This document shows, in pieces, positions 1 to 64,000 of a stretch of 64,000 bases of DNA; the stretch's first letter is position 1; every line of letters starts with the position of its first letter. The notes under the pieces were generated by a model, which saw nothing but the letters and a program-made list of their open reading frames with translations, was not told the DNA's origin and did no database searches. The stretch lies in contig NC_013203.1 of NCBI RefSeq assembly GCF_000024225.1, positions 248,001 through 312,000 on the forward strand, written 5' to 3'. The stretch comes from Lancefieldella parvula DSM 20469 (GTDB lineage Bacteria > Actinomycetota > Coriobacteriia > Coriobacteriales > Atopobiaceae). Both the position numbers and the translations under genes were made by a program.

Positions 1-2
1 TC

Positions 3-467
3 GACATCGCAGCGCAGGCCTGCAAAGATGCTAATGATGCCTTGTTCATTGGCCGCGGCATGGGGGCTGCCATCTGCTACGAAGGCGCCCTCAAACTCAA
101 GGAAATTAGTTATCTTCATGCCGAGGCATACGCGGCCGGAGAGATGAAGCATGGCCCCATTGCACTTCTGTCCAAAGGCTATCCTGTCATTGCCGTAGCA
201 ACTAACTCCCCGGTATACGACAAGATGATCTCCAATATCCAGGAATCCCGAGCACGCGGCGCCATGATTATTGCCGTAGCAACCGAAGGTGATCAGGAAA
301 TCAAAAAGCATGCCGACTATGTCATCTACGTGCCTAAAGTCAGAGATGCCTTCTCACCAATCATTGCCTCGGTACCTCTCCAGCTTTTTGCGCGCTCCAT
401 GGCTCTTGCACGCGGCTGTGACGTTGATAAGCCAAGAAACCTTGCAAAGTCAGTAACGGTCGAATAA
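3..467 (+). CDS. glmS: GlmS, C-terminal part (gene cut by window edge)
   Basis: Glutamine--fructose-6-phosphate aminotransferase makes glucosamine-6-phosphate for peptidoglycan precursors in the cytosol. Only the end of the second SIS (sugar isomerase) domain is present: the frame is open from base 3 and shows FIGRGMGAAICYEGALKLKE, the stretch EAYAAGEMKHGPIAL that lines the sugar-phosphate site, and the family's C-terminal ending DVDKPRNLAKSVTVE before TAA. The start and the glutaminase domain lie upstream of the window. No clear terminator follows; the PadR promoter begins about 60 bases downstream. Identification is secure from the conserved C-terminus. Confidence 0.97.
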   Translation, partial: DIAAQACKDANDALFIGRGMGAAICYEGALKLKEISYLHAEAYAAGEMKHGPIALLSKGYPVIAVATNSPVYDKMISNIQESRARGAMIIAVATEGDQEIKKHADYVIYVPKVRDAFSPIIASVPLQLFARSMALARGCDVDKPRNLAKSVTVE

Positions 468-526
468 GACACTGACGAGCCTGAAGAACGGCGGAACAAA
501 ACCTCAAAAAATTTTCTAAAATCTTC

Positions 527-596
527 TTGACAACTATTACGACTCTCGATATATTATGTATAACGATATAACGTTACTCGATATATCGAGAGTCGT
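527..596 (+). promoter_or_regulatory. padR promoter with overlapping palindromic operator
   Basis: A near-consensus promoter is visible: TTGACA at 527-532, a 17-base spacer and TATATT at 550-555. A perfect 16-base inverted repeat (539-554 and 581-596) begins in the spacer and covers the -10 box. Its right arm lies inside a 14-base palindrome, CTCGATATATCGAG, at 577-590. TCGATATATCGA-like palindromes are typical PadR operators, so this is most likely the autorepression site of the gene that starts at 639. Confidence 0.8.
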
Positions 597-638
597 AGTT
601 CTGTTTTTCGTCATAGTTACACAACGAAAGGAGGGGTT

Positions 639-977
639 ATGGCAAAGGCAATCGATTCCGGTACACTCACTGAACCGACGTTTTACATTCTTCTTTCTCT
701 TTATCAACCTATGCACGGATATGCCATTATGCAAAACGTCCAAGAGATTACTGACGGTCGAGTTGCCATCGGAGCGGGCACACTTTACGGTGCCATTAAT
801 TCGCTCATTGAAAAAGGTTGGATAGAAGCTCTGCACAACCAACCCAGCGACCGTAAAAAAGAGTACCGAATCACTCAGCAGGGCAAGCAAGCTTTTTTGC
901 AGGAAGTTAATCGACTACAGGCACTTCTCGCTAACGCACAAAACGTCATCAACACAGCCAATACAAAGGAGTCTTGA
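639..977 (+). CDS. PadR-family transcriptional repressor
   Basis: This 112-residue protein is a small PadR regulator. The winged helix occupies about residues 8-85, with the usual HGYAIMQNV and GAGTLYGAINSLIEKGWIE segments and the wing RKKEYRITQQGKQAF, followed by a short C-terminal dimerisation helix. The size suits the short PadR subfamily 2. The start at 639 follows a strong ribosome site, AAAGGAGGGG. A perfect palindrome overlaps its promoter, indicating autorepression. The next gene starts 3 bases after its stop and encodes a DUF2812 membrane protein, a common PadR partner. The inducer is unknown; membrane-active or antibiotic compounds are typical for the family. Confidence 0.92.
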   Translation: MAKAIDSGTLTEPTFYILLSLYQPMHGYAIMQNVQEITDGRVAIGAGTLYGAINSLIEKGWIEALHNQPSDRKKEYRITQQGKQAFLQEVNRLQALLANAQNVINTANTKES

Positions 978-979
978 TT

Positions 980-1531
980 ATGAGCACCTCAACAACAATC
1001 AAAAAATTCTTTACCGACTTTGATGCAGAAGAAGCATGGCTCAATCAAATGAGCGCCCAGGGTAAAGAGCTGGTTAACTATCGCGGCGGAACGTACACAT
1101 TTACTACAAGCGAGCCTCATATGTGGCAATATGCCATTGAGATCTTGGGTACAACCTCAAAAGAAGGTCGCGATTACCTCAGCTTCCTTGAAGACATGGG
1201 TATTGAAACCGTATCCACCTATGCCGGCCGAGCTTATCTGCGCAAGAAGGATGACGGAACCCCCTTTGTTCTCCACAGCGATCTGAAGTCTCGCATCGCC
1301 CAAGCTCAAAAGGCCAATTTTTGGCCCCCCATTATAATTACACAACTTTTCATTGTACTGGCACTTTGTGTAAACGGAGTTTTCCAACAGGTATCTCCTG
1401 TCGCCTTCGGCATTCTCGCTGGAATAGGTATTGCATTCATAATCGCTGCGGCTATTGAATTCTTTGTTTTTGCAAAACCATATCGCAAGCGCATCCGCCA
1501 GCTAAAGCAAGAGCTTGCTATTAAAGAGTAG
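980..1531 (+). CDS. DUF2812 membrane protein
   Basis: A 183-residue protein of the DUF2812 family, whose function is not established. The N-terminal 105 residues are soluble and aromatic, with the family's opening KKFFTDFDAEEAWLNQMSAQG. Two hydrophobic helices follow (about residues 115-135 and 140-162), then a short basic cytosolic tail rich in Arg and Lys. The ATG at 980 has an AAAGGAG site; a TTG two codons earlier would overlap the padR stop. It is co-transcribed with the PadR gene. Pairs of this kind are usually thought to form a stress-responsive membrane module, but this is association only. Confidence 0.85.
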   Translation: MSTSTTIKKFFTDFDAEEAWLNQMSAQGKELVNYRGGTYTFTTSEPHMWQYAIEILGTTSKEGRDYLSFLEDMGIETVSTYAGRAYLRKKDDGTPFVLHSDLKSRIAQAQKANFWPPIIITQLFIVLALCVNGVFQQVSPVAFGILAGIGIAFIIAAAIEFFVFAKPYRKRIRQLKQELAIKE

Positions 1532-1617
1532 CGAGAAGAACTTGTCGTAATGTATGTGATAACTGTTCAGTAATTGTCATGTAAACTTAGTCTTAGTTGA
1601 TACAAAGTGTCATACAA

Positions 1618-1650
1618 ACAGGGCCACATCTTTCGATGCGACCCTGTTTT
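1618..1650. terminator. Probable bidirectional terminator
   Basis: The stem ACAGGG (1618-1623) / CCCTGT (1642-1647) extends imperfectly inward with a CTTTCG loop. It is followed by TTTTG on the + strand. It sits between the converging ends of the DUF2812 gene and the decayed surface-protein fragment. Confidence 0.6.
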
Positions 1651-1683
1651 GTTCTTACCTGTGAGATCTAGCCAATGGGAGTG

Positions 1684-2060
1684 TTATTCGCGCCGGCCTC
1701 TACGACGAAGGTATATTCCGCCACCAATGAGAACCACTGTTGTAGAGGCAAGTGCGATTGCAATACCTGTAGCGTTCGAGTCCCCCGTATAAGGGACAAC
1801 TCCACCGGATTTCTTAGCAGGTTTTCTGTTGGACTTTTGAGGTGTGTCTTCTTTTGGCTTAGGGGTATCGTGAGGAACTTCTGTATTGGTAATGGTAAAG
1901 CCTGTTGTGGCGCGAGCGGATGTCCTTGTTGATAATCTTGCCGACAATTTCCTCAGCAACTGTCTGCATGAGACAAGAATTTCGGATACACGATCAATAG
2001 ATGGGTTTCTCGCCCCACCAAGTCCCTCTTGTCTTAATGCGTTTCCAAAGCTACTATGGT
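1684..2060 (-). pseudogene. Remnant of a cell-wall-anchored surface protein
   Basis: The readable part, 1684-1959, encodes the tail of a sortase substrate: a Pro/Lys spacer (TPKPKEDTPQKS), then VPYTGDSNA, a hydrophobic helix IAIALASTTVVLIGGGIYL and a basic end RRRGRRE. Upstream, coding-like sequence continues but jumps frame: one frame reads AEEIVGKIINKD near 1925-1955, another reads GLGGARNPSIDRVSEIL near 1980-2035, and a stop blocks the latter near 2063. There is no signal peptide and no credible start. This is best read as the decayed 3' end of a larger gene. Its anchor resembles the TPYTGD anchor of the large protein at 57471-61523. Confidence 0.7.
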
Positions 2061-2313
2061 TTTAACAGTCTGCCGGAGCCTTTGGCAAGCGCCGGTACGA
2101 GAAGGGATCAGGTGCATGAAGAACTAGCGATACTCATAAACCCGAATACATGTAACGTCGCCGACGGCTATCACGGGTGTAGCATCGCTTATTCATGTCT
2201 TAACACACGCTAAATAACGATATCTTTGCAGTTAGACATATTCAAAGTTAGATACAGTTAAAATTTATAATTTGCATGCTGCTCCGCATAGCCTTCGGCA
2301 GAACCGAGGTATC
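2061..2313. other. Intergenic; ABC-F promoter region
   Basis: No gene is recognised between the surface-protein remnant and the ABC-F start. A consensus -10 box TATAAT lies at 2266-2271, but no good -35 is paired with it. Two short direct repeats beginning GTTAGA lie at about 2231 and 2248. The part nearest the remnant may be further decayed coding sequence. Confidence 0.4.
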
Positions 2314-3861
2314 ATGCAGCTTAATCTTTCAAATATTGAATATATCTATCCATCAGCGGTAGAGCCTACTTTATGTAAGGTGACTGCTACGCTTCCAGAA
2401 GGATGGACAGCTTTTGTTGGCGATAATGGCTCTGGCAAGACAACACTTGCACGTATTGTGTGTGGTTTGTTGCAGCCTGACGTGGGAGTTGTGAGCCCTT
2501 CGCTTTTCTCGACATATTGTGCTCAAAGTGCAAATGAACCTCCCAGTAATCTCTTTGATTTTGCGGTTGCTTATGATGACCTGGTAATAAGGTTAAGAAA
2601 CGAATTGTCTATTGAGGATGATTGGTCTTGGCGCTTTGACACACTTTCTTGCGGGCAACAGAAGCGTCTTCAGATTGCGTGCGCACTGTGGTCTACTCCT
2701 GATGTACTTGTTGTTGATGAGCCTACCAACCATGTTGACGCATCCACTCGACATGCTTTGTTTACAGCGTTGTCAAAATTTAAAGGCGTTGGCGTACTCA
2801 TTTCTCATGATCGAGAATTGCTTGATGCGCTTTGTTCGCAATGTCTGTTTATAACAAACGGTACAGCTACTATGCGGCCTGGTGGGTATTCGCAGGCATC
2901 TTCGCAGGTAGCTTTAGAGCGTTCAAGTGCAATTCATGCTCGAGACATAGCGCAAAAAGAGAAGGCACGAACAGAGCGAGAAGTTCAACGTCGTCGAGAA
3001 GAAGCATCTCGAGTACAAGCACGTAGGAGTGGAAAGGGTATTGCAAAGAACGATAGTGATGCAAGAGCAAAAAAGCGCCACTACATTGTTTCTGGTCAAG
3101 ATGGAAAGGCGGGCAAGTTGTCCGCTCATATACAGAGCAGGCTTGAAAAAGCAGAGGATAACGTTGCTAACAGTAAAGTTGAAAAACGGTATGATGCTCA
3201 CGTGTGGCTTGACGCTGAACCGAGTAGGAGAAAGGTTCTCTTTAGGATGGAACCTGGCCACATTTCCGTTGGTGAGTCTTTGCTTAGTTTTCCAGCACTT
3301 TTTATAGGTAATACAGATCATATTGGACTTGTTGGGGACAATGGATCTGGCAAGACTACTCTGGTTAAGAAAATTATCGCGAGCATTTCCGCTGATATGA
3401 GCCCTATTGATATGAGTTCTATGGATGCAATCTTTGCAAATATGGGTGGAGCGGATACAAAGGTACTGTATATTCCTCAGGAACCTGATATAGCGCAGAA
3501 AGAAAACACGTTGAAGAAAATACGAGAGCTTCCCAGCGCTCAGCGAGGACAAGTGCTTTCTACTGTGGCGCAACTTAACTCAGATCCAGATTGTATTCTT
3601 GAGGGAGATACCGTAAGTCCAGGTGAAATGAGAAAGCTTATGCTTGCGCTAGGTATTTTAGATTCTCCAGAACTTGTAATTATGGATGAACCTACTAATT
3701 ATCTTGATCTTGGATCCACAGAGGCTCTTGAGCAGCTACTGTCCGTATACCCTGGGGCGCTTTTGCTTGTTTCACACGACGCATCGTTGGTAAGTTCGGC
3801 TACGTCCTTAACCTGGAGAATACAAAAGTTAGGGGACGGTTATGAGCTTGTAGTAGATTAG
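2314..3861 (+). CDS. ABC-F family duplicated ATPase
   Basis: A soluble protein of 515 residues with two ABC ATPase domains and no membrane segments, the ABC-F layout. Domain 1 has Walker A GDNGSGKTT (about 36-44), signature LSCGQQKR (about 110) and Walker B VLVVDEPTNHVD (about 131). Domain 2 has GDNGSGKTT (about 342), a less standard signature VSPGEMRK (about 435) and LVIMDEPTNYLD (about 454). Between them lies a highly charged linker of roughly 100 residues. ABC-F proteins act on the ribosome; some protect it from macrolides, lincosamides or pleuromutilins. The ATG at 2314 follows ACCGAGGT and is preferred over an ATG 14 codons upstream. Resistance versus housekeeping cannot be decided here. 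Confidence 0.88.
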   Translation: MQLNLSNIEYIYPSAVEPTLCKVTATLPEGWTAFVGDNGSGKTTLARIVCGLLQPDVGVVSPSLFSTYCAQSANEPPSNLFDFAVAYDDLVIRLRNELSIEDDWSWRFDTLSCGQQKRLQIACALWSTPDVLVVDEPTNHVDASTRHALFTALSKFKGVGVLISHDRELLDALCSQCLFITNGTATMRPGGYSQASSQVALERSSAIHARDIAQKEKARTEREVQRRREEASRVQARRSGKGIAKNDSDARAKKRHYIVSGQDGKAGKLSAHIQSRLEKAEDNVANSKVEKRYDAHVWLDAEPSRRKVLFRMEPGHISVGESLLSFPALFIGNTDHIGLVGDNGSGKTTLVKKIIASISADMSPIDMSSMDAIFANMGGADTKVLYIPQEPDIAQKENTLKKIRELPSAQRGQVLSTVAQLNSDPDCILEGDTVSPGEMRKLMLALGILDSPELVIMDEPTNYLDLGSTEALEQLLSVYPGALLLVSHDASLVSSATSLTWRIQKLGDGYELVVD

Positions 3862-3932
3862 TGCATCAATTTTATGTGGCGAATTACTGTGCAGTGACTT
3901 GAAGTCTTTAAAAAATTTTATTTTAAGAATTG

Positions 3933-5162
3933 TTATAAATTTTCAAGCACACTACAGATATTGTCCACAACAGAACAAAGTACATCAAAGCTTTTCCCAC
4001 TCGCATAGGTACAGACTGAAAGAGTGCATTTGTCTTTGTACGTAGACGCCGCCAGTTGAAAATAGGGCACTGGTTTATCTGCAGTAGCAATGAAAGCATC
4101 TGAAATAGAAACTCCTTGGAATACAAGGAGTTTCTCATCCATTTTTCCTAAATTTGTATATGAAGTTATGGGGACAGAAATAGCCCTGGAAAGTAATCCT
4201 TTTACAATTGAAAGGGGAAGAATGCGATATAAGATATGCAGCAACATTGGTTCCTTCAGACAGGAACTACTGTTCTTTTGCGTATGCATTTGTGTAGTGA
4301 TTTCACGACAAATCTCGTCAAAGGTGCTATTGTCATTAAAGTTGATATGACAGTAATAATTCCCCGTTAAATTACAGATAGAGTTACGTGTGTCTGTACT
4401 AAATTTACGAAGATCAACTGGGCACGGAATAGTAATGTTATTCCATTGAAACATATCGTGCAGTGTTAACAGATATGCTGCAAGTAAAATATCATTAATG
4501 CTTGGTTTGTGTTCATTGGTGCAAGAATGATATTGCTCTAATTTAGATATGCTAATTTGCCTAGTTATGAGATTTGGCGTGCGACTACTCTCATTAAGCG
4601 GTAGATGTAGTTTTGTGCTGCTATGTTTTTGCGTCTTTGAGCATAAAATCTTTATTTTTTGCCCCATGGAAAACCTATTAATTACTTGAGAGAAACTTCT
4701 ATCTCTATTTATTTGTTCTTTTATTTCAGTACCCGAATATAATTCAGCTAAAAGATATAGTAATTGCTCAAATCCTCTTCCGTCACAAAGTAAATGGCTT
4801 GCGATTATACAAAGAGAGTCTTTTTCTTCTCCACATAGCCAGTAAATTTTTAGTGGTAGATCAATTCCAATTTTAAGAGACGTTAATAATGAATCATTTT
4901 CTAAAGTTGAGAAATCATTTTTAGCAGATATGGTTGTTAATAAATCCTCACATGAAGCATGAGAATCTGTAGCCCATGTTCCTTTTTGAACTTTGTACTT
5001 ACATAGTAAAATCGGATAAGTTGAAGCTAATTCTTCTATAGCACGTTTTAATTTGCCGCCTTGTAACTTTCCATTAAAACGGATACATCCTCTAATAATG
5101 GGATTTTGGACAAAGCTGTACATGTATTGCATGTAATCAAATGGCTGACCTTTTATATCCAT
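3933..5162 (-). CDS. Condensation-domain-like acyltransferase
   Basis: This 409-residue protein resembles stand-alone condensation-domain / alcohol-acetyltransferase (PapA, WS/DGAT-like) proteins. Such proteins move an acyl group onto an alcohol or amine using an HxxxDG motif. Here the motif is SHLLCDGRGF near residue 120, retaining the second His and the Asp-Gly. A second recognisable stretch is ITIPCPVDLRKF near 245, the usual hinge region. No carrier protein, adenylation domain or other biosynthetic gene is adjacent, so the substrate is unknown. The gene is clearly richer in A+T than its neighbours and uses many AAA, AAT and TTA codons, suggesting horizontal acquisition. Confidence 0.72.
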   Translation of the reverse strand: MDIKGQPFDYMQYMYSFVQNPIIRGCIRFNGKLQGGKLKRAIEELASTYPILLCKYKVQKGTWATDSHASCEDLLTTISAKNDFSTLENDSLLTSLKIGIDLPLKIYWLCGEEKDSLCIIASHLLCDGRGFEQLLYLLAELYSGTEIKEQINRDRSFSQVINRFSMGQKIKILCSKTQKHSSTKLHLPLNESSRTPNLITRQISISKLEQYHSCTNEHKPSINDILLAAYLLTLHDMFQWNNITIPCPVDLRKFSTDTRNSICNLTGNYYCHINFNDNSTFDEICREITTQMHTQKNSSSCLKEPMLLHILYRILPLSIVKGLLSRAISVPITSYTNLGKMDEKLLVFQGVSISDAFIATADKPVPYFQLAASTYKDKCTLSVCTYASGKSFDVLCSVVDNICSVLENL

Positions 5163-5496
5163 AAGACATCTATGTCCTTAAACCGCCACTACATTATCTT
5201 TTTATACTGATTAACGTAAAATTCAGGACTTATCATCATGATGAGCTCCTTTCTGTACAAAAATATCTTGTCACTAATCAACCAATTAGACAATGCATCA
5301 GATACTTTTATATTGGGTTAAAACCATCTTTTTTGCTGTTTTTCTCTGGCAGAGTTAAAGAAGTGCAGACGGTTACTACAAGAAGTAGTTTTGAATAAGG
5401 TTTATACAGTGGAGACCATTGAGAATTGTGAGGTACACTTATAGGTAAATAGTTAGTCATTTCTAACATATTTGTTATCGAATGGAGCTGTTTTGT
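5163..5496. other. Divergent intergenic region
   Basis: A stretch of 334 bases separates the divergently transcribed acyltransferase-like gene and the membrane methyltransferase gene. A 12-base palindrome, TCATCATGATGA, lies at 5233-5244 and could be a regulator site. T-rich runs occur around 5325-5345. I see no RNA gene or supported ORF. Confidence 0.4.
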
Positions 5497-5997
5497 ATGG
5501 TTAGTAACAGCAGGAAAAAAGATCATCTTCCCATATTTGGCGCTGGACCAGCATATGTGATTACTATTGTGGCTCTAACGATAGCTGGTATTGTTTTATC
5601 TCAGCTGGGGATTTTACCGTATCTACGTATTCGTTCGACTATCATTGTTCTTCATTCTTTAGGTACGATTTGTTTTATTGTGGGTATTTGGCTTTGGGTG
5701 TCTGCTGCCATTAAAGAGAAGCTTCAGGATAAAATTGTGGCAAATAAATTGGTAACGACTGGTGTATATTCTGTGGTTCGCCACCCAATTTATTCTGCAT
5801 TTGCATTTGTTTTGACAGGTATTTTATTGATTTATAGCAATCTTTATTTGCTGTTATTGCCATTTATATATTGGGCCTTTTTAACAGTTCTTATGAAAGC
5901 CACAGAAGAAAAATGGCTTGTAGATCAGTTTGGTAAAGAGTATGAGGATTACTGTAGACAGGTTAATCGCTGTATCCCGTGGTTTCCAAAGCGCTAG
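5497..5997 (+). CDS. Isoprenylcysteine methyltransferase-like membrane protein
   Basis: An integral membrane methyltransferase of the ICMT/PEMT superfamily, 166 residues. Several hydrophobic helices are visible (about residues 15-37, 47-70, 105-150). The hallmark cofactor-binding region is present: GVYSVVRHPIYSAF followed by EEKWLVDQFGKEYEDYCRQV and a final IPWFPKR. The family transfers methyl groups from S-adenosylmethionine to lipid or prenyl-type substrates in the membrane; bacterial substrates are mostly unknown. The ATG at 5497 has GGAG at 5484-5487; an in-frame ATG at 5482 lies across that site and is less likely. It stands alone, convergent with the flavodoxin operon. Confidence 0.85.
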   Translation: MVSNSRKKDHLPIFGAGPAYVITIVALTIAGIVLSQLGILPYLRIRSTIIVLHSLGTICFIVGIWLWVSAAIKEKLQDKIVANKLVTTGVYSVVRHPIYSAFAFVLTGILLIYSNLYLLLLPFIYWAFLTVLMKATEEKWLVDQFGKEYEDYCRQVNRCIPWFPKR

Positions 5998-6036
5998 ACT
6001 TAAGGCATTAGAGAAGATAGTTAAAAGGAATTATCA

Positions 6037-6072
6037 GCTTAATTCATGTACTTACACGTATATGAATTAAGC
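6037..6072. terminator. Bidirectional hairpin between convergent genes
   Basis: A perfect 11-base stem, GCTTAATTCAT at 6037-6047 and its complement at 6062-6072, lies between the methyltransferase stop and the end of the flavodoxin gene on the other strand. It probably ends transcription from both sides. Confidence 0.6.
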
Positions 6073-6104
6073 CGATATATGGTATTGGGCAAAATCTATA
6101 AGTT

Positions 6105-6572
6105 TTAATATAAATCTGATGTTTCTAACCAATTTCGTAACTTGTTAAAGTCGTAATCACCCTTGAGGGCAATTCCTTTCTTTATGGTAGATGCGTTACA
6201 TTCTCTTTCATAGTCTTCAAGCATATGACCAAATCCTCCGCCACCATGTGTGCAGAATGGAATAACTGTCTTTTTGCTTAAATCTGTTGTTCTTAGAAAT
6301 GAAAGAACAGGTGGAGCAAAGGTTTTGAGCCAGTTTGGAGAACCAATAAAGATTGTTTCAAAATCATCAATGTTTACTGAGCTCTGGCACAGTTGAGGAC
6401 CATAGCCCTTCTCTATTTGGCTTCTTACTTCTTTTATTGCTGTGTTATATGAAAAGGAATATGGGTCTTGAGGTTTAAGCTCTAGTAACTCTCCGTCTGT
6501 AATAAGTGCAATATCTTCTGCAAGTTTTCTTGTTATGCCTGAGTAAGAGTAATAGACAATCAGAGGTTTCAT
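6105..6572 (-). CDS. Flavodoxin-like protein
   Basis: A 155-residue short-chain flavodoxin-fold protein. The N-terminus PLIVYYSYSGITRKLAEDIA is the FMN-phosphate loop (YSxSGxT type). Later segments IFIGSPNWLKTFAPPVLSFL and IPFCTHGGGGFGHMLEDYE match the two loops that cover the isoalloxazine ring. It probably carries electrons or reduces quinones in the cytosol. The ATG at 6572, with GGATGGA upstream, is preferred; a longer start at 6584 would overlap the regulator gene. It is the last gene of the TetR-controlled exporter operon, suggesting a role in coping with a redox-active compound. Confidence 0.88.
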   Translation of the reverse strand: MKPLIVYYSYSGITRKLAEDIALITDGELLELKPQDPYSFSYNTAIKEVRSQIEKGYGPQLCQSSVNIDDFETIFIGSPNWLKTFAPPVLSFLRTTDLSKKTVIPFCTHGGGGFGHMLEDYERECNASTIKKGIALKGDYDFNKLRNWLETSDLY

Positions 6573-6574
6573 AA

Positions 6575-7315
6575 TTATTTCCATCCTTGAAGAAGGGCGT
6601 CAAGCCCTCTTTCAAATTGCGTACTGAAGTTCCATTTGCCCTCCATTATATCTCCAATGAGCATACTGAGTGAATCAAGCTCATCAGCCGGCAGAGATTC
6701 AATTGCTTCAGAGAGACTAGGAGCATCTTCTTCGGAGGTGCTTCCCACAGGAGGTACAGCTTCCGAAGCAGAAAAACCCGTGGTATATACCGTAACAGCG
6801 GTTGCAATTCCAAGCATATCTAAAGGTGCAGAAAAGCCAGTTTTTGAAAGATTCGCGAGCATCTTAGCAAAAAGCGAGAGCTGTCCAGGAGTAGAAATCG
6901 GGTGAGTAAGCACTAACATAATGGCATTTGGATGCTGTAGAAGCGTGTCATGTAGTGACACCGCATAAGCACGTAGGTAGTTTTGCCAGCTCATTTGACC
7001 ATAAACTTCTGTATTACGCTCAATACCAGAGATAAAACTTTCCAGAGCACGTCTCAGCACCTCCTCAGAGACGCCTTCAAGCAGTGCAGACTTGTTTGGT
7101 ACGTGCCGATAAAAAGCAGCTTGGGAAACACCAAGGCGTTGTCCAAGCGCTCGAAGAGAAAGAGAGGACAGACCCTTTTCGTCTACAAGAGCAAGTGCTG
7201 TCGAGAAAATCTTTTTCTTTGAAAGCGTACGGCTCTTGGATGAAGTTTTAGTCAAGCTTTTTGTAGCGTTCTTTGCGGAACTTCCAGCTGGGCTCTTAAG
7301 CGACTTGCTAGGCAC
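6575..7315 (-). CDS. TetR-family transcriptional regulator
   Basis: A 246-residue TetR-type repressor. A low-complexity Ser/Lys-rich leader of about 33 residues precedes the helix-turn-helix (KKKIFSTALALVDEKG to LGQRLGVSQAAFYRHVPNKSALLEGV, about residues 34-82). The rest is an all-helical ligand-binding region resembling TetR_C. It follows the exporter permease by 16 bases in the same operon, so it should control its own expression. Tandem palindromes upstream of the first gene of the operon are the likely target. The ligand is presumably a substrate of the exporter. The basic leader could be partly untranslated if a later start is used, but no better start is evident. Confidence 0.9.
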   Translation of the reverse strand: MPSKSLKSPAGSSAKNATKSLTKTSSKSRTLSKKKIFSTALALVDEKGLSSLSLRALGQRLGVSQAAFYRHVPNKSALLEGVSEEVLRRALESFISGIERNTEVYGQMSWQNYLRAYAVSLHDTLLQHPNAIMLVLTHPISTPGQLSLFAKMLANLSKTGFSAPLDMLGIATAVTVYTTGFSASEAVPPVGSTSEEDAPSLSEAIESLPADELDSLSMLIGDIMEGKWNFSTQFERGLDALLQGWK

Positions 7316-7331
7316 CTGTCCTCTTCCTTAT

Positions 7332-8105
7332 TTAACGGGATTGTTGACCTTTCTTAAACGTAAATTGTATCACCACAAGTATTGTAAGAATTACAAAGAA
7401 TATCCCAAGCATGCCAATTTGAGGCAATACGTCAGTCATACCAGCACCATCTAAACTGACTGCATGAACTGCATTAAGTGCCCAGTAAGCTGGTGAGAAT
7501 TTTGCCACGGATTGAGCCCAGTCTGGAAAACTTGAAACAGTACAGAAAGATCCACCGATTCCTGCAGCAAGCATACCTACGATGTTAGAAAGAGACAAAG
7601 CAATGTCTTCTGTGGGCGTCCAAAGAGCAAGCGCTACACCTAAAGCAGCAAGAACTGCTGAGAATGTAAGGATTACCAAGATAAGTGCCACAACGTTTCC
7701 GGTTGGTCGATATCCAAAAATTAGTGCACCAAGACCAAGAACGGTAAGAACTTGAACGGCTTGTATGAGGTAAGCAACAAACGCTTTTCCTGCAAGAATT
7801 GTGCCTTGAGGAGTTGAGGACGCTTCCAGACGAGGCCACATACCCCAGGCATATTCACGGAAGAAAGATTGAATGATAGTTTGTACCGAGAGGAAAGAGA
7901 AAAATATAGCCATACCAGGTATTGCTTGTTCTACTCCCGTGACGTTGGTATAACCATCGGCTAAAAGCATAGATTTAAAAGCAGGCTCCATAAAAGGAAT
8001 CATAACAAGAGGGAAGATGCTCAGAATGAGCGTAGGAGTTGGGTCCATTAGTTGGAGGCGAATATTAAGTCGTACGACTGCTGCAAATTGCTTAAGCGTT
8101 GTCAT
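7332..8105 (-). CDS. ABC-2 type exporter permease
   Basis: The membrane subunit of an ABC-2 exporter, 257 residues with six predicted membrane segments. Typical features are an N-terminal cytosolic amphipathic helix (TTLKQFAAVVRLNIRLQLMD), a region ending FFREYAWGMWPRLEASST before the middle helices, and the late segment FSPAYWALNAV. The ATG at 8105 has the site GGAGAGGAG; the upstream in-frame start at 8126 is unlikely. Its start overlaps the end of the ATPase gene by 14 bases, indicating translational coupling. Related pairs export drugs, peptides or lipids; the substrate here is unknown. Confidence 0.88.
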   Translation of the reverse strand: MTTLKQFAAVVRLNIRLQLMDPTPTLILSIFPLVMIPFMEPAFKSMLLADGYTNVTGVEQAIPGMAIFFSFLSVQTIIQSFFREYAWGMWPRLEASSTPQGTILAGKAFVAYLIQAVQVLTVLGLGALIFGYRPTGNVVALILVILTFSAVLAALGVALALWTPTEDIALSLSNIVGMLAAGIGGSFCTVSSFPDWAQSVAKFSPAYWALNAVHAVSLDGAGMTDVLPQIGMLGIFFVILTILVVIQFTFKKGQQSR

Positions 8106-9024
8106 GATTTGTCTCCTCTCCAACAATCGATAAATATGCGCTTTGAAGGCTTGCCTGTGATATGTGTACGTTTTCTAGGGTGTTTTCTCTTAGAGCAGGA
8201 TTGGCGAGAAGATCAGCAATGGCGCTTCCTGCATCGTTTGCATTGTTTTCTCGCAAAAGTTTCACGCCGCTGCTTTGCCAACCGTCAATAGAAGGAACAG
8301 GTTGTGAGAATTGCAGACTGACCGAGCTGCGTGCGTAGTTGGTAATAATCTTTTCAAGTGAACCTTCTGCTGCAATGCGACCGTTATGTATGATTGCAAT
8401 ATCAGCACCAAGTTCTTCAAATTCTGCTAGGTAGTGAGAGGTGTAAATGATTGTTGCACCATTTTTGGCAAGTGATTGCATGGTATGCAAAATGCGGCTG
8501 CGCGCTTCAACATCAGCTCCTACCGTTGGCTCATCCATAAAGATAACCTTGGGCTCGTGCATGATGGCCATACCTGAGTGTAGCCTTCTTTTTTGTCCAC
8601 CGGATAGATGACGGGCTCGCTTGGTTTTTTCGCTTGTAAGTCCTAACAGCTCCATTACTTCTTCTGCTCGTGCAAATGAGCGCTTGCGAGAAAGTCCCTC
8701 GAGCTGTCCGTAATATGTAAGGTTCTCCATGACGGTAAGGTCAGGGTAGATTCCAAGGTCTTGTGGAGCGTATCCAATAAGATGGCCTACCGATTCTTTT
8801 GCAGGATTCATTCCACAGACGGAGATAGATCCTGAATCTGCTTGTCTAAGTCCGCAGAGTATTTCAATTAAGGTTGATTTTCCAGCTCCGTTTTTGCCGA
8901 GAAGACCAAGTATTTGACCAGGCATAACTTTGAGGTCTACACCACAAAGTACATGGTGGTCTCCATAGCTCTTTTGCACCGCGCTGAGTTGCAGGGCGGG
9001 GGAGCCTTTCTTTATGTCAGACAC
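8092..9024 (-). CDS. ABC exporter ATP-binding protein
   Basis: A 310-residue ATPase of the DrrA/CcmA class that powers the ABC-2 permease encoded next. It has Walker A GLLGKNGAGKSTLIE (about 42-56), Q-loop GYAPQDLGIY, signature HLSGGQKRRLHSG (about 140), Walker B VIFMDEPTVGAD and the switch region TIIYTSHYLAE. A C-terminal extension of about 80 residues follows, as in drug-exporting members. It is the first gene of a four-gene operon (ATPase, permease, TetR, flavodoxin). The upstream region carries two TetR-type palindromes over the promoter. Confidence 0.92.
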   Translation of the reverse strand: MSDIKKGSPALQLSAVQKSYGDHHVLCGVDLKVMPGQILGLLGKNGAGKSTLIEILCGLRQADSGSISVCGMNPAKESVGHLIGYAPQDLGIYPDLTVMENLTYYGQLEGLSRKRSFARAEEVMELLGLTSEKTKRARHLSGGQKRRLHSGMAIMHEPKVIFMDEPTVGADVEARSRILHTMQSLAKNGATIIYTSHYLAEFEELGADIAIIHNGRIAAEGSLEKIITNYARSSVSLQFSQPVPSIDGWQSSGVKLLRENNANDAGSAIADLLANPALRENTLENVHISQASLQSAYLSIVGEETNHDNA

Positions 9025-9089
9025 AAAAACTCCTTTTAGTACTGTTGATAACGGTTTATTGCTTTCGTCATCAGAGATTTCTTTTCAAT

Positions 9090-9151
9090 AAGTTAACACT
9101 GTTAACTTATACCGGCGAGTAATATGTTAACAACGTTAACTTAAATGTCAA
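9090..9151 (-). promoter_or_regulatory. Tandem TetR-type operators over exporter promoter
   Basis: Two near-identical palindromes lie upstream of the ATPase gene: 9090-9108 has perfect 8-base arms (AAGTTAAC, spacer ACT, GTTAACTT), and 9126-9142 has the core GTTAAC-AAC-GTTAAC plus a partly matching flank. On the minus strand a TTGACA -35 box (9146-9151) sits just upstream, with an AACATA-like -10 spaced about 17 bases away and overlapping the inner edge of the second palindrome. Binding there would block transcription, consistent with repression by the TetR protein of the same operon. Confidence 0.78.
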
Positions 9152-9213
9152 GAAGATTTTTGAATTGAGATAGTAATGGAGTTAATTACATGCGTGTTTG
9201 CAGGTATTTAGAC

Positions 9214-9831
9214 CTATAAGGGCTCTGTCAGTATGGAGAAGTCCTCATTTTCAACAATGACGGCTTGTGAGTTATTTAATGGAATTAAATTGATTTTCTC
9301 GCCATAAACTTTGATTGTTTGAGCAGTTGTTTCAACAAAAGGAAACTCGCCATTATGGGGGAGGACATAATAGTCTACAAGTCCCATACCTGAGTAGTTT
9401 GTGAGTTCTGTAGCAACCGTCTTGTTATCCATGATTTGATTGTACGAGATATCTGGACAAGCAATTATCGCCCCTGCAGATTCACCAATATAGAGCGTGC
9501 CATCTTGGACCTTTTGTTTGATAAGATCGAGAAGACCGTTTCTTTTTAGTTCTTGTAAAAGATAGAAGGTGTTTCCACCGGATATGCATAGGCATCCGGA
9601 GTTTTTGATGGTTTGTACACTCTTGTTATGTGGAGTTGTTGCGACGTCAAGGATGGTTACGTTATAGCCGTTTTCTTTCAGTGCTGCTATTCCCTCATCA
9701 ACATAGCCTCGGTATTCTTCTACATTAGCGGCTGTAGGAATAAATAAGATTTCCTGTATATCATTTTGGGTGAGGAAGTTCTGAACAAGTTCTTTTGTAC
9801 CTGCTAAGTAGGACGTAAGAAAGAGTTTCAT
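9214..9831 (-). CDS. pepE: Peptidase E-like serine peptidase (family S51)
   Basis: A cytosolic peptidase of family S51, 205 residues, close to the usual length. PepE cleaves dipeptides after N-terminal Asp. The nucleophile elbow is GESAGAIIACP (Ser near residue 118), the preceding glycine-rich loop is ISGGNTFYLLQEL, and a catalytic-type His is in YYVLPHNGEFPF (near 159). Expression appears monocistronic, with the hydrolase gene upstream on the same strand 85 bases away. A second, broken copy of the last 115 bases of this gene lies at 12939-13053, so the locus has been duplicated or rearranged. Confidence 0.88.
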   Translation of the reverse strand: MKLFLTSYLAGTKELVQNFLTQNDIQEILFIPTAANVEEYRGYVDEGIAALKENGYNVTILDVATTPHNKSVQTIKNSGCLCISGGNTFYLLQELKRNGLLDLIKQKVQDGTLYIGESAGAIIACPDISYNQIMDNKTVATELTNYSGMGLVDYYVLPHNGEFPFVETTAQTIKVYGEKINLIPLNNSQAVIVENEDFSILTEPL

Positions 9832-9916
9832 TGCACTCCTTTGCCGTATATTACGTGAGTAAGATTCTTCGATAAAAAGACAAGTTTTATGATATTTATA
9901 CTATAGTGAGTCAATT

Positions 9917-11119
9917 TCATTTAAATAAAGTGTCCAACCAATCAAAAACGACATTATGGGCAAGTCTCAAATTGTTAACTTGACAATGAGCGTCTGCACC
10001 ACTTTCCGCTTCAAATACTTGAATTTTCGTTTGCGGATTTTTGAATCTAAGCGCTTCATAGATTACCTTAGTTTGGTGTTGTAATTCAGCACTTTCGCCT
10101 TCTCCCATAATAAACAGGCAAGGACATTGAATCTTTTGATAATCTACAATCTTTGCACGGTCGAACACCTCATCGATAGCGCTCTTAAAATCAGAGGTGC
10201 CAAACTGCCAAGAATATTTTTTAAGGTTTAAATTTGCAGATTCGTTTAAATTTCCAGCTAACTTTAAAATAGTATTCATTAACCAACTGGGAGTTTTTAA
10301 GCTTGATCCAAATTCTTTTCTGAACACTTCTGCAACGTCGTAAATGGGTGTACTAGCAATCCAAGCATGAATTCTTGGATCTTTTTCAACGGCTTGCGCA
10401 GTAAAATACCCTCCTCCACTGACACCATAAATAGCTAGGTAATTCAGTTTAGAATTTCTATTTTCCAACCAGTCTATGCATAGCGAAATTGGAGCAGAGG
10501 CGTCCACATCAAAGACTAGCTCTCTACTAGGGTTGCTCCCTTGACCAGGAAGGTCAACCATTAGAACATTATATTTTCGTATCCATCCAGGATATCCTGC
10601 AAAGTAAAATAAGTCTTCACGATAAGTATCACCGCCGCCAATCATAATCAGTGTTGGGCAATCGTCGCCGGTGTGAAGATAGTAACCAGGCAAATAGGAA
10701 TCTTGGTAAGTAATGGTTAGTTTTTCAATTGGTGCACCTAGCGAATGAATTGCGTTAGAAAACGCTTGCTCCATTTGGTGAACGGTAGACAAGTATTCAT
10801 CAGAAAATGGATTTATAAACTGGATTGCCGAACGAAGGGAATAGGTTTGTGCTAGATAATACTGAGCTTTTGTTTGTTCACTTAAATCTGAATTGCTTGC
10901 TTTTTGTTTAAGATAGTTTCCATGTGATAAGAAGATATTTTTCCAGTCATCAGGTTTTGGTGATTTTCCTAGCTTTTGAGTAAGAAAGTAAAGTTCTCCG
11001 TGAGAAAAGCCAAAAACTTCACCAATTCCCAACAACCAATTAAAGAAGAAATCCGTATCACCATTTTTAAAATATATCCGAGTAGACTGTCTTTTTAAAA
11101 TGACTTCGTTCTTCTTCAT
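9917..11119 (-). CDS. Alpha/beta hydrolase (FrsA/DUF1100-like)
   Basis: A 400-residue alpha/beta hydrolase with a long helical N-terminal part (about 1-140) before the hydrolase core, as in FrsA-like and pseudooxynicotine-hydrolase-like esterases. The oxyanion-hole region is LIMIGGGDTYREDLFYFAG, the nucleophile elbow is IYGVSGGGYFT (Ser near 235), and the acid and His are probably in LFIMGEGESAE and ESGADAHCQVNN. It starts at ATG 11119 after GGAGG-like sequence. The gene is A+T rich. It lies between the intact and broken copies of pepE, so it may have entered or moved with that rearrangement. The substrate is unknown. Confidence 0.8.
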   Translation of the reverse strand: MKKNEVILKRQSTRIYFKNGDTDFFFNWLLGIGEVFGFSHGELYFLTQKLGKSPKPDDWKNIFLSHGNYLKQKASNSDLSEQTKAQYYLAQTYSLRSAIQFINPFSDEYLSTVHQMEQAFSNAIHSLGAPIEKLTITYQDSYLPGYYLHTGDDCPTLIMIGGGDTYREDLFYFAGYPGWIRKYNVLMVDLPGQGSNPSRELVFDVDASAPISLCIDWLENRNSKLNYLAIYGVSGGGYFTAQAVEKDPRIHAWIASTPIYDVAEVFRKEFGSSLKTPSWLMNTILKLAGNLNESANLNLKKYSWQFGTSDFKSAIDEVFDRAKIVDYQKIQCPCLFIMGEGESAELQHQTKVIYEALRFKNPQTKIQVFEAESGADAHCQVNNLRLAHNVVFDWLDTLFK

Positions 11120-11241
11120 TATTTTCCTCCTTTTTAGGTTATTTTAATTGCTTATGCTACCGAATCAATAGTCTTTATTAGATAACTAGATGTATTGATT
11201 GCAATCCTACGCTTAGCATTTTTGGAAATAATGAAATAGAT

Positions 11242-11269
11242 GTTCTTTAATGAAGTCTCATTAAAGAAC
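11242..11269. repeat. Perfect 12-base inverted repeat
   Basis: GTTCTTTAATGA at 11242-11253 and its exact complement at 11258-11269, separated by AGTC. It lies between two divergent genes, so it is not in a terminator position. It may be an operator for the hydrolase or the GntR gene, or a leader hairpin. Confidence 0.55.
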
Positions 11270-11294
11270 TCTTACTTGTTGTTTAGTACTATTT

Positions 11295-11327
11295 CATATT
11301 TGTTCTATCTGTTCTATAACAAATATG
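11295..11327 (+). promoter_or_regulatory. Probable operator of the GntR/YtrA regulator
   Basis: Perfect 10-base arms CATATTTGTT (11295-11304) and AACAAATATG (11318-11327) flank 13 bases, about 70 bases before the GntR start. The size and position suit an autoregulatory YtrA-type site. An A/T-rich GGTAAAATA -10-like element follows directly. Confidence 0.6.
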
Positions 11328-11395
11328 GTAAAATAAGCTAACTTGATAAGATATGCAGATTTCTACTCGATTAATATAAAAGGGAAGAGGCGTGC

Positions 11396-11785
11396 GTGAT
11401 TATACGTATTGATCAGATGGATCAAATGCCTGTTTATCAGCAGATTCGCAATCAAATCGTTGCAGCCATTGGGCAGGGTGAATTGTGTCCTGCAGATAGA
11501 CTCCCGAGTGTACGTTCACTTGCAAGTGATCTTGGCATAAATATTCATACGGTAAATAAGGCATATGCCGTACTAAGGGATGAGGGATATCTTTTTATGC
11601 GGGGGCGTTCAGGCGCAATTGTGGCAGATTTTAAACAGACTGCTACACCTGAGCGTATTGCGATAAATTCAGACGAACTCGCAGAAAAGCTCCAACAGCT
11701 CGCTTTAGAACATCGTGCTCAAGGGGGAACTAAGGAGTCATTTCTAGAGATTGCACATACACAAGCTAAGTACGCGTTCGCCTAA
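11396..11785 (+). CDS. GntR-family regulator, YtrA subfamily
   Basis: A 129-residue regulator. The winged helix-turn-helix occupies residues 10-75 (MPVYQQIRNQIVAAI, LPSVRSLASDLGINIHTVNKAYAVLRDEGYL) and is followed by only about 50 residues, the short helical dimerisation tail that defines YtrA proteins. The start is GTG at 11396 with GGAAGAGG upstream. The next gene, 15 bases downstream, encodes a membrane protein with DUF1648, the frequent partner of YtrA regulators and usually implicated in envelope stress or peptide-antibiotic response. A large palindrome upstream suggests autoregulation. Confidence 0.92.
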   Translation: MIIRIDQMDQMPVYQQIRNQIVAAIGQGELCPADRLPSVRSLASDLGINIHTVNKAYAVLRDEGYLFMRGRSGAIVADFKQTATPERIAINSDELAEKLQQLALEHRAQGGTKESFLEIAHTQAKYAFA

Positions 11786-11800
11786 GGGGGCGCATTGGTA

Positions 11801-12922
11801 ATGGACATCATTTCAATTAGTGCACAGACAATAGTAACGTTTGTAGTTGGATTATTTCTTACTTTCATTCCGTATATAACACGCCATAACGAGTGTTTTG
11901 CTGTGACGGTACCAGTTTCTGCTCAAAAAGATTCACGTATGATTTCTTTAAAGAAACGCTATGTTGTGGAAATGCTTCTTACAACAATACTAGCAACCAT
12001 TTCTTCTGTGATAGCAGGGAAGTTACTAACAACTAATCAAACTATAGCCGGCTTAACTCTTCTATATAGTGCTTTAGTGATTCCTGCAATTGTCTCTTTT
12101 GTGTTAATGTTGCATGCCCGTTCTAAGGTAATAGCCCTTAAGAAATCTGAAGGTTGGGATTTCGAGCAACATAAGATGACTGCTAGTGTTGTCGAAAAAG
12201 ACTTCCCGAATCCAATCTCTTTAAGATGGAACCTTATGTATATTCCTATTATTTTGGGAACAGTTTGCTTGGGATTTGTTCTTTATCCGAGTATGCCTGA
12301 TATGTTGCCTATGCACGCCGATTTCACAGGAACAATTGATAGCTACACGCCAAAAACGTTTGGTAGTGCCCTTGGATTTCCTGTTGCATTTGAAGTCTTC
12401 ATGGCGGCATGCTTTATCTTTTCTCATTGGATGATTGTGCATTCAAAACATGCGGTTGATCCTAGTGAGCCAGCTACTTCTGCATTTTCATATGGAGTTT
12501 TTGCTCGTGCTCAGAGCATATTTCTCTTCATAATAGGCTTACTTATAAGTGGCGGTCTTGGTGTTTTGTTTATTCTTGCATCAGCAGGGCGTATTAGTCT
12601 TGGACAAGTGGGATTTATCGCTGAAATTTTTGCTGTGCTTACCGTCGTTGGTATTTTGGTACTTTCAGCTGTCTATGGTCAGTCAGGTTCACGAGTATTT
12701 AGGAAGTTAGACCACAACGAGAACTACCTATCAGATGAGGATAGACATTGGAAACTTGGCGTCTTTTATTTTAACCGTGAAGATGCAAGCATCTTTTTAC
12801 CAAAACGATTTGGTGTTGGATGGACTATGAACTTTGCACGACCAGCTGTTTGGGTAATTATCGTGGGTCTTATTATTTTTCCTATAGTTTTTGTTGTACT
12901 TGTTTCTTATTTGGCGGGGTAA
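11801..12922 (+). CDS. DUF1648/DUF5808 membrane protein
   Basis: A polytopic membrane protein of 374 residues with about eight hydrophobic segments. The DUF1648 region is recognised by MPDMLPMHADFTGTIDSYTPK after a membrane helix (about 150-190). Near the end, DUF5808-like sequence (HWKLGVFYFNREDASIFLPKR) precedes the final helix pair. The ATG at 11801 has TAAGGGGG upstream. It is co-transcribed with the YtrA-type regulator, resembling known regulator plus membrane-protein units of the SdpI/YtrA kind. Function is not established; an immunity or envelope-sensing role is an inference from the family. Confidence 0.85.
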   Translation: MDIISISAQTIVTFVVGLFLTFIPYITRHNECFAVTVPVSAQKDSRMISLKKRYVVEMLLTTILATISSVIAGKLLTTNQTIAGLTLLYSALVIPAIVSFVLMLHARSKVIALKKSEGWDFEQHKMTASVVEKDFPNPISLRWNLMYIPIILGTVCLGFVLYPSMPDMLPMHADFTGTIDSYTPKTFGSALGFPVAFEVFMAACFIFSHWMIVHSKHAVDPSEPATSAFSYGVFARAQSIFLFIIGLLISGGLGVLFILASAGRISLGQVGFIAEIFAVLTVVGILVLSAVYGQSGSRVFRKLDHNENYLSDEDRHWKLGVFYFNREDASIFLPKRFGVGWTMNFARPAVWVIIVGLIIFPIVFVVLVSYLAG

Positions 12923-12938
12923 GGATATAAGGGTTATT

Positions 12939-13053
12939 TATAAGGGCTCTGTTAGTGTGGATGAGATTTCATTTTCAACAATGATTGCTTGTGAGTTATT
13001 TAATGGAATTAAATTGATCTTCTCGTCATAGGTCTGATTGTTTGTGTGGTTGT
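12939..13053 (-). pseudogene. Broken copy of the pepE 3' end
   Basis: These 115 bases closely match 9215-9330, the last part of the intact pepE on the same strand. Shared blocks include TATAAGGGCTCTGT and a run around GAGTTATTTAATGGAATTAA. The copy has substitutions and at least one one-base deletion near 13029, so it no longer encodes the C-terminus in frame. Nothing of the remaining 500 bases of pepE is present. It is a relic of duplication, or of an event that placed the hydrolase and GntR genes between two pepE ends. Confidence 0.82.
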
Positions 13054-13065
13054 ATTGTGGCAAGA

Positions 13066-13106
13066 CTTACATTAGAATACATTGTAAGATATTGTTAGCT
13101 AATGTA
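13066..13106 (+). promoter_or_regulatory. Probable toxin-antitoxin operator
   Basis: Nested inverted repeats precede the antitoxin gene: CTTACA (13066-13071) with TGTAAG (13083-13088), and TACATTAG (13068-13075) with CTAATGTA (13099-13106). A TAGAAT -10-like box lies at 13073-13078 inside them. RelB/DinJ antitoxins typically bind such sites to autoregulate. Confidence 0.5.
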
Positions 13107-13116
13107 GTAAGGAATT

Positions 13117-13401
13117 ATGATGACTATTGCTGCTACAGAATCAATTTCTGCGAAGCTTCGTAAAGATGAAAAAGATCGTTTTTCTGTTATCTGCGATGAG
13201 ATTGGGACATCTCCAAGTAATGCCATTCGCATGTTTGTGTCTGCGTTCAATCGTCGTGGCGGTTTTCCTTTTGATCCATCTAATCCTTATGGATTTGATG
13301 CTGAGACACTTGCGGCAATGGATGATGCGGTGGTTGGTAGGAATCTTTCTGGTCCTTATCGTTCTGTCAAGGAAGCCATGGATGCTCTTAATAAGGAGTA
13401 G
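13117..13401 (+). CDS. RelB/DinJ-family antitoxin
   Basis: A 94-residue antitoxin. The N-terminal ribbon-helix-helix (TESISAKLRKDEKDRFSVICDEIGTSPSNAIRMFVSAF) binds DNA and dimerises; the C-terminal part (FPFDPSNPYGFDAETLAAMDDAV) should wrap and neutralise the toxin. AAGGAATT precedes the ATG. The toxin gene begins 3 bases after the stop, the usual coupled arrangement. Inverted repeats upstream are the likely autoregulatory site. Confidence 0.92.
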   Translation: MMTIAATESISAKLRKDEKDRFSVICDEIGTSPSNAIRMFVSAFNRRGGFPFDPSNPYGFDAETLAAMDDAVVGRNLSGPYRSVKEAMDALNKE

Positions 13402-13403
13402 AC

Positions 13404-13682
13404 ATGCTGGAGCTGAAATTTACAGCTAAATTTAAAAAGGACTATAAAAGGGCACAAAAGCAGGGTAAGGACCTTAAAAAGCTTGAGAAAATTCTTGAGA
13501 AGCTTGTATGTAGAGAAGAACTTCCTAAATCAGCGTGTGATCATTCTTTAGGAGGAGTGTATCGAGGACATCGCGAATGTCATATAGAACCTGATTGGCT
13601 TCTTATCTATCGTATTAATGAAGATGAATTTATTCTTGCTGCTACACGCTTAGGAAGTCATGGCGACTTGCTAGGGATGTAA
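13404..13682 (+). CDS. YafQ/RelE-family mRNA interferase toxin
   Basis: A 92-residue YafQ-type ribosome-dependent mRNA endonuclease. The basic N-terminus (LKFTAKFKKDYKRAQKQGKDL), the CDHSLGG segment, the core YRGHRECHIEPDWLLIYRI and the final LGSHGDLL match the family and keep the histidines used for catalysis. The Phe common near the end of E. coli YafQ (SHSDLF-like) is Leu here, which may alter activity. It forms a type II module with the adjacent RelB/DinJ antitoxin. Its full length suggests it is intact. Confidence 0.92.
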   Translation: MLELKFTAKFKKDYKRAQKQGKDLKKLEKILEKLVCREELPKSACDHSLGGVYRGHRECHIEPDWLLIYRINEDEFILAATRLGSHGDLLGM

Positions 13683-13741
13683 ATTTTTGAAACTAATAAT
13701 GTAGTTTGTAACAATGAGGTAAAAGTCTTGCGTTGCGTTTT

Positions 13742-14245
13742 TCACCAACTATGATGAACAAGCCATTGGATAGTAAGTTTTTGTTGCTCTTTGGTAAATG
13801 CGTGGTTGAACACCTCATCGTGGAGCCAGCGTAATGTCTTTTTTGAAAGAAATTTTTTCATTTCTTTTTCTCCCTGGTGCATAACTCCGCTTATAAGACA
13901 AGGGCTTTTATCAGCTTTTTGAAGGACGCCGATTTCTTTGAGAGTTGAATTAGATAATCTGATTTCATGACATTGGAACAGAGGATCTTTTCCTTCAATT
14001 GCTTCAACAATGTCCCAAAAAGAAATAGACTGAGGAGATTTGGCAAGACGATAGCCACCCTTTATTCCAGGAGACGAAAGAACAATACCGGCTTTAGAAA
14101 GTTGGGTAAAAGTCTTGGATAAATAACTTTCAGAAATACCTTGAAATTCAGCAAAATCACGTACACGAATACTTTTATTTTCATTTAAATCAACCATGTA
14201 TAGTAAACAATGAAGTGCGTATTCTATACCAATAGAGAATTTCAT
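13742..14245 (-). CDS. Rrf2-family transcriptional regulator
   Basis: A 167-residue Rrf2 regulator. The winged helix is clear: EYALHCLLYMVDL, FAEFQGISESYLSKTFTQLSKAGIVLSSPGIKGGYRLAKSP and FWDIVEAIEGKDPLF. Cysteines are few and do not form the CX5CX7C iron-sulfur ligand set of IscR or NsrR, so it probably senses something other than a classic [2Fe-2S] or [4Fe-4S] cluster, or uses other ligands. It is transcribed divergently from a PPOX-fold flavin-binding gene, and mirrored copies of a 16-base motif lie in front of the two genes, implying joint control. Confidence 0.9.
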   Translation of the reverse strand: MKFSIGIEYALHCLLYMVDLNENKSIRVRDFAEFQGISESYLSKTFTQLSKAGIVLSSPGIKGGYRLAKSPQSISFWDIVEAIEGKDPLFQCHEIRLSNSTLKEIGVLQKADKSPCLISGVMHQGEKEMKKFLSKKTLRWLHDEVFNHAFTKEQQKLTIQWLVHHSW

Positions 14246-14262
14246 AGGTTATTCCATTTCAG

Positions 14263-14362
14263 CTAATTATAGATACAACATATCGGCGATACGTTTTTGG
14301 TGTTGATTATAACAAAAAGCTACGCATAGACTGAACTATAGAGAGTTTGTATCTGTAATTAG
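14263..14362. promoter_or_regulatory. Mirrored sites between rrf2 and PPOX genes
   Basis: CTAATTATAGATACAA at 14263-14278 recurs on the other strand at 14347-14362 with one mismatch. One copy faces each divergent gene, close to its start. This geometry suggests two binding sites for the Rrf2 regulator, repressing its own gene and the PPOX gene together. Confidence 0.68.
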
Positions 14363-14381
14363 TTTTTAAGGGGTGTAAGAC

Positions 14382-14756
14382 ATGTTATCCGAGAAATTTT
14401 TTGAATGCTTAGATAAAGACGGCATTGTAGCAATTGCAACTGCAAATGAAGAAGGACAGGCTCATCTCGTTAATACGTGGAATAAATACATTATTGTTAC
14501 TGAGGACGAGAAAATACTTATACCATGTGCGGGTTTTCATAAGACCGAGAAAAACGTGGCAAATAATTCTTATGTAGAGATGAGCATAGGTAGTCCTGAG
14601 GTAATGGGAAGAAATTACATGGGCGCAGGTTTTCATTTAACGGGAACGGCTGAATTTCATTCAGATGGACCACTTTTTGAGCGCATGCATCAGGAACGTA
14701 GTTTTTGTAGCCGAATTATGGTGTTTACGCCAGAGACATGCAGGCAGATGGTTTAA
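14382..14756 (+). CDS. PPOX-fold FMN-binding protein
   Basis: A 124-residue split-barrel protein of the pyridoxamine 5'-phosphate oxidase-like superfamily. Recognisable parts are KDGIVAIATANEEGQAHLVNTW (start of the barrel), the strand ILIPCAGFHKTEKNVANNSYVEM and YMGAGFHLTGTAEFHSDG. Members bind FMN or F420 and act as small reductases or oxidoreductases in the cytosol. The ATG follows AAGGGGTGT. It is divergent from the Rrf2 gene and shares mirrored operator-like sites with it, so it is the probable main target of that regulator. The physiological substrate is unknown. Confidence 0.88.
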   Translation: MLSEKFFECLDKDGIVAIATANEEGQAHLVNTWNKYIIVTEDEKILIPCAGFHKTEKNVANNSYVEMSIGSPEVMGRNYMGAGFHLTGTAEFHSDGPLFERMHQERSFCSRIMVFTPETCRQMV

Positions 14757-14810
14757 ATGGAGCTTGATTTCTAGTTCATGAAATGTGTGTAATACCGATA
14801 AAGAATAATT

Positions 14811-14834
14811 AATTTTGATAGTATCATCAAAATT
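14811..14834 (+). promoter_or_regulatory. Operator-like inverted repeat
   Basis: Perfect 9-base arms AATTTTGAT (14811-14819) and ATCAAAATT (14826-14834) flank 6 bases, about 30 bases before the isochorismatase start. The symmetry suits a dimeric regulator; no matching regulator can be named. Confidence 0.5.
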
Positions 14835-14866
14835 GAATATGACAGGTGGTTTGGAAAGGCGGCGCT

Positions 14867-15319
14867 ATGAAAGCTCTCCTTGTTGTTGATGTACAAACTG
14901 ATGTTATGAGATTTCGCGATACCAGAGGACTTATTGAGGCATGTAATGACCGGATTAGTCATTATGCACCAGAAAAGGTTATGTATGTCGTGCATAAGAT
15001 GCCCTGGGAGCGTGCCTCAAAAAAGAAAAAATTTGGTTCTGGACTTTTAGTTGTTTCGGATCGTGTATTTGATAAACGAGTGGGTAATGCTTTTTCAAAT
15101 TCTCAGCTATTACAGACTCTTAAAGATGAGCAGGTTGATGAAGTTGAGATTATTGGCATTGATGGTAATCATTGTGTCAAGGAAACCGCGCTTGGTGCTT
15201 TAGAGAATGGTTTTAAGGCAATAGTTAATGAGCGTGCAGTTGCATCAATGAATAAACGAGAGTTTGAAGGTACAAAACAACAATTGCGTGATGCAGGAGT
15301 AGCTGTTATTACTGAGTAG
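14867..15319 (+). CDS. Isochorismatase-family cysteine hydrolase
   Basis: A 150-residue member of the isochorismatase-like (cysteine hydrolase) fold, which includes nicotinamidases and amide hydrolases. The N-terminus ALLVVDVQTDVMRF supplies the catalytic Asp. A Lys lies in the expected central region, and the cysteine motif is EIIGIDGNHCVKETALGAL, with Cys in the nucleophile position. The ATG at 14867 follows GGAAAGGCGG. It is shorter than a typical nicotinamidase (about 180 or more residues), so the substrate is uncertain. A flavodoxin gene follows 52 bases downstream on the same strand. Confidence 0.85.
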   Translation: MKALLVVDVQTDVMRFRDTRGLIEACNDRISHYAPEKVMYVVHKMPWERASKKKKFGSGLLVVSDRVFDKRVGNAFSNSQLLQTLKDEQVDEVEIIGIDGNHCVKETALGALENGFKAIVNERAVASMNKREFEGTKQQLRDAGVAVITE

Positions 15320-15371
15320 ATTTTGTAATTTAATTGTTAACATGGGCGTTTGTTAAAGATTAAGGAAAAAA

Positions 15372-15818
15372 TTGAAAGCGGCAATAGTGTATTATTCCAA
15401 GCATCATGGCAATACAAAGAAGCTGCTTGATGCAATAGCACAAGAATATGATGTAGAGCTTATTGATGTGTCAAACACTAAGGTGTTTGATTTATCTGAG
15501 TATGAGGTAATAGGTTTTGCATCAGGTATTTATTACGGAAATATGCATAAATTGGTTCTTCAGTATGCTAAGAAAAATCTTCCTTTAAACAAGAAGGTAT
15601 TTTTCATCTATACCTGCGGAAATATAAATAAAATATATATGAATGCCATTAAGAGCATTGTAAAAGCAAAGCATGCAGAAATTTTAGGAGAGTATGAATG
15701 CTTTGGCTTTGATACCTTTGGTCCTCTTAAATTGCTAGGTGGAATAAGAAAAGGCCATCCAACGGTAGAGGAAATGAACAGAGCGGTAGAGTTCTATACG
15801 GGAATTGTAAACAAGTAA
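15372..15818 (+). CDS. Flavodoxin
   Basis: A 148-residue flavodoxin-fold protein. The FMN loop is AIVYYSKHHGNTKKLLDAIA, and GFASGIYYGNMHKLVLQYA and FIYTCGNINKIY provide the isoalloxazine-side loops. The N-terminus and size resemble the flavodoxin-like proteins often annotated as flavodoxin domain (PF12724-like) in anaerobes. The start is TTG at 15372 after AAGGAAAA; no ATG is available nearby. It is probably co-transcribed with the upstream hydrolase. It is the second flavodoxin in this window and likely serves low-potential electron transfer or quinone reduction. Confidence 0.86.
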   Translation: MKAAIVYYSKHHGNTKKLLDAIAQEYDVELIDVSNTKVFDLSEYEVIGFASGIYYGNMHKLVLQYAKKNLPLNKKVFFIYTCGNINKIYMNAIKSIVKAKHAEILGEYECFGFDTFGPLKLLGGIRKGHPTVEEMNRAVEFYTGIVNK

Positions 15819-15970
15819 GGATGTGTATACGTAGGAATGTACATCTGTGCTTTTGCCGTTTAACTACCGTTTACCGCAAATTTATATAAGGTAAAACTTG
15901 GGTCAGATATTCTCATATAAGATGTGTACAAGCTAAATAGATTCCGAATAAGCGCAGGTTCGGAGGAGTT

Positions 15971-17368
15971 ATGTTTCATTTTGATCGCAAGCTCCAACAA
16001 CAAGAGTCTGACACATCATCTGCTTCTGATAACACAACAGATGTTATTTCTCGTATAGGAGTAATAACCCCTACTGAAGATGAAGAAGATGCAGAGGCAC
16101 GCGAGGCATATGAAAGCCTTATGCGTCATCGCAAGATTCGTCGTAGAAAAAAATTTATAAAAGTAGGCATTGTACTGGGTATTGTTGTGCTAGTCGCAAT
16201 ACTGGTAATACTGCGTTTGTTGCAAGATGCCAATCAAGTCGAGGCTCCTGTTACAAGTACTACATTCATTACGCGTGGAGAATTCATTGACTCCGTATCT
16301 GCTTCAGGTTCCATTAAGCCAATTTCTTCAACGGTGGTGACTCCTGAGGTCAATGGAATCATACAGGACGTGCAGGTTACAGAAGGTTCAACGGTTAAAA
16401 AGGGCGATAAACTTTTTACCATTAAAAATGATGAGCTTGATAAAGCGGTGCGCAAAGCTGCACAGCAAGTAAAGGCGGCCGAGAACGAGGTCAGCAAGGC
16501 TCGTTCTGCTTTGGTTTCTGCACGCAACGGTGTCTCCGAGGTAGGTGAGAATGGTCAGGAGGCAAATGCTGCGTCCGGTGCGGCGGCTGTTGAAGCGGCT
16601 GAAGCAAATCTTGAGAGTGCTCAGATTGCACTTGAGGAGGCTCGTTCTGCCTATAACGACGCAGTTGACCAGGCAGATAAACGTGTAGTCACCGCGCCCT
16701 GTGATGGTACGGTTATTGTGATGAACGCGGTAAACGGTGCTTCTGTTGGTTCGTCTGCACCAGGCTCTGGTAATAGCGGTCCTCTGATTACTATCGCAGA
16801 CCTTTCCCAAATGAAGGTAAACGTCCAGATTAACGAGGTAGATATTTCTCGTATCGCTGCTGACCAGAAGGCGCAGGTTACTTTCACTGCCTTGAGAGAC
16901 CTATATTGCGACGCGGTTGTTACTCACGTTTCTGCTGTTTCATCTAGCGGAGCCGACGCTAGTACAAGCTATGATAGCCCTGGTCGCTCTATTGTTTCCT
17001 ATACCGTTGATCTTCTCATTAGTAGCCCTGATGCGTCCATCAAGCCAGGCATGACCGCCAACGTGGACATCATGATTCAGCACATGGACAACGTTTTGAC
17101 TGTGCCTCTTGTTGCCGTCATGGACGATGGTGATGGCGCTTACGTTAACGTTGTTACTTCTCGTGACGAGAAAGGCCATCTGCAGGTTAAGCGCGTACCA
17201 GTAACCGTTAAAGCACAAAGCTCCACGACGGCTGTCATTGAGGGCGCCGGCATTGAGGACGGTACTGAGGTAATGATTGGCGGCGGCAGCGGTCCGTCTC
17301 AGGGTGCGGATATGGACGCTCCAGAAGGTGCAACAGCTGGCTCGACAGGCTCTAAAGACTCCAAGTAG
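15971..17368 (+). CDS. Efflux adaptor (MacA/HlyD-like membrane fusion protein)
   Basis: A 465-residue membrane fusion protein of a MacAB-like exporter. An acidic cytosolic N-terminus (1-60) precedes one membrane helix (about 62-84). Then come a beta/lipoyl half (STVVTPEVNGIIQDVQVTEGSTVKKGDKLFTI), an alpha hairpin (about 155-230, Ala/Glu rich), the second lipoyl half (VTAPCDGTVIVMNAVNGASV) and the beta-barrel. A Gly/Ser-rich tail ends it. In Gram-positives such adaptors reach into the cell wall. GGAGGAG precedes the ATG. It starts a three-gene operon with the ATPase and permease genes. Confidence 0.9.
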   Translation: MFHFDRKLQQQESDTSSASDNTTDVISRIGVITPTEDEEDAEAREAYESLMRHRKIRRRKKFIKVGIVLGIVVLVAILVILRLLQDANQVEAPVTSTTFITRGEFIDSVSASGSIKPISSTVVTPEVNGIIQDVQVTEGSTVKKGDKLFTIKNDELDKAVRKAAQQVKAAENEVSKARSALVSARNGVSEVGENGQEANAASGAAAVEAAEANLESAQIALEEARSAYNDAVDQADKRVVTAPCDGTVIVMNAVNGASVGSSAPGSGNSGPLITIADLSQMKVNVQINEVDISRIAADQKAQVTFTALRDLYCDAVVTHVSAVSSSGADASTSYDSPGRSIVSYTVDLLISSPDASIKPGMTANVDIMIQHMDNVLTVPLVAVMDDGDGAYVNVVTSRDEKGHLQVKRVPVTVKAQSSTTAVIEGAGIEDGTEVMIGGGSGPSQGADMDAPEGATAGSTGSKDSK

Positions 17369-17377
17369 GCGACGCAT

Positions 17378-18172
17378 ATGTCCAAAGTAATTGAGGTACA
17401 TAAGCTGCATCGCATTTATGAGACAGCTGCGGGTTTGACGCACGCTCTACGAGGTGTTTCACTAACTGTGGAGAAGGGTGAGTTTCTCTGCATTATGGGT
17501 CCGTCTGGCTCGGGTAAATCAACCCTGATGAACATCTTAGGCTGCCTAGATACACCTACTGCTGGTTCGTACAAGTTAGAAGGACTTGAAGTTGCGGATC
17601 TTTCTGATGATGATCTAGCAGAGATTCGTGCCACGCGTCTGGGCTTTGTTTTCCAGTCGTTTAACTTACTGCCGCGTACTACGGTGCTGCGAAACGTTAC
17701 GTTGCCGCTCATCTACTCAGACATTCCTGCAAAAGAACGAGAGCTGCGTGCTTGGAAGGCACTACGCTCCGTTGGTCTGCCCGAGGAATACTACGAGCAT
17801 AAGTCTAATGAGCTTTCCGGTGGTCAGGTGCAGCGTGTTGCAATTGCTCGTGCGCTTGTTAACGACCCGGCGGTTATTTTTGCTGATGAACCAACGGGTA
17901 ATCTTGATTCCGCGACAAGTGAGATGGTTCTTAACACGTTTAAATCTATGCAGGAGCGTGGCAAGACAATCGTGCTAATTACCCACGACCCTGAGACTGC
18001 TCTGTGGGCTGATCGAGTAGTGCATATTCGTGACGGTCGCTTGCTTACTGACGAGCAGGAAAAAGAGTTTGTGAAGCATCACACTGCACAGACTTCAACG
18101 GACGTGCAAGCCGCAACGGGTGTGCAGACTGCAGTAGACGTACAGACCGCGACAGGAGGTGCCACGCTATGA
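17378..18172 (+). CDS. MacB-type ABC ATPase
   Basis: A 264-residue ATPase of the LolD/MacB class, with Walker A MGPSGSGKSTLMNILG (about 44-59), Q-loop FVFQSFNLLPRTTVL, signature ELSGGQVQRVAIARAL (about 147), Walker B VIFADEPTGNLDSATS and the H-loop LITHDPETA. The C-terminal 30 residues are a degenerate repeat rich in Thr, Val and Gln (TGVQTAVDVQTATGG). It powers the FtsX-fold permease encoded next: the stop overlaps the permease ATG as ATGA, showing translational coupling. It is the energy unit of a probable drug or peptide exporter. Confidence 0.93.
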   Translation: MSKVIEVHKLHRIYETAAGLTHALRGVSLTVEKGEFLCIMGPSGSGKSTLMNILGCLDTPTAGSYKLEGLEVADLSDDDLAEIRATRLGFVFQSFNLLPRTTVLRNVTLPLIYSDIPAKERELRAWKALRSVGLPEEYYEHKSNELSGGQVQRVAIARALVNDPAVIFADEPTGNLDSATSEMVLNTFKSMQERGKTIVLITHDPETALWADRVVHIRDGRLLTDEQEKEFVKHHTAQTSTDVQAATGVQTAVDVQTATGGATL

Positions 18173-19377
18173 GACTGATGGATCTACTGCGAGAAACCCT
18201 GTCCGCTCTCAATGCTAACCGCGGCCGCAGTCTTCTGACGGTGCTGGGTATTGTTATTGGCATCAGCGCGGTTATTACTATGACGGCATTGATTGACGGC
18301 ATCAAATATTCGCTGGTCAGTTCATTGGGTCTCAACCAGTCGCGTATGGTCATGATCTACGCGTGGCCAGACCGTGAGGTTACACAACAAGACCTAGAAA
18401 TGTTGCAGCTCAGCGTACCTGGTTACGAGCTTGTCACTGGCATTGACTCTACAATGGCCCACATCAGCTCAGCTGAGAAGCAGTTTGACGCGCGAATCAT
18501 CGGTTGCACGCCTGATTACTTTACTGCCATGGGCCTCAAGGCATCCGTGGGTTCACTTTTCACAAAGTCCGACGTAGATGACAAATCAAGAAACGTTCTT
18601 CTCGACAAAAAGTCTGCCGAGAAACTCTTTGGTAGTGCAGATGCATCTATTGGACAGGTTGTTCGTATTGATAACGACAGCTACACCATCGTTGGTGTGA
18701 CAAACGGTGGTCCAAATGCTGGTGGTCAAGGAGAAACGCTGCTGGCTTATATGCCGTACTCCACGTATTCCGTGCGTCTTACGGGTACCAAAACTATTAG
18801 TCAGATCTTTGGGTACGCTCGCGAAAATGTTGACATGAAGGCACTTGCGGATAAAACAAAGTCCTGGTTACTGGATTGGTTTAACATTCCTTCTGCGCAA
18901 GCTGAAGATCGCGTGACGGTTATGACGCTCTCGTCCATCATTGAACAGATGAACGCCACGTTGATGTCGTTCCAGATTTTGGTTACCGCTACGGCAAGCA
19001 TCTCGCTTTTGGTTGGCGGTATTGGCATTATGAACATGATGCTTACCAACGTGACAGAACGCATTAGGGAGATTGGCCTGCGTAAAGCCTTGGGAGCTCG
19101 CGCGTCCGATATCACCAAGCAGTTCCTGTGCGAGTCTATCTTGATTTGCATTATGGGTGGTGTGATTGGTATTGCCTTGGGTTACGCCGGAGCATGGGGA
19201 TTGGCTGGCTCATTTAGCAGGATGATAACGATTGATACGGGTATCACGCCCATTATTACCCCAACCATCGTGATGGTTACCTCGGGGATTTGCATTGGCA
19301 TTGGATTGATTTTTGGCTACTGGCCTGCTCGTCGTGCCTCAAAGCTCAATCCTGTGGAGTCGCTCCGATATCAATAG
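18169..19377 (+). CDS. MacB/FtsX-family ABC permease
   Basis: A 402-residue permease with the MacB topology: one N-terminal membrane helix (SLLTVLGIVIGISAVITMTAL, about 20-40), a large extracytoplasmic MacB_PCD domain (about 45-270), then three membrane helices including SISLLVGGIGIMNMMLTNVTER and a final FGYWPARRASKLNPVESLRYQ, the classic FtsX ending. This mechanotransmission-type exporter works with the MacA-like and MacB-like ATPase subunits encoded upstream. The substrate is unknown; macrolides, bacteriocins or lipids are all possible. Confidence 0.92.
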   Translation: MRLMDLLRETLSALNANRGRSLLTVLGIVIGISAVITMTALIDGIKYSLVSSLGLNQSRMVMIYAWPDREVTQQDLEMLQLSVPGYELVTGIDSTMAHISSAEKQFDARIIGCTPDYFTAMGLKASVGSLFTKSDVDDKSRNVLLDKKSAEKLFGSADASIGQVVRIDNDSYTIVGVTNGGPNAGGQGETLLAYMPYSTYSVRLTGTKTISQIFGYARENVDMKALADKTKSWLLDWFNIPSAQAEDRVTVMTLSSIIEQMNATLMSFQILVTATASISLLVGGIGIMNMMLTNVTERIREIGLRKALGARASDITKQFLCESILICIMGGVIGIALGYAGAWGLAGSFSRMITIDTGITPIITPTIVMVTSGICIGIGLIFGYWPARRASKLNPVESLRYQ

Positions 19378-19404
19378 CAGTGAGTGTATATAGATTTGAG
19401 ATGT

Positions 19405-20238
19405 TTAAGCCTTCTTGATGATCAACCTTTCGGCGCTTTTGCCAAAGAAATGGTAACCGCTACCGCCTTCACTAATGCAGTCAAGTACTTCGTCAGGCTT
19501 GGTGACCAAAACGCCACCCATCATAGTGACACCATGTGTAAAGAAGACGTCTGGCAACATACTTGCAGTTGGTCCAGTGACCACTACTTCTGCACCAGGT
19601 TTTACAAGTTGTAATAAATCGGGTAGCGTATCATTGAGCACTGTAACACCAGTAATAACCACAAGGTCAGCATCGGGGATGTAGAGATGCGCATCTTCAG
19701 GTGGAGCGTAGTGGTCAAGTTCGGCACCTTTAAGCGTACGTTTATCCATTTCAAGTACTGTGAAGTCGGCATGGGACTTGATAAGACGTTTGAGAATAGG
19801 AACGAGCGCACCTACAACAACGGTTTTTCCCTCTACAGGAATTTCTACTTCATCAAACGTGTTCTTATCGAGTTCAAGGGCATAGCCGCCTCGTTTTGCC
19901 TCACCAGCATTCCAGCAACTTGCAGAGAGCGCATTTAAGGTGGCAATAGCAAGAGTTTTTCGCAAGATATTGTTGCTGTTGAGATCAGCAAGAGTTTCTT
20001 CAATGGAGCGTTTGGTTAACCTGCCTGAAAGCGGCATAGCACGAGCACTTGAGGGACAGCAAACTGCTTGTGGTATTTCTTTAACGGGAGTAAAGCACAG
20101 TCCACCTTGGCCATCGCTAAGTTTAACGCCGGAGAAAAAGAGACCAAAAACTGCGCGTTCAATGGAAAGGTCGTTGATTTTCTCGCCAAGAATATCCTTT
20201 ACCTTGGTTGCAGTTTCTTCGAGCAGGAAGTTTCCCAT
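19405..20238 (-). CDS. DUF4213/DUF364 protein
   Basis: A 277-residue protein with an N-terminal DUF4213 domain (about 1-100, including SDGQGGLCFTPVKE) and a C-terminal DUF364 Rossmann-like domain (about 105-275). DUF364 features are KTVVVGALVPILKRL, the Asp-rich LYIPDADLVVITGVTVLNDTL and VVVTGPTASMLPDVFF. The DUF364 family has been suggested to bind or chelate heavy metals from its fold, but the reaction is unproved. The ATG at 20238 has TGGAG upstream and is preferred over an ATG seven codons earlier. It is convergent with the MacB operon. A link to the molybdenum/selenium genes further on is possible but speculative. Confidence 0.82.
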   Translation of the reverse strand: MGNFLLEETATKVKDILGEKINDLSIERAVFGLFFSGVKLSDGQGGLCFTPVKEIPQAVCCPSSARAMPLSGRLTKRSIEETLADLNSNNILRKTLAIATLNALSASCWNAGEAKRGGYALELDKNTFDEVEIPVEGKTVVVGALVPILKRLIKSHADFTVLEMDKRTLKGAELDHYAPPEDAHLYIPDADLVVITGVTVLNDTLPDLLQLVKPGAEVVVTGPTASMLPDVFFTHGVTMMGGVLVTKPDEVLDCISEGGSGYHFFGKSAERLIIKKA

Positions 20239-20487
20239 TCTTTCTCCATTCCAATGCATTATTACATGCTGTTATGAAAATACTAACCTTTTAGACTTTA
20301 TACATTTTGGCATACATGCAAGATAAAGAATTTTTATCAGATTTATCTAAAGTATGAGTTTATTAAGAATCAAATTGTTTTTGTTGTTAGAAATTTCGAG
20401 CAAGTACACTTTGTGTTTGGGTATAGTACCTGAGTTCGTATTTTTTTAGGTTCTAATGTCAATAAAGGCATGGCTAAGTAGAAAGCG

Positions 20488-21108
20488 TTGTATGAAATGG
20501 GTATTGTTTCAGTTCATACTAATAAACATCAAAAGTTGAAGCGAATCGATATAATTGGTGGAGTTGTTTTTGCCGTTTTAACGGTAGCCATTATTACAGT
20601 TTTCTTTACTAATAGCATGTTCTTTGAGTGGGCATTTGCCCGTCATCACAATACGTTAAGCTGGTATATTAGGCCTCTTTTTATTATTCCAATAGCTCTT
20701 GGAGCGTTCAAGAGGTCATACACCATTACTTTTGCGTCAATATTTTGTTTGTTTACAAGTATGTTCTGGTTTCCGGAACCAGCAGTAGTGGATAAGAGCG
20801 TAGACGGTTTTTTGAGTTTTGAGAAAACGTATCTTACAAGCGGTTGGTCTCTAGATAAAATTATTGCTCTTATCGCAATTATTCTGTTCTTTATATTCTT
20901 GATCTATACAACATGGAACAGAAAATGGAAATGGCTTTTGGTGGTAATTGCTGCTGGTGCGGTGCTAAAAGTAATTCATAGTCTTGTCTTTAGTGGAGAA
21001 GATGCTCTATCAATTGTGAAGCCTGCAGTATTGGGGTTAATTCTCTGCGTAGCAGCCGTAGTTTTCTTTGTGAGAAGAAGAAATAATACAGACAATTCAG
21101 GCCAGTAG
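20488..21108 (+). CDS. Hypothetical membrane protein
   Basis: I do not recognise a family. The 206 residues contain about five or six hydrophobic segments: 23-45 (GGVVFAVLTVAIITVFF), 60-75, 79-95, 125-145 (IIALIAIILFFIFLIY), 152-168 and 180-197. They end in a short basic, polar tail, RRRNNTDNSGQ. The loop after segment three carries FPEPAVVDKS. The start could be TTG 20488 or ATG 20497 and neither has a convincing ribosome site. It stands alone between two genes on the opposite strand. Confidence 0.6.
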   Translation: MYEMGIVSVHTNKHQKLKRIDIIGGVVFAVLTVAIITVFFTNSMFFEWAFARHHNTLSWYIRPLFIIPIALGAFKRSYTITFASIFCLFTSMFWFPEPAVVDKSVDGFLSFEKTYLTSGWSLDKIIALIAIILFFIFLIYTTWNRKWKWLLVVIAAGAVLKVIHSLVFSGEDALSIVKPAVLGLILCVAAVVFFVRRRNNTDNSGQ

Positions 21109-21149
21109 GTAAGTTGTATTGCATAAGATAGTGTCTCTTATAAATCAGT

Positions 21150-22421
21150 TTAAAAGTCGCATATGGTACTTTTTATCAGTGATTTAAATACACGATATAC
21201 GCGTGTTAAATCTTCTACAGGAACGTACTCATTTGGTTTATGAGCACGTTCAAGTTCTCCAGGTCCATATGACATACATTCTGTATTTCTGCAGGTGGAT
21301 GCAATTACAGCGGTATCGGTATATCCAGTAAAAATATCGAGCTTTGCAGGCGTATTGCAAGATTCTGCACACGAGAGAAGCTGTGCGAGAAGTTCTGAAT
21401 CCTTGGGAAGGACAACGGAAGGCCTATTTCCCGTAATGTCATAGCTGGCGTGAGTACCGCAAATCTCTGTTTGGGCTCGCTTGATTGCTTGTTGCACTAT
21501 ACGCTCTGCAGCTTGCGTTGTTGTAGGGGGTGCTAAGCGCATGTCAACCCAGAGTTCGGCTTTATCAGGAACAACGTACGGTTGATACCCACCCAAAATC
21601 TGCCCAAAGGTTACCGTTGATGATCCAAGCTCTGGATGAGTGGGTAGGCTCTGCACTGCAGTTCGTATCTCATTTATAACAATTGCCATTGCAGCGATAG
21701 CATCAGCACCTTTCCAAGGGGTGCTTGCGTGAGCTGTGATTCCGGTAACAGTAATTTTGAACCAGGTTCGACCTTTGTGAGATCCACGGATGGCGTTGTT
21801 TGTAGGCTCAGCGTCAAGTACCCAGCCTTTCTCGCCAACCCAACCAGCGTCTATAACACGTTCAACGCCGCGCATATTAGCTTCTTCGTCAACTGTGAAG
21901 ATGACAGAAAGAGATTTTTGTGGAAGTGTCTTTTGTGTCTTGCATGTCTGACAAGCGTCTCTAAAGGCGAGAAGTGCACAGGCAAGCCCCCCTTTCATAT
22001 CACATGAGCCTCGTCCATACAGCAGCCCATCTTTATATACGGGATTGAATGCAGGTGTTTCAGAGTCCCAGCCATCGCCATCAGTTACGGTATCCATATG
22101 GCAGATAAATGTCAGGTCTGATGGGGGGAGTGTAGAGGAATCAAATGATGTGGTAGCACTGGGGATTGTTGCCCTAAGGCAACGTCTATGAGGAAAAACT
22201 TCAACTTCTTGGATGATAGGAAACATCTCTTTTTTATTGGGCAGTGAAAAAGAACACGAGTTAACAATCCACGTTTTAATAAATGTTTCAATCTCTTCTT
22301 CATAAGAACCAGGATCAGTACTTTTAAGAGCAACAAGTTGTGCTGTCATTTTTGCAACTTCTGGTAGGTTGTTAGGAAGTTTGGATGCGTCAAAATTAGT
22401 TCTGCTTGACATGCTGTTCAT
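21150..22421 (-). CDS. M20-family metallopeptidase/deacylase (ArgE/DapE-like)
   Basis: A zinc-dependent amidohydrolase of 423 residues in family M20 (ArgE/DapE/CPG2). The metal and catalytic motifs are FICHMDTVTDGDGWDS, YGRGSCDMKGGLACALLAF, FTVDEEANMRG (general-base Glu) and the late GPGELERAHKPNEYV His. The Glu-rich dimerisation domain interrupts it (about 215-325), containing GRTWFKITVTGITAHAS. It removes acyl groups from amino acids or cleaves dipeptides in the cytosol; the substrate is not identifiable. It is divergent from the purine permease and related to, but distinct from, the YgeY protein encoded at 34264, so it may be accessory to the same pathway. Confidence 0.87.
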   Translation of the reverse strand: MNSMSSRTNFDASKLPNNLPEVAKMTAQLVALKSTDPGSYEEEIETFIKTWIVNSCSFSLPNKKEMFPIIQEVEVFPHRRCLRATIPSATTSFDSSTLPPSDLTFICHMDTVTDGDGWDSETPAFNPVYKDGLLYGRGSCDMKGGLACALLAFRDACQTCKTQKTLPQKSLSVIFTVDEEANMRGVERVIDAGWVGEKGWVLDAEPTNNAIRGSHKGRTWFKITVTGITAHASTPWKGADAIAAMAIVINEIRTAVQSLPTHPELGSSTVTFGQILGGYQPYVVPDKAELWVDMRLAPPTTTQAAERIVQQAIKRAQTEICGTHASYDITGNRPSVVLPKDSELLAQLLSCAESCNTPAKLDIFTGYTDTAVIASTCRNTECMSYGPGELERAHKPNEYVPVEDLTRVYRVFKSLIKSTICDF

Positions 22422-22609
22422 CTCTCAAATTAACCGATTACCGAAAAAGGGTTGCTACTTGTATAAAAAAGATTACTCTATCTATGTCTAAATAATAGTT
22501 AGGTTACAAAACTTTTCATTAGATTTTGTAGTAGCGATGTTTGTTTAAGTAGGTTGTGGTGTGTAGGTTGGCCACAGAATATAAAGAACCACAAGTGAGA
22601 GAGGGCACT

Positions 22610-24073
22610 ATGGCGGATTCAAAGAAATCCATTTTGTTTCAATGGGATGGGGTACCGTCTGTTGGCGAGCTTATTCCACTTTCATTACAGCATGTAGTTG
22701 CAGCTGTAGTGGGCATCATTACACCTGCAATTATTATTGCGGGTGTTTGCAACCTTGCGCCAGCGGATAAAACACTGCTTATTCAAGTTTCGTTAGTAAT
22801 GTCTGGATTAGTTACTATTTTGCAGGCATATCCACTCTTCGGCAAGTTTGGTGCAGGGTTACCGATAATTATGGGCACAAGTTTTGCCTACGTACCTACC
22901 TTGCAAGCTATTGGCGCCGCTAATGGAATTGGGGCCATTCTTGGAGCTGAACTTATCGGTGGTATCGTTGCTGTTTTGTTTGGTTTCTTCTTTAAGAAGA
23001 TTCGTGTGTTATTCCCTAATGTTGTAACAGGTACCGTAGTACTTTGCATTGGTCTTTCTCTATATAGCGTTGCTATTGGATATATGGCCGGTGGTAAGAG
23101 CTCAGCAAACTTTGGTGCTCCTCAAAACTGGATTGTTGCTCTTATTACTCTTGCTGCATGTATTTACTTCAGTAATTTTGCTAAAGGTGTTTTCAAGCTC
23201 GGATCTTTACTTTTTGGCATGCTCGTAGGTTATGTTGTTTCCATTCCTTTTGGCATGATTAACTACGAGTCTGTAGTCAATGCTTCTTGGGTTGAGCTTC
23301 CTCACTTTATGCCTTTTGCTCTTGAATTTGTTCCAGCAACAATTGCTTCGGTAACTATTGTCTTTATTGTTGCTGCACTTGAGGCTGTTGGTAACATGAC
23401 TGGTGCAACGGTAGGCGGTATGGATCGTGAACCCACCGATACAGAGCTTACTGGTGGTCTTGTTTCTCAGGGTGTTATGACTATGGTTGGTGCTTTCTTT
23501 GGAGCATTCCCAACTTCAACATATGGTCAAAATGTTGGTATCGTGACACAAACTCGTGTTATTAATCGTCGTGTTTTTGCGGTTGCAGGTGCAATCCTTT
23601 TGGTAGCCGGTTTGGCTCCAAAGTTAGCGGCAATTCTTTCAGGCATTCCTCAGCCTGTTATTGGCGGAGCTACTATTAACGTATTCGGTACTATTTCAAT
23701 GACTGGTATTCGTATTCTTTCTAAAGATGGTCTTACTCCTCGTAGAGCAACTATCGCAGGTTTGTCTCTTGCGTTAGGTATGGGTATTACCATGACGTCT
23801 AACTCTCTTGCAGGTCCTGGAATGCCTGCGTTTATTAATGAGGTATTTGGACATTCTGCTATTGTTGTTGCAGCGCTTTCTGCCATTATTCTTAATCTTG
23901 TTCTTCCTAAGGGTGGACCTGATAAGGAAGTTGTTGAAGCGGTTGAGGGAGCTGCAGAAGTACAGGAAGAAGCAGTTGGAGCATTGTATAAATCAGCTGC
24001 GACAGGTGTACCTGCAGTTGAGCATAAGCCAGGTTCTGTTAAGGCGTATAAAACAGGCTATAAGTCTGAGTAG
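22610..24073 (+). CDS. NCS2-family purine/urate permease
   Basis: A nucleobase:cation symporter of 487 residues with about 14 membrane segments. Diagnostic motifs are LSLQHVVAAVVGIITPA (QH motif in TM1), the TM3 segment GTSFAYVP, and the signature around TYGQNVGIVTQTRVINR (Q-N-x-G-x4-T-R), which marks xanthine/uric-acid-type members of the NAT/NCS2 family. The preceding GGMDREPTDTELTGG belongs to TM8. The ATG at 22610 has GAGAGAGGG; the upstream in-frame start at 22556 is less likely. Its place just before the purine-degradation locus makes it the probable importer of xanthine or uric acid. A strong terminator follows. Confidence 0.92.
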   Translation: MADSKKSILFQWDGVPSVGELIPLSLQHVVAAVVGIITPAIIIAGVCNLAPADKTLLIQVSLVMSGLVTILQAYPLFGKFGAGLPIIMGTSFAYVPTLQAIGAANGIGAILGAELIGGIVAVLFGFFFKKIRVLFPNVVTGTVVLCIGLSLYSVAIGYMAGGKSSANFGAPQNWIVALITLAACIYFSNFAKGVFKLGSLLFGMLVGYVVSIPFGMINYESVVNASWVELPHFMPFALEFVPATIASVTIVFIVAALEAVGNMTGATVGGMDREPTDTELTGGLVSQGVMTMVGAFFGAFPTSTYGQNVGIVTQTRVINRRVFAVAGAILLVAGLAPKLAAILSGIPQPVIGGATINVFGTISMTGIRILSKDGLTPRRATIAGLSLALGMGITMTSNSLAGPGMPAFINEVFGHSAIVVAALSAIILNLVLPKGGPDKEVVEAVEGAAEVQEEAVGALYKSAATGVPAVEHKPGSVKAYKTGYKSE

Positions 24074-24114
24074 TGAGGATTTACCTTAGTTTCTCGCCTT
24101 CGTTTTAAAGATTA

Positions 24115-24151
24115 CCTCCCATTTCTTAGATAATAGGAAATGGGAGGTTTT
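24115..24151. terminator. Terminator after the purine permease
   Basis: A perfect 11-base stem, CCTCCCATTTC (24115-24125) and its complement (24137-24147), with an 11-base loop and TTTTA after it. The converging regulator gene ends just beyond, so it may act in both directions. Confidence 0.85.
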
Positions 24152-24176
24152 ATTGTTGGCGATATGTTACCTACAA

Positions 24177-24824
24177 CTATGAATTTTGATTCTTTGCCTC
24201 GTCAAGATAGCTATAAAGAGTGTACTTTGAAATGCCAAAATAGGAACAGACTTTTTGACCTGATTTGGTAATAAGAAATGCTCCAGAATCATTAAGAAAA
24301 CGGATTGCTTTGATTTTGTCATCTTTTGTCATAAGAGCAACGGGGCGCCCAACCATGTGTACGCTTTGATCAATAAGCTCATCGAGAAGATCGGTTACGT
24401 TATGTGGAATGGTCTGCGGAGTTTCTTCAGATGAATTACTGGGAGTAATGAGACCACGTAAGGATTCTTCCATTGCAGAGAAAAGTGCAATGTCGTAGTT
24501 AATAGCAAAAATTGCGATTGGTTTGTGTTTCTCGTCACGTAGGTAAATAGTTGTTGATTTGAGTATCTTGCCGTCTTCTGTTTTGGTGAGATAAGAGGGA
24601 GAGTCATGAAGCTTTTCTGGATTTGAATGGAGTGCTTTGAGTACTACGTTTGAAGGGCCATCTCCGATACTTCTTCCTGTTATATGACCATTCTCAATAG
24701 CAACTATGGTATGAGCGGGATCTTTACTCTGAAGATCATGAACAACAACCTCACAGTTTGAGCCAAATTGTAGAGCAATACCCTGTGCAAGACGTTTTAA
24801 AAAGTCAATTTGCTGCATGTCCAT
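24177..24824 (-). CDS. YheO-like PAS/HTH transcriptional regulator
   Basis: A regulator of 215 residues with the YheO layout: an N-terminal PAS_6-type domain (about 1-120; FGSNCEVVVHDLQSKDPAHTIVAIENGHITGR, then KSTTIYLRDEKHKPIAIFAINYD) and a C-terminal HTH_22 domain (about 160-215; KDDKIKAIRFLNDSGAFLITKSGQKV then YFGISKYTLYSYLDE). The domain probably senses a small metabolite. The ATG at 24824 with TTGGAG upstream is preferred to the TTG at 24839. It is divergent from the ssnA-led purine locus across a 351-base region with direct and inverted repeats, so it is the best local candidate for the pathway regulator. Confidence 0.88.
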   Translation of the reverse strand: MDMQQIDFLKRLAQGIALQFGSNCEVVVHDLQSKDPAHTIVAIENGHITGRSIGDGPSNVVLKALHSNPEKLHDSPSYLTKTEDGKILKSTTIYLRDEKHKPIAIFAINYDIALFSAMEESLRGLITPSNSSEETPQTIPHNVTDLLDELIDQSVHMVGRPVALMTKDDKIKAIRFLNDSGAFLITKSGQKVCSYFGISKYTLYSYLDEAKNQNS

Positions 24825-25175
24825 AGTGATGTACTCCAACTACGCAGATTAGTTTCAAAGATATTTTAAACAGTTCTATCCTAACAGGTTTTGTTTATGC
24901 AGAAATAGAACACTGTGTATATGTATTGATTAATGTGGCAAGAAACCGTTTACGCCAAGATTTGACCGTACACCGATAAGTTAGTTACTTTGACAAAATT
25001 TATGAGAATATAAACCAAATAAAAAATTAGAATATAAAACAAATTGTTTGTTTTGGTTTTTGCACAAAAGGGAAGTCGGGCTCTCTTTAATATATGTCCG
25101 AACGGGGTGTCGGAGAGGGCACATCCGTCATTTTATACGCCGTAGCTGATCTGCGGCACGTGGCAAGGAGTTCCT
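24825..25175. promoter_or_regulatory. Regulatory region and leader before ssnA
   Basis: This 351-base region separates the divergent YheO-like gene and ssnA. It contains a direct repeat (GAATATAAACCAAAT at 25006-25020 and a copy with one mismatch at 25030-25044, 24 bases apart). Overlapping the second copy is an inverted repeat, AAAACAAA-TTG-TTTGTTTT (25036-25054). A GC-rich part follows, with GAGAG- and CCGA-type complementary segments around 25079-25120 and a hairpin GCCGTAG / CTGCGGC (25139-25157) just before the AAGGAG ribosome site. The repeats suit regulator binding; the GC-rich part could be a structured 5' leader. Confidence 0.5.
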
Positions 25176-26531
25176 ATGCTGCTTATTGTGAACGGTCGTG
25201 TTATTACGCGCGACGAAGCTCATCCGTACATTGAAGATGGTGCCGTAGCAATTGAAGGTCAGAAGATTGTTGCCGTTGATACGCGTGCGAAACTTGAAGC
25301 CGCCTATCCCGATGCAGAAAAGCTTGACGCGCATGGCGGCGTCATTATGCCAGGTCTTATCAACTGCCATACTCATATCTATTCTGGCTTGGCACGTGGT
25401 CTTGCTATCAAAGACTGTAACCCTCACAACTTCCTTGAAAATCTTGAGCAGCAGTGGTGGAACATCGACCGTCATTTGACGCTTGATGGAACTCGCGCTT
25501 GCGCTTACGCAACTATCCTTGATTCACTGCGAGATGGTGTTACTACTATCTTTGACCACCATGCAAGTTTCTGCGAGATTCCTGATTCACTTTTTGCTAT
25601 CAAAGACGTCGCAAAAGAGCTTGGTATTCGTGCTTGCCTTTGCTATGAGACATCTGATCGTGATGGAGAGGCCAAGCGTGATGAGTCTATCGCTGAAAAT
25701 GCTGCCTTTGCTAAATGGGCTGCAGATGAAGATGACGATATGATTGCTGCTATGTTTGGTGGACACGCCCTCTTCACACTTTCCGATGAGACGCTTGATA
25801 AGATGGTTGAGGCCAACAACGGTCTTACTGGTTTCCATATTCACGTTTGCGAGGGCATGGATGATGTGTATGATTCCGCCCTTAATCACGGAACCACTGC
25901 GGTACATCGCCTGCTTGATCATGGTCTTTTGGGCGAGAAAACCATGCTTGGTCACTGCATCCACGTGACTCCTGCTGATATGGACATTCTTGCTCATACT
26001 CATACCAGTATTGTCAACAATCCTGAGTCCAATATGGGTAATGCTGTTGGGTGTGCACCGGTGCTTGAGTTCTTCAAGCGCGGTATTGACGTATGCATGG
26101 GCACCGATGCATATACGCACGATATGCTTGAATCGCTTAAGGTCTTTTTACCTATGCAGCGTCATAACGCTTGCATGCCAAATGTTGGTTGGGTTGAAGC
26201 TATGACCATGCTCTTCAAGAACAATGTCAAGATGGCCGAGAAGTACTTCTCAACAAAGTCCAACGGCAAGCCTTTGGGTAAGCTCGCACCTGGTGCTGCT
26301 GCTGACATTGCAATCTTTGATTACAAGCCATTCACGCCGTTCTCTGACGAGAACATCGACGGTCACATGCTTTTTGGTTTTGAGGGCAAGAACTGCCGTA
26401 CTACTATTGTCAACGGTAAGGTTCTCTATAAGGACCGCGAATTTGTTGCGTTTGATGAGGACAAGATTAATGCTTGGACTATGGTTGAGGCCAAGAAGCT
26501 TTGGGGAGAGCTCAACGGCCGCCAGTATTAA
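25176..26531 (+). CDS. ssnA: SsnA putative aminohydrolase
   Basis: A metal-dependent hydrolase of the amidohydrolase superfamily, 451 residues, matching SsnA. It has the metal motifs MPGLINCHTHIYSGLARGL, DGVTTIFDHHAS, a central GFHIHVCEG, GHCIHVTPADMDIL and the metal Asp in MGTDAYTHDMLES. A beta-sandwich is formed by its two ends. Relatives deaminate or open N-heterocycles such as guanine or hydantoin-like compounds; the exact step of SsnA in anaerobic purine breakdown is still inferred. AAGGAG precedes the ATG. It is the first gene of the locus and is followed by a perfect hairpin, then ygfK. Confidence 0.92.
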   Translation: MLLIVNGRVITRDEAHPYIEDGAVAIEGQKIVAVDTRAKLEAAYPDAEKLDAHGGVIMPGLINCHTHIYSGLARGLAIKDCNPHNFLENLEQQWWNIDRHLTLDGTRACAYATILDSLRDGVTTIFDHHASFCEIPDSLFAIKDVAKELGIRACLCYETSDRDGEAKRDESIAENAAFAKWAADEDDDMIAAMFGGHALFTLSDETLDKMVEANNGLTGFHIHVCEGMDDVYDSALNHGTTAVHRLLDHGLLGEKTMLGHCIHVTPADMDILAHTHTSIVNNPESNMGNAVGCAPVLEFFKRGIDVCMGTDAYTHDMLESLKVFLPMQRHNACMPNVGWVEAMTMLFKNNVKMAEKYFSTKSNGKPLGKLAPGAAADIAIFDYKPFTPFSDENIDGHMLFGFEGKNCRTTIVNGKVLYKDREFVAFDEDKINAWTMVEAKKLWGELNGRQY

Positions 26532-26539
26532 GTCGGTAT

Positions 26540-26609
26540 GACGAGAAGAACTTTGAAAGTTCTTCTCGTCTTGCGCATATGCGCAAATAGGGCGTCGCCC
26601 GCGGACGCC
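26540..26609 (+). terminator. Hairpin, palindrome and leader stem between ssnA and ygfK
   Basis: Three structures occur in a row. The first is a perfect 15-base stem, GACGAGAAGAACTTT (26540-26554) with its complement (26556-26570). The second is the 16-base palindrome TTGCGCATATGCGCAA (26571-26586). The third is a stem, GGCGTC / GACGCC (26591-26596, 26604-26609). No T-run follows the first, so it may be a weak terminator, an RNA-processing or an mRNA-stability hairpin rather than a full stop. Confidence 0.6.
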
Positions 26610-26658
26610 ATAAGTGCGGGGACTATAACTCACATTGGTTAAAAGGAGAGGAACCAAA

Positions 26659-29652
26659 ATGAGCGACATTATGCGTCCCATGAAATTCGACCATCTGATG
26701 AATTGGATTTTAGATGAGTACGAAAATCAGAAGACTATCTTTGGAATTCATGCATTTGCCAAGACAGCTGGAGCTGCTCGTCCTATTTTTAACGAGAAAA
26801 TTGAGACCCCATTTGGTCCTGCAGCGGGCCCCAATACACAGCTTGCACAGAATATCGTAGCATCATATGTTACTGGTGCTCGTTTCTTTGAGCTTAAAAC
26901 AGTTCAGAAAATGGATGGAGAAGAGCTTTCAGCTTGCGTTAATAAGCCTTGTATTTTGGCATCCGATGAGGGATACAACTGCGAGTGGTCTACGGAGTTA
27001 ACCGTACCTCAGGCATTTGATGAGTATGTCAAGGCATGGGTTATCTGCCATATTCTTTCTCGAGAGCTTGGCCTGGGAGATGCTGACGGTTTTGTCTTTA
27101 ATATGTCCGTTGGATATGACCTTGAAGGAATTAAAACTCCTAAGGTAGATAAATATATAAATGACATGAAGGATGCCTCTGAGACTCCTGTATTTAAGGA
27201 GGCAATTGCATGGGCAAAAGCTAACATTAATCGCTTCCACAATGTTGACGAGGCATTTATTGATTCCATTCCTTCTCGTATTTCAGATTCTATTACAGAG
27301 TCAACTCTGCATGGTTGTCCTCCAGATGAGATTGAGCGAATTGCTTCCTATCTCATTACCGAGAAGCACCTCAATACCTTTATTAAGTGCAATCCAACAC
27401 TTTTGGGATATGAGTATGCACGTAAAACGCTGGATTCTTTAGGATTTGACTACATTGCCTTTGATGATCATCACTTCCTAGAAGATTTGCAGTGGGCTGA
27501 TGCAGTTCCTATGCTTGAGCGTCTTATGAAACTGTGTGCAGAAAAGGGTGTTGAGTTTGGTGTCAAACTTACCAATACCTTCCCAGTAGATGTTACTCGT
27601 GGCGAGTTGCCAAGCGAAGAAATGTATATGTCTGGTCGTTCTCTTTGGACCTTGTCACTTTCACTTGCTAAGCGTCTTTCTGAGCAGTTTGATGGTAAGC
27701 TTCGTATTTCGTACTCTGGCGGCGCAGACTATAACAACATTAAAGATCTTGTTGATACAGGTATTTGGCCTGTTACTATGGCAACTACCATTTTGAAGCC
27801 TGGCGGCTATGAGCGCATGACGCAGATTGCTGGACTCTTTGCAGATGAAAATACGGAAGCATTTTCTGGCGTTGATGTGGCAAAGGTATCTGCCTTGCTT
27901 GAAAGTTCGCTCAAAAATGCACGTTATCACAAAGAGATTAAGCCACAACCTGATCGTCACGTACGCGGGGCGCTTCCGCTGACTGACTGCTTTATTGCGC
28001 CATGTCGTGATTCTTGTCCAATTCATCAGGACATTCCAGGATATCTTAAGGCAGTAGATGAAGGCCGTTATGCTGACGCCTTACACATCATTCTTGAGCG
28101 CAATGCCCTTCCTTTTATTACCGGTACTATTTGTCCTCATACCTGCACAAATTCCTGCATGCGTAATTACGTTGATGAGCATGTTCATATTCGTAGCTGC
28201 AAACTTACCGCCGCAGAGAACGGCCTTATGGAAGTCCTTCCAACACTTGCCTCTCGTGGTGTGGTTAAGGATAAGAAGGTTGCTATTATTGGCGGTGGTC
28301 CCGCTGGTCTTTCGGCGGCATCTTTCTTATCACGCGCAGGTATTGAAGTAGTTGTCTTTGAGCGTACTAATAAACTGGGCGGTATTGTTCGTCACGTTAT
28401 TCCTGGTTTCCGTATTTCTGAGGAAGCTATCGATAACGATGTCAAGCTGTGCCAGGCATATGGTGCAACCTTTAAGACAGGCGTTGAGGTTACAGATGTA
28501 AATACTCTGCTTTCTGAGGGCTATACCGACGTTGTAGTAGCAATTGGTGCATGGGCTCCTGGTCGTAAGACCTTGAAGTCCGGCGAGGCTCTGGATGCTC
28601 TTGAGTTCCTCGAGGAGTTTAAGCGTGCACCTGAGTCCGTTAACCTTGGCACTGACGTAGTTGTTATCGGTGCCGGTAATACTGCTATGGATGTGGCTCG
28701 TGCAGCAAAGCGTGTTGCTGGTGTACAAAATGTACGTCTGGTATATCGTCGTACCAAGCGCTATATGCCTGCTGATGAGGAAGAGCTCCAGATGGCCATT
28801 GATGATGGCGTGGAGTTCATGGAGCTTCTCGCCCCAGGAGATTTGTCCAATAATCATCTTACCTGTGAGGTAATGAAACTTGGCGCTCCTGATGAGTCTG
28901 GTCGTCGTCGTCCCGAGGGTACGGGCGAGTTTGTGACGGTTCCTGCAACCGCTGTTATTACAGCAGTTGGTGAGCAGATTGAGTCTAATCTTTATACCAC
29001 CTCTGGAATTGCCCTTGACGAGAAGGGCCGTCCAGTTGTGGACAATAATCTTCAGACTTCTCTTGCGCACGTCTATGCAGTTGGTGATGGACGTCGTGGT
29101 CCAGCAACTGTTGTCAAGGGTATTGCAGACGCTATGACCGTAGCCGTTGCCATTGCAGATTTCAATTTCTCAAGCAAGGAACTTTCCAACCTTGAGGAAG
29201 ACGTTGCTAAGATTTTTGGTAAGCGTGGACAGCTTTGCGGTGATACTGATGCGTGCGAGCAGTCACGTTGTCTTTCTTGTCCTTCGGTATGTGAAGCATG
29301 CGTTGAGGTATGTCCGAACCGTGCTAATGTTGCTATTAAGGTTCCTGGTGTTCAACAGCAGCAGATTATTCACGTTGATGGTATGTGTAATGAGTGCGGT
29401 AACTGTGCCGTGTTCTGCCCATACTCTGAAGGTCGTCCTTATAAAGATAAGTTCACTGCATTTTGGAGTCGTGAAGACTTTGACAACTCTGAGAATGAAG
29501 GCTTCCTTCCAACTGCAGACGGTTTCTTAGTACGTCTTGATGGCAGCACAGCAATTTATAACGTTGACGATGAAGCTTGTGGTCTTCCAGAAAATATCCG
29601 CAAGATGATTGTCACGGTAAGAGATTCTTATAGGTATCTTTTAAATGCATAG
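26659..29652 (+). CDS. ygfK: YgfK flavin/iron-sulfur oxidoreductase
   Basis: A large cytosolic oxidoreductase of 997 residues, annotated in E. coli as a putative selenate reductase subunit and part of the purine locus. Domains in order are a dihydroorotate-dehydrogenase-like FMN barrel (about 1-420), a Cys-rich iron-sulfur helix domain like glutamate synthase small subunit (CRDSCPIHQDIPGY near 447 and CPHTCTNSC), FAD- and NAD-binding Rossmann folds (AIIGGGPAGLSAASF near 543, VVIGAGNTAMDVARAAKR near 668), and a ferredoxin-like end with clusters CEACVEVCP and CNECGNCAVFCP (about 875-920). AAAAGGAGAGG precedes the ATG. It may carry electrons between NAD(P)H and the molybdenum hydroxylase or reduce a purine-derived intermediate. 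Confidence 0.94.
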   Translation: MSDIMRPMKFDHLMNWILDEYENQKTIFGIHAFAKTAGAARPIFNEKIETPFGPAAGPNTQLAQNIVASYVTGARFFELKTVQKMDGEELSACVNKPCILASDEGYNCEWSTELTVPQAFDEYVKAWVICHILSRELGLGDADGFVFNMSVGYDLEGIKTPKVDKYINDMKDASETPVFKEAIAWAKANINRFHNVDEAFIDSIPSRISDSITESTLHGCPPDEIERIASYLITEKHLNTFIKCNPTLLGYEYARKTLDSLGFDYIAFDDHHFLEDLQWADAVPMLERLMKLCAEKGVEFGVKLTNTFPVDVTRGELPSEEMYMSGRSLWTLSLSLAKRLSEQFDGKLRISYSGGADYNNIKDLVDTGIWPVTMATTILKPGGYERMTQIAGLFADENTEAFSGVDVAKVSALLESSLKNARYHKEIKPQPDRHVRGALPLTDCFIAPCRDSCPIHQDIPGYLKAVDEGRYADALHIILERNALPFITGTICPHTCTNSCMRNYVDEHVHIRSCKLTAAENGLMEVLPTLASRGVVKDKKVAIIGGGPAGLSAASFLSRAGIEVVVFERTNKLGGIVRHVIPGFRISEEAIDNDVKLCQAYGATFKTGVEVTDVNTLLSEGYTDVVVAIGAWAPGRKTLKSGEALDALEFLEEFKRAPESVNLGTDVVVIGAGNTAMDVARAAKRVAGVQNVRLVYRRTKRYMPADEEELQMAIDDGVEFMELLAPGDLSNNHLTCEVMKLGAPDESGRRRPEGTGEFVTVPATAVITAVGEQIESNLYTTSGIALDEKGRPVVDNNLQTSLAHVYAVGDGRRGPATVVKGIADAMTVAVAIADFNFSSKELSNLEEDVAKIFGKRGQLCGDTDACEQSRCLSCPSVCEACVEVCPNRANVAIKVPGVQQQQIIHVDGMCNECGNCAVFCPYSEGRPYKDKFTAFWSREDFDNSENEGFLPTADGFLVRLDGSTAIYNVDDEACGLPENIRKMIVTVRDSYRYLLNA

Positions 29653-29658
29653 CTATGT

Positions 29659-29687
29659 GACGGTTGGTAAAAGTTTTACCAACCGTC
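29659..29687 (+). terminator. Hairpin after ygfK
   Basis: A perfect 14-base stem, GACGGTTGGTAAAA (29659-29672) and its complement (29674-29687), separated by one base. It resembles the hairpin after ssnA in being long and almost loop-less, and no T-run follows on the + strand. Confidence 0.6.
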
Positions 29688-29831
29688 TACGCTAAAAAGA
29701 GAGAGGGGAGCAATCTAAAGCTATAGATTAAAGCGATAAAAATTATTGATTTGTAATGCATGACAAAAATGTTCAGTTAGCGGGTTTGGGGTACGACACA
29801 CAACATTCTCCCAGACACGTAAGGAGTGAAA

Positions 29832-32603
29832 ATGGCCGAAGAAGTAGAAGAGTATACCTTTACGGTAAACGGAGAAACAATTACTACTACAAAAAATAAA
29901 TCGTTGCTTCGTTTTCTTCGAGATGATTTACATCTTTTATCGGTAAAAGATGGTTGTTCACAAGGCGCTTGTGGAACTTGTACGGTTGTTATTGATGGTG
30001 TTGCCACGCGTGGCTGCATTATGAACACTAAGCGTGCACAGGGAAAAGTAATTGAAACTGTAGAAGGCCTTTCTCATGAGGAGCAAGAGGCTTTTGTGTA
30101 CGCTTTTGGTGCAGTTGGAGCTGTTCAGTGTGGTTTTTGTATCCCTGGCATGGTAATGAGTGGCGCAGCTTTAATCCGTCGAAACCCTAATCCAACTGAA
30201 GCAGAAGTTAAAGAAGCAATTAAAAATAATATTTGTCGATGCACTGGATATAAGAAAATTATTGAAGGTATCTTAAAAGCCGCACGTATTCTTCGTGGAG
30301 AAGAGCAAATTGATCCAGACCTAGAGCGTGGCGATAATTACGGTGTTGGTTCAAAAGCATTCCGTGTTGATGTTCGTGCAAAGGTACTTGGATATGGTAA
30401 ATATCCTGACGATGTTACCAATGTTGATTTCCCAGATATGGCGTATGGCTCGTGTGTACGTTCCAAGTATCCTCGTGCACGTGTGGTAAAAATTGATACA
30501 ACAGAGGCAGAGGCTCTACCAGGTGTTGTTGGAGTCTTAAAAGCTGAAGACGTACCTGTAAATAAAGTTGGTCACATTCAGCAGGATTGGGATGTATTTA
30601 TCCCTGAGGGTTCAAATACACGTTATTTGGGCGATGCACTTTGCATGGTAGTCGCAGAGGATGAAGAGACTCTTGAGGCTGCAAAAAAACTGGTAAAAGT
30701 TGAGTATGAAGAGCTTCCTATTGTGCGTAATATTGAAGAGGCTGCTGCTGAAGGTGCTCCTCTTGTACATACAGAAGCAGAAAGTAATCTTTGCCAGAGC
30801 CGTCATATTACACGCGGTAATGTTCAGGATGCACTTAAAAATTCTGCTCACATTATCACTAAGCATTTCTCGACACCTTTTACTGAGCATGCATTCCTTG
30901 AGCCTGAGTGTGCTGTTGCATTCCCCTATAAAGACGGTGTAAAGATTCTTTCTACCGATCAAGGCGCCTACGACACTCGTAAAGAAGTTGCCCACATGTT
31001 TGGATGGGATGAAACTCCTGATAAGGTAGTTGTAGAAACCATGCTGGTAGGCGGCGGATTTGGTGGAAAAGAGGATGTAACTGTCCAGCATATTTCTGCA
31101 TTGGCTGCTTACATTTTTAAGCGTACGGTTAAGTGTAAATTTACTCGTAACGAGTCGCTTATCTTCCATCCAAAACGTCATGCTATGGAGGCAGATTTTA
31201 CACTTGGCTGCGATGCTGAAGGTCACCTTACTGCTCTTGATTGCGATATTTATTTTGATACAGGAGCATATGCGTCACTTTGCGGACCAGTTCTTGAACG
31301 TGCTTGTACACACGCTGTTGGTCCGTATAAGTATCAAAATACTGATATCCGTGGTTATGGATACTATACTGATAATCCACCTGCTGGTGCATTCCGTGGC
31401 TTTGGAGTTTGCCAAACTGAGTTTGCTCTTGAGGAGCTCATGGATCTTCTCGCCGAGAAGGTCGGTATAAGTCCTTGGGAGATGCGCTGGAGAAATGCAG
31501 TTGCTCCTGGAGATGTACTTCCTAATGGTCAGATCTGTGATCAGTCAACGGCACTTAAAGAAACACTTCTTGCAGTTAAAGATGTATATGAAGCCCATAA
31601 GGGACGTGCTGGTCTTGCCTGCGCTATGAAAAACTCTGGTGTTGGCGTTGGTCTGCCTGACGCAGGTCGTGCAAACATTCGTATTGAAGACGGCAAGGTT
31701 GTTGTCTACTCTGCTACTTCAGATATTGGTCAGGGTTGCAATACAGTCTTTTTGCAGGATGTTGCTGAAGCAATTGGCCTTCCAAAGTCAGTTATCGTTA
31801 ACGGTGAGTGCTCTACAGAAAATGCACCTGATTCAGGTACTACTTCTGGCTCTCGTCAAACGGTTGTTACCGGAGAGGCTGTTCGTGGCGTGGCGTTTTT
31901 GCTGCGTGATGCGCTTTTGGATATTGAAGCCGGCAAGGAAGTATCGTCTGAGCCTGTTGAGGCACACGGTGATGGAAAGACTATTGTGTACTCTGATGGT
32001 CGTCCTTACGAGGGTCTTGGATACGCAGATGGTAAAGCATTGGTTGCAGGTGCAGGTATTCATCCAAAGGATCCAGTTGCAGGCTTGAAGAAGCTTGAAG
32101 GTCATGAGTTCCGTTATGTTTACTTTGAGCCAACTGACAAGCTTGGCGCCGATAAGCCTAATCCAAAGAGCCACATTTGTTATGCCTTTGCCACAACGTG
32201 CGTGGTTTTAGACGATGAGGGCAAGGTTACTGATGTATATGCCGCGCATGATTCCGGCAAGGTCATTAACCCTATTGCAATCCAAGGTCAAATTGAGGGA
32301 GGCGTGTTGATGTCGCTTGGCTATGCCACAACAGAAAACTACAAGCTTCAGGATTGTGTGCCAAAGTCAAAGTTTGCTACTCTAGGCCTCTTCCATGCTC
32401 CTGATATTCCTCATATTGAGGCAATTTATGTCGAGAAGGAGCATTTACTCCCTGTTGCTTACGGAGGAAAAGGCATTGGTGAGATTTCAACAATCCCAAC
32501 TGCTCCTGCAGTAGCAAATGCATACTATGCCTATGATCATGTGATGCGTACTAAGCTTCCTATGGAAGATACGTATTACACTAAATCTAAGGCCAAGAAG
32601 TAA
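29832..32603 (+). CDS. xdhD: XdhD-type molybdenum hydroxylase (2Fe-2S + Moco fusion)
   Basis: A 923-residue fusion of the iron-sulfur and molybdenum parts of a xanthine-dehydrogenase-family enzyme, with no FAD domain. The [2Fe-2S] ferredoxin domain has GCSQGACGTCTV (about 40-51); the second cluster uses CGFCIPGMVMSG (about 99) and CRCTGYKKI (about 134). The Moco domain has GGGFGGKEDVT (about 407), GAFRGFGVCQTEFALE, SDIGQGCNTVFLQD and GGKGIGEISTIPTAPAVANA, whose Glu is the catalytic base (about 880). The neighbouring selD, yqeB, yqeC and xdhC genes imply that the cofactor carries labile selenium. The probable role is hydroxylation of a purine. The ATG at 29832 has AAGGAG. Confidence 0.94.
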   Translation: MAEEVEEYTFTVNGETITTTKNKSLLRFLRDDLHLLSVKDGCSQGACGTCTVVIDGVATRGCIMNTKRAQGKVIETVEGLSHEEQEAFVYAFGAVGAVQCGFCIPGMVMSGAALIRRNPNPTEAEVKEAIKNNICRCTGYKKIIEGILKAARILRGEEQIDPDLERGDNYGVGSKAFRVDVRAKVLGYGKYPDDVTNVDFPDMAYGSCVRSKYPRARVVKIDTTEAEALPGVVGVLKAEDVPVNKVGHIQQDWDVFIPEGSNTRYLGDALCMVVAEDEETLEAAKKLVKVEYEELPIVRNIEEAAAEGAPLVHTEAESNLCQSRHITRGNVQDALKNSAHIITKHFSTPFTEHAFLEPECAVAFPYKDGVKILSTDQGAYDTRKEVAHMFGWDETPDKVVVETMLVGGGFGGKEDVTVQHISALAAYIFKRTVKCKFTRNESLIFHPKRHAMEADFTLGCDAEGHLTALDCDIYFDTGAYASLCGPVLERACTHAVGPYKYQNTDIRGYGYYTDNPPAGAFRGFGVCQTEFALEELMDLLAEKVGISPWEMRWRNAVAPGDVLPNGQICDQSTALKETLLAVKDVYEAHKGRAGLACAMKNSGVGVGLPDAGRANIRIEDGKVVVYSATSDIGQGCNTVFLQDVAEAIGLPKSVIVNGECSTENAPDSGTTSGSRQTVVTGEAVRGVAFLLRDALLDIEAGKEVSSEPVEAHGDGKTIVYSDGRPYEGLGYADGKALVAGAGIHPKDPVAGLKKLEGHEFRYVYFEPTDKLGADKPNPKSHICYAFATTCVVLDDEGKVTDVYAAHDSGKVINPIAIQGQIEGGVLMSLGYATTENYKLQDCVPKSKFATLGLFHAPDIPHIEAIYVEKEHLLPVAYGGKGIGEISTIPTAPAVANAYYAYDHVMRTKLPMEDTYYTKSKAKK

Positions 32604-32630
32604 GGATAGTATGTATTCCTTATGTTAAAG

Positions 32631-32670
32631 AACAACTGTCAGTAGCAATAAGCTGCTGGCAGTTGTTTTG
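32631..32670 (+). terminator. Terminator after xdhD
   Basis: A 16-base stem with two G-U type pairs runs from AACAACTG (32631) to its partner ending at 32667, with loop AATAA, and is followed by TTTTGCTTTTA. It is a convincing intrinsic terminator, so dpaL has its own promoter. Confidence 0.85.
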
Positions 32671-32710
32671 CTTTTATAGGTAGGTATAAAGTTGGAAAAC
32701 TTTTTGTTAG

Positions 32711-32774
32711 GTTTACTAACTTTTAGTCTGATTTAGCAGAAAAGTGGTCTACTATTAAAGATACGTTAGTAAAC
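32711..32774 (+). promoter_or_regulatory. Paired operator half-sites before dpaL
   Basis: GTTTACTAAC (32711-32720) and its exact complement GTTAGTAAAC (32765-32774) are 44 bases apart in the dpaL leader. This could be looping sites for one regulator or the two arms of a long leader structure. Confidence 0.55.
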
Positions 32775-32802
32775 AAGAACACGTGGAAAAGGGGTCTACA
32801 AC

Positions 32803-34029
32803 ATGCAGCCAGAAATGAAGTGGGTACTTAATAAGATGCCTCAGAGTGAAGACAGAAATCTTCAGGTCATGTCACTTGAAAATGTTAAGAAGGCTCGCGC
32901 ATTTCATAAAAGCTTTCCTCAATATGCCGTGACACCTTTGGCAAATCTTGAGGGTATGGCCTCTAATTTAGGTCTTGGTGGATTATACGTAAAAGATGAG
33001 TCGTATCGCTTTGGACTTAACGCATTTAAAGTCCTGGGTGGTTCATTTGCTATGGCTCGCTATATTGCTGATGAAACAGGAAAAGATGTTTCTGATTGCG
33101 ACTTTGAGTATCTGACTTCAGAGCAATTGCAGAAAGACTTTGGACAGGCAACTTTCTTTACTGCAACCGATGGTAACCATGGCCGCGGTGTGGCATGGGC
33201 AGCAAATCGTCTTGGTCAAAAAGCTGTTGTTCATATGCCTAAAGGCTCTACAAAAACTCGTTTTGACAATATTGCAAAAGAGGGCGCACAAGTAACCATT
33301 GAAGAGCTCAATTACGATGACTGTGTTCGTCTCGCAGCAAAAGAAGCAGAAGAGACTGAGCATGCAGTAATCGTACAGGACACTGCTTGGGATGGTTATG
33401 AGAAGATTCCATCTTGGATTATGCAGGGTTACGGTACTATGGCCTATGAGGCAGCAGAACAGCTACGTGAGCTTGAGGTAAACCGTCCAACACATGTATT
33501 TATACAAGCAGGCGTTGGATCTTTGGCATCTGCCATGGTAGGCTACTTTACTAATTTATTCCCTTCAAATCCTCCTAAGTTTGTCATTATGGAAGCAGGA
33601 GCTGCAGATTGTCTGTATAAGGGAGCACTTGCAGCAGATGGCGAGCCTCGTATTGTTGGTGGAGATTTGATTACTATTATGGCTGGTCTTGCCTGTGGTG
33701 AGCCAAATACCATTGGTTGGGATATTTTACGCAATCATGCGACAGCCTTTATTTCTTGTCCTGATTGGGTTTCGGCAAAGGGCATGCGCATGCTCGCTGC
33801 TCCTGTTAAGGGAGACCCTTCTGTTGTTTCCGGTGAGTCTGGCGCTGTTGGTATGGGTGTGATTTCTACTCTTATGACAGACCCTGCATACAAAGAGCTT
33901 CGTGATGCGCTTGATCTTACAACAGATTCAAAGGTTCTTTTGTTCTCTACAGAAGGAGATACTGATCCTGTGCGTTATGAAGAGATTGTATGGGACGGTG
34001 CATGGCAGTCAACAGATGACGTCAAGTAA
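32803..34029 (+). CDS. dpaL: Diaminopropionate ammonia-lyase (YgeX)
   Basis: A PLP enzyme of fold type II, 408 residues, that converts 2,3-diaminopropionate to pyruvate and two ammonia molecules. The PLP Lys is K76 in GLYVKDESYRFGLNAFKVLGG, matching Lys77 of the E. coli enzyme. Other signs are TATDGNHGRGVAWAANRLGQ, the phosphate-binding glycine region VFIQAGVGSLASAMVG and VSGESGAVGMG. Diaminopropionate appears as an intermediate in the recently described bacterial breakdown of uric acid, and the neighbouring genes fit that. The reaction passes through 2-aminoacrylate, which RidA (encoded at 40145) can hydrolyse. GGGGTCT-like sequence precedes the ATG. Confidence 0.96.
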   Translation: MQPEMKWVLNKMPQSEDRNLQVMSLENVKKARAFHKSFPQYAVTPLANLEGMASNLGLGGLYVKDESYRFGLNAFKVLGGSFAMARYIADETGKDVSDCDFEYLTSEQLQKDFGQATFFTATDGNHGRGVAWAANRLGQKAVVHMPKGSTKTRFDNIAKEGAQVTIEELNYDDCVRLAAKEAEETEHAVIVQDTAWDGYEKIPSWIMQGYGTMAYEAAEQLRELEVNRPTHVFIQAGVGSLASAMVGYFTNLFPSNPPKFVIMEAGAADCLYKGALAADGEPRIVGGDLITIMAGLACGEPNTIGWDILRNHATAFISCPDWVSAKGMRMLAAPVKGDPSVVSGESGAVGMGVISTLMTDPAYKELRDALDLTTDSKVLLFSTEGDTDPVRYEEIVWDGAWQSTDDVK

Positions 34030-34124
34030 AAAAGAGAATTAGTAACAATAAACCGCTTGCCGAGAAAATAAAAAAGTAAGCGTTTACTGCTTGCAATGTC
34101 TTCTACAAGTGATTTAATAGATAG

Positions 34125-34145
34125 TACCAAACAAAAAGTTTGGTA
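34125..34145 (+). repeat. Hairpin in the dpaL-ygeY spacer
   Basis: TACCAAAC (34125-34132) and GTTTGGTA (34138-34145) form an 8-base stem around AAAAA. The spacer between dpaL and ygeY is 234 bases and otherwise shows no gene. The hairpin lacks a T-run, so an operator or leader role is as likely as termination. Confidence 0.45.
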
Positions 34146-34263
34146 AGCAAAAAAATGGTTTGTATTACGAGGGTACTGGTACAGTTTAGGATTTTATTCT
34201 CAACTGTTTGTAAGGTTACAAAAGGATAAAGACGTCCAGTTTTATCCTAATAAAGGAGGATGT

Positions 34264-35646
34264 ATGAAAGACTTGGATTACGGCGCAATTAAGGATGCAG
34301 CAAACAAGTATTCAAAAGATATGACCGCGTTTCTGCGCGCAATGATTTCACACCCTAGTGAGTCCTCAGAAGAGGGCGAGGTTGTCGCATGCATTAAAGC
34401 TGAGATGGAGAAGCTTGGCTTTGATGAGGTAAAAGTTGACGGCCTTGGCAACGTTATGGGCTTTATGGGCACTGGCGATAAAATCATCGCAATCGACGGT
34501 CACATTGATACCGTTGGTATTGGTAATCGTGACAACTGGGATTTTGATCCTTATGAGGGCTTTGAGGACGATCAGCTCATTGGTGGTCGTGGTGGCTCTG
34601 ACCAGGAAGGCGGCGTCTGCTCAGGCGTATATGCTGCAAAGATTATGAAGGATATGAACCTTATTCCTGAGGGCTACAAGGTTATGGTTGTTGGTACTGT
34701 CCAGGAAGAGGACTGCGACGGTATGTGCTGGCAGTACATCTACAATGTTGACAAGATTAAGCCAGAGTTTGTAATCTCAACCGAGCCTACTGATGGTGGT
34801 ATTTATCGCGGTCACCGTGGCCGTATGGAGATCCGTGTTGACGTCAAGGGCGTTTCTTGCCACGGTTCAGCTCCTGAGCGTGGTGACAACGCAATTTATA
34901 AGATGGCTGACATCATTAATGACGTTCGTGCACTTAACAATAATGGTGCTGATGAATCCACTGCTATTCGCGGCCTTGTTAAGATGCTTGATCCTAAGTA
35001 CAACCCTGATCACTATGAGGATGCTCGCTTCCTCGGCCGTGGTACCTGCACCGTTTCTCAGATTTACTTCACAAGCCCTTCTCGCTGCGCTGTTGCAGAC
35101 TCTTGTGCAATTTCCATTGACCGTCGTATGACCGCTGGTGAGACCTATAAGAGCTGCCTCAAAGAGATTGAGGAGCTTCCTTCCGTCAAAAAGTATGGCG
35201 ACGACGTCAAGGTCTCCATGTACATGTATGACCGTCCTTCTTGGACTGGCGAGGTTTATGAGACTGAGTCTTACTTCCCAACATGGATCAACAAAGAGTC
35301 CGCTCCACACGTTAAGGCACTTGTTGATGCTCACAAGGCACTCTTTGGTGATAAGCGCATTGGTTGCGAGAAGTCCATGGCAACTCGTGAAGGTCGTCCT
35401 CTATGCGATAAGTGGACCTTCTCTACAAATTGCGTTTCTATCCAGGGTCGTTATGGTATTCCTTGCGTTGGCTTTGGACCAGGTGCTGAGTCTCAGGCAC
35501 ATGCTCCAAATGAGATTACCTTCAAGCAGGATCTTCCTACTTGTGCAGCACTGTATGTTGCAGCTCTCAACCTGTATGACGCTTCTGCAGTAACTGATGA
35601 TGCAACTGAATTCCGTGCAAGTCTTACCGATAACAACATTAAGTAA
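34264..35646 (+). CDS. ygeY: YgeY M20-family deacylase/peptidase
   Basis: A zinc-dependent hydrolase of 460 residues in family M20, the YgeY branch. Motifs are [14 protein letters not shown], the bridging Asp in [29 protein letters not shown] (catalytic Glu pair), [20 protein letters not shown] and a final [15 protein letters not shown]. In E. coli and in urate-degrading gut bacteria this gene always sits with ygeW and dpaL; it probably hydrolyses an acylated or carbamoylated intermediate to give diaminopropionate. The start follows AAAGGAGGATGT. ygeW follows 51 bases later, probably in the same transcript. Confidence 0.93.
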
Positions 35647-35697
35647 ATGGTTTTGGCAATTAGTATATAAGTGGTTATTTAAACGAGAGGATGTACC

Positions 35698-36900
35698 ATG
35701 GCAACTACCATTCAGCCGTATCTTGACAAGCTTGCAAAACTTGATTTCTCCAAGATGTATAACGAGGATTTCCTTTTGACATGGGAGAAGTCAACCGATG
35801 AGCTTCAGGCTCTCTATGCAGTAGCAGATGCTCTACGTAACTTACGTGAGCGTAACATTTCTACACGTCTTTTTGAGTCTGGTCTTGCTGTCTCACTTTT
35901 CCGTGATAACTCAACTCGTACTCGTTTTTCCTTTGCATCTGGCTCTAACCTTCTTGGTCTTCAGTTGATGGATCTTGATGAGGGTAAGTCTCAGATTGCT
36001 CACGGTGAGACCGTCCGTGAGACTGCAACTATGATTTCATTCATGGCTGATGTCATTGGTATTCGTGACGATAAGTTCATTGGTAAGGGCGACGCTTATA
36101 TGCGTGAGGTTTCTGCTTCTGTTAAGCAGGCTTTTGAGGATGGCGTTTTAGATCATCGTCCAACACTGGTATCTCTTCAGTCTGATATGGATCACCCAAC
36201 TCAGTCTACTGCTGACATCCTCTATCTTATCAATGAGTTTGGTGGCCTTGAGAATCTCCGCGGTAAGAAAGTTGCTGTTACTTGGGCTTATTCTCCTTCA
36301 TATGGTAAGCCTTTATCTTGCCCACAGTCTCTTATTACTCTGCTTCCTCGTTTTGGCATGGATGTCACATTAGCTCATCCTGAGGGATACGATCTCATGC
36401 CTGAGCTTGTTGATGTTGCTGGTAAGTTTGCAGCTGAGTCTGGAGCAACCTTTAAGAAGACTTACAACATGGCAGAGGCTTTTGAGGGTGCTGACATTGT
36501 CATTCCTAAGAGCTGGGCACCTTATGCTGCTATGGAGAAGCGTACTAATCTCTATGCTGCAGGCGATGACGCTGGAATCGACGCTCTGGAGAAAGAGCTT
36601 CTTGCTCAGAATGCTACTCATAAGGATTGGTGCTGCACAACTGATCTTATGGCAAAGACTGCTCATGGTATGGATACCATCTATATGCATCCACTGCCTG
36701 CAGACATTAATGGTGTATCTTGTGAGCACGGTGAAGTTGAAAATGAGGTCTTTGATTATCACCGCGATGGTCTCTATAAAGAGGCTTCTTATAAGCCATA
36801 TGCTATTGCAGCAATGATTTTCTTGCAGAAGGCAAAAGATCCAATTGCAACGCTTAAAGCTCTTGAGCAGGGAGATACTCCTCGCTGGTTCCAGGCATAA
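35698..36900 (+). CDS. ygeW: YgeW knotted carbamoyltransferase
   Basis: A carbamoyltransferase of 400 residues belonging to the aspartate/ornithine transcarbamylase superfamily, YgeW subgroup. The carbamoyl-phosphate site is LFRDNSTRTRFSFASGSNLLG (about 68-88), with HPTQSTADILYLINEFGG and MHPLPADINGVSCEHGEVENEVFD as the other conserved parts. The true substrate is unknown for the family; in this context it could act in reverse, phosphorolysing a carbamoylated intermediate (for example a ureido compound) to carbamoyl phosphate. Carbamate kinase, encoded next, would then recover ATP. GAGAGGATG precedes the ATG; a terminator follows. Confidence 0.94.
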   Translation: MATTIQPYLDKLAKLDFSKMYNEDFLLTWEKSTDELQALYAVADALRNLRERNISTRLFESGLAVSLFRDNSTRTRFSFASGSNLLGLQLMDLDEGKSQIAHGETVRETATMISFMADVIGIRDDKFIGKGDAYMREVSASVKQAFEDGVLDHRPTLVSLQSDMDHPTQSTADILYLINEFGGLENLRGKKVAVTWAYSPSYGKPLSCPQSLITLLPRFGMDVTLAHPEGYDLMPELVDVAGKFAAESGATFKKTYNMAEAFEGADIVIPKSWAPYAAMEKRTNLYAAGDDAGIDALEKELLAQNATHKDWCCTTDLMAKTAHGMDTIYMHPLPADINGVSCEHGEVENEVFDYHRDGLYKEASYKPYAIAAMIFLQKAKDPIATLKALEQGDTPRWFQA

Positions 36901-36918
36901 GTAGTATTTATATACATT

Positions 36919-36960
36919 GGGTCTGCGTGGAGACAAGCTCTCATGCAGACCCTTTTTTGT
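36919..36960 (+). terminator. Terminator after ygeW
   Basis: GGGTCTGC (36919-36926) pairs with GCAGACCC (36945-36952) and the stem continues inward; TTTTTTG follows. A classic intrinsic terminator. Confidence 0.9.
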
Positions 36961-37037
36961 TTTTAACAAGTTTAGTAAAGAGTAAGAGAACCTGTTAAAA
37001 ATGTTCAAGATCGTAATGTAAGCCCTGGGAGGGGACT

Positions 37038-37979
37038 ATGGGAAAGCGTATTGTAATTGCTTTGGGTGGTAATGCCCTTGGCAAAAATTTACCTGAGCAG
37101 ATGATTGCAGTAAAGCATACTGCTAAGGCAATTGTTGATTTAATTGAGCAAGGTAATGAAGTTATTATCGCCCACGGTAATGGCCCACAAGTTGGCATGA
37201 TCCAAGAGGCTATGACCCAGCTTAATCGCTCTGATCCAGAGAAATATATTCCTTGCCCACTTTCTGTATGTGTTGCCATGAGCCAGGGATATATTGGCTA
37301 CGATCTTCAGAATGCGCTTCGTGAAGAGATGCTTAACCGCGGCATTAAGAAAAATGCAGCTACGGTTCTTACTCAAGTTGAAGTTGATAAGAATGATCCA
37401 GCATTTAAGAATCCTACTAAGCCCATTGGTTCTTTTATGACAGAAGAAGAAGCCAAAAAGATGGTAGCTGAGCGTGGATATAACATTGTTGAGGACGCTG
37501 GTCGAGGATACCGTCGTGTAGTTGCATCTCCTCAGCCTGTTGCTATTGTTGAGCTTGATACCATTCGTTCACTTATTGAGACGGGCAATGTCGTTATTGC
37601 TTGTGGTGGTGGCGGTATTCCAGTATTTATTACTGAAGGCAATCATCTTAAGGGTGCTGCAGCTGTTATTGATAAGGATTTTGCAGCAGCTCGTCTTGCA
37701 GAGCAGGTTAATGCGGATGCACTCATTATTTTAACGGCTGTCGAGAAGGTCGCTATTCATTTTGGTACCCCTGAACAGGAAGACCTCTCTGAGCTTACAC
37801 CTGAGAGTGCACAAGCTTATATTGAAGCCGGAGAATTTGCTCCTGGCTCTATGTTACCTAAGGTACAGGCTGCTTTGCAGTTTGCACAGTCTGGCGAAGG
37901 ACGTACATCACTTATTACTTTGCTGGATAAGGCTGCTGATGGAATTGCTGGAAAAACCGGTACTGTGATACGCGGATAG
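37038..37979 (+). CDS. arcC: Carbamate kinase
   Basis: Carbamate kinase, 313 residues, transfers the phosphate of carbamoyl phosphate to ADP, yielding ATP plus carbamate, which falls to ammonia and CO2. Motifs are VIALGGNALGKNLPEQ at the start, IIAHGNGPQVGMIQEAM, GYRRVVASPQPVAIVEL, VIACGGGGIPVFITEG and VDKDFAAARLAEQVNADALIILTAVEKV-like sequence near 210-235 (here IDKDFAAARLA). It equals E. coli YqeA in the same cluster and provides the energy yield of the pathway. GGGAGGGG precedes the ATG. Confidence 0.96.
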   Translation: MGKRIVIALGGNALGKNLPEQMIAVKHTAKAIVDLIEQGNEVIIAHGNGPQVGMIQEAMTQLNRSDPEKYIPCPLSVCVAMSQGYIGYDLQNALREEMLNRGIKKNAATVLTQVEVDKNDPAFKNPTKPIGSFMTEEEAKKMVAERGYNIVEDAGRGYRRVVASPQPVAIVELDTIRSLIETGNVVIACGGGGIPVFITEGNHLKGAAAVIDKDFAAARLAEQVNADALIILTAVEKVAIHFGTPEQEDLSELTPESAQAYIEAGEFAPGSMLPKVQAALQFAQSGEGRTSLITLLDKAADGIAGKTGTVIRG

Positions 37980-38046
37980 TAGCTGTCTGTAATACTCTAT
38001 GGGTATTACTTACTGTAATTTAAGAACTAAGGAAGGAGGTCATGCT

Positions 38047-38697
38047 ATGTCACACATTGGGTGTATAGTCATGGCCTCCGGTGCTTCTACTCGCTTTGGA
38101 TCCAATAAGCTTATGGCATCGTTTATGGGCAAGCCACTGATTCAACATGTTATAGAAACGGCTCAAACAGCAGGACTAGAGCCTATAGTGGTAACAATTG
38201 ACAATCCGTTTCATGAACCTATTCTTGTACTGTGTAATAAGCTCAAGGTTCGCGCTGTAACACACTCAGGTACCCTTCAAAGTGACACAGTACGTCGAGC
38301 AATGCTTGAGGTACAAAAAGATGGTCTTGGTGAGAACTCATGGGATGGCGCCATGTTTTTACAGGGAGATCAACCGTGTGTACGTGCAGATAGTTTATGT
38401 GCTCTTATAGCTAGTTTTGAAGAACATCCAAAAGTGGTTTCTCGCTTATCTTGGCATGGAGTACCAGGTAGCCCCATAGTTTTTCCAAGCGTATTGTTTG
38501 ATATGTTGTGCAGAGTACAAGGCGATAAGGGCGGTTCTGGAGTATTTTTATTATGTCCTGAGTACCAAGCTTCCGCTGTACTTGTAGAGGCACAATGCGA
38601 ACAAGAACTTTTAGATGTAGATACTCCGTCTGATTTGAATTACTTACATTCGGTATCTATAAGCGGTTTGACGACCGAGAGATTGGGAGTTGACTGA
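38047..38697 (+). CDS. mocA: MocA/YgfJ-like cofactor cytidylyltransferase
   Basis: A 216-residue nucleotidyltransferase of the MobA/MocA fold. The nucleotide loop is IVMASGASTRFGSNKLMASFMGKPLIQ at the start, with AMFLQGDQPCVRADSL (metal-binding Asp) and SWHGVPGSPIVFPSVLFDML. MocA joins CMP to molybdopterin to form the MCD cofactor used by xanthine-dehydrogenase-family enzymes; E. coli YgfJ is the paralogue in the purine cluster. The ATG at 38047 has GGAGGT six bases upstream. Its stop TGA overlaps the next start (TGATG), coupling it to the hydantoinase gene. Confidence 0.9.
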   Translation: MSHIGCIVMASGASTRFGSNKLMASFMGKPLIQHVIETAQTAGLEPIVVTIDNPFHEPILVLCNKLKVRAVTHSGTLQSDTVRRAMLEVQKDGLGENSWDGAMFLQGDQPCVRADSLCALIASFEEHPKVVSRLSWHGVPGSPIVFPSVLFDMLCRVQGDKGGSGVFLLCPEYQASAVLVEAQCEQELLDVDTPSDLNYLHSVSISGLTTERLGVD

Positions 38698-40052
38698 TGA
38701 ATGTATTAAAGAATGGTTTTCTTGTATTGCCTGAAGGCGTCTTCTGTGGAGACTTAGTGCTCGATGGTACAAAAATCATCCAGGTGGGAGGTACGTACGA
38801 GGCACGTATAGATGACAACGTTATCGATGTTACGGGTAAATACGTATTCCCTGGTTTTATTGACGCTCATACGCATATGCAATGCTGGACAGGCATGGAC
38901 TGGACAGCAGATAGCTTTGAGACGGGAACCCGTGCTGCTGCTTGCGGCGGTACCACCACTATTGTGGATTATGCCACACAAGACAAAGGCATGACGCTAC
39001 CCGAAGCGCTTGATGAGTGGCATAAACGTGCAGATGGTACCTGTACTGCTAACTATGCATTTCATATGGCCATTGCTGATTGGAATGAACAAACTAAAGC
39101 AGATATGCAGGCTATGCGCGATGCAGGCGTTATGTCATTTAAGACCTATTTTGCCTACGATCATCTGCGTTTAGATGACGCTCAGACGCTTGAGGTACTT
39201 GAATATATCCGTGATATTGACGGTGTCCTGTGCGTTCACTGCGAGAATGGCACGCTTGTGAATGAGCTACAAAGACGTATGCTCGCAGCTGGTATTACTG
39301 GTCCTGAGGGTCATCCTATGAGTCGTCCTGCAGCTTGTGAAGCAGAGGCTATTTCTCGTCTGTGTTATCTTGCGGAGCTTGCCGATGCTCGTATCAACAT
39401 TGTTCACCTGTCCAGCGCTCTTGGTCTTGAGGCGGTTCGTGCGGCTAAGGCACGCGGCAAGGTAAAGATGGATGTTGAGACCTGTCCTCAGTATCTGTTG
39501 CTGGATGATTCCCGCTATCTTGAGAGTGACTTTGAGGGTGCCAAGTACGTTATGAGTCCACCTTTGCGCAAGCCGCACGATATTGAGGTATTGCGTCGGG
39601 CCGTATGTGACGGCGAGATTGATACCATTGCTACCGATCACTGCAGTTTCAATCTTCACGGTCAAAAAGATCGCGGCATCGACGATTTCACTCACATTCC
39701 CAATGGCGGTCCTGGTGTAGAACATCGACCCGGTCTTATCATGACCTCGTTTGAGAATCGCTTGGGCGTCCAAGACTTTGCTCGTCTCATGAGTGAGGGA
39801 CCCGCTCGTGTCTTTGGTATGTATCCGCGCAAGGGTGTCCTGCGTGTTGGCTCCGATGCTGACGTGACGGTATGGGATCCAAGTGTGACGTGGACCATCA
39901 GCGAGAAGAACCAGCATCAAAACGTTGACTATACGCCATATGAGGGCTTTGAGGTCCACGGACGTCCGGCGTATGTTTTTGTCAACGGAGAGCTGGCAGT
40001 GGTTGATGGTGAGCCAACCGGCGTGAAGCCAGGCGCATACGTCAAACGGTAA
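38697..40052 (+). CDS. hyuA: Dihydropyrimidinase/D-hydantoinase
   Basis: A cyclic amidase of 451 residues in the amidohydrolase superfamily, like E. coli HyuA. The binuclear metal site is recognisable from IDAHTHMQCWTGMDWTADSFETGTRAAACGGTTT, the carboxylated Lys in GVMSFKTYFAYDH (near 148), NIVHLSSALG, ETCPQYLLLDDSRY and TIATDHCSF. It opens hydantoin or dihydropyrimidine rings to N-carbamoyl products. In this locus it would act on a hydantoin-type purine fragment, giving a carbamoyl compound for YgeY or YgeW. The start overlaps the mocA stop. Confidence 0.95.
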   Translation: MNVLKNGFLVLPEGVFCGDLVLDGTKIIQVGGTYEARIDDNVIDVTGKYVFPGFIDAHTHMQCWTGMDWTADSFETGTRAAACGGTTTIVDYATQDKGMTLPEALDEWHKRADGTCTANYAFHMAIADWNEQTKADMQAMRDAGVMSFKTYFAYDHLRLDDAQTLEVLEYIRDIDGVLCVHCENGTLVNELQRRMLAAGITGPEGHPMSRPAACEAEAISRLCYLAELADARINIVHLSSALGLEAVRAAKARGKVKMDVETCPQYLLLDDSRYLESDFEGAKYVMSPPLRKPHDIEVLRRAVCDGEIDTIATDHCSFNLHGQKDRGIDDFTHIPNGGPGVEHRPGLIMTSFENRLGVQDFARLMSEGPARVFGMYPRKGVLRVGSDADVTVWDPSVTWTISEKNQHQNVDYTPYEGFEVHGRPAYVFVNGELAVVDGEPTGVKPGAYVKR

Positions 40053-40144
40053 AGTAAGGGTAATATTCAAAGGCTCTTTAAATAGTCTTTGATTGGTTTT
40101 GCTGTTTGTGAAAACAAACACAAATAGGAAAGAAGGAGAATAAT

Positions 40145-40525
40145 ATGTCAAAGAAAGCTATCGTTACTGATAAGGCTCCAGCTGCAGTAGGTCCTTACTC
40201 TGCTGCTGTTTCTGCAAACGGTTCCATTAACGTGTCTGGTCAGCTTCCTGTTGATCCTGCAACTGGTGAATTTGCAGGTGAGGATATTAAGTCTCAGACC
40301 CGTCAGAGTCTAACTAACATTAAAAATATCCTCGAGGCAGCGGGTGCTTCCATGGCTGACGTTGTTGAGACTACGGTTTTGCTTTCCGATATCAATGAGT
40401 TTGGTGCAATGAACGAGGTTTATGCTGAGTTCTTTGCAGATCCTTATCCAGCACGTGCGGCATTCCAGGTGGTTGCACTTCCAAAGGGTGCAAAGGTTGA
40501 GATTAAGGCCGTTGCTCGTATCTAG
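40145..40525 (+). CDS. ridA: RidA-family 2-iminobutanoate/2-iminopropanoate deaminase
   Basis: A Rid protein of 126 residues. It shows the start TDKAPAAVGPYSAAVSANG, INVSGQLPVDPATGEFAG, the central NIKNILEAAGASMADVVETTVLL and the end YPARAAFQVVALPKGAKVEIKAVARI, whose Arg binds the substrate carboxylate. RidA hydrolyses enamines/imines such as 2-aminoacrylate formed by PLP lyases. Diaminopropionate ammonia-lyase encoded at 32803 produces exactly this intermediate, so the two genes fit functionally. AAGAAGGAGAA precedes the ATG. Confidence 0.95.
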   Translation: MSKKAIVTDKAPAAVGPYSAAVSANGSINVSGQLPVDPATGEFAGEDIKSQTRQSLTNIKNILEAAGASMADVVETTVLLSDINEFGAMNEVYAEFFADPYPARAAFQVVALPKGAKVEIKAVARI

Positions 40526-40556
40526 TGTTTATTAAAATTTAGTAGGTTAAGATTTT

Positions 40557-40600
40557 TAGGGCGGATTCAAACGAGAAAATCCGCCCTAAATTTATTTTTT
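40557..40600. terminator. Terminator after ridA
   Basis: AGGGCGGATT (40558-40567) pairs perfectly with AATCCGCCCT (40578-40587) and is followed by an A/T-rich tail including TTTATTTTTT. It closes the catabolic part of the locus. Confidence 0.88.
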
Positions 40601-40738
40601 ATACAGGTAATGCGCTCTGTTCTTAGAAGTCTTTCGATTGCACAGGAAACGTTATTTGCTGTGTGTTGATAGATAAAACCTATGTGTGTGAAAATAGTAT
40701 CTATGAAGTTTGACTGATGGGAATAAAGGAGACAGACG

Positions 40739-41371
40739 TTGAGTGTCCGTGAAAATGACGCTGAAGTACCAGAAAATACTGACGTACAAAAAGCGATGGA
40801 CTCGCTTGACCATGATTTCCTGACAGGCGAGACGTTAGACATTGGAGATAACGTCACGCATCAACTTCAACAAGAGCAAGCTACTCTACCGCGTCCTGCT
40901 GTAAAATCAGCAGATCCTATACAGGATACGCAAGGGGTTACAACAGACGTATCTGACAAGACTGCTAATAATCAGCTATTTATTGTTGCGATAGTAGCAA
41001 TTTTTTCACTTGTGGTATGCGTAGCACTTTTAGTGTTTCATCCGTGGACATCAAACCAACCAGCACAGTCTGCACAACCTGTTCAGACTGAGACTGTCAA
41101 AAAAGAACCTGTGAAAGTAGAAGTTCCTCTCGCTAGTAAAGATGTCTCCGAGTATGACTATGAGGAAGCTCAAAAGAAGTTTGAGCATGCCGGCTTCACG
41201 AACGTTACGGTTCAAAAAGACGAAGACCTTAAAATTGGTCTCATCAATCATGAAAATCAGGTTAAAGAAATTACTATCGACGGTGATAAAAAGTTTTCAG
41301 TGGGCGAGAAGTACGATGAAAACGTTCCAGTAGTTATTACTTATCACGCATTTCCACAAAAGTCGAATTAA
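40739..41371 (+). CDS. Single-pass membrane protein with PASTA-like C-terminal domain
   Basis: A 210-residue protein. An acidic cytosolic part (1-78) precedes one membrane helix (about 79-101, LFIVAIVAIFSLVVCVALLVF), a Gln/Pro-rich linker and an outside domain (about 137-210). That domain reads VSEYDYEEAQKKFEHAGFTNV...VKEITIDGDKKFSVGEKYDENVPVVITYH, resembling a PASTA domain. The start is TTG at 40739 after AAAGGAGAC. Its 3' end overlaps yqeC on the other strand by 35 bases. A role in cell-wall sensing is possible from the fold. It appears unrelated to the selenium genes around it. Confidence 0.75.
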   Translation: MSVRENDAEVPENTDVQKAMDSLDHDFLTGETLDIGDNVTHQLQQEQATLPRPAVKSADPIQDTQGVTTDVSDKTANNQLFIVAIVAIFSLVVCVALLVFHPWTSNQPAQSAQPVQTETVKKEPVKVEVPLASKDVSEYDYEEAQKKFEHAGFTNVTVQKDEDLKIGLINHENQVKEITIDGDKKFSVGEKYDENVPVVITYHAFPQKSN

Positions 41372-42041
41372 AAAGTGAACCTGCAATAACAGGTGTGTTG
41401 TCGCCCTGCAGACGAAGCTCCTGTGTAAAGTCTCTTGCCAGAGTGAGGTCTTTCTCGTTGTCAGTTTGATTGACAAGAATAACGTTTGCCTTTACAGCCC
41501 CTGAAGCGTGTTCTGCTGCAATAACAGTGGCAATACGAGTTGGCGTGACAATATCATCGGGCAAACAACTTGCCCATTTGCAGAAAATTTCACTGCGATG
41601 AACGGCTTGATGGATAGGTAGTCCAAAGCCAGAAAGCCCTATAACTTGGACAGTGCGCTGGGTACCTTCCGGAATGACGGGCTCATGTGATGCGTGAGCT
41701 TTGAGAGGTAACCGCTTAGATCCGTCTGCTTCCACAAATACGTAGTCAGCAACGGGTGCCAGTTCTTGAGCAGAAAGTACAGAGGAACCTAATTTGTGCT
41801 TCTCGCTAGAAAAGCTACCAACGCAAATGACACGATGTGTTATTAGAGCATCTGACACCTCAGTAAGCGTGGGATTTTCTAAAAGAAGTATGTTTGGAAA
41901 TGGCAGAATATGCGTTGACGTAGTTAAAATAACCGTTCCCCGAACTTCCTGAGAAAGTTTTGTGAGCAGGGAAGTCTTGCCACCGCTTCCAATTACTGAA
42001 GTAATACCAGGTAATATTCCAAGCAACTCATAACAATTCAT
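41337..42041 (-). CDS. yqeC: YqeC selenium-dependent hydroxylase accessory protein
   Basis: A P-loop protein of 234 residues matching YqeC, found with selenium-dependent molybdenum hydroxylases. The nucleotide loop is SVIGSGGKTSLLTKLSQE (about 15-32), followed by GTVILTTSTHILPF, ADYVFVEADGSKRLPLKA and VIGLSGFGLPI. Its biochemical role in placing selenium on the cofactor is unknown. It is the only gene of the set on the minus strand, placed between the PASTA-like gene (converging, 35-base overlap) and yedF (diverging), so it has its own promoter in the 99-base spacer before yedF. Confidence 0.93.
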   Translation of the reverse strand: MNCYELLGILPGITSVIGSGGKTSLLTKLSQEVRGTVILTTSTHILPFPNILLLENPTLTEVSDALITHRVICVGSFSSEKHKLGSSVLSAQELAPVADYVFVEADGSKRLPLKAHASHEPVIPEGTQRTVQVIGLSGFGLPIHQAVHRSEIFCKWASCLPDDIVTPTRIATVIAAEHASGAVKANVILVNQTDNEKDLTLARDFTQELRLQGDNTPVIAGSLFNSTFVEMRDK

Positions 42042-42140
42042 TTGTTTGCCTAACTAAATTATTTTTTTAAGCGATATACTTATTTTAGTGTAAAGATATT
42101 TGCTTTACACCTAGATAGTGTGAAGTTAAGAGGGGGATAA

Positions 42141-42752
42141 ATGAAGATTGATGCTCGAAATTTAACGTGTCCAAAGCCAGTTATTTTAACGCTTGAGGCT
42201 CTCCCTAAGCTTTCTTCTGGAGAAAAACTTGATGTCGTTATTAACGATAATGTTGCTTTTGGAAATCTTACCCGCCTTGCTGATGAGAAGAACTGTGATT
42301 TGACTTCTGTAAAGAATGGTTCAGATACAACAATGACTTTTAGCCCTCGTAATAAAGTTGAAGCTAGTGATTCAGCAGTTGTTGAGGCTTCTCAGTTTTG
42401 TGATATCCCAGATCGTTCTGCAACCGTTGTTGCGGTTGATGCTGAGTATATGGGTCGCGGTAATGATGAGCTCGGTCATATTTTAATGAAGGGTCTTATC
42501 TACGCTCTTGCACATCAGGATACGGTTCCTGAAACTATGTTGTTTTACAACGGTGGTGCTCATCTGACCTGTGAAGGTTCAGAGTCACTCGAAGATATAA
42601 AGGAGCTTGAGTCTCGTGGTACCAAGATTTTAACGTGTGGTACCTGCCTTGATTTCTATGGCATTAAAGACAAACTTGCAGTAGGTGATGTCACCAATCT
42701 ATATGCAATTGCAGAGATTATTTCACAACAGCCGGGCGTGATGGTGCTCTAA
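42141..42752 (+). CDS. yedF: YedF-type selenium metabolism protein (TusA-DsrE fusion)
   Basis: A 203-residue protein whose first half is a TusA/SirA domain (residues 1-75) with MKIDARNLTCPKPVILTLEAL; the Cys of the CPKP motif carries sulfur or selenium as a persulfide. The second half is DsrE-like (about 90-203) with MGRGNDELGHILMKGLIYAL, MLFYNGGAHLTCEGS and ILTCGTCLDFYGIKDKL. This fusion type is found with selD and selenium-dependent hydroxylases. It probably relays selenide to selenophosphate synthetase or the cofactor. It begins a plus-strand operon of six genes ending in xdhC. Confidence 0.93.
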   Translation: MKIDARNLTCPKPVILTLEALPKLSSGEKLDVVINDNVAFGNLTRLADEKNCDLTSVKNGSDTTMTFSPRNKVEASDSAVVEASQFCDIPDRSATVVAVDAEYMGRGNDELGHILMKGLIYALAHQDTVPETMLFYNGGAHLTCEGSESLEDIKELESRGTKILTCGTCLDFYGIKDKLAVGDVTNLYAIAEIISQQPGVMVL

Positions 42753-42762
42753 GGCGTCTTGC

Positions 42763-43941
42763 ATGATATATCTCAACTGTGCTGCAACGTCATATAAGCG
42801 TCCTCAATGTGTTGTAGATGCTGTTTCACGCGCCCTTTGCTCATTTGGAAGTACGGGAAGGGGTGCAGCGTCTGCCGAGCTTGATGCTGCTCGCGCTGTT
42901 ATGGTTGCACGAGAACGTATCGCTTTGTTGTTAGGTTTTTCACATCCAGAGCGTGTCGTGTTTACCGCAAACGCAACAGATGCCCTAAACAAGGCAATTC
43001 TCGGCATTGTTAAGCCCGGAGATCATGTAGTTGCAACAGATTGGGATCACAATTCTGTTTTGCGCCCTCTGAATCGTCTTCAAAAGAAACGCAATGTAAA
43101 GGTTGATTATGTTCCTGCTAATTTGCAGGGCTGCCTTGATTGGGATGTTCTTGAACGATTAGTTTCTCCTGGTACAAAGTTAGTGGTAGTAACACATGCA
43201 TCTAATCTTACAGGTAATGTATGTGATCTTGAACGTGTGGTTACTGTTGCTCACGCTGTAGGTGCACTTGTGCTTGTTGATGCTTCACAAACCGCAGGGT
43301 CAATACCCATTAATTTTGATGATTTAGGTGTTGATGTACTTGCGTTTACTGGTCATAAGGCACTTATGGGTCCTCAGGGGACAGGTGGCCTTTTGGTTGC
43401 TCCACATGTTGCGATAGAAGCAGTTATTCAAGGAGGAACGGGCGTACTTTCTTTTGAAGAGGAAATGCCTCAAGTATATCCAGAACATCTTGAGGCAGGA
43501 ACGCTTAATAGTCACGGTATTGCCGGTCTTTCTGCTGCAGTAGATTTTGTATCAACACAAGGAGTATGTGCTGTTCACCGTCATGATTTAGCATTGGTTA
43601 GACAGTTTGTAGCTGAGGCTCGTCAGGTGCCTGGGATAGAGTTATATGGATGTTTTCCTGATAACATTTCTGAACTGAATGGGGAGAGTTCGCAAAAAGA
43701 TCACGCACCCATTGTGACACTTAATTTAGATGGGTGGACTTCTTCAGAACTTGCAAGAGTTTTAAGTGTTGAGTATGACATTTCAGTTCGTGCAGGAGCT
43801 CATTGTGCTCCTCGTATGCACAGAGCATTAGGAACGCAAGATACGGGGTCGGTCCGTTTCTCATTTGGATTTTATACGACAGAGGATGAGATACATAAGG
43901 CAACCACGGCCCTTAATGAGCTAGCAAAATCGGTGATGTAG
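42763..43941 (+). CDS. Cysteine desulfurase-like aminotransferase class V
   Basis: A PLP enzyme of 392 residues from the cysteine desulfurase family found beside selD. The N-terminus MIYLNCAATSYKRPQCVVDAV is typical of this subgroup. The PLP Asp/Gln region is ALVLVDASQTAGSIPINF, the PLP Lys lies in AFTGHKALMGPQGTGGLLV (near 206), and the catalytic Cys loop is SVRAGAHCAPRMHRALG (near 348). It may free sulfur or selenium from cysteine or selenocysteine for YedF and SelD. The end abuts the DUF3343 gene by one base, so they are translated together. Confidence 0.93.
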   Translation: MIYLNCAATSYKRPQCVVDAVSRALCSFGSTGRGAASAELDAARAVMVARERIALLLGFSHPERVVFTANATDALNKAILGIVKPGDHVVATDWDHNSVLRPLNRLQKKRNVKVDYVPANLQGCLDWDVLERLVSPGTKLVVVTHASNLTGNVCDLERVVTVAHAVGALVLVDASQTAGSIPINFDDLGVDVLAFTGHKALMGPQGTGGLLVAPHVAIEAVIQGGTGVLSFEEEMPQVYPEHLEAGTLNSHGIAGLSAAVDFVSTQGVCAVHRHDLALVRQFVAEARQVPGIELYGCFPDNISELNGESSQKDHAPIVTLNLDGWTSSELARVLSVEYDISVRAGAHCAPRMHRALGTQDTGSVRFSFGFYTTEDEIHKATTALNELAKSVM

Positions 43942-43942
43942 T

Positions 43943-44197
43943 GTGGCAGAACAAAGTCACTCTTTCCATAAACGTTTCTCTCAGATAGTTGTTGCGTTTG
44001 ATTCAACGCATGAGGCACTTACCTGTGAGCAAATGTGTAAGGAGCAAGATATCTCTGGGCGGCTTATTCCGACTCCGGTAGAAATTAAAGCAGACTGTGG
44101 CCTTGCGTGGGCAATGCTACCCGCAGAAAAAGAAGCGTTTGAAATAAAAATTGCAGGAAGTCTTAAGGCAGCGGGAATATATGAGCTTGATTTGTAA
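43943..44197 (+). CDS. DUF3343 small protein
   Basis: An 84-residue protein with a GTG start one base after the desulfurase stop. The family fingerprint is visible: VVAFDSTHEALTCEQMCKEQDISGRLIPTPVEIKADCGLAWAML. The conserved Cys in KADCGLAW and the fixed neighbourhood with a desulfurase, YedF and SelD make a sulfur or selenium carrier role plausible, but no function has been proved. A second pair of Cys residues lies in LTCEQMC. Confidence 0.88.
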   Translation: MAEQSHSFHKRFSQIVVAFDSTHEALTCEQMCKEQDISGRLIPTPVEIKADCGLAWAMLPAEKEAFEIKIAGSLKAAGIYELDL

Positions 44198-44236
44198 TAT
44201 AAAAATATGGCAGTGTAGGTTAAGTGGGGAGAAAAA

Positions 44237-45043
44237 ATGCTGGTAGTCATACGAGGAGCAGGTGATCTTGCCTCAGGCATTGCTCTGAGATTATATCGAG
44301 CTGGCTTGAGTATTGTGATGCTGGATGTAGAGGTCCCTACAGCAGTTCGTCGCACAGTAGCATTTTCAGAAGCTATTCGTCTTGGAAAGAAAAAAGTGGA
44401 AAATGTGACGGCAGTACGAGCTAAAGACGCAGAAGATGCATTGCGCATTGTTAACGAGAAAAACATCGCTGTTCTCATTGATCCTCAAGGAACAAATATT
44501 GCAAAATTGCATCCTGAGGTACTTGTAGACGCTATTCTCGCTAAGAAAAATATAGGCACCACAAAAGATATGGCACCCTTAGTGATTGGTGTTGGACCAG
44601 GTTTTACTTCAGGTGAAACCTCCACTGCAGATTGTCATGCGGTCATAGAGACAAAACGTGGTCATTATTTAGGTCGCGTTATTTACGACGGATCGGCTAT
44701 TCCAAATACGGGCGTTCCAGGAAATATTGGTGGCTTTACAAAGGAGCGTGTATTAAGAGCTCCTCAAGATGGAATTTTTGAGCCCGTTGCCAAGATTGGC
44801 GATTTGGTTTCTAAAGGAGACATTGTAGCTACTGTTTCTGGAATGCCTGTTAAAGCAACTATTAATGGAGTACTTCGTGGTCTTTTGCAAGAGGGAGTCC
44901 CTGTTTTTAAAGGCATGAAATCAGGGGATATTGATCCTCGTTGTGCTCCGGGACATTGTTTTTCTGCATCTGATAAAGCTCGAGCTGTTGGCGGTGGTGT
45001 TCTTGAAGCGCTTTGTCACTTTACTGAAAGACTGGTTGGATAA
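44237..45043 (+). CDS. yqeB: YqeB-family selenium-dependent Moco biosynthesis protein
   Basis: A 268-residue protein of the EF2563/YqeB family. The Rossmann-like N-terminus VVIRGAGDLASGIALRLYRAGLSIVMLD is followed by VLIDPQGTNIAKLHPEVLVDAILAKKNIGTTKDMAPLVIGVGPGFTSGETSTADCHAVIETKRGH. A small lipoyl-like segment (GIFEPVAKIGDLVSKGDIVATVSGMPV, about 175-215) resembles a hammerhead. The Cys residues in DIDPRCAPGHCFSAS are conserved in the family. It is needed for selenium-dependent molybdenum hydroxylases, exact reaction unknown. GGGGAG precedes the ATG; selD follows 2 bases after the stop. Confidence 0.93.
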   Translation: MLVVIRGAGDLASGIALRLYRAGLSIVMLDVEVPTAVRRTVAFSEAIRLGKKKVENVTAVRAKDAEDALRIVNEKNIAVLIDPQGTNIAKLHPEVLVDAILAKKNIGTTKDMAPLVIGVGPGFTSGETSTADCHAVIETKRGHYLGRVIYDGSAIPNTGVPGNIGGFTKERVLRAPQDGIFEPVAKIGDLVSKGDIVATVSGMPVKATINGVLRGLLQEGVPVFKGMKSGDIDPRCAPGHCFSASDKARAVGGGVLEALCHFTERLVG

Positions 45044-45045
45044 AC

Positions 45046-46104
45046 ATGAGTAATGACGTAAAACTCACAAAACTTGCTGATTGTGCTGGTTGTGGTGCTA
45101 AGGTTGGTGCCGGTGAGTTGGCAAAGCTTCTTTCAGATATTAAAGTTCATGAGGATCCTAATTTATTAGTTGGTTTTGATAAAGCGGATGATGCAGCTGT
45201 TTACAAAGTGACTGATGAAATAGCGCTTGTCGAAACAATCGATTTCTTTCCTCCAATTGCTGATGACCCATATACGTATGGCGCTATTGCGGCTACCAAT
45301 GCTTTATCGGATGTATATGCTATGGGTGGAGAGCCAAAGGTTGCTCTTAATGTTATGGCTGTACCCGAAGACATGTCCTCGCATGTAGTGTATGAGATTT
45401 TACGTGGTGGTTACGATAAAGTATATGAGGCTGGTGCCAATATTGTTGGCGGTCATAGCATCTATGACAATGAACCAAAATATGGTCTTGCTGTTTCAGG
45501 GTTTGTTAATCCAAAAAAGATGTATACCAATTCTGGTGCACGTGCAGATGACGTTTTAATTCTTACAAAGGCTCTTGGTGTAGGTGTTCTGACAACGGCT
45601 GCTAAAGCAGATATGCTCTCTATAGAAGAGATGAGTGTTGCTGAGGCGTCTATGATGACTCTTAATCGGTACGCTCGAGACATTATGGTGAACTATGACG
45701 TGCATGCTGTTACGGATGTAACGGGATTTTCACTTATGGGACATTTGCTTGAAATGTGTCAGGGTTCGGGGCTTTTGGCAAAGATTACCGTAAATAATAT
45801 AAAATTTTTATCTACGAGAGTATTTGAATTAGCACGTTTAGGAATTTTACCAGCTGGTATGTATCGTAATCGTCACTATGCAGAGAAGTACGTGCAAGCA
45901 GAAGGGGTTTCTCGTGAGATGAGTGACGTGCTCTTCTGTCCTGAAACTTCTGGTGGATTATTGATAAGCGTAGCCCATGATGATGCTCAGCATTTACTTG
46001 CGGCTCTTCAAGCAAATGAACATACTGCTAATTCTTGTGTTGTGGGATATATGGAAAAGCAAGACATAAGAAATAAGGATGCAACTTATATTGTGCTTCA
46101 GTAA
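45046..46104 (+). CDS. selD: Selenophosphate synthetase
   Basis: SelD makes selenophosphate from selenide and ATP. Its 352 residues show the active-site loop LADCAGCGAKVGAGELAKLL with catalytic Cys16 and Lys19 (equivalent to Cys17 and Lys20 in E. coli), so this is a Cys, not a selenocysteine, form. Other motifs are VGFDKADDAAVYKV, ETIDFFPPIADDPYTYGAIAATNALSDVYAMGG and NIVGGHSIYDNEPKYGL. The product can serve selenoprotein synthesis, tRNA modification or the labile selenium of molybdenum hydroxylases. In this operon the last is the obvious use; no selA or selB is in the window. Confidence 0.97.
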   Translation: MSNDVKLTKLADCAGCGAKVGAGELAKLLSDIKVHEDPNLLVGFDKADDAAVYKVTDEIALVETIDFFPPIADDPYTYGAIAATNALSDVYAMGGEPKVALNVMAVPEDMSSHVVYEILRGGYDKVYEAGANIVGGHSIYDNEPKYGLAVSGFVNPKKMYTNSGARADDVLILTKALGVGVLTTAAKADMLSIEEMSVAEASMMTLNRYARDIMVNYDVHAVTDVTGFSLMGHLLEMCQGSGLLAKITVNNIKFLSTRVFELARLGILPAGMYRNRHYAEKYVQAEGVSREMSDVLFCPETSGGLLISVAHDDAQHLLAALQANEHTANSCVVGYMEKQDIRNKDATYIVLQ

Positions 46105-46156
46105 GTATATATATCATGCGTATTGGTATATGTGCAGATAAGGATAGGTGTTTTTA

Positions 46157-47170
46157 ATGGCAGATTTACAAGGAACCTTGTGCGATGAGCATTTTGTGCG
46201 TCGTCTGCTAAGTGAACTTGAAGCCGGTCGCAGCTTTGTGCTTTCAACAATTTTTGCTACTAAGGGGTCCATGCCGCGCCATGCAGGGGCACGTATGGTG
46301 CATTTTGAAGATGGCAGTTTCTTAGGAACAATCGGAGGCGGTTCTGTAGAACTTATTGCACAGGAACGCTCAAAAGGATTCTTTACAGGAGAAGAAAACA
46401 ATCAAATCGAGTGGATGACGCGAGAAAAAACAGGTATGGCCTGTGGCGGCGACGCACTTGTTGGTATTCGTAAGGTTACTCCTGATCAAAAGGATTTTTT
46501 TGCAAAAGATTTAATGAATCTTATTGATGCAAAAAAGCCTTTTGTGGTTATAGAAAATTGGTCAGATCCTAGTCATGTTCTTGTTGAAGCAAAAGCAGTT
46601 GATATGTTTCCTCAAGATGATATTCGCGTTTGTTCCGATGTTCCCATATGGGATGAAGAGGCGGCAACCTATTCTGAACCTTTAGGGCCGGAGCCTGTTG
46701 CTTACATCTTTGGCGGCGGCCATGTAGGTCGTGCCCTGACTCCTGTACTTGCAAGTGTAGGTTTTAGAGTGATTGTGCTTGATGACCGCGAGGGAGTTGC
46801 GCAGAAGAAAGATTTTCCTTCAGCAGAAGCGGTTTATCATAATGACTTTTCTGATATATCCACAGATGTCACTGTCACGCGTCGCGATTATGCGATAGTT
46901 ACTACTCATGGCCATGCCTTTGATATTAAGGTGTTGCAACAACTGTATAGCTATAAACCTGCGTATGTAGGTTGTATTGGTAGCAAGAGAAAAGCGGCGT
47001 TTGCCAAACATACGCTGGTGGAACGCGGTGTTTCTAAAGGGTGGACTCAAACAATCCATTCGCCAATTGGTGATGACATTAAAGCAATTACACCGTCTGA
47101 AATTGCTATTTCTATTGCGGCGGAGATAATCCGTTGTCGTGCAAATTTCCGTCCAGAAAAACTTCATTAG
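46157..47170 (+). CDS. xdhC: XdhC-family molybdenum hydroxylase maturation protein
   Basis: An XdhC/CoxI-type chaperone of about 338 residues that handles and sulfurates or selenates the molybdenum cofactor before insertion. The N-terminal XdhC_CoxI domain has STIFATKGSMPRHAGARMVHFEDGSFLGTIGGGSVE and GMACGGDALVGI (Cys near 95). The C-terminal Rossmann domain has AYIFGGGHVGRALTPVLASVGFRVIVLDDRE and PAYVGCIGSKRKAAF. The ATG at 46157 follows AAGGATAGG; a GTG three codons earlier is possible. It is the last gene of the selenium operon. Confidence 0.93.
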   Translation: MADLQGTLCDEHFVRRLLSELEAGRSFVLSTIFATKGSMPRHAGARMVHFEDGSFLGTIGGGSVELIAQERSKGFFTGEENNQIEWMTREKTGMACGGDALVGIRKVTPDQKDFFAKDLMNLIDAKKPFVVIENWSDPSHVLVEAKAVDMFPQDDIRVCSDVPIWDEEAATYSEPLGPEPVAYIFGGGHVGRALTPVLASVGFRVIVLDDREGVAQKKDFPSAEAVYHNDFSDISTDVTVTRRDYAIVTTHGHAFDIKVLQQLYSYKPAYVGCIGSKRKAAFAKHTLVERGVSKGWTQTIHSPIGDDIKAITPSEIAISIAAEIIRCRANFRPEKLH

Positions 47171-47178
47171 GGGTATAT

Positions 47179-47212
47179 CGGCATACATCGTTGCTCACGT
47201 ATATGTATGCCG
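47179..47212 (+). promoter_or_regulatory. Inverted repeat before modA
   Basis: Perfect 10-base arms CGGCATACAT (47179-47188) and ATGTATGCCG (47203-47212) flank 14 bases, between xdhC and modA. No T-run follows, so it may be an operator for molybdate control rather than a terminator. It does not closely match the E. coli ModE box. Confidence 0.55.
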
Positions 47213-47273
47213 TTAGTTGAGCGTGTATATATGCGCTGCAGTATAAGGTTAGGTTCGTTTGAAAGGGAAGTTT

Positions 47274-48149
47274 ATGAAGTCCGAAAGCAGTGTGACTCGT
47301 CGTTCGTTTGTTGCCAGTGCAACAGGGGCTGCCGTGTTTGGCCTTTCCGCTTGCAATGGTAATGAAACAAAAAAGGAAGATACGTCTGGAAGCCAGAAAA
47401 AAGCTGATGCTCAAAAACTTATTGTGTTTGCGGCAGCATCTTTGACCGAGAGTTTGACTGAAGCAGGAGAGCTTTTTAAAAATGCCAATCAGGGTGTTGA
47501 TATTAGTTTTAACTTTGATTCTTCAGGTACGCTTAAGACGCAGATTGAAGAAGGATCTGATTGTGACGTTTTTATTTCTGCTGGTCAGAAACAGATGAAT
47601 CAGCTTGATGCAAATGCTAAAAAAGATCACGATAAGGACCTTGACTTTATTGCATCTGATACGCGCTTTGACATCCTTGAGAACAAGGTAACGCTTTGTG
47701 TTCCACAGGATAATCCTAAGGTTGTTAAGAGCTTTGATGATATGGCAACAAAGCTTACTTCGGGTGAAGTTTTGCTTGGTATGGGAAATTCGGATGTTCC
47801 GGTAGGTCAGTACACACAGAAGATTTTGAAATACTACAAGCTTGATGAAGAGAAGCTTGCTAAGGAAGGTCATATTTCATACGGAACTAATGTTAAAGAA
47901 GTAACCACGCAGGTTAAAGAAGCTTCCGTTGATTGCGGTGTTATTTATAAGACCGATGCTACTTCTGCAAAACTTCAGATGGTTGATGAAGCAACCGAGG
48001 AAATGTGTGGACGTGTGGTATATCCTGCTGCGGCAACTAAGAATGCAAAGCAGGCAGACCTTGCAAAGAAATTCCTTGAGTTCTTGAAAACCTCTGATGC
48101 GAGCGCTTGCTTTGAAAAGGTCGGATTTACTCCGCTTTCAAAGGCATAA
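47274..48149 (+). CDS. modA: ModA molybdate-binding lipoprotein
   Basis: The substrate-binding subunit of the molybdate ABC importer, 291 residues. The N-terminus carries a twin-arginine-like stretch (TRRSFVASATGA) and a lipobox LSAC with Cys27 as the lipidation site. The mature part shows LIVFAAASLTESLTEAGELF, the anion-site region SFNFDSSGTLKTQIEEGSDCDVFISAG and VTLCVPQDNPK, as in ModA of the class-I type. It is anchored outside the membrane and delivers molybdate to ModB. The ATG at 47274 has AAAGGGAAG. It begins a likely operon continuing through modBC and the moa genes. Confidence 0.95.
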   Translation: MKSESSVTRRSFVASATGAAVFGLSACNGNETKKEDTSGSQKKADAQKLIVFAAASLTESLTEAGELFKNANQGVDISFNFDSSGTLKTQIEEGSDCDVFISAGQKQMNQLDANAKKDHDKDLDFIASDTRFDILENKVTLCVPQDNPKVVKSFDDMATKLTSGEVLLGMGNSDVPVGQYTQKILKYYKLDEEKLAKEGHISYGTNVKEVTTQVKEASVDCGVIYKTDATSAKLQMVDEATEEMCGRVVYPAAATKNAKQADLAKKFLEFLKTSDASACFEKVGFTPLSKA

Positions 48150-48181
48150 TTTCTCGCTGCTAAATCTGGATTGGTATTTCT

Positions 48182-48871
48182 ATGGATTGGTATCCGCTGT
48201 ATAACTCATTGAGGATTGCTGCGGCATCAACTGCTCTTGTTTTTTTATTGGGTATTGCTTTAGCAAACCTCGTTGCCAAGACTCCACGAATTATTAAGGG
48301 TCTTTTGGATGTCATACTGACGTTACCGTTGGTGTTGCCACCGACGGTTGTGGGCTATCTGCTGTTATTGCTTTTGGGTCCACGTCGTCCCATTGGCTTT
48401 TGGGTTATGGATGTGTTTGGTATAAAACTCACGATGGTATGGTATGCAGCAATTTTTGCAACAGTAGTGGTGAGTTTGCCGTTGATGTATCGCACAACCC
48501 GAGGTGCATTTGAAAGCTTTGATGAAACGCTTGCAGATGCAGCTCGCACGCTAGGCAAATCAAATACATGGGTGTTTTGGCATGTTAAGATGCCTTGCTG
48601 CATGAAAGGCGTGGTAGCAGGAACTGTTTTGGCGTTTGCTCGGGCGCTGGGTGAGTATGGAGCAACTTCAATGATATGCGGATATACTCCAAACACCACA
48701 GCAACCGTATCAACAACAGTCTATCAATTGTGGAGAACTGGCGACGATGCAGCGGCTATACAGTGGGTGCTTATCAACCTTGCCATTTCTGCCGTGGTGC
48801 TTCTTGCTCTTAACATCTTTGAAAAAGGTAGCCGCCGAGCACGTGTGGCAACACCAGTTCAGGAGGCGTAG
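48182..48871 (+). CDS. modB: ModB molybdate ABC permease
   Basis: The membrane subunit of the molybdate importer, 229 residues with five or six helices. The ABC-permease EAA motif appears as DETLADAARTLGKSNTWVFWHVKMPCCM, and LPLVLPPTVVGYLLLLLLG is the typical ModB early segment. GEYGATSMICGYTPN marks the anion-translocation region. It lies 32 bases after modA and 2 bases before modC. It works in the cytoplasmic membrane with ModA and ModC. Confidence 0.95.
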   Translation: MDWYPLYNSLRIAAASTALVFLLGIALANLVAKTPRIIKGLLDVILTLPLVLPPTVVGYLLLLLLGPRRPIGFWVMDVFGIKLTMVWYAAIFATVVVSLPLMYRTTRGAFESFDETLADAARTLGKSNTWVFWHVKMPCCMKGVVAGTVLAFARALGEYGATSMICGYTPNTTATVSTTVYQLWRTGDDAAAIQWVLINLAISAVVLLALNIFEKGSRRARVATPVQEA

Positions 48872-48873
48872 TT

Positions 48874-49977
48874 ATGGCGCTTTCTGTTGATATTGCCAAG
48901 CATTTAGATGGTTTTGATTTACATGTTTCGTTTGTTGTCGAGAAGGGCAATGAGGTATTGGCTCTTCTTGGTCCTTCCGGCTGCGGTAAATCAATGACGC
49001 TCAAGTGTATTGCTGGCATTGTAAAGCCGGATAGCGGGCGCATTGTGCTCAATGATCGAGTTCTGTTTGATTCTGAAGCTCATATTAATTTGCCACCGCA
49101 AGAGCGACACGTAGGGTATTTGTTTCAAAGCTATGCTCTCTTTCCGCATATGAGTGTTATGCAAAACGTACTGGTAGGAGCTAAAGGAGAAACACAAGCA
49201 GAGCGTGAGGCGTGTGCGCTTGAACAGCTTAAGAAGGTACAACTTGATGGTCTTCTTGATCGTCGCCCTCATGAGCTTTCTGGTGGCCAGCAACAGCGCT
49301 GCGCTATGGCTCGTATTCTTGCAAGCAAGCCTGATCTTATTTTGCTTGATGAGCCTTTCTCGGCACTTGATAGTTATCTCCGATGGCAACTTGAACTGGA
49401 GTTAAGCGATACTCTCCGTGCGTTTCCGGGAGGAGCAATTTACGTTTCACATAATCGCGATGAGGTGTATCGTCTGTGTGATTCCGTGTGTGTTATCAAT
49501 CACGGAAACTCTGATGATAAAGTTTCGGTGTATGAGCTTTTCTCGACACCGACTACGCTTGCTGCGGCACGAATTTCAGGATGTAAGAATATTTCTCGTG
49601 CACATAAGGTGGGCGAGAAGAGCTTGTTTTGTGATGAATGGGGCTTAAGTCTTACAACCGCTTTGCCAGTAGATGAACAGGTGAAATACGTAGGAATTCG
49701 TGCACATTATTTTCAGGTAGTGGACTGTGCAAGTGAATACAAAAATATCATTCCTTGTCAGGTGAATCGCGTGATTGATAATACGTTTTCAACTATTGTG
49801 ATGGCTCAAACACCGGGAGGGTCACTGCTTCGTTATGAATGCTCCAAAGAGTCGTGGGCACGTTTAGGTGAGCCTCGCCAGGTTTTGCTTCACGTTGCTC
49901 CAGAATATGTCATGCCACTTTGTGATGGTGAAGAAAAGCACAGCGTAGTGGAAGAAAAGAAGTCACTGTATGTATGA
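48874..49977 (+). CDS. modC: ModC molybdate ABC ATPase
   Basis: The ATPase of the molybdate importer, 367 residues. Walker A is [19 protein letters not shown] (the usual S/T after Lys is Ser), Q-loop [15 protein letters not shown], signature [16 protein letters not shown], Walker [16 protein letters not shown] and H-loop [14 protein letters not shown]-terminal regulatory region (about 225-350) resembles a TOBE/MOP domain. Its 3' end overlaps the moaA start by 8 bases, linking uptake to cofactor synthesis in one transcript. Confidence 0.95.
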
Positions 49978-50917
49978 TGAGTTGGGTCGAAACATTCGCT
50001 ATTTGAGACTTTCAGTAACCGATCGCTGTAATTGTCGTTGTTTGTATTGCATGCCGGCACACGGTATCTCTATGCTTCGACATGAAGATATACTTTCGTT
50101 TGAAGAGATGCGCGCTATTGTTGAAGCATCTGCGCAGTTGGGAGTAAGAAAGGTTCGTCTTACAGGTGGAGAGCCATTAGCACGTCGCGGTATTGTAGAT
50201 CTCGTACGTATGGTTTCTGCTGTTGAAGGTATTGAAGAGGTAGTTATGACTACCAACGCTACGTTACTTGCACCTCTTGCAAAAGATCTCAAAGCAGCAG
50301 GGCTTTCTCGTCTCAATATTTCTCTTGATACACTTGATTCTGAACTGTATACAAAGCTCAGTCGTACGGGAACACTTGATGATGCGCTGGCTGGTATTGA
50401 GGCAGCAAGAGAAGCAGGGTTTATCTATACAAAGTTCAATACCGTACTTTTAGGAGGACTGAATGAATCTGAGATTCGTCCTCTTGCAGAGCGAGCTAAA
50501 AGTGAGCCTGTTGATGTGCGTTTTATTGAGCTGATGCGTATGGGTGAATGCTCAAAATGGCCGGCTGAGCGTTTTATAAGTGCTGATTGCGTATTAAAAG
50601 TATTGCCTGAACTTGAAGCTGCTGGCTCTAATGGCGTAACAGAGCTCTTTCAGGCACCGGGATGGCGGGGACGTGTAGGGCTTATCCGCCCAATGACGCA
50701 TACATTTTGTAGCTCTTGCGACAGAATCCGCGTAACTGCAGATGGTATGTTAAAACCGTGTCTGCATTCTGCACGAGAAATTCCGCTTAGGGGACTTGTG
50801 GGAGATGAACTTGTGCAAGTTTTGCGTCAAGGTATTTCTCAAAAGCCTGAAGGTCATATCATGAGTCTTTCTCATGCAAGCGAGTCGCTTCGAGCGATGA
50901 ATAAAATAGGGGGTTAG
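49970..50917 (+). CDS. moaA: MoaA GTP 3',8-cyclase
   Basis: A radical-SAM enzyme of 315 residues that starts molybdopterin synthesis from GTP together with MoaC. The SAM cluster motif is DRCNCRCLYCMPAHG (Cys at about 19, 23 and 26); the second cluster is in FCSSCDRIRVTADGMLKPCLHS. GGEPLARRGIVDLVR and SLDTLDSELYTKLSR are the SAM-binding parts. The C-terminal Gly-Gly, needed for activity in this family, is present (NKIGG). The start overlaps modC. moaC follows one base after its stop. Confidence 0.97.
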   Translation: MYDELGRNIRYLRLSVTDRCNCRCLYCMPAHGISMLRHEDILSFEEMRAIVEASAQLGVRKVRLTGGEPLARRGIVDLVRMVSAVEGIEEVVMTTNATLLAPLAKDLKAAGLSRLNISLDTLDSELYTKLSRTGTLDDALAGIEAAREAGFIYTKFNTVLLGGLNESEIRPLAERAKSEPVDVRFIELMRMGECSKWPAERFISADCVLKVLPELEAAGSNGVTELFQAPGWRGRVGLIRPMTHTFCSSCDRIRVTADGMLKPCLHSAREIPLRGLVGDELVQVLRQGISQKPEGHIMSLSHASESLRAMNKIGG

Positions 50918-50918
50918 C

Positions 50919-51398
50919 ATGGCGTTTACACATTTTAATTCGCAAGGTCATGCGCATATGGTTGATGTGTCTGCAAAGGAAAAAACAGCACGTACCGCTC
51001 GCGCAAAAGGTAAGATTTTTATGCGCCACGATATGCTTGAGCTTGTTCGTACAGGTGGTATTCAAAAAGGTGATGTACTTTCTGTGGCGCAAGTTGCAGG
51101 CATTATGGCAGCAAAGCGAACTTGGGAAATCATTCCCATGTGTCATCCTATTCAGCTTACCGGAGTAGATATTTCATTTGCATTTGAGGGCGATGGTATT
51201 GCGGTAGAGGCATGTTGTCGATGCACCGGAGAAACTGGGGTAGAGATGGAAGCGCTGACTGCAGCATCTACGGCGTGTTTGACTATCTATGACATGTGTA
51301 AAGCACATCAGAGGGATATGGTTATTGACCAGATTTGCTTGCTTGAGAAAGACGGAGGAGCATCAGGTCATTTTGTGCGAGAGGAACAGAATAAATGA
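50919..51398 (+). CDS. moaC: MoaC cyclic pyranopterin monophosphate synthase
   Basis: A 159-residue enzyme, normal length, that makes cPMP from the MoaA product. Motifs are MVDVSAKEKTARTARAKGKIFM, KRTWEIIPMCHPIQLTGVDISF (active-site His) and GETGVEMEALTAASTACLTIYDMCK. The last codons overlap the next start (ATGA). It is followed directly by the MOSC gene. moaD, moaE and a mobA gene are not in this window, so the rest of the pathway must be elsewhere. Confidence 0.97.
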   Translation: MAFTHFNSQGHAHMVDVSAKEKTARTARAKGKIFMRHDMLELVRTGGIQKGDVLSVAQVAGIMAAKRTWEIIPMCHPIQLTGVDISFAFEGDGIAVEACCRCTGETGVEMEALTAASTACLTIYDMCKAHQRDMVIDQICLLEKDGGASGHFVREEQNK

Positions 51399-51883
51399 GT
51401 GTTGGAGTGACTGAATCTGCTAAAAGAGGCACGGTACTGTCTTGTTGTATTAGCGTGAAAAAGGGCACACGAAAAGTACCTGTTGATTCTATTGAAGTGT
51501 GCGTAGGAGAAGGTATCAAAGGTGATGCCCATGCTGGAAATTGGCATCGTCAGGTGAGCCTTCTTGGTAACGAGTCTGTTGATACTATGCGCGAGAAGGG
51601 CGCAGAGTTACATCCAGGAGATTTTGCAGAAAATATACTAACTTCTGGTCTTGCACTGCGCGAGCTCCCTGTTGGTACGGTACTTGCAATAGGAGATACT
51701 CTTCTTGGGGTAACTCAGATTGGAAAAGTATGTCATCACGATTGTGAAATTCGCAAACTGGTTGGTACTTGCGTAATGCCTACTGATGGTATTTTTACCG
51801 TGGTTTTACGTGGAGGTACTATCAGACCTGGAGATGCCATTTGTGTAGTTGATGCAAAGGAGCTCTTGCATGAAACAGATTAG
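51395..51883 (+). CDS. MOSC-domain protein
   Basis: A 162-residue MOSC domain protein. The domain is found in sulfurases and in molybdenum-cofactor handling proteins and uses a conserved Cys for sulfur transfer. Visible features are VCVGEGIKGDAHAGNWHRQVSLLG, FAENILTSGLALRELPVGTVLAIGD and KVCHHDCEIRKLVGTCVMPTDGIFTVV, with the Cys in VCHHDC likely functional. It stands between moaC and a MoeA-like gene, fitting cofactor sulfur or selenium handling. It overlaps moaC by four bases and the next gene by 14. Confidence 0.92.
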   Translation: MSVGVTESAKRGTVLSCCISVKKGTRKVPVDSIEVCVGEGIKGDAHAGNWHRQVSLLGNESVDTMREKGAELHPGDFAENILTSGLALRELPVGTVLAIGDTLLGVTQIGKVCHHDCEIRKLVGTCVMPTDGIFTVVLRGGTIRPGDAICVVDAKELLHETD

Positions 51884-52904
51884 AACAGAAGATGCAGTAG
51901 GACATGTACTGTGTCACGATATGACTCAGATTATTCCTGGCGAGAGCGCTGACGACAAGACGCGCTTTAAGGGCGTGCGCTTTAAGAAGGGTCACGTAGT
52001 AGAAAAGGCTGATATTCCTGTATTGCTCAGCATGGGTAAAGAGCATCTTTATGTGTGGGAGTTGGGAGACAACCAACTTCATGAAAACGATGCGGCATAT
52101 CGCATGGCAGCGCTTTGCCATGGCGAGAATTGCCTTGTATCCAAAGAGCCTCATGAGGGAAAGCTCACTATCACTGCGGCAGTTGACGGTGTCTTTGAGC
52201 TTGATGTCCAGCGTCTTAATGCAGTGAATGCAGTAGATGAAGTTATGATTGCTACTCGTCGCGGCAATATTGCAGTTAAGAAGGAAACCCCTCTTGCGGG
52301 AACTCGTGTTATTCCTTTGGTAGTAGATACGTCTGTTGTTGAGGCTGCCGAGGCTGCTGCTGATGTTGAGCATAAGGGAGCTCTTATGCGAGTAGTACCG
52401 TTTTGCGTTAAGACTGCGGCGCTTATCGCAACAGGGTCTGAAGTGCAAAAGGGACTTATTGAGGATAAGTTTACACCGGTAGTTGAGAAAAAACTTGCAG
52501 CTTTTGGCATTGAAACAGTGCATTGTGCAAAGCCTGGCGATGATATGGATGCACTTGTTGCTGCTATTCGCAAAGCACAACATTTGGGTGTAGACATGAT
52601 TGTCTGTACAGGTGGAATGAGCGTAGACCCAGATGATAATACCCCAGGTGCTATCAAGCGCTCCGGTGCTCATATTGTTACCTATGGTGCTCCGGTTCTA
52701 CCTGGTGCAATGATGTGTTTAGGATATTTGGATGCAGCCAATAGTTCTACTTCTCAAATTCCTATCTTAGGACTTCCGGGATGTGTCATGTATAGCGCAA
52801 CAACAGTATTTGACTTAGTTCTTCCCCGTATTGCGGCTGGTATTGAACTGACAAAGCATGATTTTGTAGCCCTTGGCGAGGGTGGCCTCATAGTAAAGGA
52901 ATAA
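51870..52904 (+). CDS. MoeA-like molybdopterin-binding protein
   Basis: A 345-residue molybdopterin-binding protein. The N-terminal part (about 1-165, TEDAVGHVLCHDMTQI...KKGHVVEKADIPVLLSMGKEHLYV) resembles the MoeA entry domain; the MPT-binding domain (about 165-310) has ALIATGSEVQKGLIED, MIVCTGGMSVDPDDNTPGAIK and ILGLPGCVMYSATTVFDLVLPR. MoeA inserts molybdenum into MPT-AMP. The protein is shorter than E. coli MoeA (about 410 residues), a form common in Clostridia-like anaerobes. The ATG at 51870 is preferred to an earlier one at 51849 that would overlap the MOSC gene more. Confidence 0.9.
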   Translation: MKQIRTEDAVGHVLCHDMTQIIPGESADDKTRFKGVRFKKGHVVEKADIPVLLSMGKEHLYVWELGDNQLHENDAAYRMAALCHGENCLVSKEPHEGKLTITAAVDGVFELDVQRLNAVNAVDEVMIATRRGNIAVKKETPLAGTRVIPLVVDTSVVEAAEAAADVEHKGALMRVVPFCVKTAALIATGSEVQKGLIEDKFTPVVEKKLAAFGIETVHCAKPGDDMDALVAAIRKAQHLGVDMIVCTGGMSVDPDDNTPGAIKRSGAHIVTYGAPVLPGAMMCLGYLDAANSSTSQIPILGLPGCVMYSATTVFDLVLPRIAAGIELTKHDFVALGEGGLIVKE

Positions 52905-52906
52905 AT

Positions 52907-53416
52907 ATGCCAGAGAGTTCTTGCGATGCCACATCCTTCTCAGCGCGTGTCATTACTGTAAGTGATCGTTCTTCGCGTGGGGAACGACCAGATGCAAGCG
53001 GTCCTGCACTTGTTGCTTTTTTAGGCGAGAAGGGCTTCGCAGTTGATGCATATGCAGAGGTTGTACCTGATGAGCGTCAGCAAATTGCCCGTGCGTTACG
53101 TAATGCAATTTCGGATGACATTGCGCTTGTGGTAACTACGGGTGGGACGGGTTTCTCGCCACGAGATATTACTCCTGAAGTTACATCTGAAGTATGCGAG
53201 CGTATGGTGCCGGGCATTCCTGAGGCTATGCGTGCGGCATCACTACTTATTACACCTAAGGCATGTCTTTCAAGAGAAGTAGCAGGCATTGCCCAGCGTA
53301 CTTTAATTATAAATTTGCCAGGAAGTCCTAAAGCTGCAATAGAAAATCTTGCAGCTGTTTTGGACGTTTTACCTCATGGACTTGGAATTTTAAGAGGTAC
53401 CATACTTGATGGTTAA
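52907..53416 (+). CDS. mogA: MogA/MoaB-family molybdopterin adenylyltransferase
   Basis: A 169-residue enzyme that adenylates molybdopterin before metal insertion. Motifs are ARVITVSDRSSRGERPDASGP, LVVTTGGTGFSPRDITPEV, GIPEAMRAASLLITPKACLSREVAG and LIINLPGSPKAAIENL. It lies 2 bases after the MoeA-like gene and ends the Mo/Se operon with a strong hairpin. The sequence is equally compatible with MoaB naming, since these paralogues differ little. Confidence 0.94.
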   Translation: MPESSCDATSFSARVITVSDRSSRGERPDASGPALVAFLGEKGFAVDAYAEVVPDERQQIARALRNAISDDIALVVTTGGTGFSPRDITPEVTSEVCERMVPGIPEAMRAASLLITPKACLSREVAGIAQRTLIINLPGSPKAAIENLAAVLDVLPHGLGILRGTILDG

Positions 53417-53452
53417 CAAACTCCCCAACAAACAAGTTTGTTGGGGAGTTTG
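53417..53452. terminator. Strong hairpin at the end of the molybdenum operon
   Basis: A perfect 17-base stem, CAAACTCCCCAACAAAC (53417-53433) and its complement (53436-53452), lies between the mogA stop and the converging flavin operon. There is no T-run, but the very stable stem probably stops transcription from both sides. Confidence 0.8.
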
Positions 53453-53484
53453 CATAAGTACTCTTATGTAAAGTTTTCAATAAG

Positions 53485-54696
53485 TTAGGCGCTTGCTCCA
53501 GAGATTGCATCAACGCTTGAGTTTGATCCATCTGCATTACCACTTGGTGCTCCTGTAGGAGGCATAGGCATTCCAGCACCGCCGACAAGACGCTGACCAG
53601 TAGTTTGGAGATACCAATCCAACCATGGCTTAAAGTTGAAGACAATCTCGTTGATGCCTGCATAAGAGCCATCAGGGTAATACATTGCTTGGTAGTTATG
53701 GGTATTGATAATGTCGGCTGGTGTACCTGGGACAATGGTGCGAACATACTCTTTGTCGCCGTTGCGAAGTACGCCAATGACATATTCAACGTTTTTCATA
53801 CGACCTTCAGGAAGAGAGCTGTGAACTGTGGACAGACGGTTGCCTGACTGCTCAGGTACGCGTTTTGCCAGCATGGTATCTGGATTGTCGTGAACGTTGT
53901 TGTAGTAAAGGAATTGGTTGTTGTCATCTGCGTAGGTCAGCTCAAATGGCATTGCTTTTAGGAACATATCAATTTGGTTGACTGTTAAAATGCCATGGTT
54001 AAGTTTTACGTATGTGTCACCTGAAACTGCACCCACAAGCTCAGCGGCCTTCTCGACCCAATCAGGATCATCGGGATCAATGCCTTGGATAGTAGTGGAA
54101 ATTGAGTTGGTCACGTCCAGATCCTCTGGTGCAATTGGCTTTGGCTTCTTCAATTTGGAGACCACCTCTACGTATTTAACAAAGTTATCCAAGCAAAAGC
54201 CCAGGAAACTAACAGTGCGCTCATCGATAATGTTGCCATCTTCATCAAAGGCCTGCTTAGCCTTTCCAAGAAGGAACTCGTTACCAGGTAAGACGAATGC
54301 GTTTACGCCTGGAGCATCCAAAATCTTGCGCAAATGAACTTGTGCGCGAGAAGTTCCTTGGTCGTAGTAAGAAGCTCCGACAATCATGACAGGCTTGTCT
54401 TCAAATGGATGTACATCGTAAGAGAGCCATTCGATAACGCTTTTCAGCGCAGGTGAGATGGTATGGTTGTGCTCCGGTGTAGAAATAATGACGCCGTCAG
54501 CTCGAGTAATCCTGTTGTACAGTAGGCGAAGCTGGAAGTTTTCATCCCACTTAAGGTCCTGGTTGAACAGGGGAATGTTATCAATCTCAAGAATTTCAAG
54601 CTCAAACTGCTTGGCAAAGTGTTTTTTAATGAAGTGTAGAAGTTTTCGGTTATAAGAAATCTCCGCATTTGAACCGACAATTCCGACAAATTTCAT
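53485..54696 (-). CDS. FMN reductase-PAS fusion with C-terminal flavinylation motif
   Basis: A 403-residue protein in three parts. Residues 1-190 are an NADPH-dependent FMN reductase fold (FVGIVGSNAEISYNRKLLHFI, ADGVIISTPEHNHTISPALKS, MIVGASYYDQGTSRAQVHLRK). Residues about 230-370 resemble a DUF438/PAS_10-type PAS domain (LNHGILTVNQIDMFLKAMPFEL, YYPDGSYAGINEIVFNFKPWLDWYL). A flexible Gly/Ser/Pro tail ends DAISGASA, matching the ApbE recognition motif Dxx[S/T]GA[S/T] with Ser402 as the probable FMN attachment. No signal peptide is seen, so it is cytosolic. It is the last gene of an operon with an FMN reductase and apbE, which supports covalent flavin loading. Confidence 0.85.
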   Translation of the reverse strand: MKFVGIVGSNAEISYNRKLLHFIKKHFAKQFELEILEIDNIPLFNQDLKWDENFQLRLLYNRITRADGVIISTPEHNHTISPALKSVIEWLSYDVHPFEDKPVMIVGASYYDQGTSRAQVHLRKILDAPGVNAFVLPGNEFLLGKAKQAFDEDGNIIDERTVSFLGFCLDNFVKYVEVVSKLKKPKPIAPEDLDVTNSISTTIQGIDPDDPDWVEKAAELVGAVSGDTYVKLNHGILTVNQIDMFLKAMPFELTYADDNNQFLYYNNVHDNPDTMLAKRVPEQSGNRLSTVHSSLPEGRMKNVEYVIGVLRNGDKEYVRTIVPGTPADIINTHNYQAMYYPDGSYAGINEIVFNFKPWLDWYLQTTGQRLVGGAGMPMPPTGAPSGNADGSNSSVDAISGASA

Positions 54697-54716
54697 AATA
54701 GTAGTTCCTTCCAGGC

Positions 54717-55325
54717 CTACAGGTTTTCCCAGTCAAAGTTTTCGGCCTCTTTGCGGAGAAGTTCGCGCGATGCGGCCATTTTTTCGTTGAGTTTTACAAA
54801 CAGACGGAAGTCGTCAAATAGCAGATCAAGCTTCTTGACGGTAGCCTTGTCCTTCAAGTTGCCCTTCTCGTCAAATGCTTGCTGAGCGCGACCAAGAAGG
54901 AATTCGGAACCTGGCATGATTGCTGCTTTGAGTTCTGGAGCGTCCAGGATTTGGCGGAGCTGCAGCTGCGCGCGAGAAGATCCGAGTGTGCCTAAGGATG
55001 CGCCAACAATCATGACTGGCTTGTTGACCATAGGGAAGATGCCATAGGACAGCCAAGCAAGTGCGTTTTGCAGTACAGCTGGAATGGAGTGGTCGTACTC
55101 TGGGGTTGCGATAATGACGCCGTCAGCAGCTTCAATTTTCTTTGCAAGCTCAGAGACAACTTTGGGAACCCTCATTTTTGCAGGCTTGTTGAACAGGGGA
55201 ATGTTGTCGATTTCCACCAGCTCGATGGTGGCCTTGTCGGCAAAATGCTTTTGCATAAATTGTAAAAGCCTTCGGTTATTTGATTCTTTTGAATTGGTGC
55301 CAATAAGGCCAACAAAGTTAAGCAT
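54717..55325 (-). CDS. NADPH-dependent FMN reductase
   Basis: A 202-residue flavoprotein of the FMN_red family. It shows FVGLIGTNSKESNNRRLLQFM (FMN phosphate loop), IPLFNKPAK, ADGVIIATPEYDHSIPAVLQNALAWLSYG and KPVMIVGASLGTLGSSRAQLQLRQI, and is close in sequence to the N-terminal domain of the fusion protein encoded downstream, so the two are paralogues from a duplication. It lacks the PAS part and the flavinylation tail. ATG 55325 is preferred to a TTG one codon earlier. It probably passes electrons from NAD(P)H to flavin within the same system. Confidence 0.92.
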   Translation of the reverse strand: MLNFVGLIGTNSKESNNRRLLQFMQKHFADKATIELVEIDNIPLFNKPAKMRVPKVVSELAKKIEAADGVIIATPEYDHSIPAVLQNALAWLSYGIFPMVNKPVMIVGASLGTLGSSRAQLQLRQILDAPELKAAIMPGSEFLLGRAQQAFDEKGNLKDKATVKKLDLLFDDFRLFVKLNEKMAASRELLRKEAENFDWENL

Positions 55326-55342
55326 CAAAATTCCTTTCTGGG

Positions 55343-56305
55343 TTACGCAAGGAGCTCAGGTGAGATTCCCGACGAATAATATACGCGATTATCATTAGTT
55401 ACGATAAGTGCATCGATGTCCTTTTCTTGTTCTACGCGGGCAAGAAGTTGATTGGGTTTCTCGCCATAAAGGCGCGTTGTCCAAATTTCTCCGTCAAGCG
55501 AGTTGTCCGAGATAATCGTGATGCTTGCAAGTTGCGTGTCAACTGGATAGCCGGTATCTCGGTCAAGAATGTGGTGGTAAGACTGTCCGCTTACCTGAAG
55601 TTTCCTTTCGTAGGTACCGGAGGTCACTACGGACTGGTTGCGAATAGGCAGCACAGCAAGGTTGGTGCCTCTTGGTTGTTGCGGATCCTGGATACCAATC
55701 TGCCACGGTCTGCCTGCAAGTAAATTGGTACCAATTGTTTTAATGTTACCGCCAAGGTTAATAAGCGCGGAAGTGACGTGTTGACTTTTCAGATAATCTG
55801 CAATTTTGTCGGCAATGTAACCTTTTGCCAGACATCCCAAGTCTAGCTTCATGCCTTCTTTGGCAAGAAATACAGTGTAATTCAGCGGATCTAATTCAAT
55901 GAGTTGTGGGTCAGTTAACGCTAACGCATGCGCAATCTCGGTTTTGTTTGGAATGCGAGCGTCAGTAAAGCCGATTCGCCAGGCTTGAACCAAAGGGCCA
56001 ATGGCAATATTTAAATGACTTGCAGGTAGGAGACTTTGTTCTTTTCCAATTTGAATAAGTTCAAACAACTCGGGGTGAACTGGAATAGAATGTTTGCCCG
56101 CTGCATGGTTGACCTGCATGAGCTCGGAATTTGCGTCGTTTGCGCTAAATCGCTGGTTATAAATGTGCAGGAGGTCAAAGACGCCATTAAGCAACTGCTC
56201 TGCCGAGCATTCCATCTGCATATCATTTTGAGGTGATAATAAAGAGATGGTGATAGTTGCACCCATCAGGTGAGTTGATCTGGAAACGTAGGCTAGTTCT
56301 GACAC
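55343..56305 (-). CDS. apbE: ApbE FAD:protein FMN transferase
   Basis: ApbE moves FMN from FAD to a Ser/Thr of partner proteins. The 320 residues from a GTG at 56305 (GGGAGAG just upstream) begin ELAYVSRSTHLMGATITISL; the frame is open further up to 56416, but that extension lacks a good site. Motifs are RFSANDANSELMQVN, LDLGCLAKGYIADKIADYL, SALINLGGNIKTIG, SVVTSGTYERKL, YHHILDRDTGYPVDTQLASITII and the metal-binding NSLDGEIWTT. No lipobox or signal peptide is present, so it acts in the cytosol, as do ApbEs that modify cytosolic reductases. Its likely substrate is the fusion protein two genes downstream. Confidence 0.9.
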   Translation of the reverse strand: MSELAYVSRSTHLMGATITISLLSPQNDMQMECSAEQLLNGVFDLLHIYNQRFSANDANSELMQVNHAAGKHSIPVHPELFELIQIGKEQSLLPASHLNIAIGPLVQAWRIGFTDARIPNKTEIAHALALTDPQLIELDPLNYTVFLAKEGMKLDLGCLAKGYIADKIADYLKSQHVTSALINLGGNIKTIGTNLLAGRPWQIGIQDPQQPRGTNLAVLPIRNQSVVTSGTYERKLQVSGQSYHHILDRDTGYPVDTQLASITIISDNSLDGEIWTTRLYGEKPNQLLARVEQEKDIDALIVTNDNRVYYSSGISPELLA

Positions 56306-56593
56306 GACTCTCCCATATTGTCCAACAGTGGTTTGTCTAATCTTACCTGTAGATTGCTTGGTAAGTAGCATAATTTTATGCTTGTTCGTTGCATTTGTTT
56401 GTTGTATCAACAACATTTTTGGTGAGAAAATCTATAGTCCTTTAGGTTCAAGTGCCGTTGTAAAGGCGGCTGTATATCCATTGATGCGGAAAATTTATTT
56501 TGGTGTCCGTAAAATAATTGTCCAGTAACACGATATAATTTTATGAAGTTCCTAGTTATTTCCTGTACTGCAAAAAGTGGAGGTAAAAGGCAT

Positions 56594-57370
56594 ATGAGAA
56601 GCATCTTTGAAGATCGACAAGTATCAATTAAGTGTGACAACAAGTATTCTTATACCGTTACAAAAGACGGCTTGGCTTATGTCCCAGGTAATGGTAAGCC
56701 AGAGGTTAGAATCTTGTTTTCTGAAGTCGGTTCAACTTTTTTGCTGAACTATTGCAGCTCTAACGGTCCTTACGAGATTACCTTTAAGAGCAATGATGGT
56801 CATGACATTGCTAGCATCGATACAGATCTTAAGCTCCGCGAATTTGGACATAATATCCTGGATACCAAGACTATTATTCTTGCTTTTGCGGCTCATAAGC
56901 TTACTAACGAGTTTCCCAATAACCTTGAGATATTGAACACCACGCTCGGATTCAGCTTCAAAGAGAAAAAGATTACTATCTCAAATGGTGTGATTTCCGG
57001 CGCAAAGCATCAGGTTAAGCTTTCTGACATTCGCCGAGTTCAGTGTGTTGCAGGAGGCGCACTCAATAACCTCTTTGTTTTCACTAAGGAGAAGGGTGGC
57101 TTCTTTGATAGGGCAGACATTGTTGTTCCCGTCAACGAGCTTACAGTTCCTATTCTTGAAGCTACAATGAGAAGAAATACTGGTCACGGTATTGATTTCA
57201 GTAGAGGCAATGGATTTGATCAGCCAAACAGCAACTTCATCATTATTCGTTATTTGGACTCTAGCTTCTTTGAGACTGCCCCTGGCGTCTTCAAGGAGGA
57301 CTGGCAGAAGGATGCCTACGAGTTCGTTAAGTCCTTTGGTTATGATTTGCAGACCATGCTAGGGGAGTAA
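56594..57370 (+). CDS. Conserved-looking hypothetical protein
   Basis: I do not recognise this 258-residue protein. It has no signal peptide or membrane helix and reads as a mixed beta/alpha soluble protein. Two halves each look beta-rich: residues 1-95 (SIFEDRQVSIKCDNKYSYTV...) and 110-200 (FSFKEKKITISNGVISGAKHQVKLSDIRRVQ), then a helical end (WQKDAYEFVKSFGYDLQTML). A PH-like fold is conceivable from ITISNGVI...LSDIRRV, but this is weak. The ATG at 56594 has GGAGGT upstream; the longer frame from 56543 is less likely. It stands alone between the apbE operon and the surface-protein gene. Confidence 0.65.
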   Translation: MRSIFEDRQVSIKCDNKYSYTVTKDGLAYVPGNGKPEVRILFSEVGSTFLLNYCSSNGPYEITFKSNDGHDIASIDTDLKLREFGHNILDTKTIILAFAAHKLTNEFPNNLEILNTTLGFSFKEKKITISNGVISGAKHQVKLSDIRRVQCVAGGALNNLFVFTKEKGGFFDRADIVVPVNELTVPILEATMRRNTGHGIDFSRGNGFDQPNSNFIIIRYLDSSFFETAPGVFKEDWQKDAYEFVKSFGYDLQTMLGE

Positions 57371-57401
57371 CCTCTGGCGAGAAAAACGTCTTGTCCAAGA
57401 A

Positions 57402-57435
57402 AAACAGCCGCCCTCAGATAAGAAGGCGGCTGTTT
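57402..57435. terminator. Bidirectional terminator
   Basis: AAACAGCCGCC (57402-57412) pairs perfectly with GGCGGCTGTTT (57425-57435); on the + strand TTTCATTT follows, on the - strand a T-rich TTTTCTTGG. It lies between two converging genes. Confidence 0.85.
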
Positions 57436-57470
57436 CATTTAGGTACAAAGATTGCTCTGACAGTGTTTTT

Positions 57471-60400
57471 TTACTTATTTTTACGACGCTTAGTAATGCC
57501 AAGTGAAGTCATTACAGTTGTCATACCTGCGAGAAGTACACCAAGAGGTGCTGCAACAGAAGCGTCTCCTGTATATGGAGTCTTCTTTTTCTTAGATGGC
57601 TTCTTCTTAGTTGGAGTGGAAGGAGAAGGTGTCTCTGGGGTCTTATCCTCTGCAACAGTAATAGTTAACTGGATGGTGTCGTTATTAGTTGCAACAGCGT
57701 CTTTACCATCTGGCCATTGAACACCATTCCAAGTGAACGAGAAGGCTTTGCGGTTGCCGGCTGCGGAATCAGCAATAGCGCTAAAGGAGCCTGTAACTGT
57801 ACCAACAGCGGTGAGCTGAGTACCTGCAGCAACATTGGAGTCAATGGTGACACCAGGAATGGTGAGCTTCATCCAACCACCGTTTGCACTGGCTTCGTCG
57901 ACAATACGTTCAAGGTCAGAGTACGTTCTAATGGAAGATGGATCGCTGAGCTCAAACGTGACAGTAACGGTACGGCCGTTAACCTGGACATCGCTGACCT
58001 TAAAGCCACTACCAAAGTTAGAAGCCTGGACAGTGCTGGCATCAAGGTTGCTTGGGAGTGTCATTCCTTCAGGAACGGTCAGAGTTGCTGTGAACTTGAA
58101 CTTAAGATTGCTCAGCGTAATGGTGTCGTGGTTGGTATTAGGATAGGCACGCTCGATGTTGTTCATCTGCTCTTGGATAGAGGAAGCAAGAATTGAACCA
58201 GTGAGATTAAAGGTAGAGCCTGCCTTCATGGTGATGACCTGGTCATGCTCGGTATTCTCGTCTGCGAGCATATCTGCAGGGATGTTCATATCAATAGGGT
58301 TGTTAACAATCAGAGTCTGCTGAATATCTGTACCACGAGGATCTCTGTTTGCAGTAATCTGAACACCGTTCCAAGAAAGGTTGTACTTCTTGGTAACGTT
58401 AGTGACGGTATTCTTTGCATAAGACTCAAAAGTACCAGTAAGAGTACCTGTAGCGGTAAGCTCCTGACCATTGGTAACCTGAGTTGAGTCAAGGGTGAGG
58501 CCGTTAACGGTTACGGTAAGGGGTCTTGCGATCTCTGCGGTAGCTGCGTCGTCTTTGCCGACTGTTTCAACAGCATCTTTGAGCTGCTTATAGTTGCTGT
58601 AAGTATTCTTAAGCTTCAGGGTAACGGTAACTTCTTGGCCGTTAACGGAGACATTTGAAACATCAAAGAGGTCACCAAGACCAGAGGTGGTTACTGTTGG
58701 ATTAGCTGGGACAACAACGCCAGCAGGAAGAGTAAGTTTTGCAGTAAAGGTAGAAGTTGTGCCTGAAAGCGTAATCTTGGTTAGGTCGTCAAGGCCACCA
58801 GCGATGTTATTCTCAAAGTTAGTCATTTGGTTAATGACGGAAGTAGCATCAATGGCGCCCGTAAGACTGAAGCTCTTATCGTTAGAAACTTCTTTAATCT
58901 GAGTGGTGTTGTTCTGAGAATCGCTCCACATATCAGCAGGAAGATCACTGGTAAGCTCAACTTTCTGGATGGAAGGATCATCTTTCCACTTGAGGTAGTA
59001 AGTGACGTCGTTAGTAAGCGTTGCACCACCGTTGATAGTTGCAGGGGAGTTGCCTGCAGCGTCAGTAAACCAGTAGTGATAGTCGTGGCCAACAACAAAA
59101 CCAAAGAAGGTCTTTGGTTTATCCTCGCTGTCTAGGATATGGTTTTCAAGAGTTGCAATATTTGTGTATGCAGTATTGGTGTTAGAGTCGGTTGGACTTG
59201 CAATTCCAGCAGTTGTAGCGCTTAGGGTATTGCCACTGAGGTTTCTAAGCAGTGCGTTGATGTTAGTCTGCTCAGCAACGGTTGGATGAGTTTTGATAGT
59301 AGCAACCTCTCCACCGTTTGCATCGGTAGTGATGTCAAAGACGTTTGGGTTCTGCTTAAATACGCTATTTGCAGAGAAGGTTCCACCATTTGCCGAGAAG
59401 GACACGGTAAGGCGCTGCTCCTCCCAGTCTGCATACAAATCAATGGTATCGGTACCAGTAGGAATAGCTAGGTTGGAGTTAGCTGCAACCTCATCGCCAG
59501 CGCCGTTTGCCTGGGTAGTCCAGCGCTTGAAGGTCTTACCAGCAATATTGAAGTTATTGTTGAGGTTGTTGACCTCAGTATTAGAGCGAACTGTTACGGT
59601 ACGGTTTGCGTTAGTAGCAACGCGGTCAATGACAGAGACGCCGTTACCATTGTGATACCTGACGTAGAGCCAAGAGGTGTTAGCTTTCCAGTGTGGATAG
59701 ACTGTCATGTCAGAGGTGACCTGAGTATCAGCGGTAAATTGATGTTCTGTGCCAGAAGCGTCAGTGTAGTACCAGCCGTCAAACTCCTGGCCGCTTGCAT
59801 AGGGGTCTGCAGGCAGGGTAGTGGAGCCTTCTGCTACAGAAGAAGCGGTTGCAAGAGAGTTGCCACGCATGGCAAGAGCTGTTTTGTTAGCGGTAGTGCC
59901 ATCAGCAAATGTTGGATTAATGCCCGTAACGCCTGGGGCGTTAAGATCAAAGGTGACAGTTGCAGCAGGTGCCCAGACGTGCTTCTGACCATCACTTGAT
60001 GCGTTAGCAACTGGGTAGGTGTATGTTGCACCATTAGCATTAATGAGGCTTAGAGAGTTAGTTGATACGTCAGCAAGTGTAAAAAGCGAGAGTGCTTCGT
60101 TTCCGTTAGCTGCACCGTTTGTAGGAATAGTGCTACCAAAGCCGCTGTTGTAGTCAGGTGCATATTTGAGCAGATACGAACCGCCAACAACATTGTAATT
60201 TTGACGAGTCTGGCCAGCACCGTTATCAGAGTTCTTGGTCGCAGGGGTCTCTACTAGGCTGTTTCCAGTGAACTGGATGGAGCCATTAGTCTGTGCACCA
60301 AAGAGAGCGCCAGAATTACGACCATCTCCTTTAATGGTTGAGTTGTTAATGATGACATTACCAGTGTTGACGTTCAGACCACCAGTTCCACCATTGGTAA

Positions 60401-61523
60401 AGTTAAGGGTTGAGTTAGTAACGTTTACAGTTCCTCCAGCTACACCAACAGAAATGCCAGAAGTAGAACCAGCATTTGCATTGATGGTGGAGTTAACAAT
60501 ATTGGAAGGACCCTGGATGGTCATACCCGTCTGTCCCCAGTAAGATGGGTTAATGGTCAGGGTAGAATCAGTCATGTTGAGCTGGTTGACATAGAAAGTC
60601 TGACCAAAGCCCTTAACCTTAAGATCAGTGTTCTTGAGGGTAAGATTACGAGCATCATTCCAGGTACGTGCCTGTGAAGTGACGTTGATAGTAGCGTTTT
60701 CAAAAGTAGAGCCGGACTCAAAGAAGTTTGTATTGCTCTTATCGTCTGCAGTGATGCTAACGCTGTTTTTGTTGGTAGTGCCTTTAACGGTTCCGCCAAG
60801 AGAAATACCGCGAGAGCCACTAGAACCTGCGTTGTTTTTAAAGACGTAGGTACCGTCGGTGATAGTTGAACCAGGCTGTGCAGTTAGGGCAGTTTTGAAG
60901 CCAGACATAGTAAGGGTACCAGTGCCGGTTAGCGTTGAACCAGACTTCAGAACAAGACCATCAATTCTGTTACCAGTGCCAGTAAGAGTTGCACCTTCAT
61001 CAGCAATTTTGAGTGTGAGACCAGCAGGAATAGTAACCGTAGAGGTCAAATCAAGATTGCCTTTAAGATGAATGGTATTGATGGATGGAGTTTCTGAACA
61101 TAGCTCCAGTGCTTTCTGTAGAGTTTTGAGAGCATTTGTATTAGAGCCATCATTGGCGTCGTTACCATTGGTTCCGTCTACCCAGAGCTCAGTTGAGGTA
61201 ACTGAAAGGCTTCTTGCAACACGGCGAGAAGATCTATCTGTAGGAGTAGTAGTCTGCTCGGAAGTTTGCTGGTTAGTGGAAGTCTGCTGGTTAGTAGTAG
61301 CTTCGGTGTTAACGGTAGATTCAGCTGTTGTTTCTGCTGTTGCTTCAGAAGTTGAAGCTGTTGTATCACTTGTTTGGGTTGCCGCAACTTCTTGCGCTTG
61401 AGTTGTTTCTTGAGTGTTAGCAATTTCTGCTAATGCTGAAGAAGGAACTAAAGAGAGTGCGAGTACCAAAGACATAGCTGTCTTAGCACCTTTACCTGCA
61501 AAGTTCTTATTTTTTCTTTCCAT
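57471..61523 (-). CDS. Large cell-wall-anchored surface protein
   Basis: A secreted protein of 1350 residues. The signal peptide (KNKNFAGKGAKTAMSLVLALSLVPSSALA, cut near residue 34) is followed by a Thr/Ser/Gln-rich stretch (35-105), a right-handed beta-helix region resembling pectate-lyase-like adhesins (about 115-500), InlB B-repeat/Listeria-Bacteroides-type modules (FDGWYYTDASGTEHQF, TFKRWTTQANG, about 520-870) and two tandem related modules of about 210 residues (from PADMWSD and PADMLAD, each ending near WNGVQ). The end has a Lys-rich spacer, TPYTGD, a membrane helix and RRKNK. TPYTG is a variant sortase motif. Likely role: adhesion. ATG 61523 is preferred; a TTG at 61538 is possible. 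Confidence 0.9.
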   Translation of the reverse strand: MERKNKNFAGKGAKTAMSLVLALSLVPSSALAEIANTQETTQAQEVAATQTSDTTASTSEATAETTAESTVNTEATTNQQTSTNQQTSEQTTTPTDRSSRRVARSLSVTSTELWVDGTNGNDANDGSNTNALKTLQKALELCSETPSINTIHLKGNLDLTSTVTIPAGLTLKIADEGATLTGTGNRIDGLVLKSGSTLTGTGTLTMSGFKTALTAQPGSTITDGTYVFKNNAGSSGSRGISLGGTVKGTTNKNSVSITADDKSNTNFFESGSTFENATINVTSQARTWNDARNLTLKNTDLKVKGFGQTFYVNQLNMTDSTLTINPSYWGQTGMTIQGPSNIVNSTINANAGSTSGISVGVAGGTVNVTNSTLNFTNGGTGGLNVNTGNVIINNSTIKGDGRNSGALFGAQTNGSIQFTGNSLVETPATKNSDNGAGQTRQNYNVVGGSYLLKYAPDYNSGFGSTIPTNGAANGNEALSLFTLADVSTNSLSLINANGATYTYPVANASSDGQKHVWAPAATVTFDLNAPGVTGINPTFADGTTANKTALAMRGNSLATASSVAEGSTTLPADPYASGQEFDGWYYTDASGTEHQFTADTQVTSDMTVYPHWKANTSWLYVRYHNGNGVSVIDRVATNANRTVTVRSNTEVNNLNNNFNIAGKTFKRWTTQANGAGDEVAANSNLAIPTGTDTIDLYADWEEQRLTVSFSANGGTFSANSVFKQNPNVFDITTDANGGEVATIKTHPTVAEQTNINALLRNLSGNTLSATTAGIASPTDSNTNTAYTNIATLENHILDSEDKPKTFFGFVVGHDYHYWFTDAAGNSPATINGGATLTNDVTYYLKWKDDPSIQKVELTSDLPADMWSDSQNNTTQIKEVSNDKSFSLTGAIDATSVINQMTNFENNIAGGLDDLTKITLSGTTSTFTAKLTLPAGVVVPANPTVTTSGLGDLFDVSNVSVNGQEVTVTLKLKNTYSNYKQLKDAVETVGKDDAATAEIARPLTVTVNGLTLDSTQVTNGQELTATGTLTGTFESYAKNTVTNVTKKYNLSWNGVQITANRDPRGTDIQQTLIVNNPIDMNIPADMLADENTEHDQVITMKAGSTFNLTGSILASSIQEQMNNIERAYPNTNHDTITLSNLKFKFTATLTVPEGMTLPSNLDASTVQASNFGSGFKVSDVQVNGRTVTVTFELSDPSSIRTYSDLERIVDEASANGGWMKLTIPGVTIDSNVAAGTQLTAVGTVTGSFSAIADSAAGNRKAFSFTWNGVQWPDGKDAVATNNDTIQLTITVAEDKTPETPSPSTPTKKKPSKKKKTPYTGDASVAAPLGVLLAGMTTVMTSLGITKRRKNK

Positions 61524-62047
61524 ATCTGCCCCAAACAAATAGTAAATACCCCAACAAAATTTGCAATCAAATTTTGTGCTGTATGTGACGAACTACGATA
61601 AGCACAAAAGAAATACGTGGCACAAATTTAGAGCATTTTTTGTATAGATGATTATCTATCATTTTTGATAAAGATTGTTGTCTCAAGCAGGCATTTTTAT
61701 AGTTTGTACATATTTTAAAAGTCACTTTTAACTCGTGTTATATAAGTAATTTAATCAAAATATTTAGCGCGTTTAAGAATGACACTTAAATTGCGCTATT
61801 TTTGACAATTTTTTGGTATTTGTCATAAACGTGTAACGAATAGAAATTTCAAAAGAAATGTATTAAATCTTTAAGACAAATACGAGTCATGTGGAAATCG
61901 GATAGTTAACAAGTTCATGAAATTCAATTTTTAAATTTTGTTTGTAATACAAGCTTTGTACACTAAGTAAAAGTAAGTTAAGAAAAAGACTACTTTGCGC
62001 GTGGATAAAGCGTAGAAGACGTTTTTAATGTATTAAGCGGGGAAGCT
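61524..62047. other. A/T-rich divergent intergenic region
   Basis: About 520 very A/T-rich bases separate the surface-protein gene (-) and the HD-domain gene (+). An inverted repeat, CAAAATTT-GCAATC-AAATTTTG (61555-61576), lies in the surface-protein leader, about 30 bases before its start, and could be an operator or leader hairpin. I see no RNA gene or supported ORF, and no promoter that can be assigned with confidence. Confidence 0.45.
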
Positions 62048-62692
62048 ATGAACCCAAAAATTATTGATGACGCTTTGGACTTTGTGAAACAGATCTTTTC
62101 CACAGATTTTAGTGGTCATGATTATTTTCATACGTTACGCGTGTATAAAATGGCAGTAAAAATTGCGCAAGAAGAAGGAGCAAATCAAGAGATTGTTGCT
62201 TTGGCAGCTCTTTTGCATGATGTTGATGATATTAAGCTCTCTCCAGAGACACATGAGCATAAAGAGCGTGCTGTTGCTTTTTTGCGTCAACACGTCGTTG
62301 ATGAGGTCATTATCCAGGCAATTTGCACTGCAATTGATGAAGTATCGTTTTCTGGAACAGATTCTGTTATTCCTTCAACGCTTGAGGGGATGTGCGTTCA
62401 GGATGCAGATCGCTTGGATGCGCTTGGAGCCGTTGGTATTGCACGCACTTTTGCCTATGGCGGAAGTCACGGTCGCGCAATGTATGATCCGGATGAGCCA
62501 CCAACTCTTAACATGAATGGCGAGGAGTATCACTCACACAAATCAACATCGCTCAATCACTTCTACGAGAAGCTCTTTTTGTTGGCTAATATGATGAACA
62601 CGCGTAGCGGTAAAAAGCTAGGAAAAACACGCGAGAAATACATGCGTGAGTATGTGGATGAATTCTTAGATGAGTGGAATGGTGAACGCTAA
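62048..62692 (+). CDS. HD-domain phosphohydrolase
   Basis: A 214-residue HD hydrolase similar to YedJ-type proteins. The metal residues are seen as FSGHDYFHTLRVYKMA (first His), ALLHDVDDIKL (the His-Asp pair) and VQDADRLDALGAVGIARTFAYGG (final Asp). Such proteins remove phosphate from nucleotides or act on nucleotide second messengers; the substrate cannot be named. GGGGAAGCT precedes the ATG. It is followed by a MetE-like gene on the same strand, 101 bases away, with no evident functional link. Confidence 0.88.
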   Translation: MNPKIIDDALDFVKQIFSTDFSGHDYFHTLRVYKMAVKIAQEEGANQEIVALAALLHDVDDIKLSPETHEHKERAVAFLRQHVVDEVIIQAICTAIDEVSFSGTDSVIPSTLEGMCVQDADRLDALGAVGIARTFAYGGSHGRAMYDPDEPPTLNMNGEEYHSHKSTSLNHFYEKLFLLANMMNTRSGKKLGKTREKYMREYVDEFLDEWNGER

Positions 62693-62793
62693 CTTATAGT
62701 TTTTAGCTATATGAATTAGTTAAGTATTTGTATTTCACAAGTGAAGTTTTGATTGTCATACTGGTTTCTCGTAAGTAGTTCTAAGGGGTTATG

Positions 62794-63921
62794 ATGGCAA
62801 TCAAAAATGATAAAACTACTCCACATCGCTTTGATGTTGTTGGTAGCTTTCTTCGTCCAGAAAATCTCAAGCAAGCTCGTATTCAGTTTGAAAAAGGTCA
62901 GATTGATGCGCATGAGCTCAAGCTAGTAGAGGACAAAGCTATTACAGAGCTCATTCAAAAAGAAAAGCAAGCAGGTCTTAAAGTCATTACTGATGGTGAG
63001 TTTAGGCGTGCAACATGGCACCTTGATTTTATGTGGGCGTTCGAAGGTATTGGCCATGCACCAACTAATACTGGCCTGCCTTTCCATGATGAGACTGCAG
63101 AGATTGACGACACGTTCTTGGTAGGAAAAGTAGAGCTTACCAAAGAGCACCCGTTTATTGAGCATTTCCGCTTTGTTCAACAGTTTGAGGATGAGACAAC
63201 CGTTGCAAAACTCACTATTCCTGCTCCTGCACAGTTTATCGAGCAGTTTATTATGCCAATGAATCGTGAGCAGACCAAAAAGTATTATGCCGATGACCAG
63301 GAGCTTCTAGAAGACATTGTTGCTGGCTACGGTACGTTTATTGAGCAGGCATATGCTGCAGGCTGTCGTAATCTTCAACTTGATGACTGCTCATGGGGTG
63401 TTTTGGTTGACCCTCGCGCCGAGCTCTTCTTTGGTGCTGACCAGGAGGGTCTCAAGAAAATTAAGGCACTACTCTTGGAGATTAACAACCGTGTTCTTGA
63501 TGCAGCGCCAGCTGATTTAACTATTAACACGCACGTTTGTCGCGGCAACTTCCACAGCACCTGGGCCTGTGAGGGCGGCTATGACGATGTAGCTGATACA
63601 CTTCTTGCTCAAGAGCACGTAAATGCATTCTTCCTGGAATTTGACGATCATCGCTCCGGTGGCTTTGAACCCTTGGCTTCTGTTCCAGCTGGCAAAAAGG
63701 TTGTGCTTGGCCTGATCACCACCAAGCACGCTCAGTTGGAAGAAAAAACCAAAGTTATCGAGCGTATTCATGAGACCGCTCAGTATGTGCCTCTGGAGAA
63801 CCTCTGTCTTTCTCCTCAGTGTGGTTTTGCAAGCTGCGAGATTGGCAACAAACTCACTGAGGAAGAGCAGTGGGCAAAAATTGCGTTTGTTAAAGAAATT
63901 GCTGAAGAGGTTTGGGGTTAA
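62794..63921 (+). CDS. MetE-like (YxjG/YxjH) methyltransferase
   Basis: A 375-residue protein like the C-terminal catalytic half of cobalamin-independent methionine synthase, the YxjG/YxjH type of Firmicutes and Actinobacteria. Zinc ligands are visible as His and Cys in INTHVCRGNFHS, Glu in the FLEFDDHRSGGFEPL area and Cys in LCLSPQCGFASCE. The start reads HRFDVVGSFLRPENLKQAR, typical of this subgroup. It transfers a methyl group to homocysteine or a related thiol. Start is ATG at 62794 (ATGATG pair) after AAGGGGTT. It lacks the folate-binding N-terminal domain of full MetE. No terminator is seen within the remaining bases. Confidence 0.92.
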   Translation: MAIKNDKTTPHRFDVVGSFLRPENLKQARIQFEKGQIDAHELKLVEDKAITELIQKEKQAGLKVITDGEFRRATWHLDFMWAFEGIGHAPTNTGLPFHDETAEIDDTFLVGKVELTKEHPFIEHFRFVQQFEDETTVAKLTIPAPAQFIEQFIMPMNREQTKKYYADDQELLEDIVAGYGTFIEQAYAAGCRNLQLDDCSWGVLVDPRAELFFGADQEGLKKIKALLLEINNRVLDAAPADLTINTHVCRGNFHSTWACEGGYDDVADTLLAQEHVNAFFLEFDDHRSGGFEPLASVPAGKKVVLGLITTKHAQLEEKTKVIERIHETAQYVPLENLCLSPQCGFASCEIGNKLTEEEQWAKIAFVKEIAEEVWG

Positions 63922-64000
63922 ACGCCAGTTGATTCACGGCTAGTTTACGATTAATGCACCGTTTACCGAAGAGTTTCTGACCATACGTTCTTCTTGACTC

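Follow-up and report, generated by a model that had tools for sequence, protein, structure and literature searches.

Does a flavin reductase that ends in an ApbE target motif carry a covalently bound FMN and, if so, what would this flavin do at the end of a tail? The question is raised by a locus of Lancefieldella parvula DSM 20469 contained in the stretch of 64,000 nucleotides that was analysed here (the window). The initial annotation described this locus as a two-protein system, formed by ApbE and a fusion of an FMN reductase with a PAS domain. Both proteins are present; however, a second FMN_red subunit encoded at 54717-55325 had been overlooked, and the operon consists of three genes, all on the minus strand, with the following features:

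55343-56305, minus strand: apbE, a signal-less FAD:protein FMN transferase of 320 residues (GTG start; Pfam ApbE, E 6e-76)
54717-55325, minus strand: FRedA-like FMN_red subunit without a tail, about 202 residues (Pfam FMN_red, E 1e-35; Thr and Asp at the FRedA pocket positions)
53485-54696, minus strand: FRedB-like FMN_red-PAS_10-tail fusion, 403 residues (Pfam; 126 fusion loci compared)
54256-54696, minus strand: FMN_red domain, fusion residues 1-147 (Pfam, E 2e-34)
53632-53973, minus strand: PAS_10 domain, fusion residues 242-355 (Pfam, E 8e-20; profile match to PDB 2qkp, E 2e-18)
53491-53511, minus strand: ApbE target motif DAISGAS, residues 396-402, with Ser402 as the predicted FMN site (sequence, consensus and conservation)

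The tail-less FMN_red gene is placed between apbE and the fusion, with gaps of about 20 bp on either side; its ATG start was adopted, an in-frame TTG being also present at 55328. The apbE gene was read from a GTG preceded by GGGAG, which agrees with the coordinate of the initial annotation. A longer frame begins with an ATG at 56416, and its N-terminal stretch is unmatched by homologues, for which the matches begin near residue 45. In the fusion, the FMN_red domain is followed by a linker, the PAS_10 domain, and a tail rich in Gly, Ala, Ser and Pro that ends in DAISGASA. The translation places Asp396 and Ser402 where they had been annotated, and the joining of the reductase and PAS domains as well as the presence of apbE in the same operon were also borne out. 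A scan of positions 53300-56700 for promoters and terminators returned fewer sites than shuffled sequences did. The genome, a single contig of 1,543,805 bases, contains four FMN_red matches and a single ApbE, which is that of the operon. Convergent with the operon, on the plus strand (window 47259-53416), there is a cluster that by recognition we take to be devoted to molybdate transport and molybdopterin synthesis. A predicted surface protein of 1355 residues with a TPYTG-like C-terminal end is encoded at window 57471-61538 (minus strand); elsewhere in this genome (L105:2219-3907, minus strand), a protein of 562 residues shows a flavodoxin-like reductase N-terminus and a hydrophobic, membrane-like C-terminal part.

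The consensus of ApbE targets is D-x-x-[S/T]-G-A-[S/T] (PMC12052999, in excerpt), and the DAISGAS of the window fusion fits it exactly. The same tail, which it had been proposed to look for in homologues, was found: at least one ApbE-type motif is present in 124 of 126 fusion loci, which represent 120 distinct proteins and are not independent, given that many are close Streptococcus relatives. The strict form occurs in 111 of the 126, only a form with Ser for Gly in 13, and neither form in two (L070 and L251). The number of strict motifs per fusion chain spans from 0 to 6. A single motif is not typical, two being the commonest count (69 of the 120 distinct fusions); one motif, as in the window fusion, is seen in 18, and the strict motif is absent from 15. 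These counts exclude nine of the 79 loci of one set (L067, L068, L071-L073, L077-L080), where the fusion frame is broken, truncated, masked or absent, as well as L171, which has no FMN_red. Tail length and composition vary among the homologues and the motif is kept. When stand-alone PAS proteins are included, 127 distinct tails contain 275 motifs (with Gly or Ser) against 2.1 expected from shuffling each tail, and 121 of these tails have at least one motif, again against 2.1 expected; in 109 of the 121 the last motif ends three residues or fewer from the C-terminus. When only the tail of the window fusion was shuffled, a motif with G or S as its fifth residue arose in 0.6% of the cases, and at the very C-terminus in 0.07%. 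As a control, the last 80 residues of the FRedA-type proteins were inspected, and a motif appeared in one of 124 distinct sequences, namely a PAS-less, tail-bearing protein from Lactococcus. A chance occurrence of the motif is ruled out by the shuffle counts and by its conservation across the fusion loci. These data point to Ser402 as the predicted site of a covalently bound FMN.

If ApbE is to modify this residue, both proteins should be found in the same compartment. Neither has an evident signal in its sequence or in a simple hydropathy scan, as the initial annotation had stated, and the N-terminus of ApbE is not hydrophobic (over residues 1-45 of the ATG version, the 13-residue hydropathy peaks at 0.24). 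An extracytosolic flavinylated electron-transfer system was considered and discarded, since neither ApbE nor its target has a signal peptide or a lipobox. Pfam detected no FMN_bind domain (PF04205) in the fusion, and a search of the genome for other known classes of ApbE target, which covered FMN_bind and NqrB/RnfD, found neither.

The link between ApbE and the fusion extends to other genomes. At 82 of the 126 fusion loci the fetched stretch includes apbE, and the usual gene order is apbE, FRedA-type gene, fusion; the number of 82 is a lower bound because many fetched stretches reach only 1.5 kb past the match. Homologues beside apbE that lack the motif had been named as the case that would speak against flavinylation. 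One of the 82 loci is such a case (L070, with DAGAGAS) and 12 more have only the form with Ser for Gly. The window fusion combines an FMN_red domain, a motif-bearing C-terminal extension and an apbE neighbour, the features of the class reported by Huang 2024, i.e., FMN_red proteins with one to two C-terminal motifs near apbE, mainly from Firmicutes (PMC11334425, in excerpt). ApbE was found in all 31 genomes tested, and in 29 of them an ApbE start without an evident signal peptide could be read. Among 395 genomes from the order to which the Streptococcus locus L003 belongs, ApbE is present in 353 and the PAS-tail query has a match in 214, which is strong (E <= 1e-20) in 195. None of these 195 is among the 41 identified (of 42) genomes that lack ApbE; the probability of a random draw giving zero overlap is about 4e-14, a significance inflated by shared ancestry. 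One ApbE-less genome (G362) has a weak PAS-tail match. From the ApbEs located beside a strong fusion match, 3 of 95 pass a crude hydropathy threshold and 1 of 95 has a lipobox-like match; for 32 other ApbEs the same tests gave 14 and 9, respectively. In some Streptococcus relatives (L276, L277, L279 and L281) the ApbE frame itself apparently has a motif at its end (DLVSGAS or DLASGAS), which would suit a self-flavinylating enzyme.

The overlooked subunit gives a clue about the type of enzyme encoded in this operon. In Lactobacillus johnsonii, FRedA and FRedB form an obligate heterodimer with two FMN sites that is an H2O2-forming NADH oxidase (Valladares 2015, PMC4500961). Its partner LjPAS is a separate PAS protein that slows the assembly of FRedA/B, and homologues of LjPAS are fused to the reductase in L. 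plantarum (Lp2732) and E. faecalis (EF1227). The two subunits differ in the pocket residues, which are Thr9 and Asp75 in FRedA, and Ser9 and Gln75 in FRedB (PMC4500961). Counting only proteins with a recognisable pocket pattern, the family of the tail-less gene is A-like, with Thr in 76 of 81 relatives and Asp in 78 of 81. In the fusion family, 102 of 118 proteins share the Ser of FRedB, and at the second position 111 of 118 have Asn instead of Gln. A FRedA-type neighbour is present at 125 of the 126 fusion loci, and the PAS_10 partner that accompanies these enzymes is represented by the fused PAS_10 domain (Pfam; 2qkp profile match). Because the pocket residues are A-like in one protein and mostly B-like in the other, the simplest reading of the operon is an enzyme made of FRedA and FRedB-PAS that is accompanied by a dedicated ApbE, an identity that is well supported.

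Structural modelling was less informative. For the full fusion, modelled with 30 close relatives, AlphaFold2 gave a mean pLDDT of 59 that left the PAS domain and the tail unresolved, and the PAS region alone gave again a pLDDT of 59, too low to place a ligand or the tail. Using this low-confidence model, Foldseek retrieved 2qkp (E 1.2e-9), followed by generic PAS and LOV domains; at the level of a model, the PAS fold of the PAS_10 region is recovered.

Motif-bearing tails also occur on other proteins. A set of ten PAS_10 proteins that stand alone, with about 196-247 residues, resemble LjPAS in size and domain and presumably correspond to it. One to three motifs are present in nine of them, and a signal-less ApbE is encoded in all ten genomes; in the tenth gene (L255 and L288, genome G241), the tail is gone, apparently by a frame shift. 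The proteins of L167, L168 and L169, with 882-894 residues, contain one FMN_red and three PAS_10 domains (Pfam on L168 and L169), and 8-9 relaxed motifs in the linkers and tail. A predicted lipoprotein (L238:6148-7350, minus strand) contains FMN_bind, a DADSGAS motif, PAS_10 and a terminal DADSSAS, and is apparently an extracellular relative of the PAS-tail module. Since stand-alone, three-PAS and lipoprotein forms of PAS_10 all have motif tails, the tail is tied to PAS_10 as much as to FMN_red. Lactococcus counts against this tie, given that its FMN_red tails occur without PAS, beside stand-alone PAS proteins that have no tail. Among 18 Lactococcus genomes, PAS-less FMN_red tails were found beside apbE and, in five genomes, PAS-type fusions (one of them incomplete); the FMN_red proteins of 198 residues from this genus have a single motif directly after the domain. 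Tail-less stand-alone PAS_10 genes adjoining apbE and a tail-bearing FMN_red gene were located at L232:1426-1914 and L233:1453-1929, and a further locus (L237:1050-4120, minus strand) has a FRedA-like gene next to one for a protein of 815 residues with the order FMN_red, FMN_bind (DAISGAS) and FAD_binding_2.

With these elements, a mechanism can be proposed to which we grant an even chance of being correct. The signal-less ApbE of the operon would attach FMN to Ser402, and the FRedA-like subunit together with the FRedB-like fusion would form a cytosolic heterodimer. NADH would reduce the FMN sites at the heterodimer interface, from which electrons would pass to the FMN on the flexible tail. 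This flavin would act as a tethered replacement for free FMN, at a high local concentration as compared with the Km of 20 uM that FRedA/B shows for FMN (PMC4500961), and would deliver the electrons either to O2, with formation of H2O2, or to an acceptor that the PAS domain holds or senses. In favour of this mechanism are the conservation of the motif, the FRedA-type neighbours, the co-occurrence with ApbE and the pocket residues, as well as reports that FMN_red tails adjoining apbE are flavinylated at Ser or Thr (PMC11334425, in excerpt) and that a terminal flavinylation motif serves as a tag (PMC10722498, in excerpt). Against it are the single motif of the window fusion when most relatives have two or three, the distinct fusions without a strict motif, the Asn found where FRedB has Gln, the arrangement in Lactococcus, the activity of FRedA/B in vitro without any tail (PMC4500961), and the AlphaFold2 models, which provided no structure of the tail or of a contact between PAS and tail. 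The observation of a motif tail with apbE in the operon is confirmed, and the interpretation given to it in the initial annotation is partly supported, electron shuttling by the tail being possible.

The main rival to an electron relay proposes that the covalent FMN is an anchored cofactor only, i.e., that the tail folds back into the FMN_red site and prevents the loss of flavin; with two motifs the site of the partner would also be filled, and PAS would have a structural or regulatory role. Huang 2024 interprets FMN_red and Flavodoxin_4 in this way (PMC11334425, in excerpt), and the proposal agrees with a Kd for FMN of only about 2 uM at two sites per FRedA/B heterodimer (PMC4500961), two being the commonest motif number, and with the position of the motif in the short Lactococcus proteins. 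Nevertheless, we consider it somewhat improbable in view of the variable number of strict motifs per chain, the location of the PAS domain between the reductase and the tail, and the motif tails of PAS_10 proteins without FMN_red, which fit a role beyond anchoring the cofactor of a reductase. It is unlikely that the tail FMN passes electrons to a separate reductase protein, in a transfer like the one that FMN_bind may carry out inside HcrB-like chains; the 815-residue Lactococcus protein paired with a FRedA-like subunit has such an HcrA/HcrB-like layout (PMC10295242, in excerpt), but a non-systematic view of the neighbours revealed no conserved extra gene at the loci. It is more unlikely still that PAS regulates subunit assembly, as proposed for LjPAS, with the tail flavin incidental or absent: pre-incubation of LjPAS with FRedB halved the initial rate and the LjPAS transcript responds to aeration (PMC4500961), yet the conserved motifs and the link to ApbE are left unexplained, and the LjPAS assayed was probably flavin-free because it was made in E. 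coli without its cognate ApbE.

The relay from FRedA/FRedB to the tail FMN can be extended into a wider proposal, which we put forward only tentatively. PAS_10 with a flavinylation tail would constitute a family of tethered flavin carriers, in which a fusion chain has as many as six strict motifs and a three-PAS protein eight to nine if relaxed ones are counted; such carriers would exist as part of FRedB fusions, as separate proteins and, in one case, within a predicted lipoprotein. The FRedA/B enzymes of lactic acid bacteria would be their dedicated NADH reductases, H2O2 would be an aerobic by-product, and LjPAS would be an electron acceptor that passed for a regulator, the protein under study having lacked its flavin.

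The distribution of the fusion suggests how it came to L. parvula. It is present in two of 396 genomes of the class, the window genome and one congener, and 31 other matches in these genomes are short and 24-35% identical; among 140 genomes of the family, a full-length match occurs only in the same two. The nearest named relative is the fusion of L. rimae, 83% identical. In a tree obtained by a quick search with SH-aLRT support only, from which near-identical rows were removed (120 to 85 plus window), the window and L. rimae are paired (99) and fall within a supported group of 24 rows (96), the rest of which belong to Bacillota; their placement as sister to Granulicatella elegans has weak support (81). 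The operon is also found on plasmids of Lactococcus lactis, one typed as conjugative and one as mobilizable, near a regulator of the Crp/Fnr family, and full-length fusion matches occur on plasmids of Enterococcus faecium. Base composition was uninformative on transfer, with a GC content of 45.8% for the operon against a mean of 43.4% (sd 2.8), and 101 of 123 equal windows lower. From its distribution and the tree, the simplest reading is that the operon is probably a Lactobacillales gene set transferred into Lancefieldella.

The architecture had been considered unusual; however, fusions of FRed with PAS were noted in 2015 (PMC4500961, which is also our source for the NFR described by Hertzberger et al. 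in 2014), FMN_red tails flavinylated by ApbE were described in 2024 (PMC11334425, in excerpt), and both the enzyme type and the flavinylated tails are already published, separately. As in this operon, in L. johnsonii two neighbouring FMN_red subunits have a PAS_10 partner, although PAS is there encoded by a separate gene; the words ApbE, covalent and flavinyl are absent from the text of PMC4500961, and the tail is unmentioned. The FMN_red proteins of Lactococcus lactis and L. taiwanensis have likewise a motif-bearing C-terminal extension near apbE, and Ser/Thr-dependent covalent FMN was shown on two Lactococcus proteins, WP_021723379.1 and WP_205872264.1; in contrast with the window operon, a PAS or FRedA partner is not mentioned for them in the excerpts of Huang 2024 (PMC11334425). 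The hydroxycinnamate reductase HcrA/HcrB from L. plantarum also pairs a small FMN_red-type partner with a larger subunit that uses FMN and NADH, but this larger partner is a substrate reductase and the excerpts of PMC10295242 mention no PAS-tail. The cytosolic ApbE of Klebsiella pneumoniae is similarly signal-less and modifies a cytosolic redox enzyme, which, unlike the window fusion, is a fumarate reductase (PMC12052999, in excerpt). In open-licence PubMed Central papers, without supplements, no paper was found that joins FRedA/B-PAS with flavinylation by ApbE, and the PAS-linked, usually tandem flavinylation tails of FRedB and LjPAS-type proteins seem to be undescribed.

In L. johnsonii, production of H2O2 is reportedly lost when the genes for FRedA/B are deleted, and this H2O2 is reported to reach host cells (PMC4500961, in excerpt). 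Should the PAS partners prove to be flavoproteins loaded by ApbE, both the published kinetics, measured with free FMN, and the inhibition ascribed to LjPAS would have to be examined again using modified protein, and the question of the physiological acceptor would become a defined one. If this is true, the cytosolic chemistry of ApbE would extend to a redox operon widespread among lactic acid bacteria, as indicated by the strong PAS-tail match in 195 of 395 genomes of the order.
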